The translations under genes and the position numbers were made by a program. Positions 1-64,000 of a stretch of DNA of 64,000 bases are shown here, one piece after another. Source of the DNA: Oscillatoria sp. FACHB-1407 (GTDB lineage: Bacteria > Cyanobacteriota > Cyanobacteriia > Elainellales > Elainellaceae); NCBI RefSeq assembly GCF_014697545.1, contig NZ_JACJSA010000030.1, forward strand, positions 1 through 64,000, written 5' to 3'. Position 1 is the stretch's first letter, and every line of letters starts with the position of its first letter. The notes under the pieces are model-generated. The model did not search any database. It saw only the letters and a program-made list of their open reading frames with translations, and had not been told where the DNA came from.

Positions 1-94
1 TCATTTTATGCTTACTCAAGGGTATTTCGTAAGCATAAAATGAGCAGCCAATTCTGAAAGCATAAGATGAGCGGTTTGCTCATCTTATGCTTTC
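1..94. repeat. Two tandem related hairpins
   Basis: Two inverted repeats lie back to back. The first has 14-bp arms at 1-14 and 30-43. The second has 17-bp perfect arms at 56-72 and 78-94 with a 5-nt loop. The inner arm sequences are nearly the same in both (GCATAAAATGAGC and GCATAAGATGAGC), so they look like a duplicated palindrome. There is no T-run for a classical terminator. The left end is cut by the window edge, so the neighbouring gene on that side is unknown. Confidence 0.6.
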
Positions 95-133
95 AATCAC
101 AGTTCACAAGCTATGATTCATAAAAAAATTAAT

Positions 134-213
134 GCGGATGGCGAGACTCGAACTCGCAAGGCAAAGCCACACGCCCCTCAAACGTGCGCGTATACCAATT
201 CCGCCACATCCGC
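134..213 (-). tRNA. tRNA-Leu (GAG)
   Basis: Reads on the minus strand as an 80-nt class II tRNA. The 7-bp acceptor GCGGATG pairs with CATCCGC. The anticodon stem CACGT/GCGTG closes the loop TTGAGGG, giving anticodon GAG at 177-179 (decodes CUC/CUU). A variable arm has a GGC/GCC stem, and the T-arm contains TTCGAGT. CCA is not encoded. The fold can be built completely by hand, so the identity is firm. Confidence 0.95.
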
Positions 214-317
214 AAGAAACGATGGAGTAGCAAATCCTGTCACTCACTCCAGTTTTTAAGCATACCTCTTAGCTTGTTCATTTGACAATCACTCTGACGT
301 CACTTTGAAAAATTCCT

Positions 318-415
318 GTTATAGCAGGACTCACTAAGGTTAGAACGGAGTGCAGGGGTGAAACCCCTGGCTGGGGGCACAGCCCCACACCCCCTTATGT
401 CCTAATGCATATGCG
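318..415. repeat. Family-B-like GC-rich double hairpin repeat
   Basis: Non-coding repeat with two adjacent G/C stem-loops (AGGGGTGAAACCCCT, then a GGGGGCACAGCCCC stem). The same core occurs at 5450-5577, 20633-20716 and 20877-21170. Flanks resemble the 20633 copy most. It lies in the 370-base gap between tRNA-Leu and the cyclase gene; nothing else in that gap looks genic. Confidence 0.6.
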
Positions 416-584
416 TAGGGCTATAAGAGGCTAAATCTTGACAAGTCTGAGGAATTTTTATGCAATGGCGGTGATTTCCTCTAATGTAATTAATTATTGT
501 GATGCTTTTGGGTGAGTTTTGCGGGTGCTTGGTTTAAGCTACGGACTATGTTCTAGTTATATTTTTTTCTCAATAGGCTAAATT

Positions 585-2159
585 GTGTCTGATCCAGTTT
601 TGTCTTTAGCCACTTTAGAACTAAAACTTCGTTCCCTATTACCAGCCGATCTCTACGCAGCGGTCTGGGCTGCTCCTGAATCTAACAATCTGATGAAAGT
701 GTTTGAACACTTGCGGACTTTGCAGCGCATCCTGCAAGATTACACTCCTCGTCAGGTTTCAGAAGATCCCCCCTGCCCCGGCAAGATCAGTTATCGCTGG
801 CAAGAGGGCACCCTGCTGTTTACCGATCTGGCCGGTTTCACGCCCCTATTAGAAGCGAATGCAGCGGTCGGTGAGCAAGGGGCGGCTGTTTTGCTGAGTG
901 TGCTGAATCGCTACTTTTCGGAAATGATCGAGATCATCAGCAAATCGGGTGGAGATTTGTTGGAATTCACAGGGGATGCCATGTTGGTGCAGTTTTTGGC
1001 AGACCCAAATCGGGGCGATCTGGCGCAGGCTGTGCGAGCAGGATTGCGAATGCAACGGGCAATGAGCAACTTTGCCAATATTGAAACGGCTCAAGGCACC
1101 TTTTCGCTGGGAATGCGGGTTGGCATTCATGCCGGGCGATTTCTGACTGCCGATATTGGTACGCCAATGCGGATGGTGCATGTGTTATTGGGGCGATCGG
1201 TGCGCCGAGCAAAGCGGGCAGAGGGAGCCGGGGAAGTGGGTCGTGTGTGTTTAACGATGGAAACCGGGGATTACCCCATTGGGGGTGCAACCGCACATCC
1301 TCTATGCGACGACTTTCGGTTGGAATCGCTGGATGAAAACTACATGCTGGTCAAAGATGACTTCACGGCTGACCAACTGGGAGAGTATGACATCACACTC
1401 ACTCGTCGTCGTCATGCAACTGCGTTGTTAATCGATCGCAGCAAAGAAGGGTTGATGACAGAAATTAACGAAGTCGTCAAACGAGTTGAGCCACTGGCGA
1501 GCTATTTCCCGGTGTCCATTCTCAATCTGCTGGTTGAAAATGCTGCTCAACGCCGCATTCCTCCTGACTTTCCTACCCCGGCTGTCGTATTTATTAACCT
1601 CAAGGGTTTGCCAGAAGCGGTGGATACGGCTTCTCCCGAAGAGACAGAAGGCATTGTTGCCAGTTTTTCCCAGGTATTTGCGGCTATCAATGCAGCCGTA
1701 CAGAGCCGGGGAGGCATTCTGCAAAAAGTGACCTATCACTCCGTTGGCTCTGACTTTCTCATCTATTTCGGGGTCTTTGGCAATCACTTTGATGATGTGA
1801 CCAAGGCGGCTGATACCGCCTTAGCGATTCGAGCGATTGTAGCTAATCTGCAACCACCCATCGTGGCAAATCAACCGTTGGAGGTGACCTGTCGCATGGG
1901 GTTTACTTTAGGTTCAGTGTTTGCGGCTGAAATTGGTGAACCGAGAGGTAGACGCGAATTCAATATTTTGGGTGACCCAGTCAACACAGCAGCGCGTTTG
2001 ATGAGCTATGCGGCTCCTAACCAAATTCTGCTGACTAAAGAGGTGTATGAGTGTATTGCCGATCGCTACTACTGTGAACCGTTAGGGGAAGTTGTGCTCA
2101 AAGGGAAAGCGTCGTCTGTCCCTGCCTTTGCTCTAACAGGAGCGAAAAAGTCTGACTGA
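585..2159 (+). CDS. Tandem class III nucleotide cyclase
   Basis: Soluble 524-residue protein with two class III adenylate/guanylate cyclase domains (about 70-255 and 330-500), joined without a membrane or sensor domain. Domain 1 has the metal-binding aspartates D81 (FTDLAGF) and D131 (GDAML) but has R204 and R207 where the Asp and Asn of the GDPVN motif should be. Domain 2 is the mirror image: D464, N467 and R471 are present, but the metal positions read N338 and S389. The pattern is that of a pseudo-heterodimer with one complete site, as in mammalian C1/C2. The base-selecting position is His385, so ATP versus GTP use cannot be predicted. Start is GTG; a tRNA gene follows 2 bp after the stop. 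Confidence 0.85.
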   Translation: MSDPVLSLATLELKLRSLLPADLYAAVWAAPESNNLMKVFEHLRTLQRILQDYTPRQVSEDPPCPGKISYRWQEGTLLFTDLAGFTPLLEANAAVGEQGAAVLLSVLNRYFSEMIEIISKSGGDLLEFTGDAMLVQFLADPNRGDLAQAVRAGLRMQRAMSNFANIETAQGTFSLGMRVGIHAGRFLTADIGTPMRMVHVLLGRSVRRAKRAEGAGEVGRVCLTMETGDYPIGGATAHPLCDDFRLESLDENYMLVKDDFTADQLGEYDITLTRRRHATALLIDRSKEGLMTEINEVVKRVEPLASYFPVSILNLLVENAAQRRIPPDFPTPAVVFINLKGLPEAVDTASPEETEGIVASFSQVFAAINAAVQSRGGILQKVTYHSVGSDFLIYFGVFGNHFDDVTKAADTALAIRAIVANLQPPIVANQPLEVTCRMGFTLGSVFAAEIGEPRGRREFNILGDPVNTAARLMSYAAPNQILLTKEVYECIADRYYCEPLGEVVLKGKASSVPAFALTGAKKSD

Positions 2160-2161
2160 AA

Positions 2162-2248
2162 CGGAGAGAGAGGGATTCGAACCCTCGTTAGAGTTACCCC
2201 TAAACAGCATTTCCAGTGCTGCGCCTTCAACCACTCGGCCATCTCTCC
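2162..2248 (-). tRNA. tRNA-Ser (GGA)
   Basis: Minus-strand 87-nt class II tRNA. Acceptor GGAGAGA pairs with TCTCTCC, discriminator G. The anticodon loop CTGGAAA on a CAGCA-type stem gives anticodon GGA at 2212-2214. A long variable arm is followed by a T-arm with GTTCGAATC. It begins 2 bp beyond the cyclase stop codon on the other strand. Confidence 0.95.
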
Positions 2249-2536
2249 AGGGGGATCTCGCTCTAGGCGAGGTGACTTTATTCAGCCACAGGATCGTTAT
2301 GGTAGCAGAATTTTGTTGCAGTTAAACAAGACATCGCGCATTTTATGTAAAAAAAGTGGAAATGGGGAATAGACCCTATCCCCTTCTGCCGTTTGCTATA
2401 ATTCCCAAAATTTTTAATGTCATTATTTCTAGAGTTTGGGTTGAAGGGATAGCATAAGGAAAGGAGTGCGTGGCGATCGCACCGAGGATGAGTCACGCGG
2501 GTTCTGGTTCGCTCTAGCAGAGCCTCAATTGATGGT
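2249..2536. other. Intergenic stretch without a supported gene
   Basis: About 290 bases between tRNA-Ser and the J-domain gene. A TATAAT at 2397-2402 could be a -10 box for the plus-strand gene, but no convincing -35 is visible. A minus-strand reading frame here has no recognisable content. Confidence 0.5.
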
Positions 2537-3820
2537 ATGTTGATGGAGATGAACGATTTAGAACGTTGTTACCGATCGCTAGACTTGGAGCCTGGAGCCT
2601 CAATGGAGGAGGTTAACCAGGCATATAAGGACTTGGTCTTTATCTGGCACCCTGACCGCATTCCGAGAGACAATCCCCGGTTGCAGCAAAAAGCACAGGA
2701 AAAGCTCAAGGAACTAAACGACGCACGCGATCGCCTGCGTTCTCATCAGCGTAGCAACGGCTCACAATCGGCTCAGGCAAAGAGCCAACCCAAGCCGTCA
2801 TCTCAGAGCGCATCCCGTGGGGGATATCAGCCTCCCAATTCGAGTTATCGCTATTATTCAGGGAGCCAGGGCAGTTCTCAGTCCCACTCCTATCGGCAGG
2901 CTTCGTCTAACCAGACATCGTCGGGTTATGGTTCATCGGGTTACGGCTCATCAGGTCATAGCTCATCCAGCCACAATTCCTCGAACCACAATTCCTCGAA
3001 CCACAATTCCTCGAACCACAACTCATCGAACCACAACTCGTCGAACCACAACTCATCGCATCACACCTCCAGTAACGGCTCATCGGGGCACTCCACCTCC
3101 AGCCAATCAACACCCAATCAACAGAGCCAGTCCAAATACTACCGCTACTACAGTCAGTCCAACTTCAACCCCAACTATCACAAGCAAACGGCTGCTGACT
3201 CGTCTACCCATCAGTCAGCGTCTAAAAACGCCTCAAACGGGCAATCCAGTCATCCCCACAACTCAACTCACCACACTTCATCTCATCAGGCATCCGATCA
3301 CCATCGCGCCTCTACCCACCAGTCTCATCACGAATCATCTCACCAGTCTTCTTCAAAGACTCACGAGACTCATTCGCAACAAAGCCAATCGCAGCAGCCC
3401 CATTCACAACAAAGCCATTCACAACAGACTCATTCACAACAGACCAAGCAACAAAACCCCGATTTGAGCGGCGCAGACTTGAGTGGAGCTAATCTGCGGG
3501 AGCGAGATCTATCGGGCAGAAACTTGAGCCACGCCAATTTGAGTAATGCCAACTTGAGTGACGCTTTTTTGCATAAGGTCAATTTGACGCATGCAAATTT
3601 GCATAAAGCGAATTTGTTTAGAGCTAATCTGCTACAAGCCAATCTCAAGAACGCAAATCTACGTGAAGCCAATTTAATCGGCGCAGACCTGAGTGGAGCC
3701 GACCTGAGTGGAGCCGACCTGAGTGGTGCTCGTGTGGGTGTGACCGATCGCGTCATGGTCAAGTTGACGGGAGCAATCCTCAAAGGCGCGATCATGCCCG
3801 ATGGCAAGGTTCATGCTTAA
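2537..3820 (+). CDS. J-domain protein with pentapeptide-repeat tail
   Basis: N-terminal J domain (about 7-70) with the HPD motif at residues 38-40, which stimulates Hsp70 ATPase. Then a 230-residue low-complexity linker rich in Ser, His, Gln and Asn, and a C-terminal pentapeptide-repeat solenoid (about 308-410, A(D/N)LxxA units). Part of the linker comes from six 15-bp tandem repeats (2971-3060). A DnaK client-delivery or docking role for the solenoid is inference. The start may be ATG 2537 or 2549; both precede the J domain. No signal peptide or membrane segment, so probably cytosolic. Confidence 0.85.
   Translation: MLMEMNDLERCYRSLDLEPGASMEEVNQAYKDLVFIWHPDRIPRDNPRLQQKAQEKLKELNDARDRLRSHQRSNGSQSAQAKSQPKPSSQSASRGGYQPPNSSYRYYSGSQGSSQSHSYRQASSNQTSSGYGSSGYGSSGHSSSSHNSSNHNSSNHNSSNHNSSNHNSSNHNSSHHTSSNGSSGHSTSSQSTPNQQSQSKYYRYYSQSNFNPNYHKQTAADSSTHQSASKNASNGQSSHPHNSTHHTSSHQASDHHRASTHQSHHESSHQSSSKTHETHSQQSQSQQPHSQQSHSQQTHSQQTKQQNPDLSGADLSGANLRERDLSGRNLSHANLSNANLSDAFLHKVNLTHANLHKANLFRANLLQANLKNANLREANLIGADLSGADLSGADLSGARVGVTDRVMVKLTGAILKGAIMPDGKVHA
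2971..3060 (+). repeat. Six 15-bp tandem repeats inside the J-protein gene
   Basis: Six consecutive in-frame units of CCACAAYTCNTCGAA encode repeated Asn-His-Asn-Ser-Ser. The first three are identical and later ones differ by silent changes, which fits recent expansion by slippage and then drift. Confidence 0.9.
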
Positions 3821-3915
3821 TTCCTGCTCACTATAGACAGCGAGCCAGACACAAAACTCAACACTCCTGCACTGCCATCCCAGTATTAAGATGGCTTCAA
3901 TACCGTTGTGTTGAC

Positions 3916-4941
3916 GTGGTTATGCGCTCTTTTTGGTCAGATCCTTATTTGTGGGTTCATTTGGCGGGCATCGCAGCCCTACCCATTTTTCTGGAAATCT
4001 GCTTTTTAGGATTGGCGGTGGGCGATCCAGTGTTGCCAATGGGGTTGGAATTGTTAATGGTGGCAGTCGTAGGCATTGCGCCGATTGTCTGGATGCAGTG
4101 GCAACGCCCCTTTTACATCTTTAGCTTGCTGGCGATCGCCCTAAAACCAGAGCAGCTTAGCGTCACCCAACGAAAGCTCTTGCAATTGTTTAAATCTCCC
4201 AATAATCGGATTCTGGGGATTGCGGGTAGTGTGGTGCTGTTGTGGGTGTTGTGGCAACTCTACCGCTATGCACCGATCGCCTCTGAGGTGACTCCACTGC
4301 ACAACGCAGGACGAGGGGTAGGACTGCTGATTGCAGCGATCGCCTTTCTCGCCAGCAACCTGTTTTTGCAAGTGCCACTCAGTGTCGCTTCCGTTCTCTT
4401 GACTCGTGAAGCCACCTTTACTGCAACTGAGCCTTACCCGTTAGAACAAATTCCTAAAAGCTTTACCTCACTTGGGATCCCTGTCAAACGTATCCTGCCT
4501 GACATTGTCGCTGAGGCACCAAAACCATCCCCAGCAGCCACGACAGTCCCATTTCCTTCGGCGGTCGATTCAAACACCGCCCCAACTACCGAGGAAACCC
4601 CATCCTTTACAGAGGCAACCCCTCCTGTCATATCAACAACCAGCCCAGAAACCAGTGCGGACGATGATTTTGATGAGCTTGCTGCTGATGAAATTGATGG
4701 GGATGCGATCGCAAGTGATGACACGGATCCTGAAGATATTGATACTCCAGAACCACCCCCTCCCATCGATTTGGAGCCATTAGAGCCAGATGTTGTCGAT
4801 GAAGTCGCGGCGATCGCTATATCCGCCGAGGTTGCGCCCGAACCGGAGATCGTTTTAGATGATATCCCCGTTGAAAACCCTCCGATTGATGTCACGGCAG
4901 CAGACATGGCAGAGGAGAACGGCATGAAAGAGCAAGAGTAA
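3916..4941 (+). CDS. Low-complexity-tail membrane protein
   Basis: 341 residues. The N-terminal half has about four hydrophobic segments (roughly 12-32, 42-60, 97-113, 131-158). The C-terminal half (about 195 on) is a Pro/Glu/Asp/Ala/Thr-rich acidic tail without predicted fold. This is the architecture of the cyanobacterial 'low-complexity tail membrane protein' family, whose function is unknown. Start is GTG 3916 or ATG 3922; the second is six bases inside and equally likely. It stands alone between the J-protein gene and a small conserved gene. Confidence 0.75.
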   Translation: MVMRSFWSDPYLWVHLAGIAALPIFLEICFLGLAVGDPVLPMGLELLMVAVVGIAPIVWMQWQRPFYIFSLLAIALKPEQLSVTQRKLLQLFKSPNNRILGIAGSVVLLWVLWQLYRYAPIASEVTPLHNAGRGVGLLIAAIAFLASNLFLQVPLSVASVLLTREATFTATEPYPLEQIPKSFTSLGIPVKRILPDIVAEAPKPSPAATTVPFPSAVDSNTAPTTEETPSFTEATPPVISTTSPETSADDDFDELAADEIDGDAIASDDTDPEDIDTPEPPPPIDLEPLEPDVVDEVAAIAISAEVAPEPEIVLDDIPVENPPIDVTAADMAEENGMKEQE

Positions 4942-5150
4942 ATGGGTGATCGAGTCCAGCCATGGTGGGGTAGGGGTTCATCCAAGCCCTATCCCAAACT
5001 CACGCTAACCCCCGTTTTGTCTCAACTCATAACCGTGTCTTATAGCACAACGAAATTTGTGAACTACGCTAATCTGAAGACAGTGAGATTGGGTTCCATT
5101 GACTCGTTACTTCGACATTTTGTTGATAGCACCTTGTATCAGGACGATTT

Positions 5151-5351
5151 ATGACTTCTCTTTCAACGCCTATCGGTCAATTTTCAGACGATCGCACCAT
5201 TTGGGACAGCTTAAAGCAGGCGATCGCCAATAGCTCTGGGTTTCAACGCTGGCAACTGGAACGCAACACTGACCCCCAACTGCAAGAGCTTAGCCTTGAT
5301 CAATTGGTGCGGCGTTATTTACGGGAAACGCTGGAAACGCTGGCTTATTAA
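5151..5351 (+). CDS. Small conserved cyanobacterial protein
   Basis: 66 residues, soluble, no cysteine cluster or membrane segment. The C-terminal part (ELSLDQLVRRYLRETLETLAY) matches in style a small cyanobacteria-only hypothetical family known to me only as uncharacterised. It has an ATG start and ends just before a repeat cluster. No function can be assigned. Confidence 0.65.
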   Translation: MTSLSTPIGQFSDDRTIWDSLKQAIANSSGFQRWQLERNTDPQLQELSLDQLVRRYLRETLETLAY

Positions 5352-5358
5352 GGAAAGC

Positions 5359-5441
5359 GAATTAAATAATATGTGCAATGTTCTGGCTGTACGGGTTTGG
5401 AAATGCCAAACCCCTCCACAAAAATTGCACCTTATTTAATC
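5359..5441 (+). repeat. Family A palindromic MITE-like repeat, copy 1
   Basis: About 83 bp bounded by AATTAAATAA and TTATTTAAT, with a central palindrome GGGTTTGGAAATGCCAAACCC. Same layout as 20788-20870 and, reversed, 48310-48393. Non-coding. Confidence 0.7.
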
Positions 5442-5449
5442 CATGCTCC

Positions 5450-5577
5450 TAAGTACTGCTATTCACAGATAGGGTTTAGAAATAAAACCAGAGGGGTGTG
5501 GGGACTGTGCCCCCAGCCGGGGGGTTCCACCCCTGCACCCCAGATTCCCACCCTTATTTACGACGAGTTGTACTAAG
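5450..5577 (+). repeat. Family B repeat, copy 1 (uninterrupted)
   Basis: About 128 bp with short inverted ends (TAAGTAC / GTACTAAG) and two GC-rich stem-loops. It is nearly identical, in reverse orientation, to 20877-21170 once the family C insertion there is removed. The uninterrupted TTATTTA at 5554-5560 is the empty target site for that insertion. Confidence 0.75.
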
Positions 5578-5658
5578 CATTACAAATCGTGAGAAGTCGG
5601 CTCTTTCAGCCGTATGAGCGATCTGTCTATGGCTGCAAACAAGGCTTCAAAAATGGCT

Positions 5659-6201
5659 TCAAAACAGGTTGCCACCATTTAAGAGATCGTTGAGCCGATC
5701 CTGGAGTCCCGCAATCTGTTGATAAGCGTCGGCAAGGCGATCGCCATCCACATAAATCTCTTCAGTGGGATAGTTTTGAATCACTTCAATCAAGCTAATG
5801 CGGCTGTCGTCACTGGCAGACAGTACGAGTGCCGATCGCATGGCTTGTCGGTTTGCCTGCTGTGAAGGGGTATGAATTGCCTGGCTAACCTGATCGATTG
5901 CTACGTTGCCAATGGGGCTGTTTAGCACACGATCCAACACTCTGGGATTGACCGTTGTCTCCTGAGTCAAGACCCGACGAATTTGTTGGGGGTTGCGTCG
6001 TGCCAACCGAAAATAGGAACGCAGGGCAGGAGACACTTCCCCCGTCTCCGCCAGAGCAGTCAACTCTTCAACCGATAAAGACCCTTGCAACAGACGATAT
6101 CGCCACACGACCCGTTCAGCAGCGATCGCCTCTGTTGCTATCAACCCCACACTGGCAAACCCAACAATCCATCCCCAACATCTGATCCAAGTTCGTGACA
6201 T
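5659..6201 (-). CDS. Stand-alone DUF1400 protein, exported
   Basis: 180 residues with an N-terminal signal peptide or anchor (about 1-28, cleavage after AIA). The rest is one DUF1400 domain (motifs ELTALAETGEVSP, LDRVLNSPIG, HTPSQQANRQAMRSALVLSA). In cyanobacteria this domain usually precedes an alpha/beta-hydrolase; here the protein ends right after it, so no catalytic domain is present. Function unknown; a periplasmic location is likely. Confidence 0.8.
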   Translation of the reverse strand: MSRTWIRCWGWIVGFASVGLIATEAIAAERVVWRYRLLQGSLSVEELTALAETGEVSPALRSYFRLARRNPQQIRRVLTQETTVNPRVLDRVLNSPIGNVAIDQVSQAIHTPSQQANRQAMRSALVLSASDDSRISLIEVIQNYPTEEIYVDGDRLADAYQQIAGLQDRLNDLLNGGNLF

Positions 6202-6990
6202 GAATTCCTTGTAATGTCATCTGGTCTATGTTTCTTCGACGACAATAATGCGAAACAAGTTGCGGTTTCAACCATCCTTTGAGTGATCCTTCGGATCGTG
6301 AATTGAATCAATCCGCAAACCGTACAGTCGGGAGCAGACTCATCTGCACGCTGCAATGGATTTGACCGCAAAACTCGCCCCTGCCGATTGGGCGATCGCT
6401 CACTTAACGTGACGGGATCAGGATTTTGGTGGTTTAAACCGCAGCTATCGGAGCAAAACAACCGTGTCGGTTCGTCAAATTCTGCATCTTCCGGAGTCCG
6501 CGTCGGTGGACTTCGCTCTGATAGCCGCGAATTCAGTCGCCAGGCTTTTAAACCGAACTGACGCTAACTTAGCAATACCTGAGAGAATGGGGAGGCGTTT
6601 TGCTAGCTATCCAGATCTGGCATTAAAAGCTCCGTATTGGATAGACCAAAAGGTCACTTTGGAGAGGGCAAAGTCCTTTGGGATAAGATCCTCTTTGCGC
6701 CATCTAAATTGGAGATTGAGTATCAGATTTATCTATGCTATGCATCGCTTTCTTCCGGTAAGATGGCATATTTTAAGAGCCAATGTTGTTATGAAACCTT
6801 GATTTTCCCCCTGACGCTGACAGTCGTGCCCCTTCAACAGAAGGCAAGAGGACTGGGAGAAGGACATCCCCGTGAAGGGTTCACCCCGATAAACCGTCCT
6901 CAACCTGTGTGACTGCGCCCAAACATCATCTATAACTCTGTATTGTCTATCAATCTACATTGGCTCCCTTATCGACAAGCTCCCACAACG
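6202..6990. other. Gene-free gap with repeat C1
   Basis: Almost 800 bases between the DUF1400 gene and the SLH-protein gene. It contains family C copy 1 (6404-6566). Reading frames across 6464-6912 come partly from the repeat and have no recognisable protein content. The last 150 bases are presumably the leader and promoter of the plus-strand gene; no box is clear enough to name. Confidence 0.5.
6404..6566 (+). repeat. Family C MITE-like repeat, copy 1
   Basis: About 163 bp beginning TTAACGTGA and ending CCGAACTGACGCTAA, with inner stems such as GTGGTTTAAACCGC and a CGTGTCGGTTCG segment. Five further full or partial copies are at 16543, 20901 (reversed), 24440, 26345 and 40341. Confidence 0.75.
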
Positions 6991-8586
6991 ATGACACACT
7001 TCTCTACACGAATTGGTTTGGTGACGTTGCTACTCCTGACGGGGGCGACTGGGGCGATCGCGCCTGCGGTTGCTGACTCCCATGCATCTAGCTCCACCGT
7101 CAATGCCCAACTGATTGCGAATGCCAGGGTGCTTCATGTCAACCCGGTATTGGGTCAAGACAACCCCAGCTATGGCGAGTCAACCAACGCTCCCTTACGA
7201 ACCATTACCTACGCGCTACAACGCGCTGGCTCCAACACAGTGATTCAACTTGCCCCTGGTAGCTACACCCGCGATACAGGAGAGATCTTTCCGCTGGTGT
7301 TGCGCTCTGGGGTCAGCCTCCGAGGAGATGCCGCCAACAAAGGGCAAACCGTTCTGATTATTGGTAGTGGGGAGTATGTCAGCCCCACCTTTGCACGGCA
7401 AAATGTGACGATTCGCGCCCTCGAAGACAGTGAGTTGATTGGGGTCACTGTTACTAACCCCAACACTCGCGGCACTGCCGTTTGGGTGGAATCTACCGAT
7501 CCTGTGATTCGCCACAACACGTTCTCTAATAGCCTGCGGGATGGCATATTTGTATCGGGTACAGGCACCCCCCGCATTGAGGACAATATCTTTACGCGCA
7601 ACGATGGCAACGGTATTGCCGTTGTACGCGAGAGCCGGGGCGAGATTCGGGGCAACGTGTTTGAAGACACTGGCTTTGGTATTGCCGTAGGCGATAATGC
7701 GGCTCCGGTGATTGCTAACAACCAGATTTTGAGCAATGTGGATGGAGTGGTCGTCTCAAACGCGGCACGTCCCACCCTGCGGAATAACGTGATTCAAGAT
7801 AATACACGGGATGGAGTCGTGGCGATCGCCAACGCCCTTCCCGACCTGGGCACTGCGGAAGACTCTGGCAGCAACGTCATTCGCAACAACGGTCGCTATG
7901 ACCTCTACAACGCTACCCGCAACAACACCCTCTATTCCATCGGCAACGATATTGATACGGCTCGTATCTCCGGGTTAGTCGAGTTTGTCGCCAGCAATAC
8001 GCCCCCATCGGTCTTTACGGATGTGCGGGGCCACTGGGCACAGGCTTACATTGATGCGTTGGCAACCCGTGGCATTATCAATGGCTTCCCCGATGGCACC
8101 TTTCGCCCAGATGCTCCGGTGACTCGTGCCCAATTTGCCGCTATTATCAACAAGGCATTTACCCCCAGTCCGAAGCGATCGGAGATTAACTTTGTGGATG
8201 TGCGGAGTGATTTTTGGGGACGGCAGGCGATTCAATCGGCATATCAGGGGCAATTTTTGAGCGGCTATCCGGGGCAACTCTTTCAGCCAGAGCAGCGCAT
8301 CCCCAGGGTGCAGGTGGTGGTGTCGCTCGCCAGTGGGTTAGAGTTAAGCACCAACGAAGTTGGCACGATTAACCGTTACCAGGATGCCAGTCAGATTCCC
8401 AATTGGGCAGTGGGGGCGATCGCCGCTGCGACTCGACAAAACATCATCGTCAATTATCCGGTTGCCAATCGGTTAAACCCTAATCGTGAAGCCACTCGCG
8501 CTGAAGTGGCGGCGTTTGTCTATCAAGCCCTGGTGAGAGCCGGACAAGCTGATCCGATTCCGTCGCCCTACATCGTATCGCCGTAA
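6991..8586 (+). CDS. SLH-domain surface protein with DUF1565 beta-helix
   Basis: 531 residues from ATG 6991. Signal peptide about 1-28 (hydrophobic run, cleavage near AVA). Residues about 40-310 are a DUF1565 / NosD-like right-handed beta-helix with many short N-x-I and D-G-I/V coils. Three C-terminal SLH domains follow, each with an FxDV-xxxW or comparable start (first: TDVRGHWAQAYIDALATRG; FPDGTFRPDAPVTRAQF). SLH modules bind wall-linked polymer, so this is probably a cell-surface or outer-membrane-associated protein that may bind a polysaccharide. An upstream TTG at 6943 is in frame but would put extra residues before a good signal peptide. Confidence 0.85.
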   Translation: MTHFSTRIGLVTLLLLTGATGAIAPAVADSHASSSTVNAQLIANARVLHVNPVLGQDNPSYGESTNAPLRTITYALQRAGSNTVIQLAPGSYTRDTGEIFPLVLRSGVSLRGDAANKGQTVLIIGSGEYVSPTFARQNVTIRALEDSELIGVTVTNPNTRGTAVWVESTDPVIRHNTFSNSLRDGIFVSGTGTPRIEDNIFTRNDGNGIAVVRESRGEIRGNVFEDTGFGIAVGDNAAPVIANNQILSNVDGVVVSNAARPTLRNNVIQDNTRDGVVAIANALPDLGTAEDSGSNVIRNNGRYDLYNATRNNTLYSIGNDIDTARISGLVEFVASNTPPSVFTDVRGHWAQAYIDALATRGIINGFPDGTFRPDAPVTRAQFAAIINKAFTPSPKRSEINFVDVRSDFWGRQAIQSAYQGQFLSGYPGQLFQPEQRIPRVQVVVSLASGLELSTNEVGTINRYQDASQIPNWAVGAIAAATRQNIIVNYPVANRLNPNREATRAEVAAFVYQALVRAGQADPIPSPYIVSP

Positions 8587-8800
8587 ATTTGCATCGCCCT
8601 AGATTTGTATCGCCCTAGATTTCTCATATCCCCAAAGTTCCCCTGCTTGCAGCGTTGACCGTCTAAAAAGGACAGGGCTTGAAATTCCTGAATGCTGTTG
8701 GCAACTTTTAAGCGGTTACGGTTGTCGTTTGCTATTGTCGTTATAGCGATCGCCAGGACACTGGAATTAAATTGCAGTTTTTATCCCCCATTTAGGCGTT

Positions 8801-9928
8801 ATGTCCTATCGTTTGTGGATCAGGTCACTCCCCAAAACCCTCAGCCCGATGTTACGAGAGCCAACCTCGCTGGCAATCATGGCATCAGTCGGTGTGCATG
8901 GATTGATGTGGGTAGTGCTGCCCTTGCTGCCAGTGCAGTCGTCTCCAACCGAGGAGCCTGACATCCGGCGATCGGTTGCGTTGTTGGAGTTGACACCTGC
9001 CGAGCAAGGTCGTCTGCCTGATTTTTCCACTCCCCAGGTGACCGTTCCACCCGTGCCTCAAGAGGAAGCAGGGTCTGACTTCTTCTCTCTGGCACCGCTA
9101 CCAAATCCCTATCCGTCGGTTCCGACTCAACCCCCGGTGCCCAACTACCAGACCTTACCGCCAATTGTGTTGCCACAGTTGCCGCCCCCACCTCAATACA
9201 CCAATCGCAGATCCACCAACAGCAATCCGCTGCGGCGACGAACTGAAACGACCATTCCTCCAGAAGCTCCCCCTGAAACCAACACCCCAGCAGCGACCCC
9301 TTCTCCCACACCGTCTGAGACTGTCTCCCCGTCCCCCGGTGCAGATGCCCTCAACCCCAACAGAGGCGAATCGTCTAACCCGCCAGGAGCAACCCCTAAT
9401 CCTCAAGGCACCGCTCCTGCCGCACCCCCCGATCGCCTTGCTCAACTCAGACAGGAGCAACTGCGCCTGCGCCAGTTATATACCTACAGCAGCGAAGGAA
9501 CTAGCAGAGGCTTTGGCGAGGAACAGTCGTTGCGATGGTTTACAGAGGCTTTGGGGCGATCGCCCGACGATGTTGATCAAATCCCCCTACATGAAATCGA
9601 AGTAGCTCCCCCACGTGAAGCGTGTTTTGCACGGCTCCAACGATTGCCCGACCAAGCATGGTTTGGAGTGGTGCTGGATGCAGATGGCAACTTTGTTGTG
9701 CAGCCGAGTAAGTTGCGAAGTTCTGGCTATGAGGCGTTTGATCAGCAAGCTCTGGCAGCGATCGCTGAGTATGACTTTGAGCAAGCCGCCACCAATGAAA
9801 AGCCAGATTACGCCATTGAGGGCGATCGCCGCGTCTATTACGTTCGGGTTAAGTTTGGACAAAACTTAACCAACTGTCCCTCGCAGGGGGCAACTCCATC
9901 GGGTGCGCCCCAGTCCAATGAGGGCTAG
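8801..9928 (+). CDS. TonB-like envelope protein
   Basis: 375 residues. Cytoplasmic N-terminus, one membrane segment about 24-45, a long Pro/Thr/Ser-rich spacer (about 90-225), and a C-terminal domain (about 265-355) with the TonB-family pattern (FGVVLDADGNFVVQPSKLRSSGYEAFDQ-type signature; AL..I..Y.F). This is the layout of energy transducers that span the periplasm. No ExbB/ExbD or receptor gene is nearby, so the partner is unknown. The sugar-kinase gene starts 5 bp after the stop, so the two are probably co-transcribed. Confidence 0.75.
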   Translation: MSYRLWIRSLPKTLSPMLREPTSLAIMASVGVHGLMWVVLPLLPVQSSPTEEPDIRRSVALLELTPAEQGRLPDFSTPQVTVPPVPQEEAGSDFFSLAPLPNPYPSVPTQPPVPNYQTLPPIVLPQLPPPPQYTNRRSTNSNPLRRRTETTIPPEAPPETNTPAATPSPTPSETVSPSPGADALNPNRGESSNPPGATPNPQGTAPAAPPDRLAQLRQEQLRLRQLYTYSSEGTSRGFGEEQSLRWFTEALGRSPDDVDQIPLHEIEVAPPREACFARLQRLPDQAWFGVVLDADGNFVVQPSKLRSSGYEAFDQQALAAIAEYDFEQAATNEKPDYAIEGDRRVYYVRVKFGQNLTNCPSQGATPSGAPQSNEG

Positions 9929-9933
9929 TTGTC

Positions 9934-10959
9934 GTGACTGTCGATCCTAGTTTTGCTGCTGAGCTAAGGGCGATCGCCCCCCGATTACATCACTATTTGG
10001 ATCAGTTCTCCCAGGCGCGAGTCCTGGTGGTGGGCGATATCACCGTCGATGAATTTTTAACGGGCCAGGTCGAGCGCGTCTCACGCGAAGCTCCGGTGCT
10101 AATTTTGCGGCACGAAACAACCCGGCAAATTCCCGGTGGGGGAGCCAACGCAGTCTACAACCTGGCAAAATTGGGTGCCCAGGTGAAATCGGTCGGGCTG
10201 GTTGGCAAAGACGAACAGGGGCAGGCACTCCGGCGCATCTTTACGGATGCCACCATCGATACCGAAGGAATTTTGGTTGATCCGGTGCGTCCCACGGTCA
10301 CTAAAACCCGCATTTCAGGGCACGCACGGCAATCTGTGACCCAACAGATCGTCCGGATCGATCGCAAATCAGACGATTTGCCCGATGTCGAGCTACAGGA
10401 GCAACTGGCAGACTATATTCGGCAACACCTTGATTCGGTTGATGCCGTTGTTTGCTCTGACTACGGCGATGGGGTGTTAACACAACCTGTGATTGAAGCT
10501 GTCTTAAAGCATCCTCGTGTGATTGTAGACACCCAAAAAGAGCTTTATCGCTATAAAGGCGCAATGATCTTTACGCCAAATTTGCCAGAGGCAGAAAAAG
10601 CGGTGGGATACGCGATCGCCACTCCCGCAGATTTGATGAAAGCAGGGCAAGACTTGCTCAATCTGACCCAGGCACACCACATTTTAATTACCCGTGGCGA
10701 AGAAGGTATGAGCCTGTTTGGGCGCGATGGCTCCGAACAAACGATTCCCGCCTTTAACCGCACCGATGTCTTTGACGTAACGGGAGCAGGGGATACGGTT
10801 GTTGCGGCATTGACGCTGGCGTTAATTGCAGGAGCTACCCCCTGGGAAGCCGCCATTTTAGGGAATGTGGCAGCCAGTCTAGTCATTCGTCAGTTTGGCA
10901 CCGCCACCACAACCGTTCACGACATCAGATCAACCTTGAATCAGCTATTAGAGCAGTAG
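9934..10959 (+). CDS. rfaE1: D-glycero-beta-D-manno-heptose-7-phosphate kinase (RfaE1/HldE N-domain)
   Basis: 341-residue PfkB/ribokinase-family enzyme. N-terminal VVGDITVDEF and GGGANAVYNLAKLGA are the substrate-binding signatures of HldE/RfaE domain I; near residue 285 DVTGAGDT carries the catalytic Asp of the second PfkB signature. The family phosphorylates heptose-7-phosphate in ADP-heptose synthesis. Only the kinase domain is present; the nucleotidyltransferase found fused in HldE is absent from the window. Start GTG, 5 bp after the TonB-like gene. Confidence 0.8.
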   Translation: MTVDPSFAAELRAIAPRLHHYLDQFSQARVLVVGDITVDEFLTGQVERVSREAPVLILRHETTRQIPGGGANAVYNLAKLGAQVKSVGLVGKDEQGQALRRIFTDATIDTEGILVDPVRPTVTKTRISGHARQSVTQQIVRIDRKSDDLPDVELQEQLADYIRQHLDSVDAVVCSDYGDGVLTQPVIEAVLKHPRVIVDTQKELYRYKGAMIFTPNLPEAEKAVGYAIATPADLMKAGQDLLNLTQAHHILITRGEEGMSLFGRDGSEQTIPAFNRTDVFDVTGAGDTVVAALTLALIAGATPWEAAILGNVAASLVIRQFGTATTTVHDIRSTLNQLLEQ

Positions 10960-11058
10960 CGATCGCCATAGCAACTGAACGGTTTGTTAGGCATCTCTTC
11001 ATTTTGAACGTGATATGCTGCCTGCCTCTCAGTCCTCAGTCCTCAGCCCTCAGTTCTC

Positions 11059-11160
11059 ATACCAATTTAAACGGGTCTTTAGACAAATCAAGGTTTAGGA
11101 GGGGTTTGGCAATGCCAAACCCGTACAGGGTTCCGTCGCGGTTTCAATTCAAATTGATAT
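11059..11160. repeat. A-like palindromic element
   Basis: Ends ATACCAATTTAAAC and AATTCAAATTGATAT form an imperfect inverted repeat around the core GGGTTTGGCAATGCCAAACCC shared with family A. It looks like a variant with different ends. Non-coding. Confidence 0.5.
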
Positions 11161-11202
11161 TAAAAGTCGAAGTTTTGGCAAAACTCCAACTTCTGTTGTG
11201 AA

Positions 11203-11245
11203 TCCCAAAAAAAACAGGGCGGCATCAGATAACTGAATGCTGCCC
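11203..11245 (-). terminator. Rho-independent terminator of the sugar transferase
   Basis: On the minus strand a stem (9 bp with one G-T pair; arms 11217-11225 and 11237-11245, GGGCGGCAT/ATGCTGCCC) is followed by a run of eight T. It lies about 30 bp past the stop codon at 11277. Confidence 0.85.
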
Positions 11246-11276
11246 CGTATCCCAATAACCCCAGGAGTCGAAACTT

Positions 11277-11975
11277 TTAGTACGCGCCGTTCTTATTCAG
11301 GACGACCAGAACGGTCTTGAAAATCAGTTGCAAGTCGTAGAGGATAGACCACTTTTCCTGATAGGAGATATCCATTTTCACGATATCCTCAAAATCCTCC
11401 ACTTTAGAACGTCCGTTTGCTTGCCATTCACCAGTGATACCGGGCTTCACTAACAATCGCTGATAGTGGTGACGCTCATACTTCATAACTTCATCCACTG
11501 TGGGAGGACGAGTGCCCACAAGGCTCATGTCACCTTTCAACACATTCCAAAATTGAGGCAGTTCATCCAAGCTTGTCTTGCGCAGGAAACGACCAACCTT
11601 AGTAATACGCGGGTCGTTCTTGTTTTTGAAGATATTGCCCTTAGCCTGATTATGAACTAAGTGCTTAAGGCGGTCAGCATCTGCAATCATAGAGCGGAAC
11701 TTCCAGATGCGGAAGGTTTGCCCATTTAAGCCACAACGGATTTGGCTGTAGAAGAGTGGACCTGGATTATCCAATTGGATGGCGATCGCAATTGGCAGCA
11801 GAATCAGTCCAGTAATTGTTAAACCAACTAAGGCACCCACGATATCAATCAGTCGTTTTAATCTGCTGGTTACAGAAGGGTGAACATCTTTTTCAGCACT
11901 GACAGCGGAAGAGAGAGGAACCAACATAGAGGATTGATTTAACAAGGAGGATGGAGGTTCAGAGGTAAGTATCAC
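11277..11975 (-). CDS. Exopolysaccharide initiating sugar transferase
   Basis: 232 residues of the bacterial sugar transferase family (PF02397; WcaJ/RfbP-like C-terminal domain). One membrane segment (about 45-68, after KRLIDIVGA), then FYSQIRCGLNGQTFRIWKFRSM and the conserved TSLDELPQFWNVLKGDMSLVG and PGITG(E/L)W motifs. Such enzymes move a phospho-sugar onto undecaprenyl phosphate to start a repeat unit. It lacks the extra N-terminal membrane domain of longer members. A clear terminator follows. It probably works with the BY-kinase gene about 15 kb away, which is inference. Confidence 0.9.
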   Translation of the reverse strand: MILTSEPPSSLLNQSSMLVPLSSAVSAEKDVHPSVTSRLKRLIDIVGALVGLTITGLILLPIAIAIQLDNPGPLFYSQIRCGLNGQTFRIWKFRSMIADADRLKHLVHNQAKGNIFKNKNDPRITKVGRFLRKTSLDELPQFWNVLKGDMSLVGTRPPTVDEVMKYERHHYQRLLVKPGITGEWQANGRSKVEDFEDIVKMDISYQEKWSILYDLQLIFKTVLVVLNKNGAY

Positions 11976-12132
11976 GGTCCTTTACTCCTTTGAGGGTGAG
12001 TTAGCCTGAGGTTGATTGCTTGCTTCAGCCAATATAGGAGCCTCATTAGGAATACGGGTAGTGAATTTGCTGATGTTTGCCCAATCTTTGAATTAGATGA
12101 GAGTTTTATAAAGTTCCAGTGTAAGCAGCCGT

Positions 12133-13674
12133 ATGACACCCCAAAAAAAAGCTCGTAATACTGATCTAGCCTTACAAACCGCCAGTGGACGTGATGCCGA
12201 TGCTATTGTGATTGGCAGTGGCATTGGGGGGTTAGTCACCGCTGCTCTGCTAGCCCGTTATGGCTGGACAGTGATTGTGTGTGAAAGCCATGTGATCGCC
12301 GGAGGAGCAGCACACAGCTTTGTGCGGCAAGGTTTTCACTTCGACTCAGGACCCTCGTTTTACTGTGGGCTCAGCGACCCGCGATCGCTCAATCCGCTGT
12401 GTCAGGTGTTGCAGGAGTTAGGCGAGTCTCTCTCGGCAGTGGCTTACGACCCGTTGGGACACTACCACTTTCCTGAGGGCACCTTTGCGGTCTATGGAAA
12501 TGCCGATCGCTATCGAGAAGCGATCGCCCAAATAACCCCCACCGGAGCACAGGAGTTTGCCCGGTTTGAGCGACGATTGATGCAGTTGTACGAGGCATTA
12601 CGGGGCATCCCAACGATTGCTCTGAGGGCTGACTTGTCTGTAATTCCGACATTGCTGAGCCGATATTCATTGGAATTGCTGAAACTCCTACCACAACTGA
12701 GCGTGATTCAAAGCTCCGTTGGAACTGTGATGGATCAGTATGTGAGCGATCGCTGGGTGCGGCGATTGATCGATCTGGAGTGTTTTTTGCTGTCGGGGTT
12801 GAAGGCATACGGCACGATCGCCCCCGAAGTCGCATTCATGATGGGAGAGCGATCGCATTCCACAATCGATTACCCCGTTGGCGGCAGTGGGGCGATCGTC
12901 GAGGCTCTGGTGCGGGGGTTGCAGCGGTGGGGTGGTCAGTTGCGGCTCAATACCCATGTCGATCAGATTCTCGTCGAACAAGGTCAAGTGACAGGCGTAC
13001 GGCTCCGCAAAGGAGAAACCCTGAGAGCGTCTGTCGTCATCTCTAACGCCACCATCTGGGATACCTACACCCACTTGCTGCAACCCCAAGATTTGCCCAC
13101 GGATTACCGTCAGATGGCTTTGCAAACGCCAGCGATCGCCAGCTTCATGCACCTGCACCTGGGTATTCGGGCAGATGGCTTGGAGCACCTGACCGGACAT
13201 CATGTGGTTGTCCATGATGCGACCCAAGACATCACGGTGCCAGGAAACACCTGCATGATTTCCATTCCCTCCGTGTGGGATGCCAGTCTGGCTCCTCCGG
13301 GGCACCACGTCGTCCATGCCTATACGCTGGAACCCGCCGAGGGTTGGCAGCGAGACGACTCTTATGAAAGCCGCAAACGCGATCGCGCCCAAGCTCTCTA
13401 TCGCGCATTAGAGCGAGTGATTCCAGATATCCGCTCCCGAATTACCCTGGAACTAATTGGCACGCCCCTGACCCATGCCCATTACTTACGACGACATCAG
13501 GGCACCTATGGTCCGGCGATCGCAGCAGGGCAAGGCATGTTTCCCAGTTGCTACACCCCCATTCAAGGGTTGTATCGCGTCGGTGACAGCACCCTTCCGG
13601 GCATTGGCGTTCCAGCCGTCGCTGCCTCCGGTATTCTCTGCGCCAACACCTTAAAATCAAAGTATCGGCTCTAA
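12133..13674 (+). CDS. FAD-dependent carotenoid isomerase/desaturase-like oxidoreductase
   Basis: 513 residues. The dinucleotide-binding motif is VIGSGIGGLVTAALLARYG (about 26-44) followed by an acidic residue in VCESHVIAGG. The C-terminal motif LYRVGDSTLPGIGVPAVAASG is typical of the CRTISO/phytoene desaturase superfamily. Length and ends fit CRTISO-like (CrtH-like) proteins better than CrtP/CrtQ. Cyanobacteria carry several paralogues, so substrate (poly-cis carotenoid or other) is not certain. It is divergent from the sugar transferase; the Uma2 gene starts 10 bp after. Confidence 0.7.
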   Translation: MTPQKKARNTDLALQTASGRDADAIVIGSGIGGLVTAALLARYGWTVIVCESHVIAGGAAHSFVRQGFHFDSGPSFYCGLSDPRSLNPLCQVLQELGESLSAVAYDPLGHYHFPEGTFAVYGNADRYREAIAQITPTGAQEFARFERRLMQLYEALRGIPTIALRADLSVIPTLLSRYSLELLKLLPQLSVIQSSVGTVMDQYVSDRWVRRLIDLECFLLSGLKAYGTIAPEVAFMMGERSHSTIDYPVGGSGAIVEALVRGLQRWGGQLRLNTHVDQILVEQGQVTGVRLRKGETLRASVVISNATIWDTYTHLLQPQDLPTDYRQMALQTPAIASFMHLHLGIRADGLEHLTGHHVVVHDATQDITVPGNTCMISIPSVWDASLAPPGHHVVHAYTLEPAEGWQRDDSYESRKRDRAQALYRALERVIPDIRSRITLELIGTPLTHAHYLRRHQGTYGPAIAAGQGMFPSCYTPIQGLYRVGDSTLPGIGVPAVAASGILCANTLKSKYRL

Positions 13675-13684
13675 CCTCACCGCT

Positions 13685-14260
13685 ATGGCGACCACCACAA
13701 AACGGCTCACGCTAGAGGAATATCTCAACTATGACGATGGCACCGACACGCGCTATGAGTTGGTGGACGGAGCACTAGTCGCTATGCTTCCCGAAAGTGA
13801 TAGAAATAATTTGATCGCTATCTTTCTACTTTTAGAGTTTGCGAAAGTGATCTCTGCTCGATTGATTCGCCATAAAGATACGGAGATTGTGGTCATAGGT
13901 CATCGAGCACGAGTACGCCTGCCCGATTTATTGGTATTAACAGAGGATTTGTTAGTTGCGTTAGGCGGAAAACGAGCCACTATTACCCCTGAAATGCCAC
14001 CTCCAGCTTTGGTAGTGGAAGTAGTGTCTCCTGGTAAGACCAACGAAGACCGCGACTATCGCTACAAACGCTCAGAATACGCGGCGCGGGGCATTGCCGA
14101 ACATTGGATTGTTGACCCCGAAAAGGCTCAAATCACGTTGCTAACTTTGGTGGATGGGCTGTACGAAGAAACGGTGTTCCAGGGAGCAGAAGAGGTGCGA
14201 TCGCCCCTGTTCCCAATAGTGAAATTGACGGTTGAGCAAATCTTAAAAGCCGCAGAATAA
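13685..14260 (+). CDS. Uma2-family PD-(D/E)XK nuclease-like protein
   Basis: 191 residues of the Uma2/DUF820 family, highly amplified in cyanobacteria. The restriction-endonuclease-like core is visible: D81 (RLPDLLVL), E112 (VEVVSP) and K128 (YKRSEYA), followed by a YWIVDP-type strand (EHWIVDP). The acidic and lysine residues are intact, so it may be catalytically competent. The family has no established biological role. Confidence 0.9.
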   Translation: MATTTKRLTLEEYLNYDDGTDTRYELVDGALVAMLPESDRNNLIAIFLLLEFAKVISARLIRHKDTEIVVIGHRARVRLPDLLVLTEDLLVALGGKRATITPEMPPPALVVEVVSPGKTNEDRDYRYKRSEYAARGIAEHWIVDPEKAQITLLTLVDGLYEETVFQGAEEVRSPLFPIVKLTVEQILKAAE

Positions 14261-14359
14261 TCATTAACTTCTTGCAAAATTCTCAGTTTCGCTTCACAAG
14301 TTCCTCAGATTCTTCCCCTACTCTCAATATCACCAAGCAATAGGATTGGGGATGAAGTC

Positions 14360-14557
14360 ATGGAAGCAACCAAATTAGCTCAATTGATTCGGTTTCTCCG
14401 CCGTGAACTGGCAATTCCTGCCGCTTCGATTCGTTTGGCACTACGACACCCAGAAAGCAACTTTAATTTGCTGCCCATGATCCTTTGGCAGTACGGGCTA
14501 ATTACTCTATCTCAACTCGATCGCATTTTTGCCTGGATGGAGCACCTGGCAGTTTAG
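14360..14557 (+). CDS. DUF2949 family protein
   Basis: 65 residues, soluble. The whole length fits the cyanobacterial DUF2949 family (LIRFLRRELAIPAASIRLAL, LPMILWQYGLITLSQLD). Function unknown. Preceded by GGGGATGAAGTC, a weak ribosome-binding site. Confidence 0.8.
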   Translation: MEATKLAQLIRFLRRELAIPAASIRLALRHPESNFNLLPMILWQYGLITLSQLDRIFAWMEHLAV

Positions 14558-14697
14558 GTTGTGCCTGGTTTGCACAGGCGTGATGAATCGCATCCCTCTT
14601 GCCTGAATCTGTATCTCAATAGACATTCTCGTGCAGCGGAATCATGAATGATGACGAAAGATTTCGCTCAACATGAGGGGTTAAGGAGTAGATCAGT

Positions 14698-15765
14698 ATG
14701 AGTCAAATCATTCCAGGATTAACACGTCGTCGTGCGCTGTATTTAATGGGAGGAGTTGCAGGTGGTTTAACGCTTCATGCCTGCACTCAACCTCCTCAGA
14801 CCAGTTCTTCTCCTGCTGCTTCTGCTGAAGCGTCTCCTACAGAACCTGTTAAAGCAGCTAACGGTAGCACCCTTTGGATTGGCTACACCCCACTCTACAT
14901 TGCCATTGAGAAGGGCTTCTTTAAAGAAGGAGGGCTTGACCTGGAGCACAAGGTCTTTAGCTCCACAGGAGAAGGAAATGCCGCCCTGGCAGCGGGACGA
15001 ATTCAAAGCATTAACAACGTGACCTCTGAAACCGTTGCTTTTGCCGCGAAGGGTCAAGATTTTCGGATTGTCCAGGTGGCGGACACCTCCTTGGGGGGTG
15101 ATGGCATTCTGGCACGCAACAGTGTTGCAGATATCGCGGATTTCAAAGGACGCAACGTTGCCGTTGAAATCGGTAGTGTGAGCCACTTCTTCTTGTTGCA
15201 AGTGCTTCAGGAAGCAGGCTTAACCGGAGATGACGTTGAGATCACTAACGTCACCCCTGATGCAGCAGCAGCAGCATACACCTCTGGTAAGGTAGACATT
15301 GCGGTCACCTATTCTCCTTTCTTGAAGCAAGCCAATGATGCTCAAAGTGATGGACGCATCATCTACGACACCTCTAAAATGCCAACGGCGATCGTGGATG
15401 TATACATCTTCAGCACTCAATTTGTACAAGAAAATCCACAAGCAACACAGGCATTTGTGAACGGCATCTTTAAAGCGCAAGAGTTTTTACAAACAAACAA
15501 AGATGAAGCGTTAGCGATCGCCGGTCGAATGCTCCAACTCACACCAGAAGAAGTTGAAGTAGAGCTTAAAGGGGTTGGCTTAACCAACGTTGAGGACAAC
15601 GTTAAAATGATGGATGACCCTAACAGCGGCATTTATTTGGTTGACCACATGGAATCGTTGGGGCAGTTCTTGAAAGAGCAAAATCAGATCCCAGAAGCTC
15701 TCACAGCTGATAGTTTAAAAGCATTAGTTGACCCCACTTTTGTTAAGGCAGCCCAAACAACGTGA
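14698..15765 (+). CDS. ABC transporter substrate-binding lipoprotein (SsuA/NMT1-like)
   Basis: 355 residues. An RRR-containing N-terminus and a lipobox-like LHAC (Cys29) suggest a Tat- or Sec-exported lipoprotein, followed by an Ala/Ser/Pro linker. The domain from about 55 on (IGYTPLYIAIEKGFFKEGGLDLE; GEGNAALAAGRIQS; FKGRNVAVEIGS) is of the NMT1/THI5-like, sulfonate/nitrate/taurine-binding class. Substrate is unresolved. No permease or ATPase gene is nearby, so it is an orphan receptor. The next gene overlaps its stop by 4 bp, implying a shared pathway. RBS AAGGAGT precedes the ATG. Confidence 0.85.
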   Translation: MSQIIPGLTRRRALYLMGGVAGGLTLHACTQPPQTSSSPAASAEASPTEPVKAANGSTLWIGYTPLYIAIEKGFFKEGGLDLEHKVFSSTGEGNAALAAGRIQSINNVTSETVAFAAKGQDFRIVQVADTSLGGDGILARNSVADIADFKGRNVAVEIGSVSHFFLLQVLQEAGLTGDDVEITNVTPDAAAAAYTSGKVDIAVTYSPFLKQANDAQSDGRIIYDTSKMPTAIVDVYIFSTQFVQENPQATQAFVNGIFKAQEFLQTNKDEALAIAGRMLQLTPEEVEVELKGVGLTNVEDNVKMMDDPNSGIYLVDHMESLGQFLKEQNQIPEALTADSLKALVDPTFVKAAQTT

Positions 15766-16541
15766 GTATCAAAGTTTGCGATCGCTGGTTTACCACGGAA
15801 CGGATCAGTGACGGCTTATATCTGATCACTGAACCTCACTATTACTGGTATAACCGAGCCAACCTGTGGTTGATTAAAGGTCAACACCAGGATTTGTTGA
15901 TCGATACTGGGTTGGGGGTGTCCAGTCTGCGACACCACATCGCCGAACTGGTTGACAAACCCCTACTGGCGATCGCCTCTCACATTCACTTTGATCACTC
16001 TGGAGGAATGCACGAGTTTGACCATCGTGCCATCCACGCGGCTGAAGCAGATGCATTGCGATCGGGAGACAACTACGAGGCACTGTGTACACCAGAGCAG
16101 GGGTGGGTGCTCGAAGAGCACTTTGAGCAGTTGCCCCATGAAGGGTTTACCGTTACAGAATACAAACTCCACGCCGCAGAGCCAACCCACATTTTGCATG
16201 AGGGGGATGTGCTGGATCTGGGCGATCGCACCTTTGAAGTGTTGCATTTACCGGGGCACTCCCCTGGTTGCATTGCCCTCTATGACCCCAAAGCGCAAGA
16301 TCTGTTTTCGGGCGATGTGATCTACGATGGTGAGTTGCTGGATGAACTGCATTGCAGTCACATTCCCACCTACATTCAAACCTATGAACGGTTGCAAACG
16401 CTGCCTGTAGAAACCGTCTATCCAGGGCACTATCGCGTGTTTGGGCAAGAACGCTATCACCAAATCATGGCAGAGTATTTAGACGCTCGACGCAAGCCCG
16501 GATGCCCTGCTGAGGTGTTGCCGCAATCTGTCAAACCCTGA
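15762..16541 (+). CDS. MBL-fold metallo-hydrolase
   Basis: 259 residues of the metallo-beta-lactamase fold. H74-x-H76-x-D78-H79 (SHIHFDHSGG) gives the dinuclear metal site; further ligands are in LPGHSPGC and in VYPGHYRVFG. The closest general type is a glyoxalase II-like or lactonase-like hydrolase; substrate unknown. GTG start overlaps the stop of the substrate-binding-protein gene (GTGA), so translation is coupled. The product may process what that receptor binds; this is inference. A family C repeat begins 2 bp after the stop. Confidence 0.85.
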   Translation: MSIKVCDRWFTTERISDGLYLITEPHYYWYNRANLWLIKGQHQDLLIDTGLGVSSLRHHIAELVDKPLLAIASHIHFDHSGGMHEFDHRAIHAAEADALRSGDNYEALCTPEQGWVLEEHFEQLPHEGFTVTEYKLHAAEPTHILHEGDVLDLGDRTFEVLHLPGHSPGCIALYDPKAQDLFSGDVIYDGELLDELHCSHIPTYIQTYERLQTLPVETVYPGHYRVFGQERYHQIMAEYLDARRKPGCPAEVLPQSVKP

Positions 16542-16542
16542 T

Positions 16543-16711
16543 TCAACGTGAATTCGGGATAAGGATTTCGGCGGTTAAAACCGCCGCTATCGGAGCAAAA
16601 CCGACCCGCGTCGGTTCGTCAAATCCTGCACTTTCCGGAGTCCGCATCGGCAGACTTCGCTCTAATAGCCGCGAATTCATTCGCTGGGTTCTTAAACCGA
16701 ACTGACGTTAA
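16543..16711 (+). repeat. Family C MITE-like repeat, copy 2
   Basis: About 169 bp with ends CAACGTGAATTCGG and CCGAACTGACGTTAA; compared as inverted ends, about 12 of 15 positions match. Inner palindrome GGCGGTTAAAACCGCC. It fills the gap between two converging genes and may also act as their terminator. Confidence 0.8.
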
Positions 16712-16719
16712 TTCAGTGC

Positions 16720-19700
16720 TCAACCCAAACAACCATTAATCTGATCCCGTTGTATTTGCAACGCAGATTTAACGCGCTCATACTCTGCTACCACTTGAGT
16801 AATGTGTTGCTGGGTCACGCTCTCATGGGTCTGTTCTAACTGTTTACAGAGTTGTGCTAATTTTGTTGCGCCAAAGGTTGCACTACTCGATTTTAGAGTG
16901 TGGGCGGTGCGCTTTAGAGTTGTGATGTCATTGTGTCGATTCGCAGTTTTCAGCGTATTTAATAACTTTGGAGCTTCTTCTAAAAAACAATTGATCAACT
17001 CTCCTAAGACTTCACTGGTGATGCCTCCCATCTCTTCACCAAAGGCGATCAGAATATCTTGATCAATAACATTGGCATAGGTTTCAGCAGCGGCGATCGC
17101 CGAGCGAGTTTGAGATACCTGTTGATAACACTGTTTGAGGGCTTGAGTCAGCTTTTCGGTGCGAATGGGTTTGCTCAGATAGTCATCCATACCAGCGGCT
17201 AAACACTCTTCGCGATCGCCCCGCATGGCATTTGCTGTGACGGCAATGATATAAGGACGGTCATGGGATTTCCATCGCTGATGAATTTGTTGAGTAGCCG
17301 TTAAACCATCCATCTCCGGCATCTGAACATCCATCAACACCACGTCATAGTGTTGAGCAGACAGAGCCTCTAATACCTCTAACCCGTTGTTAACAATGTC
17401 TGCTTGATAGCCGATGCGTTGCAACAAGCGCAGCAAGACTTTTTGATTCACAGCATTATCTTCTGCGATCAAAATGTGGAGCGGTGCCTGCTCCGCTAAG
17501 TTGAGATTGGGTTGAGCGATCTTTGACCTGGCATCGGTAACCTGTGATTCGGTTCCAAACAGGTCAATGAGCATCGCGTAAAACTGCGCCTGACGAATGG
17601 GTTTGTTTAACAAACTCACACCAGATGGAGGAGGAGGTAGCGATTCGCCTACCCTGGAATGCGTCTGGGTCAGCAACACAAGCGGCATGGCGTGCTGTGT
17701 GGCGTGCTGTCGGATAGCCGCAATCAGAGCAGTTCCATCCATATCAGGCATATGACTATCAATCAAAGCAGCATCAACCGGAGGGTGCTGGTCTAGCTGG
17801 CGCAGTGCCTCTGCTCCAGATGTAGCCGTGCAGACAGTGACGCCCCATTGCTGCGCTTGATAGGTGAGGTTTTGCAGATTCACACGGTTGTCATCGACAA
17901 TCAACAACCGCTTTCCATTAAAGGAGGCTGAACGAGAACACAAATGGACTGAAGCAGACTGATTGGAGCCAGATGGGATTGCCTCAACCACAATCGAGAA
18001 ATGAAACGTAGACCCCCGTCCCACTTCACTCTCGACCCAAACCCGACCACCCATCATCTCGGTCAACCGTTGACTGATCGCTAACCCCAACCCTGTGCCG
18101 CCATAAGTGCGACTGATGGAGGAATCAACCTGCGAAAAGGGCTGAAACAGGCGATCGAGGCGATCGGAGGGAATGCCCACACCCGTATCCTGCACTGTAA
18201 ACCGAATGGCATAGCAGTCGGGTTGATCTTGCTTGGGCTGATGTTGCAGAGGACGCGCCACCACAGCAACGCTGACTTGCCCGGCATTGGTAAATTTGAC
18301 GGCATTGGCTAACAGATTTACCAGAATTTGCTGTAGGCGGGTCACGTCGCCCATGATGATTTGAGGAACGCCAGGTTCAACCAGGTAAGCAAGTTCTAGT
18401 CCTTTTTCAAGGGCTTTTGAGGCGAGCAGATCGATCGCCCCTTCGACACAGGCTCGCAGATCAACCGGATTAGCTTCTAATTCCAATTTGCCGGCTTCAA
18501 TTTTTGAGAAGTCGAGGATATCGTTGATGATCGTCAGCAACGTATCCCCGCTACCCCGAATCGTTTCCACAAAATCGCGTTGTTGCGGGGTCAGGTCTGT
18601 CTCCAGCAGCAGACTGGTCATCCCGATCACCCCATTCATTGGCGTACGGATTTCGTGGCTCATGGTTGCCAAAAAATTGCTCTTGGCGCGATTGGCTGCT
18701 TCAGCTTCGCCACGGGCTTGTTCCAGGGCAATGTTTTTTAGCGTCAACTCTTCGCGTTGCTGCTCTAGAGCGGATTCTGCCTGTTTGCGATCGGTGATAT
18801 CAAAAATCACCCCATCCAGCCACAACAGGTTGCCGTGCTCATCCAGAACACAGCGTCCCTTTTCGTAGACCCACCGCACACTCCCATCTGCGTGAATCAT
18901 GCGATATTCCAGGGCATAGGGTTGGCGATCGATCAGGCTTTGCTCGATGGCGCGATCGAGTTTGCTGACATCGTCGGGGTGTTCAATATCGATGAACGAT
19001 CGCACCCGATTGTCGATGAAATCAGAAGCGGGGTAGCCACAGATTTGCTCGATCGCATCACTGACAAACTTTGCGGCTCCAACGGGGTCGGCGTTCGGAT
19101 CATAGGTATGACGGAACACCGCTCCGGGTAGGTTAGATACCAGCGATCGAAATCGTTCTTCACTCTGGCGCAGGGCTGCCTCAATTTGAATGCGCTCGGT
19201 AAAGTCGGTGATGATGGTATCAACCCGAATGGCGTTGCCCTCATCATCCTCAATCAAACGGGCGCGATCGCGCACCCAACGAATATCTCCATCGGGTCTG
19301 AGGATGCGGTATTCCACATCGTGACCCCGCGTTTGCCGCAGGCTATAGCTGGCAGCAACGACCTGTTGGCGATCGTCAGGGTGGACAAGCTTGAGCCACA
19401 AATTTGGGTCAGCCAAAAAATCTTCAATGGGTCGCCCATACAGCAATTCCGCATTAGGGCTGTAATAGAGAATGTCGCCTGTCTCCGCAGAAACCGACCA
19501 GACCACATCGGCAAGAGAGTTGAGGATGCTGTTTAGCTGTTCGCGGTTTTGGCGCAGGGCAGCTTCAATTTTTTTGCGATCGCTAATATCGCGCGTATTC
19601 ACCACAATGCCCTGGACATGGGGATTGTCGAGTTGATTACTGCCCATCGACTCCAGATAGACCCAGCAGCCATCGGCATGTCGCCAGCGATATTCAATGC

Positions 19701-20394
19701 AGGTTGAGTCACCCACCGTTTGGGTTAACGCCTGAAAGGCACTTTGAGCCTCTGCCACATCATCAGGATGCATCCAATCAAAGGCACAGCGACCTAAAAA
19801 CAAGTCAGAAGGGTAGCCTAGAATCCGCTCAGTGGAAGGGCTTTGATAGATAACTGTGGCATCTGCTGCCAGAATAGTAATGATGTCAGAAGCGTTTTGA
19901 ACGAGCGATCGAAAGGGTTCCTCCGGGGGTTGTGGCGTCTCCTCCAGAGGTTGGCGTATCGCCTCCGGGATACTCGCCTCTGACGGCACACTCGCCTCTT
20001 CTGGCTCGATTTCACTGATGTCTTGCACTGAAAACAGCGCGTAAAACCCAAACCCATCGGGAGCAGGCAACGCCGTTACCGTTGTACTTTGCTTGCGCTG
20101 GTTGCCATTGGGCAAGATTGCCGGAATTAGATGTTGATACGTTTCCCCTGTGAAGGTAACTGTTGTGCCCTCAGTAAAGACTTGCTGTAAGGCTCTGGCG
20201 TAATCTGGAAACTGAAAATGGGTAAAGTAGCTACGAATATCTTTACCCTCGATGCGGCGTTTGGTGATGGTTGTCCATTGTTGTAAGCAGCGATTCCAAA
20301 AGGCAACCGTAAAATCCTGCCGCAGGATAAATGCTCCAATCGGCAGATAATCTAGCAAATTATAGGTTTGCTCAATCGTTTGAACGTTACTCAT
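16720..20394 (-). CDS. Hybrid sensor histidine kinase, PAS4-HK-REC2-HPt
   Basis: 1224 residues, no membrane segment. Four PAS domains (about 8-125, 158-275, 286-405, 412-540), HisKA with H580 (MSHEIRTPMNG), HATPase (about 685-803, N box LVNLLANAVKF, G box DTGVGI, GGTGLGL), REC1 with D879 (LIDSHMPDMDG), REC2 with D1022 (LMDVQMPEMDG), HPt with H1165 (AHTLKSSS). All phospho-acceptors are intact, so a full His-Asp-His-Asp relay is possible inside one cytosolic protein. REC1 starts LLIVDDN and REC2 starts ILIAEDN. The output regulator is not adjacent. PAS ligands cannot be told from sequence. Confidence 0.92.
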   Translation of the reverse strand: MSNVQTIEQTYNLLDYLPIGAFILRQDFTVAFWNRCLQQWTTITKRRIEGKDIRSYFTHFQFPDYARALQQVFTEGTTVTFTGETYQHLIPAILPNGNQRKQSTTVTALPAPDGFGFYALFSVQDISEIEPEEASVPSEASIPEAIRQPLEETPQPPEEPFRSLVQNASDIITILAADATVIYQSPSTERILGYPSDLFLGRCAFDWMHPDDVAEAQSAFQALTQTVGDSTCIEYRWRHADGCWVYLESMGSNQLDNPHVQGIVVNTRDISDRKKIEAALRQNREQLNSILNSLADVVWSVSAETGDILYYSPNAELLYGRPIEDFLADPNLWLKLVHPDDRQQVVAASYSLRQTRGHDVEYRILRPDGDIRWVRDRARLIEDDEGNAIRVDTIITDFTERIQIEAALRQSEERFRSLVSNLPGAVFRHTYDPNADPVGAAKFVSDAIEQICGYPASDFIDNRVRSFIDIEHPDDVSKLDRAIEQSLIDRQPYALEYRMIHADGSVRWVYEKGRCVLDEHGNLLWLDGVIFDITDRKQAESALEQQREELTLKNIALEQARGEAEAANRAKSNFLATMSHEIRTPMNGVIGMTSLLLETDLTPQQRDFVETIRGSGDTLLTIINDILDFSKIEAGKLELEANPVDLRACVEGAIDLLASKALEKGLELAYLVEPGVPQIIMGDVTRLQQILVNLLANAVKFTNAGQVSVAVVARPLQHQPKQDQPDCYAIRFTVQDTGVGIPSDRLDRLFQPFSQVDSSISRTYGGTGLGLAISQRLTEMMGGRVWVESEVGRGSTFHFSIVVEAIPSGSNQSASVHLCSRSASFNGKRLLIVDDNRVNLQNLTYQAQQWGVTVCTATSGAEALRQLDQHPPVDAALIDSHMPDMDGTALIAAIRQHATQHAMPLVLLTQTHSRVGESLPPPPSGVSLLNKPIRQAQFYAMLIDLFGTESQVTDARSKIAQPNLNLAEQAPLHILIAEDNAVNQKVLLRLLQRIGYQADIVNNGLEVLEALSAQHYDVVLMDVQMPEMDGLTATQQIHQRWKSHDRPYIIAVTANAMRGDREECLAAGMDDYLSKPIRTEKLTQALKQCYQQVSQTRSAIAAAETYANVIDQDILIAFGEEMGGITSEVLGELINCFLEEAPKLLNTLKTANRHNDITTLKRTAHTLKSSSATFGATKLAQLCKQLEQTHESVTQQHITQVVAEYERVKSALQIQRDQINGCLG

Positions 20395-20632
20395 ACAGGT
20401 TGCCGAATGGCTGTATCAAAGCCAGCAGAAATAATATAGCTTTGGTCAGAAAGCTTCAGGCAAAGGCAATGGCTCAACCCCGATGCTGGGAAAGCTTCCT
20501 GACTCACCTCCGCCCCATCGAATATGGCTACAGCTACAACGACGCCACTTTAAAGCGTAAAGATTAAAATCTTTGCAAGCTGATTTGATACTCATCGCTT
20601 ACCGTAATCTCTGCCTGATTGTATAACCCTAG

Positions 20633-20716
20633 TCACTAGGCTTTAGACGGGATGCAGGGATTAAAAACCCCATTTCTGGGGGACAGCCCTAACACTCCCT
20701 CTGTCCTAACTTAAAT
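20633..20716. repeat. B-like GC-rich hairpin repeat
   Basis: Diverged relative of the repeat at 318-415: both have a CTAAGG-like start, the GATGCAGGG stem-loop region, the GGGGGACAGCCC block, and TGTCCTAA at the right end. Confidence 0.5.
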
Positions 20717-20787
20717 GGCGATCGCTACATTAGCTTCGTTGGTTTTGCCTAATTATCTCTGACTTGCGACTGAATTCTTAGAAACGC

Positions 20788-20870
20788 GAATTAAATAACG
20801 TGGGCAAATTTCTTGCTGTAAGGGTTTGGCAATGCCACACCCCGCAAAAAAATTGCATTTTATTTAATTC
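20788..20870 (+). repeat. Family A repeat, copy 2
   Basis: 83 bp with perfect 11-bp terminal inverted repeats GAATTAAATAA (20788-20798) and TTATTTAATTC (20860-20870), and a central near-palindrome GGGTTTGGCAATGCCACACCC. Confidence 0.8.
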
Positions 20871-20876
20871 ATAACC

Positions 20877-21170
20877 CTTAGTACAACTCGTCGTAAATAA
20901 CGTCAGTTCGGTTTAAGAGCCCGGCGAATGAATTCGCGGCGACTCGAGCCAAGTCCGCCGACGCGGACTCCGGAAAATCCAGGTTTGACGAACCGACGCA
21001 GGTCGGTTTTGCTCTTATAGCGGCGGTTTTAACCGCCGAAATCCTTATCCCGAATTCACGTTAAATAAGGGTGGGAATCTGGGGTGCAGGGGTGGAATCC
21101 CTGGCTGGGGGCATAGCCCCCCACCCCCCTGGTTTTATTTCCAAACCCTATCTGTGAATAGCAGTACTTA
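20877..21170 (-). repeat. Family B repeat, copy 2, split by a family C element
   Basis: Reverse-orientation copy of 5450-5577 (CTTAGTAC ... GCAGTACTTA). After removing 20901-21068 the two halves rejoin to the same sequence as copy 1, about 126 bp. Confidence 0.8.
20901..21061 (-). mobile_element. Family C MITE-like element, copy 3, with target duplication
   Basis: Element of about 161 bp (CGTCAGTTCGG ... CCGAATTCACGT), non-coding, reversed relative to copies 1 and 2. It is flanked by TAAATAA at 20894-20900 and 21062-21068. The intact family B copy has a single TAAATAA (reverse strand, 5554-5560), so this is a target-site duplication of 6-7 bp. Confidence 0.85.
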
Positions 21171-21290
21171 ACTTTGAAATGCCCCTGGTAATATGCTGCC
21201 CTGTTTTAACGGATGAGCGGCTCCTGGATCAGGAGTATACCGCTCAATTTTAGAGCCGACAAAAGTATTTGTGTTTTGCCAGCCTATCTC

Positions 21291-22604
21291 TTATTCAACT
21301 CTGCCAGTTGTGGATAGCCCCTGTACAATCACCGATGGCGTAAAGCAGGAGCCATTCCAGTCAGCATCCTCGCCCAGTTCTACCAAATTTTTGAGGGCAG
21401 TGTAGACATTCCCTGCCACCATCGTATCCTTTACCCGCCCGACAACTTCCCCATTGTGAACGCGATACCCCAGATCCACATTGACAGAAAATTCTCCAGA
21501 AATACTGGCACTGCCGCCCAACATCTGATCCACGATGATGCCCTGTTTGAGGGAACCAATGAGTTCCATGAGGGATTTGAATCCGGGTTGAATCAGTAGA
21601 TTAAACAAACCGGGAGTGGGGTAACTGCCCAGACCGGGGCGAAATCCGTTGCCCGTGGTGCCACTGCCTAACGCCTTACCAATCGTGCGATCGGTGTAAA
21701 ACAGTTGCAACACACCATCTTTGATGAAGGTAATGGGCTGTGTTGGGGTGCCTTCATCGTCAAACGGACAGCTAAACGGTCCAGCGTCAGGTTGTTGATA
21801 GATCGTCAGAGCAGAGGCTGTCACGGGTTCACCCAGGCGATCGCTCCAGGGAGAAGCCCGCTCGATCACCTGTTTGCCGTTGAGAGCCGCCTGCACCGTT
21901 CCCCACAACATATCAGCAGCCTTAGCCGTAAACAACACAGGCACCTTGCCAATTGGGGGAGCCGTGTTCTTTTCTGCCCATCGTAGACGTTGCACGATCT
22001 GTTGCGCCAGAGCAACAGGGTCAAGGCGACCGCGTTGAGTTTGCCCATCCGAGACGCTCAAAAAATCGTCACCCCGCACCCACTCTGCCCCTAAAAAGCA
22101 ACTCAATGTGGTGTCGGTATAGCCACAGTCTAAGCCTTTAGAGTTAATCAGACGGGTGGTTTCGACATCACATTCCCACTCTGCCGAACACAGGCTCTCA
22201 GGATAGGCTTCTCGCACGAGAGCGATCGCCTCTTTGCCCCATGCGACCAACTGTTCAACGGGGACCGCCTCTCCCAGGTCAGGGTAAGTAGCTTTGGTAG
22301 AAGAAGAGAGTTCAATGGTTTCAGGGTCGTTGAGATAGCTGAGGGCGATCGCCCGCTCCACCAGAGCATGAGGTGCAACCGGACCATAGGCAACTGCCAA
22401 ACCCGGACGACCCTCGCGCCATAGACGCAACGCAATCCCCTCTGCTTGGGAGCTTTCGAGTTGCTTGAGTCGATTTGCCTCAAAAAAAACAGGTCGCGAC
22501 AAAGACTGCGACTGAAATACCTCCGCTGCCTCTGCCCCTGACTGCATTGCTAATTCCAACAGTTGCTCTGCGAGTACTGCTTGTTGCGAATTGTCAGAAG
22601 CCAT
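21291..22604 (-). CDS. TldD/PmbA family protein (TldE-like)
   Basis: 437 residues of the TldD/PmbA family, the metallopeptidase pair that processes small peptides and unfolded segments. It matches the PmbA/TldE side: no HExxxH motif as in TldD; conserved VEAALNGKQVIE-type region, SALTIYQQPDAGPFSCPFDDEGTPTQ and the GNGFRPG segment are typical. TldE usually works with TldD, which is not in this window. No membrane segment; cytosolic. Confidence 0.88.
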   Translation of the reverse strand: MASDNSQQAVLAEQLLELAMQSGAEAAEVFQSQSLSRPVFFEANRLKQLESSQAEGIALRLWREGRPGLAVAYGPVAPHALVERAIALSYLNDPETIELSSSTKATYPDLGEAVPVEQLVAWGKEAIALVREAYPESLCSAEWECDVETTRLINSKGLDCGYTDTTLSCFLGAEWVRGDDFLSVSDGQTQRGRLDPVALAQQIVQRLRWAEKNTAPPIGKVPVLFTAKAADMLWGTVQAALNGKQVIERASPWSDRLGEPVTASALTIYQQPDAGPFSCPFDDEGTPTQPITFIKDGVLQLFYTDRTIGKALGSGTTGNGFRPGLGSYPTPGLFNLLIQPGFKSLMELIGSLKQGIIVDQMLGGSASISGEFSVNVDLGYRVHNGEVVGRVKDTMVAGNVYTALKNLVELGEDADWNGSCFTPSVIVQGLSTTGRVE

Positions 22605-22949
22605 AAGTCCTATGTGAGGTCAGACATCTTTCACTTAAACCATCTTCGGGGATCAAGGTACATTGCGCTAGAGTTACTTACAGCCGCAACCACGTTCGAT
22701 GGGCGAAGGTAAGTCAGGAAGTCCTCTCAGAATCAGGGTTTGAGCCATTCGCTTTGTCCGAAGCTTTCTGACTAAAGCTATACCTTGTAAAGTCTTGTAA
22801 AGCTTCCTCTGGGATGTGTCCCTGTCTCAAGGCTTTGCCGTTGAAGTTGCAGCCACAGAACCAAACCCGACTGCATCGGCTATTCACATCCCAATCATTT
22901 GAAATCCCAATCATTTGAAATCAGGACGAGAGCACGCTGCGGCGTTACT
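22605..22949. other. Gap with a 16-bp direct repeat
   Basis: About 345 bases between two minus-strand genes. CCCAATCATTTGAAAT is repeated in tandem at 22890-22905 and 22906-22921. A minus-strand frame at 22714-22914 has no recognisable content. Nothing else seen. Confidence 0.5.
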
Positions 22950-23813
22950 TTACGCCAGATCAAACTCTCGCATTAACCAGAAGCCCGTAAATTCCTCCAC
23001 TTGAGGATTGGCCTGGACTGCCAAAAAGTGAACGCCATTGACCTTTTTTTTAGCCGCTTCAAAAGCTTGTGCTTCTTGCTGCAACTGAGGTTTGGGTAGA
23101 TTGGCAAGCACCCAGGTATCACTAATTCCGGTTTCGAGCAATAGCCTGAAAGGAGCCTCACTACTCAAGTGTAAGGATGCCAGTTCCAAACCGGACATCC
23201 ACGCCGCCAGGGGCAGAGCACGGGGCGAAAAGACGATGATGCCCGGAATTGGGTCTGTTGAGTTGATACCTGCGATGTCCAGCGGAAACGCCTCGCCAAA
23301 ATCAATCTTCCACTCAGGCATATCGGCAAATGCTCCTGCTTCGAGCGTGACAAATGCCCACTGCTGACCAATCAGCGCATCTGGTAGAGGTTGAGGGGGA
23401 TTGAGGGGGGTATTGACAGAGGGATTACTGCCCGGTTGATAGTTGGGCATGGTGGGATAGACCGTTTCCATTCGTTCTTGAATCCATGCACTGAGTGCCA
23501 GCGTGCGACGGCTAGCATAGCCCGGAATACCTGCCTCCTGACATCCTCTGGCAATCATATTCGTCATTTGACGACGAAAAAAGCGAATTTTATCCGGTGG
23601 CTTGGGTGCCTGGGCGATCGCCTCTTTGATCGCTTTAGACAACACAACCGAATTGACCTCGGTGTTAGAGCAAAACTGGGAATAGCGAAACAACGAGTCT
23701 AACCGCGTATTAATCTCCAGGGGGCTTTCACAAATCAGCACTTCCCAGAGTTTTTTCTGCTGGTCGTCCAACACCGGACGTGAGTAAAAATCTAGTTCCC
23801 AAATAACAGGCAT
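22950..23813 (-). CDS. Tab2/Atab2 family RNA-binding protein
   Basis: 287 residues. Clear signature of the Tab2 (DUF1092) family: IWELDFYSRPVLDDQQKKLWE at the N-terminus and AFADMPEWKIDFGEAFPLD centrally. In Chlamydomonas and Arabidopsis, Tab2/Atab2 is needed for translation of photosystem I psaB mRNA; the cyanobacterial homologue is conserved but less studied. Cytosolic, no membrane segment. Confidence 0.9.
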   Translation of the reverse strand: MPVIWELDFYSRPVLDDQQKKLWEVLICESPLEINTRLDSLFRYSQFCSNTEVNSVVLSKAIKEAIAQAPKPPDKIRFFRRQMTNMIARGCQEAGIPGYASRRTLALSAWIQERMETVYPTMPNYQPGSNPSVNTPLNPPQPLPDALIGQQWAFVTLEAGAFADMPEWKIDFGEAFPLDIAGINSTDPIPGIIVFSPRALPLAAWMSGLELASLHLSSEAPFRLLLETGISDTWVLANLPKPQLQQEAQAFEAAKKKVNGVHFLAVQANPQVEEFTGFWLMREFDLA

Positions 23814-24069
23814 GATGTCGTGTGCTCTAAACCTCTATCTCTGATCATAAGGGGAATGGGGAGTCGGAAAGGGGCTTCCGTCACGAGCCCCGTTTAACAA
23901 TGACGCGAAATGGGTGATCGCTATCACGACAAATCCGGGTCGGCATCACTCAAAATCGCTATTTACATCACGGAACATCCCTCAGTTGCATCACTTCAGG
24001 AACGCGGCAAATTTTGAATAATTATTTTGTGACGATATTTTCCCTCTAACTCAACCCCTGGAGACGTTC

Positions 24070-24378
24070 ATGCCGCTTTACGCATTTCTCGCAAGCTTGA
24101 TTTTGGCTGTTCCCGTGTATGCGGTTTTGTATGCAACCTCGCTGTTTATTCCCATGTATCTCATTTTGCTGACGATCGGGATTGCAGGCTTGAGCTTATT
24201 TTTGCAGCGATCCAAGGGATTTTGGTTAGAGGAAGTTTTTAGTTTGATGACGCTGATCGTTGGCACAGCTTGCTTTTTTATCGGGTTTGCGATCGCCCCC
24301 CTGTTTGTCCAAATCATTGGTGCGATGGCTATCTTTGCTGTGTTCCAGTTTTATTGGGCAGATGTGCGCGTGGGCTAG
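24070..24378 (+). CDS. Small three-helix membrane protein
   Basis: 102 residues, almost entirely hydrophobic, with about three membrane segments (6-26, 29-47, 57-98 possibly two). GGAG lies 6 bases before the ATG. No recognised family or catalytic motif. Stands alone between Tab2 (divergent) and a stress-type gene (convergent). Confidence 0.65.
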   Translation: MPLYAFLASLILAVPVYAVLYATSLFIPMYLILLTIGIAGLSLFLQRSKGFWLEEVFSLMTLIVGTACFFIGFAIAPLFVQIIGAMAIFAVFQFYWADVRVG

Positions 24379-24439
24379 ACCCATCGTCAGAACAACCCAT
24401 CCGGCTCAAAACCGGGTGCATCTGACGGTTAGGGGAATG

Positions 24440-24530
24440 GCCGTTAAAACCGCAGCTATCAGCACAAAACCTCAGTCTGCGTAGGCGACTTCGCTCCAAT
24501 AGCCGCGAATTCATTCGCCGGGTTCAGTCC
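24440..24530 (+). repeat. Family C repeat fragment, copy 4
   Basis: Contains CCGTTAAAACCGCAGCTATC, a shortened middle, and AGCCGCGAATTCATTCGCCG. Both ends are missing, so it is a decayed copy. Confidence 0.65.
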
Positions 24531-24596
24531 CCCAATCACTAGATGCACTCCTTAACGCCTGTATGCCTTGAACCCTTACATCGTGTGCCTACCAGA

Positions 24597-25976
24597 TTAC
24601 TTCGTCAAGGCTCCATCCCGGACATCATAGATGCACCAATCCTGTAGCCCGTGCTGACTTAGAATCGAGGTCGCGTGCAGCGTCTCACCACCCACCCCAC
24701 GAACCATTACCAGGGTTGCCCCCTGACTGAGGCGATCGCCAAACAATCGAGCATCGGCTTCTGAGATACCTAAGCCAGTCAAGGCTTGGATGAGGTCAGT
24801 GGGTTTGCCAGGAGTCTGAGTGCGGTTCAGGGCAGATGTATCTCCCCCAATCACAAGAAACTGCCCTTGTCCTGGAATCACCAATCGCTGTAAGCCCACC
24901 ATTAAACCTGTGATGCCGCTTAAAACCGTTCCAGATGAAGAAGCGGTATCTCTAGCAGAGTCATCTAATTGGAGAACAGTCTCGGTATCACGCACCACGA
25001 CTGAAATCTTGTGCATCGGGAACCGCGCATTTTTCAATGCATTTAATGCCTGCTCCATCAGTTGAGTCGTGACAAACGTCCCCATTAGCCGCTTTTCAGG
25101 ATAAGCCGATCGCACCGACGGATCACGCAACGGACGACCAGAGGGCATCGGGTTGGGGGGAATAGAGTTTGACGCGAAGCCACTCTCCCCACGAGGCGGC
25201 GGTACAGGCGGCATGGCAGGAGGAACCACAGCAGGGCTATCGCTCACTGGTTGAGCGATCGGTTGCGCTGGAGGATACTCCACCACGGGCTGAGAAACCG
25301 AGTTGGTTACGGGAGGATCAAGCTGAAGCAGAGTCGCGGCACCTGTAGCAGGTGTATCGTGAACGGCATGGATTGATTTCGCTGGGATAGGTGCCTCTAG
25401 AGGACGCTCCAGCGTTTGCGGCACGTCATAAACCCCAAAATCCTGAATCCCATGTTGGTGCAGCATTGCCTCTGCCCGCTGAATCTCTGTGCGAGTCCCC
25501 CGCAACAGCACCAAATAATCACCCCGCTCGACGCGATCGCGATACTGCCGTGCCCGATTTTCAGGAACCCCTAACCCAATTAATCCACCGAGCAGACCTC
25601 CTGCTGTTGCACCGACTGCTGCTCCTGTCAGAGTTAATGCGCCCACCGCAGCCTCACCGACAAATAGACCAGGTGCTAGCCCAACCAGAGAAGCCAATCC
25701 CGGAATCACGATCAATCCCAATCCGGCAGCAAGTCCGGCGGCTCCACCCAACAGACCCAGCGTCAACGCCCCTGCGGTCGCTCCCTGACCTGCTCGATTG
25801 CCAAGGTGATTATGCACCGGAACGCCTGCGATCGCGCCTTGTTGTTTGGCGTCTCTCGCAATTACCGTCATGCGTCGCCGAGGAAAACCAGCATCCTGTA
25901 AGGTTTGCAGGGCAGATGCAGTGGTCGGGCGATCGGGGAAAATACCAACAGCATGTTGATTCGCAGTTGAGGTCAT
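24597..25976 (-). CDS. General-stress-type protein with duplicated YflT-like domains
   Basis: 459 residues from the ATG at 25976 (GGGAGGAAA lies 5 bases upstream and decides this start). Two copies of an alpha/beta module of the general stress protein 17M/YflT type: copy 1 at about 8-195 (VGIFPDRPTTASALQTLQDAGF) and copy 2 at about 305-459 (MGTFVTTQLMEQALNALKNARF). Copy 1 contains a Gly/Ala-rich glycine-zipper-like segment (about 60-140) that may associate with membranes. A Pro-rich linker separates the copies. Function is likely stress-related; not established. Confidence 0.7.
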   Translation of the reverse strand: MTSTANQHAVGIFPDRPTTASALQTLQDAGFPRRRMTVIARDAKQQGAIAGVPVHNHLGNRAGQGATAGALTLGLLGGAAGLAAGLGLIVIPGLASLVGLAPGLFVGEAAVGALTLTGAAVGATAGGLLGGLIGLGVPENRARQYRDRVERGDYLVLLRGTRTEIQRAEAMLHQHGIQDFGVYDVPQTLERPLEAPIPAKSIHAVHDTPATGAATLLQLDPPVTNSVSQPVVEYPPAQPIAQPVSDSPAVVPPAMPPVPPPRGESGFASNSIPPNPMPSGRPLRDPSVRSAYPEKRLMGTFVTTQLMEQALNALKNARFPMHKISVVVRDTETVLQLDDSARDTASSSGTVLSGITGLMVGLQRLVIPGQGQFLVIGGDTSALNRTQTPGKPTDLIQALTGLGISEADARLFGDRLSQGATLVMVRGVGGETLHATSILSQHGLQDWCIYDVRDGALTK

Positions 25977-26243
25977 GGGGTTTCCTCCCAAATCAGGTCA
26001 ATTCAGAGCAAAATTTTCTCCGAGCCTCGTCTATATCCCTTTTAACGTTTCAAAAATTCAATCGTCATTGATCCAGAGAGGGAATCCGGATAAAGCTAAG
26101 CCGAACAATGACAGCACAATCGATCGTCAGGGGTCTTTTGCCCACGACAATGACTTGGCATAAATTGTTCCCCAGAGGAAAGGGACGTCAATTCACGAGT
26201 GCGCCGAGGCGCGACCCAATTCCCTCTTCTTATCCCAAATCTG

Positions 26244-26343
26244 ATACCGATTTAATGTTTGATTGTGGCAGATCACTGGGTAGGGGCGTTTCGCGAAACG
26301 CCCCTACGGAATCATGTGCAGTGAAGCCAATGCAACTTGGTAT
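26244..26343. repeat. Palindromic element with 28-bp perfect inner palindrome
   Basis: Ends ATACCGATTTAATG and CAACTTGGTAT form a partial inverted repeat. Inside, GTAGGGGCGTTTCG at 26280-26293 is followed at once by its exact reverse complement to 26307. The TAGGGGCG core recurs in the palindrome at 58821-58866. Confidence 0.6.
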
Positions 26344-26344
26344 G

Positions 26345-26501
26345 AGTTCGAGATAAGGATCTTGGCGGTTAAAACCGCCGCTACAAGCGCAAAACTGACC
26401 TACGTCGGTTCGGCAAACCTTGATTTTCTGTAGTCCGCGTCGGCGGACTCCGCTCCCATAGCCGCAAATTGATTCGCCAGGTGTTTAACCGAATTGACGT
26501 T
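26345..26501 (+). repeat. Family C repeat, copy 5
   Basis: GAGTTCGAGATAAGG ... CCGAATTGACGTT, with the inner GGCGGTTAAAACCGCC palindrome. The left end abuts the preceding palindromic element and lacks the AACGTGAA start. Confidence 0.7.
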
Positions 26502-26609
26502 ATCCCAATTTGAATTGTGAAGGCGACGAATGCTTGTACGAGTTCGGCAGTGCCAAACCCCTCTCCAACGCTGATTTGCCCATAAAACTCCTGATTACCC
26601 TCGACCTCT

Positions 26610-29153
26610 TTACTCCCGACTCTCTACCGCAGGAGTCGGGGATTGCGGCGGGTTGGGTGTTGCCAGACGACTGTAGGTAACCCAGACCATCATCATCAGC
26701 AACACTGTAAGGCTGACTCCCCCAATCGCCAACATACCAACACGGGATGTTAACCAGGTTTTGAGGCTGTCTGGTTCTTGCAAACCAAAGTGCGATCGCG
26801 GCACATGCACCAGTTTCCCTGGCTCTACACCGGACGAGGAGGTTGTCTGATTTTGAGTGTAGTAGCGGTGATAGCGGTAATAGCTGTAAGGATGGGTTGT
26901 GTAAGCCCGAATGCCGTTTGCCACAATCCCCAAAACGGGAATGGGAGAGATCTTCAGGGCTTCGAGTGCCTGACCCAGGGCAGCGCGATCGGTCTTACCG
27001 AGTCCAACAACTAGAATTACTCCATCTGTGTGAGCAGCCAGCAGGTTGCTATCGGCGAAGCCCAGTAGAGGTGGCATGTCGTAGATTACCAGATCAAACT
27101 GAGTCCGCACTTGTGCCATCAGGTTTTGCATCCGGCGTGACGAGAGCAGCTTGATTGGGTCAGGGGGAATGGGTCCCGCCGTAATGACGCACAGGTTGTC
27201 ATCATCGGGCGATCGCTGAATCACCTGTTGCAACGACAGCTCATTTACAATTGCGTTACTCAACCCCCGCAGATTGGGCAAGTCTAAGCGACTATGCAAC
27301 TGAGGACAGCGCAAATCTGCGTCGATCAGCAACACCCGTTGTCCCATCGCTGCCGCCGCTTTGGCGAGGTGCAAGGATGTTGTCGATTTGCCCTCTCCTG
27401 GTGCTGCCGAGCTAATCACCAATGAGCGAATGGGAGTGTCAGAACTGAGAAAGCGGATATTGGCGTAGAACGAGCGGAACGCCTCAAAGAAGGGAGAGGT
27501 TCTATAGGATGACGGTTCCGACGTGGTCACTGTTTGAGTCAGGCGATCGCCCCGTTGATACGATGGTTTCCCGTTGTTGCCGAAGTGGGTTTCTGACTCT
27601 GAATCAGATGCTACTCCTGCCGGAGCAGCTACTGTTTGCAGGCTCTTGGCAAAGGGAATCACGCCCAGGAGAGGCAATTTAGTAACTGCCTTAATTTCAT
27701 CAGGCGAGTGAAATACAGAGTCGAGTTTCTCAGCGATCGCTGCCGCAACGGCTCCCAGCAGCAACCCGGCGATCGCCCCCATAGCTAAATTGCGCGGCAC
27801 ATTTGGAGAAATGGGAGTTTGAGGAGTCGCCGGAGCCGATAGCAATTCCCAGGGGGTTGACTTCTGTGCCGCCTCAATTTGCAGCGTTTCGCGAGTGGAC
27901 AAAAAGCGGTTGAGACTTTCGGTGGCAATCTTCAATTCTCGCTGCAAATCGGTATATTCCCTCGCCAGCGCAGGCACTAGCTCAAACTCTTCTTTGAGGC
28001 GTGCCTCTACCTCCACCAGCGCATCACTGCGGGCTTCCAACACTTCCACCTGGTTCGCCGTAGTGACTAATTGTTTACTCAGTTCCAATGAGGTTGGGGT
28101 GAGGTTGCTATTCACCCCAGAGCTTGCCTGTTCGCCCAAAATTCGCTCGGCTTCTGCATCTAACAGGGGCAACAGTTCTGCTCGTTTATCCTCTAAAGTG
28201 GCGATCGCATAGTGACCGGGCTGCCAGCGAGCCGATTCGACGGCAATTTGGGACTCCACCTCACGAATCTGATTCAGCAGATTTTGATAACGGGGCGATT
28301 CACTCAAAGCAGAAGCAGCAAGTGCCTCATCGGGGCTAAAGCCTAACTGATTTTGTAGAGTGCCATAGAGCGATCGCGCCTCACTTAACTGGGTCTGGGT
28401 TTCCTGCCGTTGCTTTTCAACGCCGCTAATCAGGCTCGACAGGTCGTTGCCCCGCGATTCGGGGTCAATCAGGCTATATTCCTGCCGAAACTTTTCTAAC
28501 CGCACTTGCAGCGTATTCACCCGTTCCCGCAGATCAGGCAATTGGCTGTCAACAAACTCGACCCCCTGTTGCAGACTGGTGCGCCGTTCTTCGTAGCTGT
28601 AATCGAGGTAAGCATCAGAAACTGCCTCTAACACCGCCTGAATCTTGTCAGGGTCAGTGCCGAGATAGCTCACAGACAACACTTTGGTATCGCGCAATCG
28701 GCTAATCACCAAGCCCCCGGCGAGCGAGCCAGAGTTGACATCGGGATACTCGTCCCGCAGTCGCTCGGCAATCGGCTCTAACAGGGCTGGACTCCGCAAG
28801 ACCTCAATCTGGGTGGAATAGTCAAAGGTGGGTGAGAGCTGAATTTGGCTCTCTTGCAATAACTGCTGAGAGGGATCAGTCTGGCTGACTTCCTCCACCA
28901 ACACTCGAAATTCACCCCGATAAATGGGGGTGCGCGTTAATGTCCATCCCCAAATGGTTGAGGTGACAGCGATCGCTACACTGGCAATCAGCCATCCCCG
29001 CCGCTGCACAATTCTCAAAATTTGAGCAAGGTCCAGGTCTTCCTGTTGATACATCGCTGCAACTGGAGCAGAGACGATCACTGGAGGTCCAGAGTAACCG
29101 TTTTGTTGGTGTGACTTAGACGAACGATTTGGATGATTTGACTCAACTGGCAT
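26610..29153 (-). CDS. Polysaccharide co-polymerase / BY-type tyrosine autokinase
   Basis: 847 residues fusing a Wzz-like chain-length domain (membrane segments about 54-72 and 455-475 with a coiled-coil periplasmic part) to a cytosolic BY-kinase. Walker A is SAAPGEGKSTT (about 583-592), Walker A' LLIDADLRCP, Walker B VIYDMPP (about 686). A Tyr cluster (YSYYRYHRYY, near 757) is the expected autophosphorylation site. Unusually, about 75 more residues follow, with a third hydrophobic segment near 806-828. Such kinases control export of capsule or exopolysaccharide; the sugar transferase at 11277 is a possible pathway partner. Confidence 0.9.
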   Translation of the reverse strand: MPVESNHPNRSSKSHQQNGYSGPPVIVSAPVAAMYQQEDLDLAQILRIVQRRGWLIASVAIAVTSTIWGWTLTRTPIYRGEFRVLVEEVSQTDPSQQLLQESQIQLSPTFDYSTQIEVLRSPALLEPIAERLRDEYPDVNSGSLAGGLVISRLRDTKVLSVSYLGTDPDKIQAVLEAVSDAYLDYSYEERRTSLQQGVEFVDSQLPDLRERVNTLQVRLEKFRQEYSLIDPESRGNDLSSLISGVEKQRQETQTQLSEARSLYGTLQNQLGFSPDEALAASALSESPRYQNLLNQIREVESQIAVESARWQPGHYAIATLEDKRAELLPLLDAEAERILGEQASSGVNSNLTPTSLELSKQLVTTANQVEVLEARSDALVEVEARLKEEFELVPALAREYTDLQRELKIATESLNRFLSTRETLQIEAAQKSTPWELLSAPATPQTPISPNVPRNLAMGAIAGLLLGAVAAAIAEKLDSVFHSPDEIKAVTKLPLLGVIPFAKSLQTVAAPAGVASDSESETHFGNNGKPSYQRGDRLTQTVTTSEPSSYRTSPFFEAFRSFYANIRFLSSDTPIRSLVISSAAPGEGKSTTSLHLAKAAAAMGQRVLLIDADLRCPQLHSRLDLPNLRGLSNAIVNELSLQQVIQRSPDDDNLCVITAGPIPPDPIKLLSSRRMQNLMAQVRTQFDLVIYDMPPLLGFADSNLLAAHTDGVILVVGLGKTDRAALGQALEALKISPIPVLGIVANGIRAYTTHPYSYYRYHRYYTQNQTTSSSGVEPGKLVHVPRSHFGLQEPDSLKTWLTSRVGMLAIGGVSLTVLLMMMVWVTYSRLATPNPPQSPTPAVESRE

Positions 29154-29324
29154 TTTTGACCCAGATTTCGGTAAGTGAAGAGTTCAGGCACTCTCTTTCT
29201 TTCTACGGAACGTTCATGTCAGAACAGCAAATTTTTGGAATTGACAGAAAATCCGCGATCGCCTCTACTCAATTACTCACGTTGTTCTCAATCGCCACAA
29301 AATGCGCTCATCTTAGCGATCGCC

Positions 29325-30239
29325 TTAATCGGTGACGACTCGTGGAGTCAGCAACACGGCTCGCCGACTATCCACGATCACTACCGAAAAGTTGCGATCG
29401 CTCAGTGTTTGTAACACAGCCGCCGCAGCCGTCAAATCACTCGTATAGGTTGCTAACAAATAGGGACGTTGCTCATAGGACACCAATCCAACCGGAGTGG
29501 TAATGACTTGCTGGAGTTGGGTCGCGACTTCTGGGCGGTTGAAATAATCAACCAACACCGCATACCCTGTCCCCAACGCTTGAGGATTGTAGGCCACTCT
29601 CGGATCAGTCGCTGGGCCTGGGGTTGGAGTTGCTTGAGGGGCAGGACTGGGAGAAGGTTGTGTGGCTGGAGTGGGAGTGGGTTGAGGAAACGGAGCCGGA
29701 GCCAGTTCGCTGGCGGTTGCCCCCGGAGTCGGCTGATTGGCATCAGGCGGTGTTCCCGGAGAGGGAAAGGGTGGCGTCGCTGTTGCGTTAGCGTCAGGCT
29801 GAGGCGTCGGAGACTGCGTTGCCTCTGGTGCAACTGGCTGATCGGTTGGAGGGACATTGGCTTCAGGAGGACGTGCCACAAACGCTTGCAATCCGCCAAC
29901 ATCTGATAAAAATTGTGCCCAGGAGTTAGCAACCTCCAGGTCAGTAAAGCCTCCTACACGGGTTACGGTCGTACCGAGATAGTCGCAAACCGTGGTGGTT
30001 GTATTGCGTGGGAGGGCTTGAGTTAGTTGATCATGTGCCTGGGGCGATCGATAGACCACCATCAACAAATACTCGTTAGCCGCAGGGGGCGCACACGGAG
30101 ATTGGGGTTGAGCAACGGCTCCCTGGGCAACTACAACAGCGATCGCCTCTTGATTCACATTCCATCCTACCCCTGTGATTGCAAACGCACTCGCGATCGC
30201 CCCACCGATGAATGTAATGTGTGAATTGCTCCGAGCCAT
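29325..30239 (-). CDS. Exported protein with two SPOR-like halves
   Basis: 304 residues from ATG 30239. Signal segment about 10-40, then two similar modules: residues about 55-125 (YLLMVVYRSPQAHDQLTQAL ... ATVTRVGGFTDLEVA-like) and about 225-300 (GYAVLVDYFNRPEVATQLQQV ... RPYLLATYT). Both have a strand-helix-strand pattern resembling SPOR-like repeats. A Pro/Thr/Ala-rich linker lies between. Peptidoglycan binding is possible but unproven. The gene lies 171 bp from the BY-kinase gene on the same strand. Confidence 0.6.
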   Translation of the reverse strand: MARSNSHITFIGGAIASAFAITGVGWNVNQEAIAVVVAQGAVAQPQSPCAPPAANEYLLMVVYRSPQAHDQLTQALPRNTTTTVCDYLGTTVTRVGGFTDLEVANSWAQFLSDVGGLQAFVARPPEANVPPTDQPVAPEATQSPTPQPDANATATPPFPSPGTPPDANQPTPGATASELAPAPFPQPTPTPATQPSPSPAPQATPTPGPATDPRVAYNPQALGTGYAVLVDYFNRPEVATQLQQVITTPVGLVSYEQRPYLLATYTSDLTAAAAVLQTLSDRNFSVVIVDSRRAVLLTPRVVTD

Positions 30240-30356
30240 ACATCCCCCATCCACGTTGATTCACAGGGCATAGCACTGACGGTTTCAGGCTGGGTCAAGC
30301 CACATCGTCTATAAGCGAATGCTGCCCACTTGCAAGATTACCTCTTACATCCCCTA

Positions 30357-30686
30357 TTACACCGCACTTGTCAGCGATGCAAGTGGAGTGGGAATCGTGT
30401 CAGAGGGAGCCTGAAACTCACCCGTTAACACAAACTCCAGACGCAGTTTGAGCCAGGTAATGAACTGAGGATTCGTAGAAATAATCGCAGCGGCCGGCTG
30501 AGGACATTGGGCTTTGATTTGAGCCAATTCAGGAGCTTCTAAAAAAGCCGGTTGAGTGACCAGCCAAAAGTCAATTTCTTTTTCTTGCTCGTGATAGTAA
30601 CAAGTTCGCTCCCGCAGCACTTCCTCAGTGGGTTCTTCTTCTAACAAGAATTTTTGACTGCTCAGAACGTAGTAGTAGGTTGTCAT
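30357..30686 (-). CDS. ycf54: Ycf54, Mg-protoporphyrin monomethyl ester cyclase subunit
   Basis: 109 residues from ATG 30686. Full-length match to the Ycf54 (DUF2488) family: TTYYYVLSSQKFL, LRERTCYYHEQEKEIDFWLV, QPAFLEAPELAQIKAQ, FITWLKLRLEFVLTGEF. Ycf54 binds the oxidative cyclase AcsF/CycI that makes the fifth ring of protochlorophyllide. An upstream in-frame TTG would add only two residues. It precedes the exported-protein gene and follows pdxJ on the same strand. Confidence 0.93.
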   Translation of the reverse strand: MTTYYYVLSSQKFLLEEEPTEEVLRERTCYYHEQEKEIDFWLVTQPAFLEAPELAQIKAQCPQPAAAIISTNPQFITWLKLRLEFVLTGEFQAPSDTIPTPLASLTSAV

Positions 30687-30771
30687 GATCAAATGTTGAG
30701 AATGGATTGAATGGGGTTAAAAATTCTAGAAATTGGGGGCAAAACCAGATAGTTGGGGGCAAAACCGAGAA

Positions 30772-31494
30772 TTACAATTCTCCTCGGATAGCTTGTTTCA
30801 TCTCACGCACAGCTCGCTCCATACCCACTAGGGCGGCACGGCTGACAATCGTGTGTCCAATATTCAATTCTTCCATGCCATCGAGACAAGCGATCGCATA
30901 AACATTCCAATAGGTCAGTCCGTGTCCGGCATTGACTCGTAGACCAGCGGCGATCGCCTGTTGGCATCCTTCCGCTAAAATAGCCAATTCCTTAGCGCGG
31001 CTTGCTTCATCCTTCGCTTCGGCATATTGCCCGGTGTGCAACTCAATAAATTGAGCTTTGACCGCCGCAGAAGCGGCAATTTGGTCAGGATCAGCATCAA
31101 TAAACAGGCTCACGGGAATGCCTGCACTCTGGAGGCGATCGACCACATCAGCCATGCGCTTTTTCTGACCCAGGATGTCCAGTCCACCTTCGGTGGTGAC
31201 CTCTTCACGCCGCTCTGGAACGAGTGTCACATAGTCGGGGTGAATGTCGAGGGCGATCGCCACCATTTCGTCCGTTGCCGCCATCTCCAAATTGAGATGA
31301 GTACGTACCGTTTGCCGGAGCAGGCGCACATCCCGGTCTTGAATGTGTCGCCGATCTTCCCGCAGATGCACTGTAATGCCATCGGCCCCAGCCAACTCTG
31401 CTAACACTGCCGCGGCTACCGGATCAGGCTCTACGGTTCGTCGTGCCTGCCGAATCGTTGCAATGTGGTCAATATTTACGCCTAAGGTTGGCAC
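30772..31494 (-). CDS. pdxJ: Pyridoxine 5'-phosphate synthase
   Basis: 240 residues, the usual PdxJ length, with [56 protein letters not shown] and the C-terminal GHGLTYWNV and IGHTIVSRA motifs. It condenses 1-deoxyxylulose-5-phosphate with 3-amino-1-hydroxyacetone phosphate in the DXP-dependent vitamin B6 pathway. Starts with GTG. A 14-bp sequence TTGGGGGCAAAACC occurs twice just past its 3' end (about 30734-30765). Confidence 0.96.
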
Positions 31495-31584
31495 TCTCTG
31501 CTCCTTCGCCTGCCAAAAATGACACGTTTCTAATCATATAGCAATCTTTAAGGGGTTCAGATGTGGATATTTGGGAGAAAAATG

Positions 31585-31828
31585 GCAAATGGTCATTGGT
31601 CAATTGTTAATCGTCAGTTGTCAATGGTCAGTTGTCGTTAGTTATTGGTCAATCGTTAATCGTCAATGGTCAATGGTCAATGGTTAATCGCTAATGGTCA
31701 ATGGTTAATCGTTAATGGTCAATGGTCAATCGTTAATCGTCATTGACTGGGCTCCCCATTCCCCACTCCCCATTCCCCACTCCCCATTCCCCACCCCCCA
31801 TTCCCTATTCCCCATTCCCCACTCCCCT
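31585..31828. repeat. Two short tandemly repeated repeat (STRR) arrays
   Basis: 31585-31746 is built from TCAATGGT / TAATCG units (heptamer-based) and 31751-31828 from CCCCATT / CCCCACT units. Both types are common STRR classes of cyanobacteria. They fill most of the 420-base gap between pdxJ and the SGNH gene; unlike CRISPR there are no spacers. Confidence 0.85.
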
Positions 31829-31917
31829 CCGAATTAATTGATGTTAAAGGTTGGGGCGATCGCCAGCAGGGAAGTGTTATCAAGTTGACAATTCATTACC
31901 TGTTAATAGAGACATCC

Positions 31918-33396
31918 ATGCCCGCAAAACTCGTCGTCATCGGAGACAGCCTCTCACAAGGATTTATCAGCGGAAGTATTTGCAAAACTGACTTCTCCTA
32001 TCCTCAAATGCTGGCAGACTGTCTGGGGATACAGGACTTTAGAGTGCCTGATTTTGGTGGAGAAGGGGGCTTACCACTCAACCTGGATCAGCTATTTCGA
32101 CTGCTGGCTCGACGCTACGGAGCCAAAGTGAGTTGGTTGGAAGTGCCGATGGCTTTGTTAAGCGTTCGCAGCTTCATGGATCGTGTCGAGGATTATTGGG
32201 AACGGGGCGAAGGCAGTGAAGCATCACCAACGGGACCCCTGCATCACAATCTGGCGGTTTGGGGGTTTGAGTTGGGTGACTGTGACACACTGACTGAAGC
32301 CATTTGTCGGCGAACGATTCCCCGTGACAAGGACGACCTGCTAAACCAGATTCCAGAATTTGCTATGTATCGCACTGCACGGCGAACCCTGAATCCCCAG
32401 TTTTTGCCCCAATATGAAGAGTTGTCGCAAATCAAAGCTGCCGAAGCGATCGCCCGTTCTCAAGGGGGCATCGACAATCTGATGTTCTGGTTGGGGGGCA
32501 ACAATTGCCTCGGCACTGTGGGTAGACTCAAAATCGTCTGGTCACAACTGGCAGATATCAACCGTCTATCGCACGAGCGCAGTGCTACGCTGTGGGTGCC
32601 TGAGCACTTTCGGCAATTGCTACGGCGAGTGGCTGACAAAATTTCGGCAATTGGTGCCAAAAATGTCTTCATCGGAACCATTCCCCATGTCACGATTCCC
32701 CCAGTGAGTCGCGGCATCTCCCCCGGCAGAACCCCTGACCGGGAACGCTCCGCCGATGGGTATTACGACTACTACACTCACTTTTGGGTCTGGGATAACG
32801 ATTTTGCCAAAGCCCCTGACCAGTACCCCGCCTTGACTCAAAACGATGCTCGCCAAATTGATCAGGTGATTGACGAATACAACGAGGCGATCGCCACAGA
32901 AGCCCAAAAACGGGGTTGGCATGTTGTTGATTTTTGTCGTGCACTCGATCGCCTTGCCTACCGACGACAAAACGGCAGACCCGTCTATGTCTTCCCACCT
33001 GAGCTAGTGCAGGCGTTGAAAACAAATCCGGGCACCCAAGATCGCTTTACCGTCGATGGCAAGCCGATCCTGGATACCCGGTATCTCCGAGTTAAATCCG
33101 ATGCTCCCCCAGGTGAACGTCATCAGGGCGGCATCTTCAGTCTGGATGGCATTCACCCTACCACCGTGGGCTACGGCATTGTCGCTCACGAAGTCTTGCA
33201 AGTGATGAAATCAGTCACTCCAGGACAAATCGTAAAACCACTCGACTGGAACAAAATCGTTGCAGCCGATGTCTTACTCAACGACCTACCCGCCAACCTG
33301 GAAAGCTTGCGAGACATTCTCGGGTTCCTATCAAGCCAGGGACCCCTCCCTAATCTCATCCGGTCAATCACAGGTGGGTTTGGAGTCAATCAATAG
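31918..33396 (+). CDS. SGNH/GDSL-family hydrolase
   Basis: 492 residues from ATG 31918, with an in-frame TTG at 31885 less likely. Block I is VVIGDSLSQGF (catalytic Ser), block III is WLGGNNCLG (oxyanion Asn), block V is DGIHPTTVGY (Asp and His). All four SGNH residues are present. No signal peptide is obvious, and the protein is about twice the size of a minimal SGNH enzyme, with insertions of unknown role. Ester substrate unknown (lipid, acetylated sugar or other). Confidence 0.8.
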   Translation: MPAKLVVIGDSLSQGFISGSICKTDFSYPQMLADCLGIQDFRVPDFGGEGGLPLNLDQLFRLLARRYGAKVSWLEVPMALLSVRSFMDRVEDYWERGEGSEASPTGPLHHNLAVWGFELGDCDTLTEAICRRTIPRDKDDLLNQIPEFAMYRTARRTLNPQFLPQYEELSQIKAAEAIARSQGGIDNLMFWLGGNNCLGTVGRLKIVWSQLADINRLSHERSATLWVPEHFRQLLRRVADKISAIGAKNVFIGTIPHVTIPPVSRGISPGRTPDRERSADGYYDYYTHFWVWDNDFAKAPDQYPALTQNDARQIDQVIDEYNEAIATEAQKRGWHVVDFCRALDRLAYRRQNGRPVYVFPPELVQALKTNPGTQDRFTVDGKPILDTRYLRVKSDAPPGERHQGGIFSLDGIHPTTVGYGIVAHEVLQVMKSVTPGQIVKPLDWNKIVAADVLLNDLPANLESLRDILGFLSSQGPLPNLIRSITGGFGVNQ

Positions 33397-33445
33397 AAGG
33401 GATGTGTCAGTTTGGGGGCACCTACAAACCCGCAATGGAGTAGAA

Positions 33446-33721
33446 TCAGCCCCCAGCGACAGCAGGTACAATGCTGACCTCATCTCCAGCATTGAGGGGA
33501 GTGTTAGCTCCATCCAGGAAGCGAATATCTTCACTGTTGACGTAGAAATTGACAAAGCGGCGGAGTTGCCCCTGTTCATCACACAAGCGGGCTTTGATGC
33601 CAGGAAAACTTTGCTCCAGGGAGTCAAGTAGCTCCGCGATCGTGCCTCCATCGCATTCAATAGTGGCTTGATCACGAGTGAATTTTTGCAGCGGGGTTGG
33701 AATCAGAACTTTAACAGACAT
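33446..33721 (-). CDS. MoaD/ThiS-family ubiquitin-like sulfur carrier
   Basis: 91 residues from ATG 33721, beta-grasp fold pattern ([13 protein letters not shown] ... [23 protein letters not shown]). The C-terminal GG is the tail that is thiocarboxylated in MoaD/ThiS proteins. In cyanobacteria such a gene often follows thrC, as here; the sulfur could serve a cysteine, thiamine or molybdopterin path. Target pathway is not shown by this context. Confidence 0.85.
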
Positions 33722-33727
33722 AACTGA

Positions 33728-33841
33728 AAGGATGAAGGCGAAAAGATAAAGGATAAAAAATGCTGAATAGGTTAGGACAGAGGAAAGCAGGATAAAGGAC
33801 AAAACTTTCTTTTCATCCTTTATCCCTTATCCTTCATCCTT
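33728..33841 (-). repeat. Long inverted repeat between thrC and the sulfur-carrier gene
   Basis: AAGGATGAAGG (33728-33738) pairs exactly with CCTTCATCCTT (33831-33841), with further complementary GATAAAGGAT-type stretches inside. It belongs to the GGATAAA STRR class and spans the whole gap, touching the thrC stop codon. It could attenuate or uncouple the two genes. Confidence 0.6.
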
Positions 33842-35150
33842 AAACCAAGACCTGTTGCCACTCAAGTCGCTCAAGGGTTCTGGAGCGTTCGAGGGCACGC
33901 TCAAAGCTGTCAAGCTTGGGTTCGATAGTGAGCGGTTCGCCAATGTAGCCTTGAACCGCTTCCTGAGTCTTCAAGCCGTTACCCGTGATGTAAGCAACCG
34001 TGGTTTCTTCAGGGTCAATCTTGCCCGCTTCAGCCAGCTTCTTGAGAACGGCGATCGTGGTGCCACCCGCCGTTTCGGTGAAGATGCCTTCGGTTTCAGC
34101 CAACAGCTTCATGCCCTCAATGATTTCAGCATCGGTAACAGATTCAATGTTGCCATTGGTCTTACGGGCAATATCAACGGCATAAACCCCATCAGCAGGG
34201 TTGCCGATCGCGATCGACTTGGCAATTGTGCTGGGTTTGACTGGAGTGATGAAATCGCGACCTTCACGATAGGCTTGGGCGATCGGGGAGCAACCTTCAG
34301 CCTGAGCACCGCTAAAGCGAACACTCTTCTCATCCACTAAACCGACTTTGATAAACTCCTGGAAACCTTTGTAAATCTTGGTGAACAGTGACCCAGAGGC
34401 AAGGGGTGCAACAATGTGGTCGGGCAGTTGCCAGCCGAGTTGCTCTGCCACTTCGTAGCCCAGAGTTTTAGAGCCTTCTGAGTAGTAAGGACGCAAGTTG
34501 ATGTTGACAAAGCCCCAACCATGGGAGTTTGCCACTTCAGAACAGAGGCGGTTGACCTGGTCATAGTTACCCTGCACAGCCATGACCGTTGGACCGTAAA
34601 TCAACGTTCCCAAAATCTTTCCGGCTTCCAGATCGGCGGGGATGAAGACACAGCAGTCTAGCCCTGCATGAGCCGCGATCGCCGCTGTCGAGTTTGCCAG
34701 GTTGCCAGTGCTAGCACAAGAAACGGTTGTGAAACCCAGTTCACGAGCACGAGTCAGAGCCACCGATACCACCCGATCTTTGAAGCTGAGGGTGGGCATG
34801 TTAACGGCATCATTTTTGATATAAAGCTTTTTCAGACCCAGGCGACGGGCCAGCCGATTCGCTTGCAGCAACGGAGTCATGCCAGTCCCCACATCAATGG
34901 GGTTGTCACTCAGCACGGGCAAAAACGGACGATAACGCCAGATGGAGTTTGGTCCAGCTTGGATGCTCTTACGGGTCACTTGGCGAGCCAGTGCTGCATA
35001 GTCATAAGCGACTTCGAGCGGACCAAAGCAAAACTCACACACATGAATGGCTTTGGGTTCGTACTCTGCGCCACACTCTTTACATTTGAGTGCATTGAAG
35101 GTTGCAGCCGTTGACGGAGTTGCGGTTGACAGTTCTAACGCCTGGGTCAT
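33840..35150 (-). CDS. thrC: Threonine synthase
   Basis: 436 residues. N-terminal zinc-ribbon-like CKEC ... CEFC (residues 23-41), then the PLP fold with K124 in PTLSFKDRV (Schiff-base lysine) and the phosphate-binding SGSLFTKIYKG-type Gly/Ser loop. Converts O-phosphohomoserine to threonine. It is in the plant-like/cyanobacterial length class and lies just upstream of the MoaD/ThiS-like gene. Confidence 0.95.
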   Translation of the reverse strand: MTQALELSTATPSTAATFNALKCKECGAEYEPKAIHVCEFCFGPLEVAYDYAALARQVTRKSIQAGPNSIWRYRPFLPVLSDNPIDVGTGMTPLLQANRLARRLGLKKLYIKNDAVNMPTLSFKDRVVSVALTRARELGFTTVSCASTGNLANSTAAIAAHAGLDCCVFIPADLEAGKILGTLIYGPTVMAVQGNYDQVNRLCSEVANSHGWGFVNINLRPYYSEGSKTLGYEVAEQLGWQLPDHIVAPLASGSLFTKIYKGFQEFIKVGLVDEKSVRFSGAQAEGCSPIAQAYREGRDFITPVKPSTIAKSIAIGNPADGVYAVDIARKTNGNIESVTDAEIIEGMKLLAETEGIFTETAGGTTIAVLKKLAEAGKIDPEETTVAYITGNGLKTQEAVQGYIGEPLTIEPKLDSFERALERSRTLERLEWQQVLV

Positions 35151-35254
35151 GGTTTGGTTTACTCGGATAGCACTTAGTGGACAGGTCGGAACCCCTGGAG
35201 TGGAAAGGTTCTCAGCAAAATTAGAAACTTTTTTTATTTTGTTGGGGCTAATCG

Positions 35255-35305
35255 TAACACGGGTGACAAAAACCCGTCAAACATACCCGACAAATTTTGT
35301 CGGGT
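35255..35305 (-). promoter_or_regulatory. Two stem-loops upstream of thrC
   Basis: ACGGGT ... ACCCGT hairpin (about 35256-35279) next to a perfect 10-bp inverted repeat ACCCGACAAA/TTTGTCGGGT with one central base (35285-35305). They lie 100-155 bp before the thrC start, in a place suited to an operator or leader structure. No known family recognised. Confidence 0.4.
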
Positions 35306-35581
35306 TTCAATTTATCCCCAGTTCATCAAGCCTAAATCTTCGTTTATCAAGGTTTTTGAATTCCCATTAAGAAACGTGGGATTCGCGATCGCCCCACTCC
35401 GCTAAAGTTAAGATTTGTAAAGAATATAGCGAGTTAACTTGACCTGTCCTGAACAGGCTTAAACCCGACTACCAAACCTCAAGCTCAAGTTAAAACCAGG
35501 GCAAGCAGTAATCCCCCCTGATGCTGAAACCCATGCAGTTTGTGAACAAAGCGTAGCGGTGTGGTTATAGCTCGTTTGTCG

Positions 35582-35620
35582 CTGGTCACTGGCACTGGTC
35601 ACTGGCACTGGTCACTGGCA
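35582..35620. repeat. Three 13-bp tandem repeats
   Basis: CTGGTCACTGGCA occurs three times exactly, head to tail. Non-coding STRR. Confidence 0.9.
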
Positions 35621-35875
35621 CCTAACCCACCAATGACTAGCGACTGCGATTGAAATCCCCAAGCTAAAAGATTTGTCAGGCAAGCTGCTTCGTCAGATTT
35701 CCCCTAATCTTTGCTACGCTTGAGTCATCATTCAGACGGCTTATCTCACCATCAAGAAATGTAATGAAATTAAGAAGTCTCATAAAAATGGGCTGAACCT
35801 GACCCAGATGAGTCGAAGAAAAGCGTTATTTCTGATATATCTTATAAAAAGTTAATAATTTACCCTTATTCTCTA

Positions 35876-36871
35876 ATGAGTTTATTAGTTGTAGGTGCCA
35901 CCGGAACTTTAGGAAGGCAAGTCGTTCGTCGCGCTTTAGATGAAGGCTATGAAGTGCGCTGCTTAGTGCGTAGCTTCAAAAGGGCCGCTTTTCTAAAGGA
36001 ATGGGGTGCTGAGCTGGTGCAGGGTGATTTATGTGAACCCGACACACTCCCTCCCGCCCTGGCAGGGGTAACGGCTGTGATCGATGCGGCAACTGCCAGA
36101 GCGACTGACTCTTTAAGCATTAAAGAAGTGGATTGGGACGGTCAGGTCGCATTGATTCAAGCGGCACAAGTCGCTGGAGTAGAGCGGTTTATCTTCTTCT
36201 CTATTTTGGATGCGGAGAAATATCCCGATGTGCCTCTGATGGAAATTAAGCACTGCGTCGAAGACTTTTTGGCGGAGTCAGGTCTACAGTACACCGTCTT
36301 GCGCACGGCAGGCTTCCTTCAGGGTTTAATCGGTCAATACGCCATTCCCATCCTGGAAAAGCAAGCCGTTTGGGTCATGGGAGACACCTCAGCGATCGCC
36401 TACATCGATACTCAAGATCTGGCTAAATTTGCTGTCAAAGCACTCAAAGTACCGGAAACTGTAAATCGTACTTTCCCAGTGGTTGGCTCTAGAGCCTGGG
36501 AAGCCTACGAAATCATTCGCCTCTGTGAACGGTTGTCTGGGCAAGAAGCCAAGGTAACTCGGATGCCTCTAAACTTGCTCCGTAGCGTACGCCGCATTGC
36601 TCGGTTCTTTCAATGGACGTGGAATATTGCTGATCGCCTCGCCTTTACTGAAGTCATTGCGGCTGGTAAGCCTGTTAATGCCTCCATGGAGGAGACTTAC
36701 AAGGTGTTTGGCATTGACCCCAGTGAGGTAACGACATTAGAGGCGTACCTGCAAGACTACTTTGGTCGCATCATGAAAAAGCTCAAGGAGATTGAGTACG
36801 AGAAAGAGAAAGCTAAAGAGCGCGAACAGGCACGACGGCAGAAACGCAGCCCCTTCAAGAAACAAAACTAA
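35876..36871 (+). CDS. ycf39: Ycf39, photosystem II assembly factor
   Basis: 331 residues of the atypical short-chain dehydrogenase (NmrA-like) family. NADP-binding VVGATGTLGRQVVRRAL at the N-terminus; no Tyr-x3-Lys catalytic pair is evident, as usual for Ycf39. Ycf39 with the small CAB-like protein HliD protects newly made D1 and helps deliver chlorophyll during photosystem II repair. The C-terminal about 30 residues are strongly charged Lys/Glu/Arg. ATG start. Confidence 0.93.
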   Translation: MSLLVVGATGTLGRQVVRRALDEGYEVRCLVRSFKRAAFLKEWGAELVQGDLCEPDTLPPALAGVTAVIDAATARATDSLSIKEVDWDGQVALIQAAQVAGVERFIFFSILDAEKYPDVPLMEIKHCVEDFLAESGLQYTVLRTAGFLQGLIGQYAIPILEKQAVWVMGDTSAIAYIDTQDLAKFAVKALKVPETVNRTFPVVGSRAWEAYEIIRLCERLSGQEAKVTRMPLNLLRSVRRIARFFQWTWNIADRLAFTEVIAAGKPVNASMEETYKVFGIDPSEVTTLEAYLQDYFGRIMKKLKEIEYEKEKAKEREQARRQKRSPFKKQN

Positions 36872-37000
36872 AAGCATTGGGTTAAGCAGGGCGTAGCATT
36901 GGGTTAAGTCAATTGCTGCATCACTTTCGGTAGTTCTATCCCAATGCTGCACCCGTACAGGCAGTTCCGTTTCCTCAGGTCTTAGCACTCTCCTTGACTG

Positions 37001-37684
37001 ATGGCATTTCTAGAGCTAGTGCTCATTCGCCACGCCCAATCAACCTGGAACCAGCAACGACGAATGCAGGGTTGGGGGGATGATGCGTTAACTACCATCG
37101 GACAAGACCAAGCCAAGCGACTGGCTAAACGGTTACAAGCCGAATTTCAAGCTCCTACCCACATTTACAGCAGTCCCCTGAGGCGATCGCGCCAAACAAC
37201 TGATATTCTGCTCTCTCAAATTGAACCCATTCCCGTTGAGTATGCCGATGAATTAAAGGAGTTTCAGAATGGCATCTTCGAGGGATTGACCTGGGCAGAG
37301 GCAAAAGCATTGTACCCAGACTTATGTGCCTCGTTAGAAGCCTCACTGGACTGGTTGCCCATCCCTCAAGCCGAGTCATTACGAGAGGGGCGCGATCGCG
37401 CCCGACGGTTCCTGCAACACCTTCTCACTCATCATCACAATGGCGATCGCATCTGGGTTATCAGCCACAGTTGGCTGTTACAACAGCTCATTGCCGAACT
37501 CTTAGGGTGCGATCGCTCTTGGGGAATTTCTATTTGTAACACCGCTCTATTTGAATTTTGGTTGGATCAATCTCGCTGGCACGAAACTAACCAGAACCCA
37601 TCTCAAAATCGATGGAACACAACCCTTTGGCAAATTCGTCACTTTAACGACTGCCAACACCTCCACACGACAGAGTTACATTAG
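37001..37684 (+). CDS. Histidine phosphatase family protein
   Basis: 227 residues. RHA motif with H11 (LIRHAQSTWN), SSPLRRSRQT (second Arg), ELKEFQNGIFEGLT (proton donor Glu) and WVISHSWLLQQL (second His). All catalytic residues of the phosphoglycerate mutase-like class are present. Substrate is not indicated; the cyanobacterial homologues include phosphatases of phosphosugars. It follows ycf39 by 129 bp on the same strand. AGCATTGGGTTAAG is repeated twice in that gap. Confidence 0.85.
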   Translation: MAFLELVLIRHAQSTWNQQRRMQGWGDDALTTIGQDQAKRLAKRLQAEFQAPTHIYSSPLRRSRQTTDILLSQIEPIPVEYADELKEFQNGIFEGLTWAEAKALYPDLCASLEASLDWLPIPQAESLREGRDRARRFLQHLLTHHHNGDRIWVISHSWLLQQLIAELLGCDRSWGISICNTALFEFWLDQSRWHETNQNPSQNRWNTTLWQIRHFNDCQHLHTTELH

Positions 37685-37770
37685 AATTAGCAGCAAATAT
37701 TAATTTTTTAATCTTGCATCTTTTATCTTCATCCGTGACATTTCAAGGTTTTCTATCTTGATCTATCGCA

Positions 37771-37849
37771 ATTCCAAATGGGTTGTGAGAGGCTTATCCC
37801 GTCGGGATGCGTTTCTCACAACCCGCTTATCTTACAACTCATTTAGAAC
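37771..37849. repeat. Small palindromic repeat with nested arms
   Basis: GGGTTGTGAGA (37780-37790) and TCTCACAACCC (37814-37824) enclose ATCCCgtcGGGAT; outside, ATTCCAAATGGGTTGTGAG (37771-37789) is matched imperfectly by AGTTCTAAATGAGTTGTAAG read back from 37849. It is MITE-like in form but a single copy in this window. It lies in the 300-base gap before the next gene. Confidence 0.55.
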
Positions 37850-37991
37850 TACTATGATTCACACTTGTCATTTATCTATAAAATGCTTGAAAGTAGACCA
37901 TATCCCGCAATCTTACGCTTGAGTTATTGTTAGAGACAGGAACGACAGCTTCATTTCTTAACCAGACATTGCTCAGGACTTTCTACCGCAT

Positions 37992-38885
37992 ATGGTTGGT
38001 TTGACTATGGTTGACCCGATTGACGATATCGCCAGACAAGCCCGCCAGGGGAGTGTTTCAGCGATTATTCAAGTCTTGAATGAAAAGTTGGTAGACTCTG
38101 GAGTTAGAACCAGAGCAATTTTTGCTGATGGCGTGTTGCAACTTCTATGTGAGGCGGCAACTCCAGAACAGCTAGAACAGACAACTTTAGTCGATCGGAT
38201 TCGGCAAATTTTAGAGTCGATTCAGCCACGTAATATTCGTCGAATCAACATTAACAGCCGTATTGTGCGGGAACAGCAACTCCTCTGGTTAGAGGAAGTT
38301 AACCGTGACCCTGAACACCAATTGCTGTGGTCGCAAGAAATTACTCTGGCTCGGATGAATCCTCTCAAACGCCTGTTTGAGGATTGGTTTGCTGAGAAAC
38401 CTGAATATGCTAAAACGCTGCCCAAAACCAACCGAGAAAACAAAGCTCAACAACACTTTTGGCGTGGGCTAGTCGGCGGAGTTAGTTTTAGCTTGTTGCT
38501 GTTGTTGGTAGGATGGGTTGTTGCAGATTGGATGGGGTTACGACTCGGTTCTCAAATTCAAGCTGTGACGACTCCCACTGATGAAGCCAGTCCTACCCCG
38601 GCGGCTCCATCTCAGCCTGATCCCTTTGTTCAAGCGGTGCGAATTGCAGAGCAGGCAGTCGTGGATGGACAATCTGCACAAACCCCCGCAGATTGGTTAG
38701 ATCTGGCAGCGCGATGGCAACGGGCATCGGATCTGATGGCACAGATTCCACCGGGAGATAGTCGTTATAAAACGGCTCAAGACCGCACTCAGGTCTACCG
38801 CCAAAATAGTGAAGTCGCCATGCTCAAAGCTGAACGACAACGCCAACAACCTGCTGCAAACGTAAAACCTTCTCCTAACAACTGA
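37992..38885 (+). CDS. Conserved cyanobacterial protein with one membrane segment
   Basis: 297 residues. Residues 1-125 are soluble, with a helical pattern and a charged middle (QPRNIRRININSRIVREQQ). A membrane segment about 157-178 is followed by a Pro/Ala/Thr linker and a periplasmic helical domain (about 215-280, TPADWLDLAARWQRASDL). I do not recognise a named family. The next gene, ispF, starts 18 bp later, so a shared transcript is likely. The start may also be ATG 38007. Confidence 0.65.
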   Translation: MVGLTMVDPIDDIARQARQGSVSAIIQVLNEKLVDSGVRTRAIFADGVLQLLCEAATPEQLEQTTLVDRIRQILESIQPRNIRRININSRIVREQQLLWLEEVNRDPEHQLLWSQEITLARMNPLKRLFEDWFAEKPEYAKTLPKTNRENKAQQHFWRGLVGGVSFSLLLLLVGWVVADWMGLRLGSQIQAVTTPTDEASPTPAAPSQPDPFVQAVRIAEQAVVDGQSAQTPADWLDLAARWQRASDLMAQIPPGDSRYKTAQDRTQVYRQNSEVAMLKAERQRQQPAANVKPSPNN

Positions 38886-38903
38886 GCTGTATTTCTTAAA
38901 GAT

Positions 38904-39392
38904 ATGAATATCCGCATTGGTAATGGGTACGATATTCACCGTCTGGTGAGCGATCGCCCCCTGATTTTGGGTGGTGTCAAGATTCCCCATGAGTTGGGTT
39001 TGTTGGGGCACAGTGATGCCGATGTGTTAACCCACGCCATTATGGACGCTATGTTGGGAGCGTTGAGCCTGGGCGATATCGGTCACTACTTTCCACCCAG
39101 CGACCCCAAATGGAAAGGAGCCGATAGCCTGGTTCTACTGGAGCAGGTCAATCAGCTTGTGCGCTCTAAAGGATGGCAGGTCAGTAATCTAGACTCCGTG
39201 ATTGTGGCAGAACGCCCCAAGCTCAAACCCCACATTCAAGCGATGCGCGATCGCCTTGCCACAGTGTTACACCTCACCCCCGATCAGGTTGGAGTGAAAG
39301 CCACGACCAATGAGCAACTGGGTCCAGTCGGTCGCGAGGAAGGAATCGCAGCGTATGCGATCGCTCTTTTGACTAAAGGGAGTGGGGAGTAG
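38904..39392 (+). CDS. ispF: 2-C-methyl-D-erythritol 2,4-cyclodiphosphate synthase
   Basis: 162 residues, usual IspF length. D10 and H12 (YDIH) and H44-type [15 protein letters not shown] supply the metal ligands; [19 protein letters not shown] and [20 protein letters not shown] complete the family. Fifth step of the non-mevalonate isoprenoid pathway, feeding carotenoids, phytol and quinones. Confidence 0.97.
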
Positions 39393-39586
39393 GGAATGGG
39401 GAATGGAGAGTATAGCTGTTGTCAGATCAGTGCAATACAACGAACTCCCTTAACTCTTTTGATGGCTTGCCCTGACTATTAACCCTTCCTCCCCACCCCC
39501 GACACCCCTTTTCTATTCCCCTCCCAGACGTTTTTTCTTGCGTCCGATATAGTAGAGGTTGGATGTAAACAACCTTTAAGCTCACT

Positions 39587-40300
39587 ATGGCTGTTAATCT
39601 GGTTCAAGATGCTGCTGGTAGGCAGTTACCTGCCCAGGATGCACCGTTGCTTAGGCAGGTTTTCGCGGCTATTACGGCAGAAAGTTGCCCAACTTCGTTC
39701 AACTTCCATTTACACACAGTTTGTTCGGATGGCAGGCTTCAACCTGAACAGTTGATGGAGCAGGCGATCGCCTTAGGACTCAAAGGATTAGCCATCACTG
39801 ATCACCACAGCACCAACGGCTATCGTCGAGCACAGCAATGGTTGTCACAACAGTCCTCGATGATTGTGGAGGATGACCACCCCTTGCCTCACTTGTGGAC
39901 GGGCATGGAAATTAATGCCCTGTTGTTAGACGATGAGGTGCATATCCTGGCATATGCCTTTGATCCAGATCACGAGGCATTGCAACGCTACATGCAACGG
40001 GAAACCGCACAGGGTGAATTTTACAAAGCAGACAATATTATCAACGCCATTCATACAGCGGGCGGACTGGCAGTCCTGGCACATCCAGCCCGCTACAGGC
40101 GATCGCACTATGAGTTAATTCCAGCGGCAGCCGAAATGGGCCTCGATGGCATTGAAACCTATTATGCTTACAACAATCCCAGTCCCTGGGTGCCCAGCCC
40201 CCGACAAACTCAAGAAGTGTATGAACTGGGACGGGTATGGGGGTTATTGCAAACTTGTGGCACTGACACGCATGGTTTGAGTCTGTTACAACGGCTTTAG
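39587..40300 (+). CDS. PHP-domain metal-dependent phosphoesterase-like protein
   Basis: 237 residues. The PHP N-terminal HLHTVCSDGRL, the ITDHHSTNGYRRAQ and AHPARYRRSHYEL motifs and GTDTHG near the end provide the metal-binding His/Asp set. Related PHP proteins hydrolyse 3',5'-nucleoside phosphates (pAp) or RNA ends. Substrate not determined here. It lies alone with short STRR-like C-rich tracts upstream (39395-39540). Confidence 0.85.
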   Translation: MAVNLVQDAAGRQLPAQDAPLLRQVFAAITAESCPTSFNFHLHTVCSDGRLQPEQLMEQAIALGLKGLAITDHHSTNGYRRAQQWLSQQSSMIVEDDHPLPHLWTGMEINALLLDDEVHILAYAFDPDHEALQRYMQRETAQGEFYKADNIINAIHTAGGLAVLAHPARYRRSHYELIPAAAEMGLDGIETYYAYNNPSPWVPSPRQTQEVYELGRVWGLLQTCGTDTHGLSLLQRL

Positions 40301-40340
40301 CCAACCTCCCGTCGTTGATTTAGTAAACCCTGGCTTTTCG

Positions 40341-40384
40341 GAAGCCCAAATCGACTCGCCAGGTGTTGAACCCCAATTGACCCT
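40341..40384 (+). repeat. Family C repeat, right-end fragment
   Basis: GACTCGCCAGGTGTTGAACC...AATTGACCCTAAC matches the right end of copy 5 (26470-26500). It reaches the stop codon of the rhomboid gene on the other strand. Confidence 0.45.
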
Positions 40385-41012
40385 AACCGACGGGAACCAG
40401 GCGTTCAAGAGCAGGTAACCAGGCAGCAGCCAGGAAACCACCTAACAGACCAAAGAGATGCCCTTCCCAGGAGATTCCTTTTTGCGCGGGAAGGATGCCC
40501 AGCAGCGATTGCGAGTAGAAAATTCCTACGAACAGGGAGATTACACTGGTCGTGGTATCTCGTTTGAAGTATCCATATAACAATAAAAAACCCAGGTAGC
40601 CAAATACTACTCCACTAGCACCGAGGTGAATGCTGTCCGGTTTGCCAAACAGCCAAACTCCCAAGCCACTAGCGATCGCCACAATGATCGTGACGATATA
40701 GAACTGTGTGATTCCCTGAAGCAACACTAACCAACCCAAAATAATGAAGGGCAAGGTGTTGCCAAAGAGATGGTTACCATCGCCATGTAAGAATGGCGCA
40801 AGCCCAATACTGAATATTCCACTGGGGTCACGAGGGCGAATTCCTAGATGGTTCAACGTGCCTCCCACCATGACATTAAAGGCAGAAATCCCCCAAGTCA
40901 CCACGATAAAATCAGCCAAAATATTGGCACGCTCTCGCCAATCCTCTGGCAACCCTCCTGTAAATAGGATGGTGATGCAAACAACGTAGATAAAAATTTG
41001 TTCTTGTTTCAC
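40383..41012 (-). CDS. Rhomboid-family intramembrane serine protease
   Basis: 209 residues with about six membrane segments. The catalytic Ser133 is in GASGVVFGYLG, the His185 in SWEGHLFGLLGG; N85 in HLFGN is the oxyanion-site residue. The catalytic dyad is complete, so it should be active. Substrates unknown. The first segment may act as a signal anchor. Confidence 0.9.
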   Translation of the reverse strand: MKQEQIFIYVVCITILFTGGLPEDWRERANILADFIVVTWGISAFNVMVGGTLNHLGIRPRDPSGIFSIGLAPFLHGDGNHLFGNTLPFIILGWLVLLQGITQFYIVTIIVAIASGLGVWLFGKPDSIHLGASGVVFGYLGFLLLYGYFKRDTTTSVISLFVGIFYSQSLLGILPAQKGISWEGHLFGLLGGFLAAAWLPALERLVPVG

Positions 41013-41089
41013 CGATTTAGAGTTGCAACATAGGAGCGTAATTCTCTGTACGTCGTAGATGCTCCTCTAAGATAATTCCCCTAAGGAAT

Positions 41090-41134
41090 GCGAATTGCAA
41101 TTCTGGGGACAGGGGCATGGCATTTGCCATGCCC
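41090..41134. repeat. Palindromic pair before the PBP stop
   Basis: GAATTGCAATTC (12-bp palindrome) and GGGCATGGCA-TT-TGCCATGCCC (10-bp arms, 41113-41122 and 41125-41134). It lies just downstream of the PBP gene; there is no T-run. The second stem resembles the family A core in design. Confidence 0.5.
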
Positions 41135-41177
41135 TTACAGTAAATCATCAGTTGTGCAGGTTGTTTAATCTACGATC

Positions 41178-43574
41178 CTAAGGCGCAGCAGGAGCGGCAG
41201 GCTCAGGCGCGGGCTCAACAGGAACAACCATCGGCGGAGGGGCAGGCTCAGGCGCAGCAGCAGGCTCAGGTGCCGCAGCAGGCTCAGGTGCGGGAGGAGC
41301 CGCATCGACTGCTGGAGCAGCACCTTCATCTCCACCTGAGTCTTCACCCTTGGGGGTCGAATCAACGGGTTCTGAATAGTCGCGTTGCTCTCGTTCTCCC
41401 CGATCTTGTGACTCAGAGGCAGAAGAATCGTTGCGCTCAGTTTCGTTATCTGATGCCGCGCTTTGGTTGCTGACGCGACGAGGCTTGACTGGGCGCAAAT
41501 CAATGGTTGCTCTGCGTCCTTCCAGACGGGGTAATTCGGGAAATTCCTCTGCTGGAATTTCATCCACCACTTCCCGCATAAAGTCGTTCCAGGTGCGAGC
41601 CGCCGTGCTACTCGCTCCCCAGGTCGGACGGTTGTTATCGTTACCTAACCAAACCCCAGTAACCATTTGAGGAATATAGCCAATAAACCAGAGGTCACGT
41701 CTTTCCTCAGAGGTTCCTGTTTTACCCGCCACCTGGCGATCGCGCAGTCGTGCCCGTGCTCCAGTACCACCTTCCACGACTCCCCTCAACATCCAGGTCA
41801 TGATAGCAGCACTATCCTCATCAACTGCCTGCTTTGGTTCAAAATCGGCTTCGTACAACACTTCCCCATAGCGATTGGTAATGCGAATGATGCCGTGGGG
41901 TTCCACATGCCGTCCGCCATATGCCAGGGTGCCGTAAGCACTGGTCAACTCCAGCAAATTCACTTCTGAGGCACCCAATGCCAGCGAGTAAGTAGGCATC
42001 AATTCTGATTTGATCCCCATGCGCTCAGCCATCTGAACCACAGGATCAAACCCCACATCGATCAGGGCTTTAACCGCAACGACGTTAACCGAGGAGATTA
42101 ACGCATCCCGAATTGAAAGGTTGCCTCGATAGCTTCTGCCATAGTTTTGGGGTTCATAGCCATCCACCACAAATTTGGCATCGACGTAGCTCTTATAGGG
42201 AGAGAACCCCCCTGCGATCGCCGTGGTGTAAACAAAAACTTTGAAGGTAGAACCGGGTTGTCGCAAAGCTTGTGTTGCCCGGTTAAATTGGCTCTTATTA
42301 AAATCATCGCCACCCACCAGAGCCTTAATTTCGCCTGTTCGGGGGTCGATCGCCACCAGAGCCGCCTGGGTGAAATTTTGCCCAGGACCGTAGTTTTTGA
42401 TCGCGTTGATCACCGTCTCCTGAGCTTGCTGCTGCCACTCTGGATTCAACGTCGTCTCAACTGTTAACCCACCCAATTCCAGGTCTTCTTGCGAGACGTA
42501 GTTAGGCAGCTGTTGCTGAATGTAAGAGGTGAAATAGGGAGTGCTGCTGTAGAGGTTTCGGGGGGTGCTGGGTTTTAGGGTTAAGGGGGCAGCAACAGCT
42601 TGATCCATCTCTGCCTGGGTGATGAACCCTGTCTCAACCATACGAGCCAACACAATATTGCGTCGCTGGCGAGCAACTTCCAAATTGACTAAGGGTGAGT
42701 AAGCACTGGGGGCAGGCGGCATTCCTGCAATCATCGCCATCTCTGACAAGGTCAAGTCGTCTACAGGCTTACTGAAATAAACCCAGGCAGCATCCGCTAC
42801 ACCGTAAGCACCCGACCCCAAATAGACCAGATTGAGATACCGTTCCAGGATTTGCTCTTTGGTCAATTCTTCTTCAATCTTTTGAGCCAGCAATGCTTCT
42901 CTTAATTTGCGATCGAGGCTGCGATCCTGGTCAAGAAAGACGATTCGAGCCACCTGCTGGGTGATGGTGCTCCCTCCTTCAACGACTTCTCCAGCCGAGA
43001 CATTGGCGACCACAGCACGGGCGATCGCCTGGTAGTCAACCCCCGTATGCTCATAAAAGTTCTGATCCTCAGAGGCAATAAACGCCTCTACCAGCTGAGG
43101 TGGGATCTGGTCAAACGATAGCTTTTCGCGAGTGGCGGGTCCTAACTGCTGCAAAACTGACCCATCAGCTGCCTTGATTGTCAAGGTTCCATCTCGCACA
43201 AAGGTCAACACTTCGGCTGTATCCGGCAATTCACCCCGAATCCGATTAACCGCGTCGTAGGCAGACACCGCGCCACCCCCAACACTGGCACTCACACCCA
43301 AAATCACCCATACCCACCACCGTTGATAAATGGGTTTGCGGCGGCGGGGAGGTCTTTGAGTACCGGGTTGCGGTGTCTCTGGAGAGGAGGTTTTGCGAGA
43401 TACCGATCCAGGCTGCCTCGGCAACTGAGGAGGTGCAGACGATTCAACAAACCCGTTTCCATCTTGTAGATGGTTGGTATTCGGCGTTCCATTAGATGCC
43501 CCGTGATTGGACTTACGAGAGGCAGAGTTGCCCCTGGTGGAGATCGCTTTGAGCCTTGAGATAAAATCTGTCAC
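41178..43574 (-). CDS. Class A penicillin-binding protein (PBP1A-type)
   Basis: 798 residues. A Lys/Arg/Pro-rich cytosolic N-terminus, one membrane segment (about 86-103), a GT51 transglycosylase domain with E169 (ASEDQNFYEHTG) and GGSTITQQ, then a transpeptidase domain with GSTFK (Ser near 440), SVN and KTGTS (near 617). A 130-residue acidic Glu/Pro/Ala tail follows, as in several cyanobacterial PBPs. It makes and crosslinks peptidoglycan at the cytoplasmic membrane. Confidence 0.95.
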   Translation of the reverse strand: MTDFISRLKAISTRGNSASRKSNHGASNGTPNTNHLQDGNGFVESSAPPQLPRQPGSVSRKTSSPETPQPGTQRPPRRRKPIYQRWWVWVILGVSASVGGGAVSAYDAVNRIRGELPDTAEVLTFVRDGTLTIKAADGSVLQQLGPATREKLSFDQIPPQLVEAFIASEDQNFYEHTGVDYQAIARAVVANVSAGEVVEGGSTITQQVARIVFLDQDRSLDRKLREALLAQKIEEELTKEQILERYLNLVYLGSGAYGVADAAWVYFSKPVDDLTLSEMAMIAGMPPAPSAYSPLVNLEVARQRRNIVLARMVETGFITQAEMDQAVAAPLTLKPSTPRNLYSSTPYFTSYIQQQLPNYVSQEDLELGGLTVETTLNPEWQQQAQETVINAIKNYGPGQNFTQAALVAIDPRTGEIKALVGGDDFNKSQFNRATQALRQPGSTFKVFVYTTAIAGGFSPYKSYVDAKFVVDGYEPQNYGRSYRGNLSIRDALISSVNVVAVKALIDVGFDPVVQMAERMGIKSELMPTYSLALGASEVNLLELTSAYGTLAYGGRHVEPHGIIRITNRYGEVLYEADFEPKQAVDEDSAAIMTWMLRGVVEGGTGARARLRDRQVAGKTGTSEERRDLWFIGYIPQMVTGVWLGNDNNRPTWGASSTAARTWNDFMREVVDEIPAEEFPELPRLEGRRATIDLRPVKPRRVSNQSAASDNETERNDSSASESQDRGEREQRDYSEPVDSTPKGEDSGGDEGAAPAVDAAPPAPEPAAAPEPAAAPEPAPPPMVVPVEPAPEPAAPAAP

Positions 43575-43770
43575 GTTAGTTCCTCACACACCAACTGGGG
43601 CTAACAGAACCCCAATTCTACGACTTAATTGCTTCGTGCATTTGTAACGGGATCACAGAGTCTACACCCACTATAGATAAACCGATAGCAGTTCACACTA
43701 TAAACTACGTCAGGGATCGTTAACTTTCACCACAAAACACTACCTGGCTTTACATGCCATCAACAGGTTA

Positions 43771-44826
43771 TCAAACCCCGGCGTGACCAAGGGCTAACGC
43801 TGTCACTAACATGCCCAATACCAGAAAGGGTTGAGCACTGGCTTGATACTTCACATCGTTTTCTATCGGATTCCGCAAAAAGTACATATCTTGAAATGTA
43901 ATTTGCGGGATGATGAGCAGGATCAGAATGGTCGCATACAGATTCTGACGAATGCCGATCAGATAGGCAGCCACACCAGACTGGAAGATATCAATCATTA
44001 AGACACAGATCCAGGCGGCGGCAGTAATGCCAAACATCACAGGCAGTGATTTCAACCCAAGTTGGCGATCGCCCTCCACACTTTTGAAGTCATTGACGAC
44101 CGCAATCCCCAGACCAGAGAGGCTGTAGAACAAGGTCAACAGCACAATTGTGGGGTTGAGATCACCAAACAGCGCGTGTCCTGTCCACCAGGGCAAGGCG
44201 ATGTAGCTGGCTCCCAACGCATAGCAACCCAACCAACCATTCTGCTTTAGTTTCAGCGGTGGAGCGGAATAGATGTAGGAGAGGAAGGAACCCCCGATCG
44301 CCAATACTGTAATCGTTGGGAACTCGTGCCCTGCCCAGACATCCAAAGCGTAGGCGATCGCAATCCCCGCAATCAGCAGAACCCAAATTTGGGTGATTAC
44401 CTGGGGAATGGAAATCGCTCCGGAAGGGATGGGGCGGTAGGGTTCGTTAATCGCGTCGATCTCGCGATCGTAATAGTCGTTGAGAATCTGGGTATACCCG
44501 GTCAACAGAGGTCCTGCCAGGAACATACAAGCCGCTGAGATCAGAAAGTTTTCCAGAGTCCAGGTGTAATGCCCCGACGAGGCAGCACCACAAATCACAC
44601 CCCACATCAGCGGAATCCAGGTGATCGGCTTCATCAGTTGCAGGCGAATTTTCCAGATCGAAGTTTCACCCGCTTGTGCCCCTTTCATGCCCAACAGTTG
44701 CCGTGTCTTGGCACTGCGATCGCCCTTAGAGGAAGGCTGTTCAGCATTACTGGTCGGCATAGCTGTAACCGCATCTGAGGAAACGCCTGAATCAGGCATG
44801 GAGGAAGGAGAGGGAGACTCAGACAT
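43771..44826 (-). CDS. chlG: Chlorophyll synthase
   Basis: 351 residues, UbiA-superfamily prenyltransferase with about eight membrane segments. NDYYDREIDAINEPYRPIPSGAIS carries the Asp-rich motif of ChlG, and VNDFKSVEGDRQLGLKSLP is the second. It attaches geranylgeranyl or phytyl to chlorophyllide in the last step of chlorophyll a synthesis. It lies 108 bp after the Get3d-type gene on the same strand, so co-expression is likely. Confidence 0.96.
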   Translation of the reverse strand: MSESPSPSSMPDSGVSSDAVTAMPTSNAEQPSSKGDRSAKTRQLLGMKGAQAGETSIWKIRLQLMKPITWIPLMWGVICGAASSGHYTWTLENFLISAACMFLAGPLLTGYTQILNDYYDREIDAINEPYRPIPSGAISIPQVITQIWVLLIAGIAIAYALDVWAGHEFPTITVLAIGGSFLSYIYSAPPLKLKQNGWLGCYALGASYIALPWWTGHALFGDLNPTIVLLTLFYSLSGLGIAVVNDFKSVEGDRQLGLKSLPVMFGITAAAWICVLMIDIFQSGVAAYLIGIRQNLYATILILLIIPQITFQDMYFLRNPIENDVKYQASAQPFLVLGMLVTALALGHAGV

Positions 44827-44934
44827 GAGAACTATGGCTCTGTTACGAGTAGGGTGTGCAAATAGAGTGGGTCAACCGTCTAGATTACCGCTAATTGTGA
44901 AGCATTATGAAATAATTTCAAGTTTCTAGCCATC

Positions 44935-46032
44935 TCAAAACGAAATGATGAGATAGCCATCCTGAAATTTAGCCCCGGTCACCTGCCGACCACTCAACTC
45001 TGGCGGCAAAAAGATATTGCGTCGCTGATCGCCCGCCTCAATTGTGACTTCAGGCCCGTACTGGGTAAGTTTTACCTGCTTCTTATCAAACCCTGGTAGA
45101 AACAATGCAACTTTTCGCTCGGCAATGTTAGTAGCGATCGGGCGAGGCACTTGAGTCGCCTGAGTAAAGTCCGGTAACGCATTCATCACCGTTTGCCAAT
45201 CTCCCTCTGCGCGAGTCGGCACAGTGGCAATAGGGAGCGGATCAAACTCCGACTGCAACCCATCGATCGCCATTGATTGATTGAGCACCACCCCTCCAAC
45301 CGTCACACCCACCTGTTGAGCACTACCCCAGAGATATTTAGCGGTTGCCTGAGCAGCGCGATCGCCCGTCGTCACGAGATAAGCCGCCACTCGATTTGGA
45401 TCAGCCACCGCTGCCGTTCCCTGTGCCAAAATGTTGTTCACTTGCTGAGCCGCAGGCTGATTAAACACGTCTCCTGACCAATTCACATTGAGAACGGCAC
45501 TGGCAACAGGTTGAATAAAGGGAGAGATCGTCTTACCCAGATCTGAATCTGCAAATACCTGACGAAAGCGACGAATATACCAGCTTAAAATTTCGGGCAT
45601 TCCCAGCATCCGTAGCGTTGCCTGGTCACCCGCCCCATCGTAAACAATCACGTCATAGCGATCGCTGGCGTCATATTCTCGAATGGCGTTCAGGATCAGC
45701 GCACTGTCCATCCCCGGCAAGACCCCCAGTTCTTGACCATACACTGCCTTTAGAAATGGCGTGCGGAGGTACTGAGCCTCCTGCTGTTTCAGGTCTTCCC
45801 AACTCCGCTCCAGCAGAACCGTCGTCTGCAATTGCACCACATCCAACCCCGTTGCCACGGTCTGAGGCTCAGCACTCAACGGAGTTTCCCACAACAAACT
45901 CAACGCAGGGCTGACATCCTGACCTGCAAACAAAACTCGTTTCCCCTGAGATGCAAACCGTTTCGCCGCCGCGATCGCGATCGTGGTGCGCCCCGTTCCC
46001 CCTTTGCCCAAAAAAGTCAAGATAAAACTCAT
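44935..46032 (-). CDS. Get3d-type ArsA/GET3-like ATPase with alpha-crystallin tail
   Basis: 365 residues. SIMIBI-type P-loop GKGGTGRTT (residues 9-17), where R15 stands at the usual Lys of the P-loop; K10 is the signature Lys. ATPase body about 1-285, then an HSP20/alpha-crystallin-like beta domain (about 295-365). This arrangement belongs to the photosynthetic Get3d clade, distinct from tail-anchor targeting GET3. Its position beside chlG points to a role in chlorophyll-protein or thylakoid-membrane biogenesis; that is inference. Confidence 0.82.
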   Translation of the reverse strand: MSFILTFLGKGGTGRTTIAIAAAKRFASQGKRVLFAGQDVSPALSLLWETPLSAEPQTVATGLDVVQLQTTVLLERSWEDLKQQEAQYLRTPFLKAVYGQELGVLPGMDSALILNAIREYDASDRYDVIVYDGAGDQATLRMLGMPEILSWYIRRFRQVFADSDLGKTISPFIQPVASAVLNVNWSGDVFNQPAAQQVNNILAQGTAAVADPNRVAAYLVTTGDRAAQATAKYLWGSAQQVGVTVGGVVLNQSMAIDGLQSEFDPLPIATVPTRAEGDWQTVMNALPDFTQATQVPRPIATNIAERKVALFLPGFDKKQVKLTQYGPEVTIEAGDQRRNIFLPPELSGRQVTGAKFQDGYLIISF

Positions 46033-46139
46033 TCCGATTGACCTACCCCAGAGGCTGAAAATTTCAACTATTGCTATGGTATCGGTCGCTTCTCAGAATT
46101 TGTATCTAGAGCGGGTATGAACTGCACAAGACATAAGGA

Positions 46140-46260
46140 CAGGAGGCAGAAGGGTAAAAGTCAACGGTCAACCAGCATCAACGGTTGCCGAGTTATCGCT
46201 CTGACGATTAACCATTGACCAGTGACTGCTGACCATTGACTGATGGATGAGTGACTAACA
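46140..46260. repeat. STRR region, GTCAACGGTCAA / TGACCATTGACT type
   Basis: Direct and inverted short repeats (GTCAACGGTCAACC ... TTAACCATTGACCAGTGACT) between the Get3d gene and petP. Non-coding. Confidence 0.7.
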
Positions 46261-46276
46261 ACGTCGATCGAGATGA

Positions 46277-46471
46277 TCAGGAGGCAGTTTCCAACTCATC
46301 TTCAAAGAACCAGGTGGCAAACTTATCCTCAAACTGCACAATCATGCCAATATTCTTGCCGTCTAATACTTTGAAACCCTGAACAACTCCAACCTGACCC
46401 AGCTTATCAATCACTGACTGAGGGGAGCGATCGCGCAACCGCCGCACACGGACTTTTTGACCGATTTCCAT
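46277..46471 (-). CDS. petP: PetP, cytochrome b6f-associated subunit
   Basis: 64 residues from ATG 46471. Full-length match to the DUF2862/PetP family ([46 protein letters not shown]). PetP binds the cytoplasmic side of cytochrome b6f near the b6 subunit and affects linear electron flow in Synechocystis. Soluble and SH3-like. It is divergent from hisF, about 110 bp away. Confidence 0.9.
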
Positions 46472-46583
46472 CGTTATTCTTTGCAATCAACTGATAAAAC
46501 CAAAACTCAGTGTATCAGTGTCTTGGCGTTGTTTGAGTTATTCTGAGAACTTGCAGATAAATTCAGCCACAAAACAATCAGCC

Positions 46584-47354
46584 ATGCTAGCAAAACGAAT
46601 TTTGCCCTGTTTAGATGTCAAGGCAGGGCGGGTAGTCAAAGGAGTCAATTTCGTCGATTTACGCGATGCAGGCGATCCAGTTGAGTTGGCACAGGCATAC
46701 AACCAGGCAGGGGCAGATGAATTAGTATTCTTAGACATCACGGCGACCCATGAAGATCGCGACATCATCTTTGATGTGGTCTATCGCACTGCCGAGCAAG
46801 TTTTTATCCCTTTAACCGTTGGTGGGGGCATCCAATCCTTAGAAACGATTAAAAAATTGTTAAGAGCCGGAGCCGATAAAGTCAGCATTAACTCAGCCGC
46901 TGTTCGTGACCCCGATTTGCTCAATCGAGCCAGCGATCGCTTTGGCAAGCAGTGCATCGTAGTGGCGATCGATGCCCGTCGCCGCACGGATTCAGATAAC
47001 CCCGGATGGGATGTGTATGTTCGCGGAGGACGCGAAAACACCGGAATTGACGCAATCGAGTGGGCTGTAGAAGTTGAGCAACGTGGTGCCGGAGAGTTGC
47101 TCGTCACCAGTATGGATGCAGATGGTACACAGGCCGGATATGACCTGGAATTGACACGGGCGATCGCTGAACGGGTCCAGATCCCCGTAATTGCCTCTGG
47201 TGGCGCAGGCAATTGTGACCACATTCGCGCTGCCCTAACCGAAGGCAGAGCCGAAGCCGCTCTTCTCGCGTCCTTACTACACTACGGACAACTCACCGTA
47301 GCTGAAATCAAGCATCATCTGACCGATCACAACATTCCTGTCCGAATGACCTAG
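46584..47354 (+). CDS. hisF: Imidazole glycerol phosphate synthase, cyclase subunit
   Basis: 256 residues from ATG 46584, the normal HisF length; a longer in-frame upstream start would add an atypical 22 residues. (beta-alpha)8 barrel with D11 ([15 protein letters not shown]) and [19 protein letters not shown] and [10 protein letters not shown] phosphate-binding loops. Works with HisH; converts PRFAR plus ammonia to IGP and AICAR. Confidence 0.97.
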
Positions 47355-47397
47355 TACTGCACCACGGTGAATTTGGCAGGAGAGATGTAGATGATTA

Positions 47398-47453
47398 GAG
47401 GAGTAGAGGGATGGCTGGAAGGTAAGTCGGTCGCTCCTCCACTCCTCTACCCC
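47398..47453. repeat. Imperfect hairpin after hisF
   Basis: GGAGTAGAGG (47400-47409) pairs at nine of ten positions with CCTCTACCCC (47444-47453). No T-run directly follows, so a terminator role is only possible. Confidence 0.4.
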
Positions 47454-47534
47454 TCCAGTGAATAGGAGAGTCAAAAAAATCTCTTTCTTAAGAGTTCAGG
47501 AATAAATCACGACACTTTCCCTGAGAAGCTGTTA

Positions 47535-47563
47535 CAATTGTAAATATTACAATTGGTTACAGA
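47535..47563 (+). promoter_or_regulatory. 9-bp inverted repeat overlapping an HLR1-like site
   Basis: CAATTGTAA-N3-TTACAATTG is a perfect inverted repeat at 47535-47555. The right arm also forms ATTACAATTGGTTACAGA (47546-47563), which fits the RpaB-binding HLR1 pattern with two mismatches (two TTACA boxes 10 bp apart). It ends about 10 bp before the ATG of the next gene. Confidence 0.4.
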
Positions 47564-47573
47564 CCATTTAAAA

Positions 47574-47882
47574 ATGATCTTTATTTTGCTCGTGGTTGTG
47601 GCTCTTGTTGCTTGGGCATTACACCTGATGCAAGAAGCAATTCAAAGCCGTGAATTTTCCCTGATGCTGGCAGGTTTTTTAGTGTCAGTAGCAGCGGCTG
47701 CCATGATGGCCGTTTATTTCTTAATGAGTCATTATGTCGGCTACATGACCCAGGCTGCGCAGCAATTTTCTGTTTACAGTCAGCTTGTCGATTCCTCAGA
47801 GTGGTCGTCATCGGACGATTGGTGGTCGGAGGATTGGATTGACTCAAATCCTAACCCGCCAGCTCTGTCGTCTCGAATTTAA
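47574..47882 (+). CDS. Small two-helix membrane protein
   Basis: 102 residues from ATG 47574 (an in-frame TTG at 47553 lies inside the palindrome). Two membrane segments, about 2-20 and 30-55, then a Ser/Asp/Trp-rich acidic tail (SSEWSSSDDWWSEDW). No named family recognised. The possible HLR1 site directly before it would tie its expression to light intensity or cell redox state; this is inference. Confidence 0.65.
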   Translation: MIFILLVVVALVAWALHLMQEAIQSREFSLMLAGFLVSVAAAAMMAVYFLMSHYVGYMTQAAQQFSVYSQLVDSSEWSSSDDWWSEDWIDSNPNPPALSSRI

Positions 47883-48902
47883 GATAACGAGATACTCACA
47901 TTGGGTTAGATAAGGTTTGCCATCGGTCAACTTTAGAAGTACTAGTTAACTCGATGCTAAGGTTATAATTACAACATAATGTTTCCGTAGTTCTATACAT
48001 TTACTGAGTCTTATCGCTATCGTCATCTCCGTTAGAACTAATAGATTTTGGGACAGTATCCCCAGCTTGATAGATATGAAGAATGGTCAGGGTGGCGCAA
48101 CTTTCGTAGGAGTGGGCTCTTTTATCACCTCCATCAGGGCTTAATCGATCCATTGCATCAGGAAATGATCTCCTTTCTTCAAGGGTCAGCTAGCGCAGGA
48201 TGTGAATTCCTGAACTGAGGCAAATTCCTAAAATCTTTTGTTCTAACCTGAATCGGTGACAGCTATAAGCAAGGGCTAATGCAGATAAACTCGATCCCCC
48301 TAGGATTAGGAATTGAATAAAATGCAATTTTTGTGGAGGGGTTTGGCAATGCCAAACCCGTGCAGCAAGGAATATGCCCATGTTATTTAATTCACATTTC
48401 CAAATAGGGTTCAACCCTTAGCGCAGGGATCAGAGCAGTATGCCGAGGCTCCCGGATGAGATAGTTCCAAAGCATGAGGTAGCTATCAATTCGGACTGGT
48501 TTCAACAGATGAAGGCAGATTTACATCTGCTTTAACTTTGAGAGCCGTCTTAAAGTTGAGCTATGTCCTGATCAGTCTCAACTCGGTTTGAACAAGTTAT
48601 TTATTCAATCGCCAGGCTCTAATTTCAACGTTTAAGAGGGTATTTTGACAGGAATCGATGTTTGAAAAGGAGTAGGTACATTACGGAGTCACTCCCCATA
48701 GCCTCCTGGTTTTTAGAAAAAGCAATTCCAAGCCTCTTGATAGTTCCAGATCTGGCTCAAATAAACGCTTGGGTGAACAAAACCAACCGCTCCCCAAACT
48801 GAACTGAGAAGAAACTAAAAGAAGCCAAACATTATTACTTTGCACTTATCCTCCTGCCCCCGATAGCTCAACTACCGTTTTGATTTGAAGGAGAAATCGT
48901 TG
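47883..48902. other. 1-kb gap without a supported gene
   Basis: Holds family A copy 3 (48310-48393) and, near 48510-48570, an AACTTT ... AAAGTT hairpin-like segment. I see no protein or named RNA. The last 40 bases carry the regulator ribosome-binding site. Confidence 0.5.
48310..48393 (-). repeat. Family A repeat, copy 3 (reversed)
   Basis: Begins GAATTGAATAA and ends TTATTTAATTC, with the perfect core GGGTTTGGCAATGCCAAACCC. One mismatch between terminal inverted repeats. Confidence 0.75.
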
Positions 48903-49859
48903 ATGGATACCGCCAATCCAGAGCTTGAGAGCATCAACCGCCAATTGATGAGCCTGGAGCGTCCTAAAAAACCTAAAATGCTGGTCGTAGATGATGAGCC
49001 AGACAATTTAGACCTTTTGTATCGTACATTTCGACGCGATTTTCAGGTGCTCAGAGCTGAAAGCGGTATTATCGCTTTAGAGATGCTGGCAACCGAAGGT
49101 GAGGTTGCGGTTATTATTTCCGATCAACGAATGCCAGAGATGAAAGGCACAGAGTTTTTGAGCAAAACCGTGCCTCAGTTTCCCAACACGATGCGGATCA
49201 TTCTGACTGGCTTTACAGATGTCGAAGATTTGGTAGAAGCTATCAACTCAGGACAGGTTTACAAATACATCACCAAACCCTGGGATCCTAGCGAACTCAA
49301 AATGGTGGTGAAGCGAGCCGCTGAAACCTATGAGTTGTTCAAGCAACGCAGCGAGGAATTGCGTCGAGCACAGGCTCAAACAATGTTGCTCAGTACGATT
49401 GTGCAGGTCACACAACAGTCCAATCGGTTGGAATCCTGGTTAGAACCGATCGCCACAGCATTTGGCGAAACCTTTGGTGCGGCTAGTTGCATTTTACAAA
49501 TCGTGGAAGGAAATACCCTGGGGATCGCTCAAGGTGTCTACAGTATTGATCCCGATATGAAAAACTGGTTGGATCAAGACCCGCTGGTTAAAGAAGCGAT
49601 CGCCTCCCAAAAAATGCAAGTCTCAGTCAATGTGCCTTCTGACCAAGATCTGGTGAAGGTTCAGCATTATAGTGATGCAGGAGTTCAGGCCCATCTCATT
49701 ATTCCAATTACTTTTCAACATGAGGTGTTAGCGGTGTTGTCGCTGCAATGGCAGTGCCCCTGCGCTTTACAAGACAATGAATTAACGCTGTTACATCTGT
49801 GTGCTCAGCAAGTTGCACTGGCGATCGCGTGTGCTCGTCACACAACTTCCCTGACGTAA
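48903..49859 (+). CDS. REC-GAF response regulator
   Basis: 318 residues from ATG 48903 (GAAGGAGAAA is its ribosome-binding site). Receiver about 24-145 with DDEPDN and phospho-Asp in ISDQRMPEM, KPW for the conserved Lys (TKPWDPSEL). A coiled-coil linker (about 140-165) joins a GAF domain (about 170-315). No DNA-binding output: it probably acts by protein contact or by modulating another kinase. No cognate kinase is adjacent. Confidence 0.85.
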   Translation: MDTANPELESINRQLMSLERPKKPKMLVVDDEPDNLDLLYRTFRRDFQVLRAESGIIALEMLATEGEVAVIISDQRMPEMKGTEFLSKTVPQFPNTMRIILTGFTDVEDLVEAINSGQVYKYITKPWDPSELKMVVKRAAETYELFKQRSEELRRAQAQTMLLSTIVQVTQQSNRLESWLEPIATAFGETFGAASCILQIVEGNTLGIAQGVYSIDPDMKNWLDQDPLVKEAIASQKMQVSVNVPSDQDLVKVQHYSDAGVQAHLIIPITFQHEVLAVLSLQWQCPCALQDNELTLLHLCAQQVALAIACARHTTSLT

Positions 49860-49932
49860 CAGAGATTTATGGTGTGACAACGACACCACTTCGTAAGATA
49901 GGGTTAAAGAGTGATCAATCGGCAACGTGCAG

Positions 49933-50643
49933 ATGGCTTTAGACCCAACTTCAGATCAGATTCAGGCATTATTTAATCGGATTGCTCCTGTCTATGACCA
50001 GTTCAACGATTGGCTTAGTCTGGGGCAACATCGCGTTTGGAAACAAATGGCGGTGAAGTGGAGCGGTGCCTACTCTGGTGCGACCTGTCTGGATGTATGT
50101 TGCGGTAGTGGAGATTTGGCGAGGCTTTTAGCTCGTCGGGTTGGGCAACAGGGACAGGTGTTTGGGGTTGATTTTGCGGCGGCTCAGTTGGCGATCGCCC
50201 AAGACAAAACTCAAAACAGTGTTCAACCTCTCCGTATTTCCTGGGTTGAAGCAGATGCTCTTCATTTACCCTTTGACGACAACTACTTTGATGCTGCCAC
50301 GATGGGTTATGGGCTACGGAATGTCACGGATATTTTAGCCAGCTTAAAAGAATTGTGGCGAGTTCTCAAACCTAACGCAACGGTGGCGATTTTAGATTTT
50401 CATCGCCCCCAAAATCCCTCCCTTCGCTCATTTCAACAATGGTATTTACAAACCGTTGTCGTACCGATGGCTCAACAGTTTGGACTAACTGAAGAATATG
50501 CCTACATTAGCCCCAGTCTTGATCGTTTTCCACAGGGATCTGAGCAAGTGCAACTGGCAAAACAAGCTGGATTTCAAACTGTTAAACACTACGCGATCGC
50601 GGGAGATATGATGGGCATCTTAGTAGCAACTAAATCACAATAG
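49933..50643 (+). CDS. menG: Demethylphylloquinone methyltransferase (UbiE/MenG)
   Basis: 236 residues from ATG 49933. Class I SAM methyltransferase with [24 protein letters not shown] and motif [12 protein letters not shown], then [24 protein letters not shown]. In cyanobacteria this homologue methylates demethylphylloquinone in vitamin K1 synthesis for photosystem I. An upstream in-frame GTG would add only two residues. Confidence 0.93.
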
Positions 50644-50674
50644 AAAAGGTCAATCTTTTAAAAGTTCACCTGCT

Positions 50675-51919
50675 TTGGATCTCTTTACCCTCTGGTCACT
50701 TATTGCTCCTCCAGTTATCGGTGGCATCATTGGCTATTTCACCAATGACATTGCCATTCGAATGTTGTTTCGCCCCTATAAAGCGATCTACATTGGCAAG
50801 CGCAAACTTCCCTTCACACCGGGTTTGATTCCCAGTAATCAAGAACGGTTAGCGCAACGCATTTCTAATGCCATTATGGGGTCTCTCTTGACTCCCGCAG
50901 AACTGCAAAATTTGGCACGCCGATTATTAGCAACCGATCGGATGCAAGCGGCAATTCTGTGGCTACTCAAGTTGGCGATCGAGCAAGTCAAAGAGGATAA
51001 CCAACAAAAAACCGCCAGGATCTTAGCAGGAATTTTGCAGGATTTCTTAGGGCAATCCTTACCCCGATTGATCAAAGTTTGGGCGAGACGAGAAGATTTT
51101 TTAGAAGCACAACTCAACCAAGTCTTTGATCAGGTTTTATTAGAGTTGCAATTAACAGATGCTCAAGCCAATCAATTGTCAGACTGGTTACTTAAAGCTG
51201 TTTTACCACCGGATGTGTTGCGACAATCCCTCGTCAACTTTTTGACCGATCGCAACATTCAAATTATCGATGAGGGCTTTCGTGAAAAAACCAGCGGAAC
51301 TTATTGGGTTGTTGCCAATCTCTTTGGTTTGAGAAACACGTTGATTCGCTTGAGAACCTATTGTTTAGATGAACCAGAAGCGAGTAATGCAGTCTTAGCC
51401 GAGTTAATTCGATCGCTGCAAATTCAGGAGCGATTAAAAGAAGTCCTTCAAAATATTTCTCTACAAAATTTGCCTGTCTCCACGGTTCGCCAACTTCGTA
51501 AAACAATGCGAGACGCCGTGCGGGGTTACATCCAAATGCGAGGCACTGAAGTACTTCAAGGTTTAAGCAATTCCGTTGATTGGGATCACTTTTCTAACTT
51601 ACTTCTAAACCGACTGCGCAACTCTACCGCTGTTGCAGATTCTCTAGAGCCAGTCAGCCAGGAGTTAGCTTTAATATTGGAGCGATATTTAGAACGAGAT
51701 TTAGAGGCGATCGTTGCAAAAGCAATTCCCATTATGAATCTAGATCAAGTGATTATTGATCGCGTTAAAGCGACCTCTCCTCAAGATTTGGAGGCTGCTA
51801 TTCAAGAAATTGTGCGAAGTGAGTTACAAGCGATCGTCAATCTAGGAGGAGTGCTGGGATTTTTCATTGGTTTACTCCAGGTTGTTGGATTAGCGTTACG
51901 AGGAAGCCCAGTTTCCTAA
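50675..51919 (+). CDS. DUF445 family membrane-associated protein
   Basis: 414 residues from TTG 50675, chosen because the conserved N-terminus ([26 protein letters not shown]) begins right after it and the first ATG lies within that block. One N-terminal and one C-terminal hydrophobic segment (about 7-22 and 392-410) flank a long helical, amphipathic middle. DUF445 proteins are of unknown function. The gene starts 31 bp after menG. Confidence 0.85.
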
Positions 51920-52322
51920 TTTTTGATTCAGTGAAAATGCGGTCTGGTCTTGTCATGGTTATGATCACAAAACGTAGATCTACACATGATTCCTCATCTC
52001 CCCTCATGTAGGCTAATAAGAGCGAGATAATCTGTCCTTATTCACCAGAGTAATTGCAGGTTCGCCAGAATAGCTTTAGCCTATTTCAACAAGATTCAGG
52101 TGTATCAACTGTTCCTCAAAAATATTCCTCTAACGCTTACGGTGCTAATTTTGCTTAGATAAACTGTACTTCTTAAGCACTACATAAACTTCTTCTAACT
52201 CTCAAGAAAAATACATCTTGAAAGTCTATTAGTGTTGTTTCATCAAACAAAAGCTTGATCCTTTTGGTACAGTTTTGCTGCAATTTGGTATCACTTATCA
52301 ACCTCAATCAGGACTTGTTTTG
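51920..52322. other. Gap before the STAS gene
   Basis: About 400 bases, AT-rich, no gene, repeat or clear promoter box that I can support. Confidence 0.5.
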
Positions 52323-52670
52323 ATGTCTACCATAAATGTTTTTCTTCCCACACGCATCCTAAGTTCTGCGAATGCTCCTGATTTATTAAATTGGATTCGT
52401 GACTGTCTAGAAAAGAATCGCAATCATTTACTCATCAATCTAAAAAATGTATTGTTCATGGACAGCATCGGTTTAACAGCCCTGATTACTGCCCGAGGAA
52501 TGGTCTTAGAGGCAGGGGGCAAACTGGGCGTGTGCGGTCTAACGGGTCAAGCTCGTATGCTCTTTGAGATGACCAATATGGAGCGAGTATTTGAGATTTA
52601 CGAGACAGCAGTTGAGTTTCAGCAAGCGATCGAACAGCTTCGCACAGCTCAGGTAGATGCCGTTCCTTAA
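52323..52670 (+). CDS. STAS-domain anti-anti-sigma-like protein
   Basis: 115 residues from ATG 52323 (an in-frame TTG at 52275 is also possible). A single STAS domain: FMDSIGLTALITA contains the Ser that is phosphorylated by a kinase in SpoIIAA-like proteins. An intact Ser suggests a switch protein for a partner-switching system; no RsbW-like kinase or PP2C phosphatase is adjacent. Confidence 0.88.
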   Translation: MSTINVFLPTRILSSANAPDLLNWIRDCLEKNRNHLLINLKNVLFMDSIGLTALITARGMVLEAGGKLGVCGLTGQARMLFEMTNMERVFEIYETAVEFQQAIEQLRTAQVDAVP

Positions 52671-52800
52671 CAGAAGAGATTGAGGTGGCGATCGCGACCA
52701 TTCTCGATGAGAGCGAAACCCACCATCTCCCTCCTCCCACATCCCTCTTTGACTGAAAGCCCTAACAGAAACCTGCCTAGCTCTAGGATCGTTTCCCTAC

Positions 52801-54423
52801 CTACTCACTTTGCTGAATATATTGCAAGATGCCATCTGTGATGGCTCCCGCAATCTGGCTACGAGAAGTAGGGCTGCTTAATCGGCGTACGTCTTGCTGT
52901 CCTGTGACAAAACCGACTTCTACCAGTGCGGCAGGCATAGAGGTTTGAGTCAGGACGTAAAACCGGGCTTGTTTGACCCCCCGATCATTCATTCCAGTAG
53001 CTTGAATCAGGTTGGATTGGATGGCTTGTGCCAGTTGTCGCCCTGCCCCAGATGAATAATAAGTTTCGGCACCATTGGCATTTGAACCACTGGCAGTGGC
53101 ATTGGCATGAATGCTGACGAATAAATCAGCATTGGCACGTTCGGCAAAGGTGACCCGTGGTTCCAGATCGAGAGTGCGATCGTCGCGACGGGTCATCACG
53201 GCCTGGACTCCTTGCCGCTCCAGTAAACTTGCCACTTCTTGAGCGATCGCCAACACGATTTCTTTTTCTTGAATACCGCCAATGCCAATCGCCCCTGGAT
53301 CTCGACCCCCATGTCCAGGATCAATGACGACTACTCGTCGAGCGATCGGGGTTTGTGGGTTCGGGGTGCCGGGGTTTGCGATGGGTGGCAACGGTTGTGG
53401 ATTGGTAGGGGGAGTCCATCCGGCAACAGGAATCACCATCGCTTGCAGATTCGCGGCTCGCAGTTGCCGTTCTAGAGCATCGGCAGTGTCACGATTACGA
53501 AACAGTCCCGCTTGCATCACGGCCTGACCATTCACTAGAGTGCGGAAGGCTCCGGGAGCGATCGCCCGAACCTGGTCTTGCTGTACGATCGTCTCTGCCT
53601 CCACCACAACTCGATAACTCACGGTGGAGGTCGAAGGTTGAGGCGAGGTGACTGGAGGACGATTGGGTGTTGGCGTTGATGGAGGCAACGTAGGACGGGC
53701 AATCGGTGTTCCAGATACGGGCACGGTTGGCAGATTCTCAGGTGGAGTGGGAGACACGGTGGTTGGGGGCAGTGCTGGGCTGGGTCGAGTCGCAACTGGA
53801 GGTGTCACAGGGGCAGGAGGACGGACAACCGGAGTCGGCACACCACCGTTTCCAGATGCAGAAGCGATCAGCGTCGGCAAATCTTGATTGTGCGTTAAGT
53901 AGATGTGAGGCAGAGTTTGGTTGTTATAGACCCGCTTCGTCATGCGCCACCCCGGATTTAGCTCAATCCGGGCAAAGCCATTGGTGTAACCATGAGTTCT
54001 CCCGATTTCGAGCGGAGGAGTGTTGCCGCGATGGGACACTGCCATCAGCACCAGATCATCTCCCTGACGCACCACCCGCAGGCTATATTGCAAGCCTAAA
54101 TCCTCATTGCCCACCCGCAGCGAGTAACCGTTGCTATCAGTGCTGCGATTACAGATTCCAGTAAAGTCAAAATTCAGCAACACTGGATCGATTGTCGTCG
54201 GACCGTTGCCTGTCTCATTCCAACAGGCGCGACGATTATTTAACTGCTCCAAAATCAGCAGTTGATGAGATGTACCGCCCACTGGAGCAGCGATCGCCAC
54301 TAATCGGCTCTGATCCACTTCCCGCTGCTCAAATCTCACGGCGGCAGCAGGTTCCCAAAAACCACTCAGCCCAACTCCAACAGCGGCTAATAAACCCAGC
54401 CGCAACCCAACTCCACCTTTCAT
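52801..54423 (-). CDS. N-acetylmuramoyl-L-alanine amidase with SPOR-like domain
   Basis: 540 residues. Signal segment about 1-28, an N-terminal beta-rich domain (about 30-185), a Pro/Thr-rich linker, a SPOR-like repeat (about 268-335, QAGLFRNRDTADALERQL) and an Amidase_3 domain (about 360-535). The zinc ligands are visible in VIDPGHGGRDPG (His), IQEKEI (Glu) and VSIHANA (His); the catalytic Glu is in ALVEVGFVT. Cleaves the peptide stem from peptidoglycan in the periplasm. Confidence 0.92.
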   Translation of the reverse strand: MKGGVGLRLGLLAAVGVGLSGFWEPAAAVRFEQREVDQSRLVAIAAPVGGTSHQLLILEQLNNRRACWNETGNGPTTIDPVLLNFDFTGICNRSTDSNGYSLRVGNEDLGLQYSLRVVRQGDDLVLMAVSHRGNTPPLEIGRTHGYTNGFARIELNPGWRMTKRVYNNQTLPHIYLTHNQDLPTLIASASGNGGVPTPVVRPPAPVTPPVATRPSPALPPTTVSPTPPENLPTVPVSGTPIARPTLPPSTPTPNRPPVTSPQPSTSTVSYRVVVEAETIVQQDQVRAIAPGAFRTLVNGQAVMQAGLFRNRDTADALERQLRAANLQAMVIPVAGWTPPTNPQPLPPIANPGTPNPQTPIARRVVVIDPGHGGRDPGAIGIGGIQEKEIVLAIAQEVASLLERQGVQAVMTRRDDRTLDLEPRVTFAERANADLFVSIHANATASGSNANGAETYYSSGAGRQLAQAIQSNLIQATGMNDRGVKQARFYVLTQTSMPAALVEVGFVTGQQDVRRLSSPTSRSQIAGAITDGILQYIQQSE

Positions 54424-54942
54424 CGTTAATGCCTATCTAAGTCGCTAATGTATCGTTCGTTGTTATCCACGACGAACCGGAACATTGGGAGTTGCGAGGG
54501 TTATTCAGCTTCCTTAACTGGCACAACAGACCTGATTGAAATTAGGACGAATGGGTACTTCAGCCCAATTCATCCCAAGCAAAAAATCCGGCTCAGAGAT
54601 TGCTCACAGGAGATTTATTAATGTTGATATTTCATGACTTAACCCATGAAAGTCATAAAAATTTCCCCAGGCTTCTAGAAATCTGCCCTAATATGAAATT
54701 TGTAAATTATGTGACTGATCATCAGCCCCTCATTTCTTTCGCAATCAGTTTATAAAGAAAAGATCGGTGTTAGAGCCTATCCGAGAACCTCCAAGCATGG
54801 TTTTTGAAACTTAGGTAAGGTGGGCATTGCCCACACTACACAAGGAGTCTTCGGATTGATTCTTAGCACTATTTGATAGGTTAGTTACTGCCTCTAAAGT
54901 CCTGCCTGTTTAGCAAGATTCTTTAATCTTAAGGAGAAGCCT
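54424..54942. other. Gap before argD with a palindromic repeat
   Basis: About 520 bases. GTGGGCA-T-TGCCCAC (54820-54834) and loosely matching ends AGCCTATC / GATAGGTT (about 54774-54888) suggest one more small repeat element, with low confidence. GGAGAAGCC precedes the argD GTG. Confidence 0.45.
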
Positions 54943-56208
54943 GTGAGTCCAGAAACGCTCGTCCAACTTCCAAACTTGACTGCTCCCACATCGCCCTATG
55001 ACTCGGCAGAATTTGACGCCCATGTCATGGCAACCTATGCCCGTTTTCCATTGACTTTAGAGCGAGGCTTGGGGTGTCGAGTTTGGGATGCTGAAGGGCG
55101 AGAATACCTGGATTTTGTCGCTGGCATCGCCACTTGCACCCTCGGTCATGCTCACCCTGCCATGATTGAGGCAGTCACCCAGCAAATTCAAAAACTGCAC
55201 CACGTTTCTAATCTCTACTACATTCGAGAGCAGGGAGATCTGGCGAAGTGGCTGATTGAACACTCCTGCGCCGATCGCGCCTTCTTCTGTAACTCTGGGG
55301 CGGAGGCAAACGAGGGAGCCATCAAATTAGCGCGAAAGTACGCTCACACCGTTCTCAAGATTGAGAGTCCGGTGATTTTGACGGCTCATGCCAGCTTCCA
55401 CGGTCGCACTCTGGCAACGATCACCGCAACGGGGCAACCGAAATATCAAAAGAACTTTGATCCGTTGATGCCGGGGTTCCACTACGTCCCCTACAACGAC
55501 ATTACAGCCATTGAAGAGGCGATCGCCCTATTGGATACCCCCAGTCGTCACGTTGCCGCGATCATGCTGGAGCCATTGCAGGGTGAAGGGGGTGTGCGTC
55601 CGGGGGATGTGGCTTACTTCCAACGGGTGCGTCAGATCTGTGATGAAAAAGGCATCCTGCTGATTCTGGATGAAGTTCAAGTGGGAATGGGACGTACGGG
55701 ACACCAGTGGGGGTATGAGAATTTGGGGATTGAACCCGATATCTTCACCTCTGCGAAAGGATTAGGTGGTGGCATTCCCATTGGGGCGATGCTGTGCAAA
55801 TCCTTCTGTGATGTATTTCAACCGGGAGATCACGCCAGCACCTTTGGCGGCAATCCCTTTGCCTGCGGTGTTGCGCTCAAAGTTTGCCAAACCCTGGAGC
55901 AAGACAACCTGTTAGAGAATGTGCGACAACGGGGTGAGCAGTTGAGAAGTGGACTCAAGGCGATCGCTCAGAAGTATCCCAACCTGATCACGGAAGTGCG
56001 GGGATGGGGTCTGATCAACGGATTGGTTTTGAATTCTGACATCGAACTCACGTCTAGCCAGATCGTGAAAGCAGCAATGGATGACGGCTTATTGCTCGTG
56101 CCTGCGGGTCCAAAGGTCGTGCGCTTTGTGCCTCCGTTGATTGTCAACGAAGCCGAAATCGACGGGGCATTGCAGGCGATCGAACGGGCATTGGCGGCAT
56201 TAGGGTAG
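54943..56208 (+). CDS. argD: Acetylornithine aminotransferase
   Basis: 421 residues, class III PLP aminotransferase. GAGIATCTLGHAHP-type N-terminal (FVAGIATCTLGHAHP), EPLQGEGGVRPGD, LILDEVQVGMGRTG and K272 (TSAKGLGGGIPIGAM) as PLP-lysine. Uses glutamate to convert N-acetylglutamate semialdehyde to acetylornithine. Starts with GTG; arginine and also polyamine pathways use it. Followed by long STRR DNA. Confidence 0.93.
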   Translation: MSPETLVQLPNLTAPTSPYDSAEFDAHVMATYARFPLTLERGLGCRVWDAEGREYLDFVAGIATCTLGHAHPAMIEAVTQQIQKLHHVSNLYYIREQGDLAKWLIEHSCADRAFFCNSGAEANEGAIKLARKYAHTVLKIESPVILTAHASFHGRTLATITATGQPKYQKNFDPLMPGFHYVPYNDITAIEEAIALLDTPSRHVAAIMLEPLQGEGGVRPGDVAYFQRVRQICDEKGILLILDEVQVGMGRTGHQWGYENLGIEPDIFTSAKGLGGGIPIGAMLCKSFCDVFQPGDHASTFGGNPFACGVALKVCQTLEQDNLLENVRQRGEQLRSGLKAIAQKYPNLITEVRGWGLINGLVLNSDIELTSSQIVKAAMDDGLLLVPAGPKVVRFVPPLIVNEAEIDGALQAIERALAALG

Positions 56209-56510
56209 TCAGTAGTCAGTAGTTGATAGTCAATGGTCAGTAGTCAGTAGTTGATAGTCAATGGTCAATAGTTGATAGTCAATAGTTGATAGTCAATGGT
56301 CAATAGTTGATAGTCAATAGTTGATGGTCAATAGTTGATGGTCAACAGTCAATAGTTGATGGTCAACAGTCAATAGTTGATAGTTGATAGTCAATAGTTG
56401 AGGTTTGTAGTCGATGAACCACTAACCATTGACCACTGACCACTGACTATTGACTATTGACCACTAACCACTGACCACTGACTATTGACCATTAACCATT
56501 AACCATTAAC
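56209..56510. repeat. Long STRR array with inverted halves
   Basis: 56217-56400 repeats TAGTCAGTAGTTGATAGTCA-like units in one direction; 56420-56508 has the reverse-complement units (ACCATTGACCACTGACTATT). RNA from either strand can form a long hairpin. It separates converging argD and the LuxR gene and may serve as their terminator. Confidence 0.8.
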
Positions 56511-57161
56511 TCACAACAAAATCAACCCCTGACGTGCCCCCAGCGTCACAGCTTCAGTGCGACTAGAGGCACCCAGTTTATTGAAAATAGAGCTGATGTG
56601 AAATTTAACCGTGTGTTCTGAAATCGTTAGCCGACGGGCGATCGCCTTATTGCCCAGCCCTTCGGCTAACATGCTCAGCACCTCAATTTCACGGGGAGTC
56701 AGGGGTTGATTCGTCGCTGAGGGAAGTGATGATCGCGGTGAGGTTGGAGTCATCGGCAGTGACCCCAAAAATTCTGGATGCAGGACGATTAACCCTGTGG
56801 CTACAGCCTCGATCGCGGTGGTGATCTCATCTGCGGTTGCTTCGGCGGGCAAAATGCCCTGGATGCCCGATTGCAGCAGATCGCTCACCCAGGAACTCTG
56901 GACGTTATCCACCAGAACGACGATCGCTGGCAGAGCCATCTCGCGTTCTAAAGCTGGCAGAGCCGTTAGGGTTTCATCCTCCTGCAACTCTAGCTCCATC
57001 AGCACGACATCCGGTTGCAGCGCATCCAACTGCTCAGCCAGATCACGATGTGTCACACTCCCCACTATTGTTAACACCGCACTTTGCGCCAACACTGTCT
57101 CTAGACCCACACGGGCGATCGCTGAGTTCGCTGCAATCAAAACCCTCACTGTCGAGATCAT
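56511..57161 (-). CDS. LuxR/NarL-type regulator with pseudo-receiver
   Basis: 216 residues. Receiver-like domain (about 5-125) and a GerE-type HTH (about 153-212, LTPREIEVLSMLAEGLGNKAIARRL ... SEHTVKFH). The receiver lacks key residues: the usual DD pair is A11-N12, the phospho-Asp is Glu56 (LMELELQ), and the conserved Lys is lost (LPAEA). It cannot be phosphorylated in the normal way; Glu may mimic the active state. Its start overlaps the stop of the protease gene by 4 bp (ATGA), so it is made with two trypsin-like proteins. Confidence 0.88.
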   Translation of the reverse strand: MISTVRVLIAANSAIARVGLETVLAQSAVLTIVGSVTHRDLAEQLDALQPDVVLMELELQEDETLTALPALEREMALPAIVVLVDNVQSSWVSDLLQSGIQGILPAEATADEITTAIEAVATGLIVLHPEFLGSLPMTPTSPRSSLPSATNQPLTPREIEVLSMLAEGLGNKAIARRLTISEHTVKFHISSIFNKLGASSRTEAVTLGARQGLILL

Positions 57162-57766
57162 GCAACATCAACCTGGGCTGAGTTCACTAAAACTGTCTTC
57201 AGAAATTGATTTACGGCGTGACTGGGAATGGCGATCGCCAACCCATTGATAATCATACTGTTGATGCCAATCACCTCACCCTGTGCGTTTGCCAACGGAC
57301 CACCTGAATTGCCGGGTGCCAACCGAACATCCGCTCGAATCCAGCCATAGTGATCTGAAGGGCAAATCGTGTGAACAATTCCCGTGGTTAATGCCCCACT
57401 CACGCCCCAGGGGTTGCCGACCGCAAGCACCAATTCCCCCACCCGCAAATGCTCAGAGTCCCCAATAACAACAGGGGTGACGGCCGCCTCAACGGTGAGA
57501 GCCGCGAGATCGCGTTCTGGGTCACGAGCAACGACCGCTGCTTCCAAACTACGACCATCCCACAACTCAACAACGGCAGTTGATCCTCGGATGACATGGG
57601 CATTGGTGATGATCGTGCTGGACTGATTGAGCGGTGAGACGTGCCAGATCACACCCGACCCTGCACCCCATCGTCGTCCCCGCACTTGCACCGTTGAGCA
57701 ACGAAGGGATTCTGTGACTTCACTCAACGCCTGAGCGATCGCCTGATGGTTAGCACTGAGGTTCAT
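57158..57766 (-). CDS. Trypsin-like (S1C) serine protease without PDZ
   Basis: 202 residues, cytosolic (no signal peptide). Chymotrypsin fold of the HtrA/Deg kind; triad H57 (TNAHVI), D86 (RDLAAL), S154 (PGNSGGPLAN) is complete. There is no PDZ domain, and it is about half the length of HtrA. It overlaps both neighbours by 4 bp, in the order pseudo-protease, protease, regulator. A regulatory cleavage role towards the neighbours is inference. Confidence 0.88.
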   Translation of the reverse strand: MNLSANHQAIAQALSEVTESLRCSTVQVRGRRWGAGSGVIWHVSPLNQSSTIITNAHVIRGSTAVVELWDGRSLEAAVVARDPERDLAALTVEAAVTPVVIGDSEHLRVGELVLAVGNPWGVSGALTTGIVHTICPSDHYGWIRADVRLAPGNSGGPLANAQGEVIGINSMIINGLAIAIPSHAVNQFLKTVLVNSAQVDVA

Positions 57767-58695
57767 CGCGCCTCCTTCAGGGGACGCTCGCCCACGGTAA
57801 TGGTGATTTCGGTTAACGTCCCTCCCCGAACAATTTGAGCCGTCAGGGGTTTGCCGACGCGATCGGGGTCAAGCATGGTGTGCACATCACGGACATCGCG
57901 GATTGGAGTTTGGTCTAACGCGACCAAAATATCGCCAATCAACACACCTGCGCGATCGGCAGGGGCATCGGGTTCAACGCTGACCACAATCACACCCCCG
58001 TCGTGGGACAAGCCCAGAGTCTCTTGCAGGGTTTTGGGCAATTGAACGGGTTGCATTCCCAAGCCCAGATATCCGCGTGCAATCCGTCCCTTTTGCAAAA
58101 GCTGGTTGACGACGCGATCAATCGTGCTGGCAGGAATCGTCAGAATGGCTCCACGCGGACCCGCTGTATTAATGCCAATGATTTCTCCTTGAACGGTGAC
58201 AAGGGGACTGCCCGCAAAGCCGGGGTAGGGTGTGATGTCGGGGCGAATGAACTGGTCGATCTGTCCACCATGCCACGATCGCCAGGTTCCACTCAGGGCA
58301 CTGACCACCCCCATACAGGCACTGGTGTTGCCTTCATTAGAGCGGGCAATCGCCAACACGATATGTCCCACTTTCAGAGAGGCTGCATCTGCCAGTTCCG
58401 CTGTGGGCAGATTGGTTTCCTGAATTTGCAGGATGGCTAGATCGGTGCCGCTATCGCGTGCTACAAGCTGTGCCGGAAGCATGCGCCCATCGGATAGCGT
58501 CACAGTAATGTCGTCTTCTCGCTTGACGGTGTGATCGGCAGTTACCACATAGCCCGATCGCCAGTGGATGCCGCTAGATGCCATGCGGTGTCGGGCATTG
58601 ACCGCAACTACGACTGGAGCAGCATGGGCGATCGCCTCCGCCAATCCATTTGAAAACGCCAATAAGGCACTGGATGATTCAGTTGTAAGGGGCAT
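57763..58695 (-). CDS. HtrA-like pseudo-protease with PDZ domain
   Basis: 310 residues from ATG 58695 (AGGAGA 7 bases upstream decides it). Trypsin-like domain (about 25-200) and PDZ (about 205-300, GYLGLGMQPVQL; VSVEPDAPADRAGVLIGDILVAL). H55 (TADH) and D85 (GTDLAIL) are present, but the Ser motif reads GFAGSPLV, so the catalytic Ser is Ala161. A nearby Ser163 is in a different place in the motif. It is probably not a protease but a binding partner. No signal peptide. First gene of the operon. Confidence 0.86.
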   Translation of the reverse strand: MPLTTESSSALLAFSNGLAEAIAHAAPVVVAVNARHRMASSGIHWRSGYVVTADHTVKREDDITVTLSDGRMLPAQLVARDSGTDLAILQIQETNLPTAELADAASLKVGHIVLAIARSNEGNTSACMGVVSALSGTWRSWHGGQIDQFIRPDITPYPGFAGSPLVTVQGEIIGINTAGPRGAILTIPASTIDRVVNQLLQKGRIARGYLGLGMQPVQLPKTLQETLGLSHDGGVIVVSVEPDAPADRAGVLIGDILVALDQTPIRDVRDVHTMLDPDRVGKPLTAQIVRGGTLTEITITVGERPLKEAR

Positions 58696-58820
58696 GTTTG
58701 TTCTCCTGACGCTTTCATTGCCGGAAACCATGCGATTTCCTTACTTTTAGAATGACAATTGGTCAGGAGGTTCAACATCAGAGAAATGGGCAGATCCCAT
58801 CCCGGAAAAATGGCTAGGAG

Positions 58821-58866
58821 AAATAACGTGTAGGGGCGCGATGCATCGCGCCCCTACACGTTATTT
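58821..58866. repeat. 46-bp perfect palindrome touching a stop codon
   Basis: Arms of 23 bp (AAATAACGTGTAGGGGCGCGATG and its exact reverse complement, written 5'-3' from 58821) meet without a loop at 58843/58844. The right part contains the stop codon of the ferredoxin gene (58861-58863, minus strand). On the minus strand the stem is followed by a short T-rich stretch, so it may also terminate transcription. The TAGGGGCG core is shared with 26280-26307. Confidence 0.9.
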
Positions 58867-59088
58867 CGGTGTGTTCTGCAATTCAGGTCGTTCTTCAGGA
58901 ACGATCGCCCCTTCTACAGGGCAGACTTGCAAACAGATACCACAGTCGATGCAGGTCGCAAAATCAATCCAGTACCAATCGGTTCCCTTCGTGTTTTTGC
59001 CTGGACCCTCATGAATGCAGGCAACCGGGCAAGCGTCTACACAGTCGGCAACGCCTTCGCATGTATTTGTAACAATCGTATGGGGCAC
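58861..59088 (-). CDS. 8-cysteine bacterial-type ferredoxin
   Basis: 75 residues. Two cluster-binding groups: C10, C16, C20, C24 and C46, C49, C52, C56 (CIDCGICLQVCPVEG). The first has x5 spacing in C10-C16 rather than x2-x2, like 7Fe/FdxA-type ferredoxins in which one cluster can be 3Fe-4S. Small soluble electron carrier; partner unknown. The last codons and the stop are within the 46-bp palindrome. Confidence 0.88.
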   Translation of the reverse strand: MPHTIVTNTCEGVADCVDACPVACIHEGPGKNTKGTDWYWIDFATCIDCGICLQVCPVEGAIVPEERPELQNTPK

Positions 59089-59170
59089 GGTGTTCTTCTC
59101 TCAAACAATCGACAGGAGTAGCCAACGATGGCTTCTTCTAGCCTATCAGTTTCATCTCATCTTCACCCGG

Positions 59171-60400
59171 TTAGCCAATTTGCTCGATTTCAGGCTGACC
59201 GTCTGCCTGAATCCAGGCAATTTGGCTGATGTTGCGACGTTGGGCATAGGCTCTAGTCGTTTCAGCATCAGGATGATGGCTGAGATCCACCTCAACTCGC
59301 ACTAGATTAGTAGACTCTCGAATTTTGTGAGCATAGGCAAACGCCGCAGCCTGTGCCTGGGGGGTTATCGGCACAACCAACCAATGGCTGGGAGGCGTAT
59401 CAAGAGGTAACCGTCCGGTTGGCAACAGCGTTTGGTGTAGCTCTTCGATATTGAAGACAAAGCCAATACCGGGATGAGTTTCACCCTGGGGATGATATAG
59501 CCCCAATAACTGGTCATAGCGTCCACCCTGACCTAACACTCGCTGTCCTGCTGAGCCACTGATCACTTCAAACACAATGCCCGTGTAGTAGTCCAGCGTT
59601 TGGATCAGGCTCAAGTCGAGAATCAGCGGAGGCGTTGGACGGGCTTGAGCGGCAGATGTTTCCTCCAACAGCTCAATCAAAGACTTTAGATTATTGACAG
59701 CGTTTCGTTGAGTCGCGTCTAAATCCAGTTTTGAAACCCGTTGCAACACATCCGCTGGACGACCCCGCAAGTCAAACAGCAACAGGGCCCGCTCCCGTAA
59801 CTCATCCGACAATGGCAAGGTTTCCAGCGACAGCCGATCGAGTGTGGCGATCGCCCCCCGCACCTGCTCCCGCACACTTTCTGGAAAGGCAGACAGGAGC
59901 GATCGTGTCAGTCCCGCCTCACCCAGGATCAGATACCACGAGTCAAGCTCTAGGGAATTCATGCAATCGCTCAGCAGCAGCAAGACTTCCGCATCAGCGA
60001 CCACACCGCCACCACCAATTAACTCCACCCCCGCTTGATAAAACTCCTGCTGAGAAGTGTGGCTTCCCTTAGCTGCACGACGAAACACATTGGCGTTGTA
60101 GTACAACCGTTGGGGTAAGGTCGCTCCTGCCATTCGAGTTACAGCCGCACGAGCGATCGAAGCCGTCAATTCTGGACGTAACCCCAACGCCTCGTTTTCA
60201 ATCTCCTGCAACTGAATCACAGTAGATTGTTGCACCGCCCCACCCGCCATTAGTGTATCCATCCGCTCCAGAGTTGACGTGATGATGCGGTGATAACCCC
60301 AGCGATGAAAGACATTTTGTAACCGATCTTCAATCCAGCGTTTCTGAGCCACATCCAGAGGCAATAGATCTCTGGCTCCGACTGGAGGTTGATACACCAT
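59171..60400 (-). CDS. hisZ: ATP phosphoribosyltransferase regulatory subunit
   Basis: 409 residues, class II aminoacyl-tRNA synthetase-like (HisS paralogue) with PPVGARDLLPLDVAQKRW, LRPELTASIARAAVTRM and GGRYDQLLGLY. It lacks the HisS anticodon domain; it is the regulatory subunit of short-form HisG. First step of histidine synthesis. Its ATG overlaps the stop of the J-protein gene by one base (TAATG). Confidence 0.92.
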   Translation of the reverse strand: MVYQPPVGARDLLPLDVAQKRWIEDRLQNVFHRWGYHRIITSTLERMDTLMAGGAVQQSTVIQLQEIENEALGLRPELTASIARAAVTRMAGATLPQRLYYNANVFRRAAKGSHTSQQEFYQAGVELIGGGGVVADAEVLLLLSDCMNSLELDSWYLILGEAGLTRSLLSAFPESVREQVRGAIATLDRLSLETLPLSDELRERALLLFDLRGRPADVLQRVSKLDLDATQRNAVNNLKSLIELLEETSAAQARPTPPLILDLSLIQTLDYYTGIVFEVISGSAGQRVLGQGGRYDQLLGLYHPQGETHPGIGFVFNIEELHQTLLPTGRLPLDTPPSHWLVVPITPQAQAAAFAYAHKIRESTNLVRVEVDLSHHPDAETTRAYAQRRNISQIAWIQADGQPEIEQIG

Positions 60401-61389
60401 TATTTCTTTTTCCCGCCAAATAAACCACCAAATAAGCCTCCTCCAGATGAGGTGTTGGGCTTTCCACCCTTGGGATTGGGTTTAGCTCCCTTCGTGGCAC
60501 TTCCACTGGCTTGTTCACCAGGAGCTTTCCAGTTGGGGTCAAGTGCCTGCAAACCTGTTCGAGCCAACTCATTACTTGAGTTCAGTTTGAATGCCTGATT
60601 GAAGTGAACCTTTGCCATCGTGGGTTGTTTGCCCTGGAGATAAATCTGCCCTAAAAATGCATGACCATCACTGGCAAGATCAGTGCATTCAGGAGTTTTA
60701 TTAGCAAGCTCTAGCCCATCTCGGATTTCTTTGATGGCACCTGTGGAATTTCCTTTTCCCCAAAACTCCTTGCCTCGTCGGTAATACCCTTCAATTAAGT
60801 CGCGAGTTTCTCGTCTGGGTGGTGGCCCTGGTGGCGGTGGTGGTGGCGGTGGCCCATCTTGCTTTTTACTAGGATCTTCATAGCTCCTTGGAATTGGTCG
60901 TCGATCATCACCTGTTGTTTTCATCAGGTAAATCAGATTCAACTCGCTGATTTGCCCGGTCAACTCCAACGTCTGATCCAGGTGTTCATATTGTTTTGCC
61001 GCCAACTCTTTCATTGCCACCCGGTAGGGTTGCTCAATATCCCCACGAGCACTGGCCAAGCGTCGTGCCGACTCACTCACCAACATAACCGTATCTTGCT
61101 GCCGAGCCGCTTGCTGTCCTTTGAGTTTGACGAGCAGGAGGTGATCCGTATAATTCTCTTTGTTTGAGAGTTTTTCGTAGGCTGGATTCACCAGTTTTGA
61201 GAGAATCTCAGCCGCCCGCTTACGGTCTTCCTCACTTTCAGTTGCATAGCTGTCAGGGTGCAGGCGACGTGCAATCTTGAGATACTGCTTACGAATATCC
61301 CCGGGATCAGCATTCACCGGGACTCCCAAAATTGCGTGGTAGTCGGTGCAGTCTAGATTAAAGAGTCCTAGCTCAATTTTGAATGACAT
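60400..61389 (-). CDS. J-domain protein with Pro-rich linker and TPR-like end
   Basis: 329 residues. J domain at about 14-85 with the HPD motif (ARRLHPDSYA), a helical middle, a poly-Pro segment (near 180, nine Pro in ten), a TPR-like repeat region (about 205-290, FWGKGNSTGAIKEIRDGLELA; FLGQIYLQGKQ) and a Gly/Lys tail (GGLFGGLFGGKKK). Hsp70 co-chaperone. It is translationally coupled to hisZ, which lies downstream; a functional link to HisZ is not obvious. Confidence 0.85.
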   Translation of the reverse strand: MSFKIELGLFNLDCTDYHAILGVPVNADPGDIRKQYLKIARRLHPDSYATESEEDRKRAAEILSKLVNPAYEKLSNKENYTDHLLLVKLKGQQAARQQDTVMLVSESARRLASARGDIEQPYRVAMKELAAKQYEHLDQTLELTGQISELNLIYLMKTTGDDRRPIPRSYEDPSKKQDGPPPPPPPPGPPPRRETRDLIEGYYRRGKEFWGKGNSTGAIKEIRDGLELANKTPECTDLASDGHAFLGQIYLQGKQPTMAKVHFNQAFKLNSSNELARTGLQALDPNWKAPGEQASGSATKGAKPNPKGGKPNTSSGGGLFGGLFGGKKK

Positions 61390-61568
61390 TCTGCGTATCT
61401 CGCTTAGCTGTCACTGTAATTCTATCTAGTGTACTTTCTGTAGAACCCTTTCGGACAGATGTTTGTCAGAGTTTCACAAGGAATATGGCTCTATTGTCAA
61501 TCGGGGATTCCCCGAATAGAGAGTAGATTTTTGTAAACACTGCCTCAAATTGAATCCCAAAATCGAGC

Positions 61569-62396
61569 TCACAGAGGGGTAAATGCTAAAGGTTTAATCT
61601 GCCCTAAGGTATGGCTGAGAGCCGTGTGAATGTGTCCATTGGTAGCTAAAATGCGACCCGATTGCAGCACAAACGGACTGTTGTCGTAAGCCGTTACCAC
61701 CCCACCCGCTTCTTCAACTAAAACGACACCTGCTGCCATATCCCAGGGAGATAGCCCCCGTTCCCAATAGCCATCCAGACGTCCGCAAGCGACATAAGCC
61801 AGATCCATTGAGGCAGAGCCACCTCGCCGCACCCCTTGAGTTAAATGGGTGAGATGACAAAATTCAGCGTAATTATTGTCGGAAGTTTCGCGGCGATCGT
61901 AAGCGAACCCTGTCACTAATAAACTCTTACTGAGTTCTGAAGTGGTAGAAACACGGATAGGTTGACGATTGCGAGTTGCACCCAAACCCTTGGCAGCCCG
62001 AAACAGCTCTTGAAGAGACGGATTGTAGACAACGCCTACTTGCGGGATACCCTCAATTAACAAGCCGATGGACACCGCGTAAAAAGGATACTGATGGGCA
62101 AAATTGGTGGTTCCATCTAAGGGGTCGATCGCCCAGAGGTAGGTTGCAGTGGCATCACCTGATCGCCCTGATTCTTCTGCTAAGATAGCATGCCCCGGAA
62201 AGTGGCGTTTAATAACAGTGAGAATGGCATGTTCTGCGGCTTTATCCGCTTCTGTCACCAAATCACCGGGTCGTCCCTTCTCAATAATATTGTCTAGCTT
62301 TCCCCAATAGCTTTGTAGAATGGCTCCTCCAGTCAATGCTGCTTCGGTGGCAATGTCCAGAAATGGGTGCAGGTGGTCGGGTGAAAGAGACGTCAT
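61569..62396 (-). CDS. Inositol monophosphatase family protein
   Basis: 275 residues from ATG 62396 (an upstream in-frame start would add 43 residues lacking family features). Metal ligands E74 (ILAEESG), D91 and D94 (WAIDPLDGTTNFAH) and GLSPWDMAAG are intact. SuhB-like; may dephosphorylate inositol phosphates or fructose-1,6-bisphosphate-type substrates. Third gene of a ferredoxin / nuclease-like / IMPase operon. Confidence 0.9.
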   Translation of the reverse strand: MTSLSPDHLHPFLDIATEAALTGGAILQSYWGKLDNIIEKGRPGDLVTEADKAAEHAILTVIKRHFPGHAILAEESGRSGDATATYLWAIDPLDGTTNFAHQYPFYAVSIGLLIEGIPQVGVVYNPSLQELFRAAKGLGATRNRQPIRVSTTSELSKSLLVTGFAYDRRETSDNNYAEFCHLTHLTQGVRRGGSASMDLAYVACGRLDGYWERGLSPWDMAAGVVLVEEAGGVVTAYDNSPFVLQSGRILATNGHIHTALSHTLGQIKPLAFTPL

Positions 62397-62409
62397 AGAA
62401 AAAATACTT

Positions 62410-62985
62410 TTATGGGTCAGTGGTGCGAAATTCTTGCGGCATCTGTCGCATGGGATGCTCTGCGTTCCAGATGCCAATCCCCATAAGCCGGGCTTTCTCC
62501 TGGGCGTTGATGAGCCGCTGTTCATATCGCAAATTGGGCGATCGCGATGACGCTAGTACAACCCCTTCTGCAACAAGCTGTTCATTCAACAGCACTCCAT
62601 TTTTCCAGACGTAGGCTAATTTAAGCACTGAACCACTATCAGTAGCAGCTTCTGGCTCCACATCGGTTTCTAAAATCACCACCGAGTCATCGCCCAACAG
62701 AGTTTGCAATCGCTCTTTCGCCTGACTATACCAGGGTTCCTGCTTCTGGGCAGGCGTCTCAATACCCAACAGACGAACTCGTTCGGCTTGCTGGTTGGCA
62801 GGGTTGATCACTTCAATCGTTTGACCACTCACCACCCGCGCCACCCGTACTGACATGGAGCCAGGACGCAATGAGGCATCTCCTCCAAAAAGGCTGGCAG
62901 GTTGGCATCCCCACAAAAAGATAACTAAACTCACGATGACCCAGATTCGCCGTGCCCACAGCCCACTCAAGCCCCTACTCTTCAT
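62410..62985 (-). CDS. Thermonuclease-like lipoprotein, probably inactive
   Basis: 191 residues from ATG 62985. Lipobox LWGC (Cys27), so a membrane-anchored exported lipoprotein. SNase-fold domain about 45-175. Compared with Staphylococcus nuclease the DGDT motif reads SGQT (metal Asp lost), the GIDTPE motif is GIETPA (general-base Glu lost), and the R87 position does not carry Arg (SGSVLKLAYVW). Only R71 is kept. Catalysis is unlikely; binding is possible. Start overlaps the ferredoxin stop by 11 bp. Confidence 0.78.
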   Translation of the reverse strand: MKSRGLSGLWARRIWVIVSLVIFLWGCQPASLFGGDASLRPGSMSVRVARVVSGQTIEVINPANQQAERVRLLGIETPAQKQEPWYSQAKERLQTLLGDDSVVILETDVEPEAATDSGSVLKLAYVWKNGVLLNEQLVAEGVVLASSRSPNLRYEQRLINAQEKARLMGIGIWNAEHPMRQMPQEFRTTDP

Positions 62986-63343
62986 CGAGTGGCAATCCTT
63001 TACGCACCTTACCCTTCCCAAAATAACGCCCAAATTGCAGCTCGTACACTTCATCTTCATCTTGAGTTGCAACTTCTAGATCAGAGCGGGGGTAGCTGAC
63101 ACATAACAGGGCGTATCCCTCTGCCTGTAGCTCACGGGAGAGACCCATCGCCTCCGGTTGGTAAATCTCACCTGAGATGATACGCACCGCACAACTAGTA
63201 CAAGCACCATTCCGACAGGAAAACGGTAGCTCGACTCCTTGCTGCTCAGCCGTTTGCAGAATGTAGCGATCTGAAGGGACTTGAATGACAGAAAGAGTGT
63301 CAGTACGGCGATCGCAAATTTTTACAGTGTAAACATCAGTCAT
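62975..63343 (-). CDS. Plant-type 2Fe-2S ferredoxin
   Basis: 122 residues from ATG 63343. C43, C48, C51 and C81 (CRNGACTSC ... LLC) bind the 2Fe-2S cluster. It is longer than PetF-type ferredoxin, with an extra C-terminal charged tail (YFGKGKVRKGLPLDEE). First of three same-strand genes. A divergent small membrane-protein gene starts 88 bp upstream, so the gap holds both promoters. Confidence 0.93.
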   Translation of the reverse strand: MTDVYTVKICDRRTDTLSVIQVPSDRYILQTAEQQGVELPFSCRNGACTSCAVRIISGEIYQPEAMGLSRELQAEGYALLCVSYPRSDLEVATQDEDEVYELQFGRYFGKGKVRKGLPLDEE

Positions 63344-63430
63344 AGTCAATGTGTGGGTGATCCAATGCCTCGCAACCCCACCAAAACGGATCACCTTGTA
63401 GGACTGCAAATACCAGGATAAAGGATTTGA

Positions 63431-63652
63431 GTGGTATCTGCGCCTACGAAACTATTCCAGGCACAGCGACTCCTTTACAAAACGCGCCCAGCCTGGAAAC
63501 GATTGGAACCTTCTTGGCGCATTTTTATAGTTGGTTATAGTTGGTTCTTTGTGTGCCTGGTACTATCTCTTCTTCCTTGGTTCATCCCAATCGCTGTTTG
63601 CTTTCTTTTATTCCTCATCATCCATACCCTTCTCCTGATGCTTCAGATTTAA
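63431..63652 (+). CDS. Small hydrophobic protein
   Basis: 73 residues from GTG 63431. A positively charged start (about 1-30), then a hydrophobic stretch about 31-72 that forms one long or two short membrane helices. No known family. The GTG start and lack of family make this moderate only. Confidence 0.45.
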   Translation: MVSAPTKLFQAQRLLYKTRPAWKRLEPSWRIFIVGYSWFFVCLVLSLLPWFIPIAVCFLLFLIIHTLLLMLQI

Positions 63653-63816
63653 GAATTTTTCGTTCAATCCTCGATTTAACGGTTAAAATCTGGCTGCAAA
63701 GGGGGAACCCTTTGAGGAGAAAATTCATCAATGCTTTACAGCATTGGTTACGGTATTCCCACCAGGATTTTGGGATTATCCACAGCGTTAATAAGGTCGG
63801 ATCTAGGGTTGGAGCT

Positions 63817-64000
63817 ATGAGAATCATTAACGGGGTCATAACCACACTCGGCATTGCAGTGACTCTAATAGGAGCACCGAGCATCGCAACAGCGCAGAAC
63901 CCTTTGCCAGAAGCATCTCCGTCGGAGTCAACGGCACCAGAAGCTACTTCACCAGTAGCACCTGAAGCAGAGGCACCTTTGCCAACAACCACTCCAACAG
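63817..64000 (+). CDS. Exported protein, 5' part only
   Basis: Plus-strand gene running off the window. From ATG 63817, the first about 26 residues form a signal peptide (MRIINGVITTLGIAVTLIG..., cleavage near ATA-Q), and the following 35 residues are a Pro/Glu/Ala/Ser/Thr linker. The rest is outside, so function is unknown; cell-wall enzymes often start this way. Upstream DNA (63660-63816) is G/C-patterned but not assigned. Confidence 0.7.
   Translation, partial: MRIINGVITTLGIAVTLIGAPSIATAQNPLPEASPSESTAPEATSPVAPEAEAPLPTTTPT

Follow-up and report, generated by a model that had tools for sequence, protein, structure and literature searches.

A candidate phosphorylation-independent circuit in cyanobacteria: an HtrA-like PDZ protein linked to a pseudo-receiver regulator behind a conserved promoter element

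How could cytosolic proteolysis be placed under the control of a response-regulator-like protein whose receiver lacks the residues for phosphorylation? The question is raised by a small operon of Oscillatoria sp. FACHB-1407, located in the window (the whole 64,000-nucleotide stretch of contig NZ_JACJSA010000030.1 that was analysed). An initial annotation of this DNA had described three tightly packed minus-strand genes, namely a PDZ-bearing pseudo-protease, an intact protease without PDZ and an unphosphorylatable LuxR-type regulator, and had proposed that the first controls the second, which would in turn act on the third. The open reading frames are as described in strand and position, with a 4-bp overlap at both the gene 1/gene 2 and the gene 2/gene 3 junctions (Table 1), and residue alignment and Pfam agree with the Ser to Ala change and PDZ domain of gene 1 (Trypsin_2 plus PDZ) and with the intact, PDZ-less gene 2 (Trypsin_2 only). 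Note that the gene 1 frame extends to an upstream ATG (57763-58731), an alternative start that is less likely than 58695 because the AGGAG motif precedes the latter; the start at 58695 also fits the N-termini of the relatives and the end coordinate of the initial annotation. In the comparison loci, start codons were chosen by script.

Table 1. Positions of the operon genes and of the candidate control elements in the window
Feature	Position	Strand	Remarks
Gene 1, cytosolic HtrA-like protein with one PDZ	57763-58695	minus	ORF list, Pfam and residue alignment
Gene 1 residues H67, D97, Ala173			numbered from the ATG at 58731; Ser replaced by Ala
Gene 2, cytosolic HtrA-like protease, H57/D86/S154, without PDZ	57158-57766	minus	
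Gene 3, NarL/FixJ-type regulator, pseudo-receiver and intact GerE helix-turn-helix	56511-57161	minus	
AGGAG ribosome-binding site of gene 1	58703-58707	minus	read from the sequence
Candidate operator site I, CCTAGCCATTTTTCCGGG	58801-58818	minus	family consensus CCTAGCCATTTTTCYAGG; putative binding by gene 3
Candidate operator site II, CTGCCCATTTCTCTGATG	58776-58793	minus	7 bp after site I; putative binding by gene 3
-10-like hexamer CATTCT	58749-58754	minus	21 bp after site II; putative promoter role

The receiver domain of gene 3 carries A11, N12, Glu56 and Ala106 where receivers have two acids, an Asp and a Lys, and its Response_reg score (29.2 bits) lies just below the 30.2-bit cut-off, next to a GerE score of 79.8 bits. 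The loss of the pocket and the presence of the helix-turn-helix, both reported for the window before, are thus borne out by alignment, and they extend to the relatives. Indeed, a complete phosphorylation pocket occurs in 0 of the 61 readable gene 3 sequences, and none of these has an acid at position 11; position 56 is Asp in 14 and Glu in 30 of the 61, and Lys occupies position 106 in 3 of 62. As a control, 20 near-full-length NarL-type paralogues were taken among the matches listed for the window's genome, and 19 of them keep the D/E-D, D, T/S, K set, so that the pocket loss is specific to gene 3. Gene 3 thus has the helix-turn-helix of the NarL/FixJ regulators, conserved family-wide, and lacks their phosphorylatable receiver; receiver homology with loss of the key residues is what places it among pseudo-receiver/ALR proteins. 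Since the pocket is lost across the family, a signal route that bypasses histidine-kinase phosphotransfer, as the initial annotation had supposed, is very likely. The gene 3 product ends in Leu, Ile or Phe in 60 of 61 cases, which we considered and then rejected as evidence for a PDZ ligand, because a Leu end at a similar position is shared by 9 of the 20 paralogues and is therefore not specific.

The class sample comprised 388 cyanobacterial genomes, 65 of which had a gene 1 match at 1e-50. Two of them (G071 and G093) were dropped because they contain no HtrAs other than ordinary ones: L168 and L169, their best matches, group with an ordinary HtrA of the window's genome. The 63 remaining genomes together with Chlorogloeopsis fritschii PCC 6912 (L013) gave the 64 loci studied; the other named genomes are Oculatella LEGE 06141 and Microcoleus FACHB-1515. 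A contig scan gave 59 loci, of which L011-L013 were examined for the operon, the others showing no more than 40% identity. In 62 of the 64 loci, the next family gene after gene 1, on the same strand, is gene 3. Of the two exceptions, L153 runs into a contig end, a gene 3 being located at the edge of a second contig of that genome, and L161 carries a probably recent in-frame deletion by which gene 1 is fused to a gene 3 helix-turn-helix that lacks its first helix. An independent search with gene 3 matched 57 of the 388 genomes at 1e-30, all but G099 and G289 being in the gene 1 list; G099 holds broken pieces of genes 1 and 3, and the G289 match sits at a contig edge. Judged by this gene order, the linkage of genes 1 and 3 is beyond chance. 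Co-occurrence of the three gene types across cyanobacteria, which the initial annotation had put forward for checking, is conserved for genes 1 and 3 and is not general for gene 2, present in 41 of the 64 loci.

The junctions are tight: genes 2 and 3 overlap by exactly 4 bp in 33 of 40 cases, and gene 1 mostly overlaps or nearly touches the next gene, with gaps of 106-456 bp in eight loci. A single gap of 120 bp is seen in the incomplete locus L156, and short frames of 30-113 codons lie in the gaps after gene 1 in L122, L123 and L126. Beyond the operon, our search for conserved neighbours found no flanking gene family in more than 6 of the 64 loci, and thus the genes move as a unit and, as far as shared flanking families show, have no conserved kinase neighbour. 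At L013, a response regulator and a kinase-like ORF (named by reading the ORFs) are located upstream. A phylum sample of 194 genomes, the share of which outside the class was uncounted, gave six matches, all within the class.

Gene 1 had been presented as a pseudo-protease, a description that does not extend to the whole family. The triad is broken (i.e., at least one of its residues is replaced) in 36 of the 64 loci, complete in 27 and unreadable in one (L156), and gene 1 may be active in the 27 loci that have His-Asp-Ser. The Ser position is occupied by S (32), A (14), L (10), T (3), G (2), D (1), F (1) and V (1); some of the changes, namely three Ser to Thr and one Asp to Asn with the Ser kept, might leave activity. 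The Asn of the usual GNSGG (position 172) occurs in 0 of the 64 copies, being replaced by F (36), L (13), G (7), S (6) or I (2). A cluster that is not conserved, or a normal GNSGG motif and a normal receiver Asp in most relatives, had been named beforehand as grounds against the earlier reading; the cluster proved to be conserved and the motif altered throughout, though Asp56 is kept in 14 of 61 regulators. On the gene 1 tree we counted at least seven changes between complete and broken triads, which indicates that breakage is a repeated event. The dN/dS ratios are 0.06-0.26 for nine broken pairs (several from one lineage), 0.06-0.22 for five complete pairs and 0.14 for one mixed pair; by this measure purifying selection acts on the broken pairs tested, and the low ratios of these nine pairs, several of one lineage, weaken the idea that gene 1 is a pseudogene. 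In addition, the PDZ carboxylate loop G-Y-L-G-x-G is invariant or nearly so in 62 gene 1 sequences, while the triad varies.

Genes 1 and 2 align, by sequence only, with the DegP/DegQ/HhoA chains and share the trypsin-like protease fold, and they score far under the curated cut-offs of the NCBIfam equivalogs HhoA/HhoB/HtrA, DegS, DegP and DegQ. Compared with the HtrA/Deg family (MEROPS S1C), the window's gene 1 has the C-terminal PDZ and lacks the His-Asp-Ser set, and the window's gene 2 has the His-Asp-Ser set and lacks the PDZ. Both proteins look cytosolic on the basis of simple hydropathy, a measure by which 7 of 63 gene 1 copies (1.6-1.83) overlap the lower end of the four signal-bearing HtrA paralogues (1.75-2.55). 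In the window, the best gene 1 stretch reaches 1.52, begins around residue 30 of the longer reading and falls inside the conserved domain, and gene 2 has no hydrophobic stretch within its first 60 residues (best value 0.52); as far as simple hydropathy goes, this agrees with the earlier remark that signal peptides are absent from the two proteins. The stretch adjoins or sits inside the conserved domain in the two gene 1 copies checked (window and L149).

Where gene 2 is found, its triad is kept, in 41 of 41 loci including the window, the residue before the Ser being Asn in only 28. The missing PDZ, taken from the window as a trait of this protein, turned out to be rare, since only about 5 of the 41 copies lack it, the window's among them (the L136 start is unsure). 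A quick HtrA tree, which gave a long-branch warning, resolved gene 1 and gene 2 as two distinct clades (support 100), neither of which includes any of the eight ordinary HtrAs. With L161 left out, 22 operons consist of genes 1 and 3 without gene 2, and gene 1 is broken in 15 of them; in the 41 three-gene operons, gene 1 is complete in 19, broken in 21 and unreadable in one, so that breakage is independent of the presence of gene 2 (21/41 vs 15/22). Searching the 22 two-gene genomes and five positive controls for a relocated gene 2, we recognised none elsewhere in the 22, where the best matches were long ordinary HtrA frames; this exclusion is good and not absolute, because one control (G158, 1.7e-33) came near the best ordinary match (4.8e-30). 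We also considered a reciprocal loss of the gene 2 PDZ and the gene 1 triad, four of the five short gene 2 copies being next to a broken gene 1, but the idea was dropped, given how common breakage is in general.

The new element of the present analysis is a conserved two-site sequence that precedes most of these operons and lies at 58776-58818 in the window; the initial annotation did not include it among its observations. Its layout is CCTAGCCATTTTTCYAGG, mostly 6-7 bp, CTNCCCATTTYTCYGATG, about 19 bp, and then GGCATNCT. Word pairs were common to up to 21 of 45 representative upstream regions, compared with at most 8 in three shuffled sets. A model trained on 16 loci of the window family gave 42 of 46 further loci a score higher than any of 920 shuffled sequences, a test in which only the weights were held out, because the motif layout had been chosen after seeing all loci. 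Among 453 control stretches, one exceeded the best-shuffle value, and we took it, from its identical score, as the true L125 site. As for the four loci missed by the model, L107 and L114 carry the element further upstream, and L164 and L167 have at most a piece resembling site II and no two-site copy; the scores of L158-L160 and L162 barely exceed those of shuffled sequence. No operator scored above a low value within the operons, in the gaps between gene 1 and the next gene.

Outside the operons, the element is scarce. A strict two-site pattern occurred in 14 of the 388 genomes, once in each, and its reversed form in none; 12 of the 14 matches are at the operon, corresponding to 12 of the 63 operon-bearing genomes, most operons thus being missed by this pattern. 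The two others precede a 58-residue stump of gene 1 (G124) and an ordinary, intact HtrA with no signal-like start (G152). A profile search with stricter filters gave 58 matches at E <=5e-7 in 56 genomes, of which 54 are at gene 1 loci (including the broken G099 and the split contig of G018), two are before cytosolic HtrAs of one type, that of G152, in genomes whose operons lack gene 2 (G152 and G268), and two mark lost operons, where the element is kept without gene 3 (G124 and G358); 10 of the 63 operon genomes had no match at this threshold. Recovery of the operon matches is expected because most of them were in the training set of the profile, and the result, as far as a profile can tell, is the scarcity of strong matches away from the operon. 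The elements of G152 and G268 may share one ancestral event, and no operator was found before other copies of the G152-type HtrA (L002 of the window's genome, L163, L168, L169 and L170). Weak matches (E 1e-5 to 0.05) are many; among those examined (G189, G160 and G273), the G160 match is located before a different gene, and no match to genes 1-3 was found around the G273 pair. By these searches, the promoter element is almost confined to the operon across the 388 genomes. A wider regulon in the window's genome was looked for and set aside: there are 23 near-matches to site I (13 for the reversed control) and only one full two-site operator, the operon's own, and therefore the circuit may control only itself.

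Taken together, these results suggest a phosphorylation-independent control circuit for cytosolic HtrA-type proteolysis, in which gene 3 would be the regulator, gene 1 its partner and gene 2 the output, a reading whose chances we judge to be about even. The pseudo-receiver factor encoded by gene 3 would bind the tandem operator of its own operon without phosphorylation, as the linkage of operon and element suggests, and would act most likely as an activator. Since genes 1 and 3 are the constant pair and the catalytic function can be lost, the most fitting role for gene 1 is that of a partner or sensor of gene 3; it would be a dedicated PDZ-bearing partner, possibly in direct contact with the regulator, and its PDZ probably senses exposed protein C-termini and accordingly retains or frees the regulator. 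In operons that have it, gene 2 would be the protease made in response, a place that another cytosolic HtrA may take in two genomes. In its fullest form, the proposal is that a pseudo-receiver factor has an HtrA-fold PDZ protein, catalytic or not, as its direct sensor and allosteric partner in place of histidine kinase and phosphate, and that this protein tunes cytosolic HtrA proteolysis through one dedicated tandem operator; this we offer tentatively, with somewhat more doubt than belief. If true, protein damage would be read in the cytosol by an HtrA-based circuit that needs neither phosphorylation nor, in many species, catalysis by the sensor. A pseudo-receiver whose gene partner is constant, and for which there is a candidate operator as well as a likely output, makes the question of switching testable at the bench, and the repeated changes of catalytic state, at least seven in number, next to one and the same regulator constitute a natural experiment in turning an enzyme into a signalling protein.

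The scheme of the initial annotation differs in its order of action: gene 1 would activate or scaffold gene 2, either in the manner of MamO towards MamE or within a mixed trimer, and the protease would cleave gene 3 or a partner of it. We regard it as rather doubtful, although it may hold in three-gene operons, where the gene 2 triad is always kept, the 4-bp overlap with gene 3 is frequent, the window pairs a PDZ without Ser (gene 1) with a Ser without PDZ (gene 2), and MamO offers a published precedent (PMC4794232, in the part of the paper at hand). The pair of genes 1 and 2 required for a MamO/MamE-type comparison exists in 41 of the 64 loci, with gene 1 broken in 21. However, gene 2 is missing from 22 operons in which genes 1 and 3 persist, and gene 1 is broken in 15 of these, so that a chain from protease to regulator cannot be general and is not the common core; the best gene 2-like matches in those 22 genomes are long ordinary HtrA frames, and gene 1 breaks irrespective of gene 2.

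The sign of regulation could also be reversed, gene 3 repressing its own operon as a homeostatic brake that gene 1 relieves or reinforces, with the HtrA proteins as mere targets. The site centres fall near -42 (site II) and -66 (site I) if CATNCT is the -10, and site II therefore overlaps the place of a -35 element, which suits repression too, as does the near confinement of the operator to its own promoter. The best -35 matches average 2.66/6 compared with 2.35/6 in shuffled sequence, a slight excess that keeps an activator-only promoter from being proven; they reach 4/6 in only 8 of 47 promoters, 3/6 in 16 and 2/6 in 22, and thus form no strong -35 consensus. As a general rule, an almost constant spacing of sites around -42 and -66 is reminiscent of class II activation, and these positions suit an activator, so that repression appears unlikely to us. 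A decaying cluster, in which gene 1 and the receiver would be degenerating and the linkage would be a mere carry-over by descent, is highly improbable. The widely varying triad states, the fossil promoters and fragments of G124, G358, G099 and G189 and the L161 fusion would fit such decay, but the broken pairs evolve under dN/dS ratios close to those of complete ones (0.06-0.26 vs 0.06-0.22), the PDZ loop, helix-turn-helix and operator are highly conserved, and the unit stays together while its neighbours change.

Several known systems resemble parts of this operon. In the DegS-RseA-sigma E system, DegS is periplasmic and cleaves the anti-sigma factor; the likeness lies in an HtrA PDZ acting as a stress sensor that feeds a transcription factor, whereas the operon proteins look cytosolic and gene 1, to judge by its residues, often cannot cleave. 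The available text of PMC3640471 reports that DegS is activated by PDZ ligands and that the HtrA/Deg family allows 0-3 PDZ domains. In the magnetosome pair MamO/MamE, a degenerate HtrA can be needed for the active one, and, as in the operon, a degenerate HtrA-fold protein whose catalytic site is dispensable stands beside an active HtrA (PMC4794232, in the sections available). In contrast to the operon, MamO/MamE serves magnetosome formation, MamO has a TauE-like transporter domain, of which Pfam shows none in the operon proteins, and those sections of PMC4794232 name no transcription regulator. Arabidopsis Deg5/Deg8 likewise pairs a PDZ-less with a PDZ-bearing HtrA (PMC3640471, available text), these being the only Degs then known to form hetero-oligomers (PMC4877387, same limit), but they reside in the thylakoid lumen, the accessible portions of PMC3640471 and PMC4877387 mention no regulator gene, and in the window it is the PDZ-bearing member that has the broken triad.

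On the regulator side, pseudo-receiver and aspartate-less receiver proteins share a receiver fold without phosphorylation chemistry (PMC12632262 and PMC4395418, in the excerpts available), and a 2025 review calls the switching and activation of bacterial pseudo-receivers a mystery (PMC12632262, same excerpts). The word 'protease' occurs 0 times in the available PMC12632262 text and 6 times in that of PMC4395418, where the occurrences displayed are purification reagents, which sets these accounts apart from the present operon. We found no paper describing the combination of HtrA and pseudo-receiver among open-licence PMC articles searched by title and abstract opening, and the operon looks like an undescribed way to control a protease without kinases. 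The words 'response regulator' and 'LuxR' occur 0 times in PMC4877387, which distinguishes its account from ours; the portion of it at hand describes 'inactive' Deg proteins of Nostoc punctiforme and Anabaena variabilis as possibly neo-functionalised, and these are perhaps of the same family as the gene 1 HtrAs of the operon.

In the fusion found at L161, the protease domain of gene 1 (HtrA-like, with a PDZ domain) is joined to part of the helix-turn-helix (HTH) of gene 3 (NarL/FixJ-type regulator), from which the first helix is missing, and the candidate two-site operator is still present. Copies of this element also occur away from the intact operon. At three loci (L205, L242 and L243), the operon is gone or cut down to a stump and the whole or partial candidate operator remains; at L211 and L111:4130-4212 a copy precedes an ordinary cytosolic HtrA, both genomes having the operon without gene 2 (HtrA-like protease). 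The genome carrying the L244 repeats gave no match to gene 1.

Features around the operon and at other loci
Feature	Position	Strand	Setting
Perfect palindrome, 28 bp, GTAGGGGCGCGATGCATCGCGCCCCTAC	58830-58857		a short way upstream of candidate operator
Dense tandem repeat arrays, 7-bp-based (units such as TAGTCAATAGTTGA)	56205-56510		between gene 3 and aminotransferase-like gene (named by reading the ORF)
Gene 1-gene 3 fusion by in-frame deletion	L161:5003-5833		
Tandem CTACCCATTTTTCTGA repeats	L244, about 2488-2534	minus	before unrelated gene

The palindrome is present as a single copy within the 64-kb window and may represent a terminator or a dispersed repeat. Finally, the NarL-type paralogue L264 of the window's genome displays D-P where the acidic pair is expected and Asn in place of the expected phospho-Asp, residues that would possibly make it a second pseudo-receiver in this genome.
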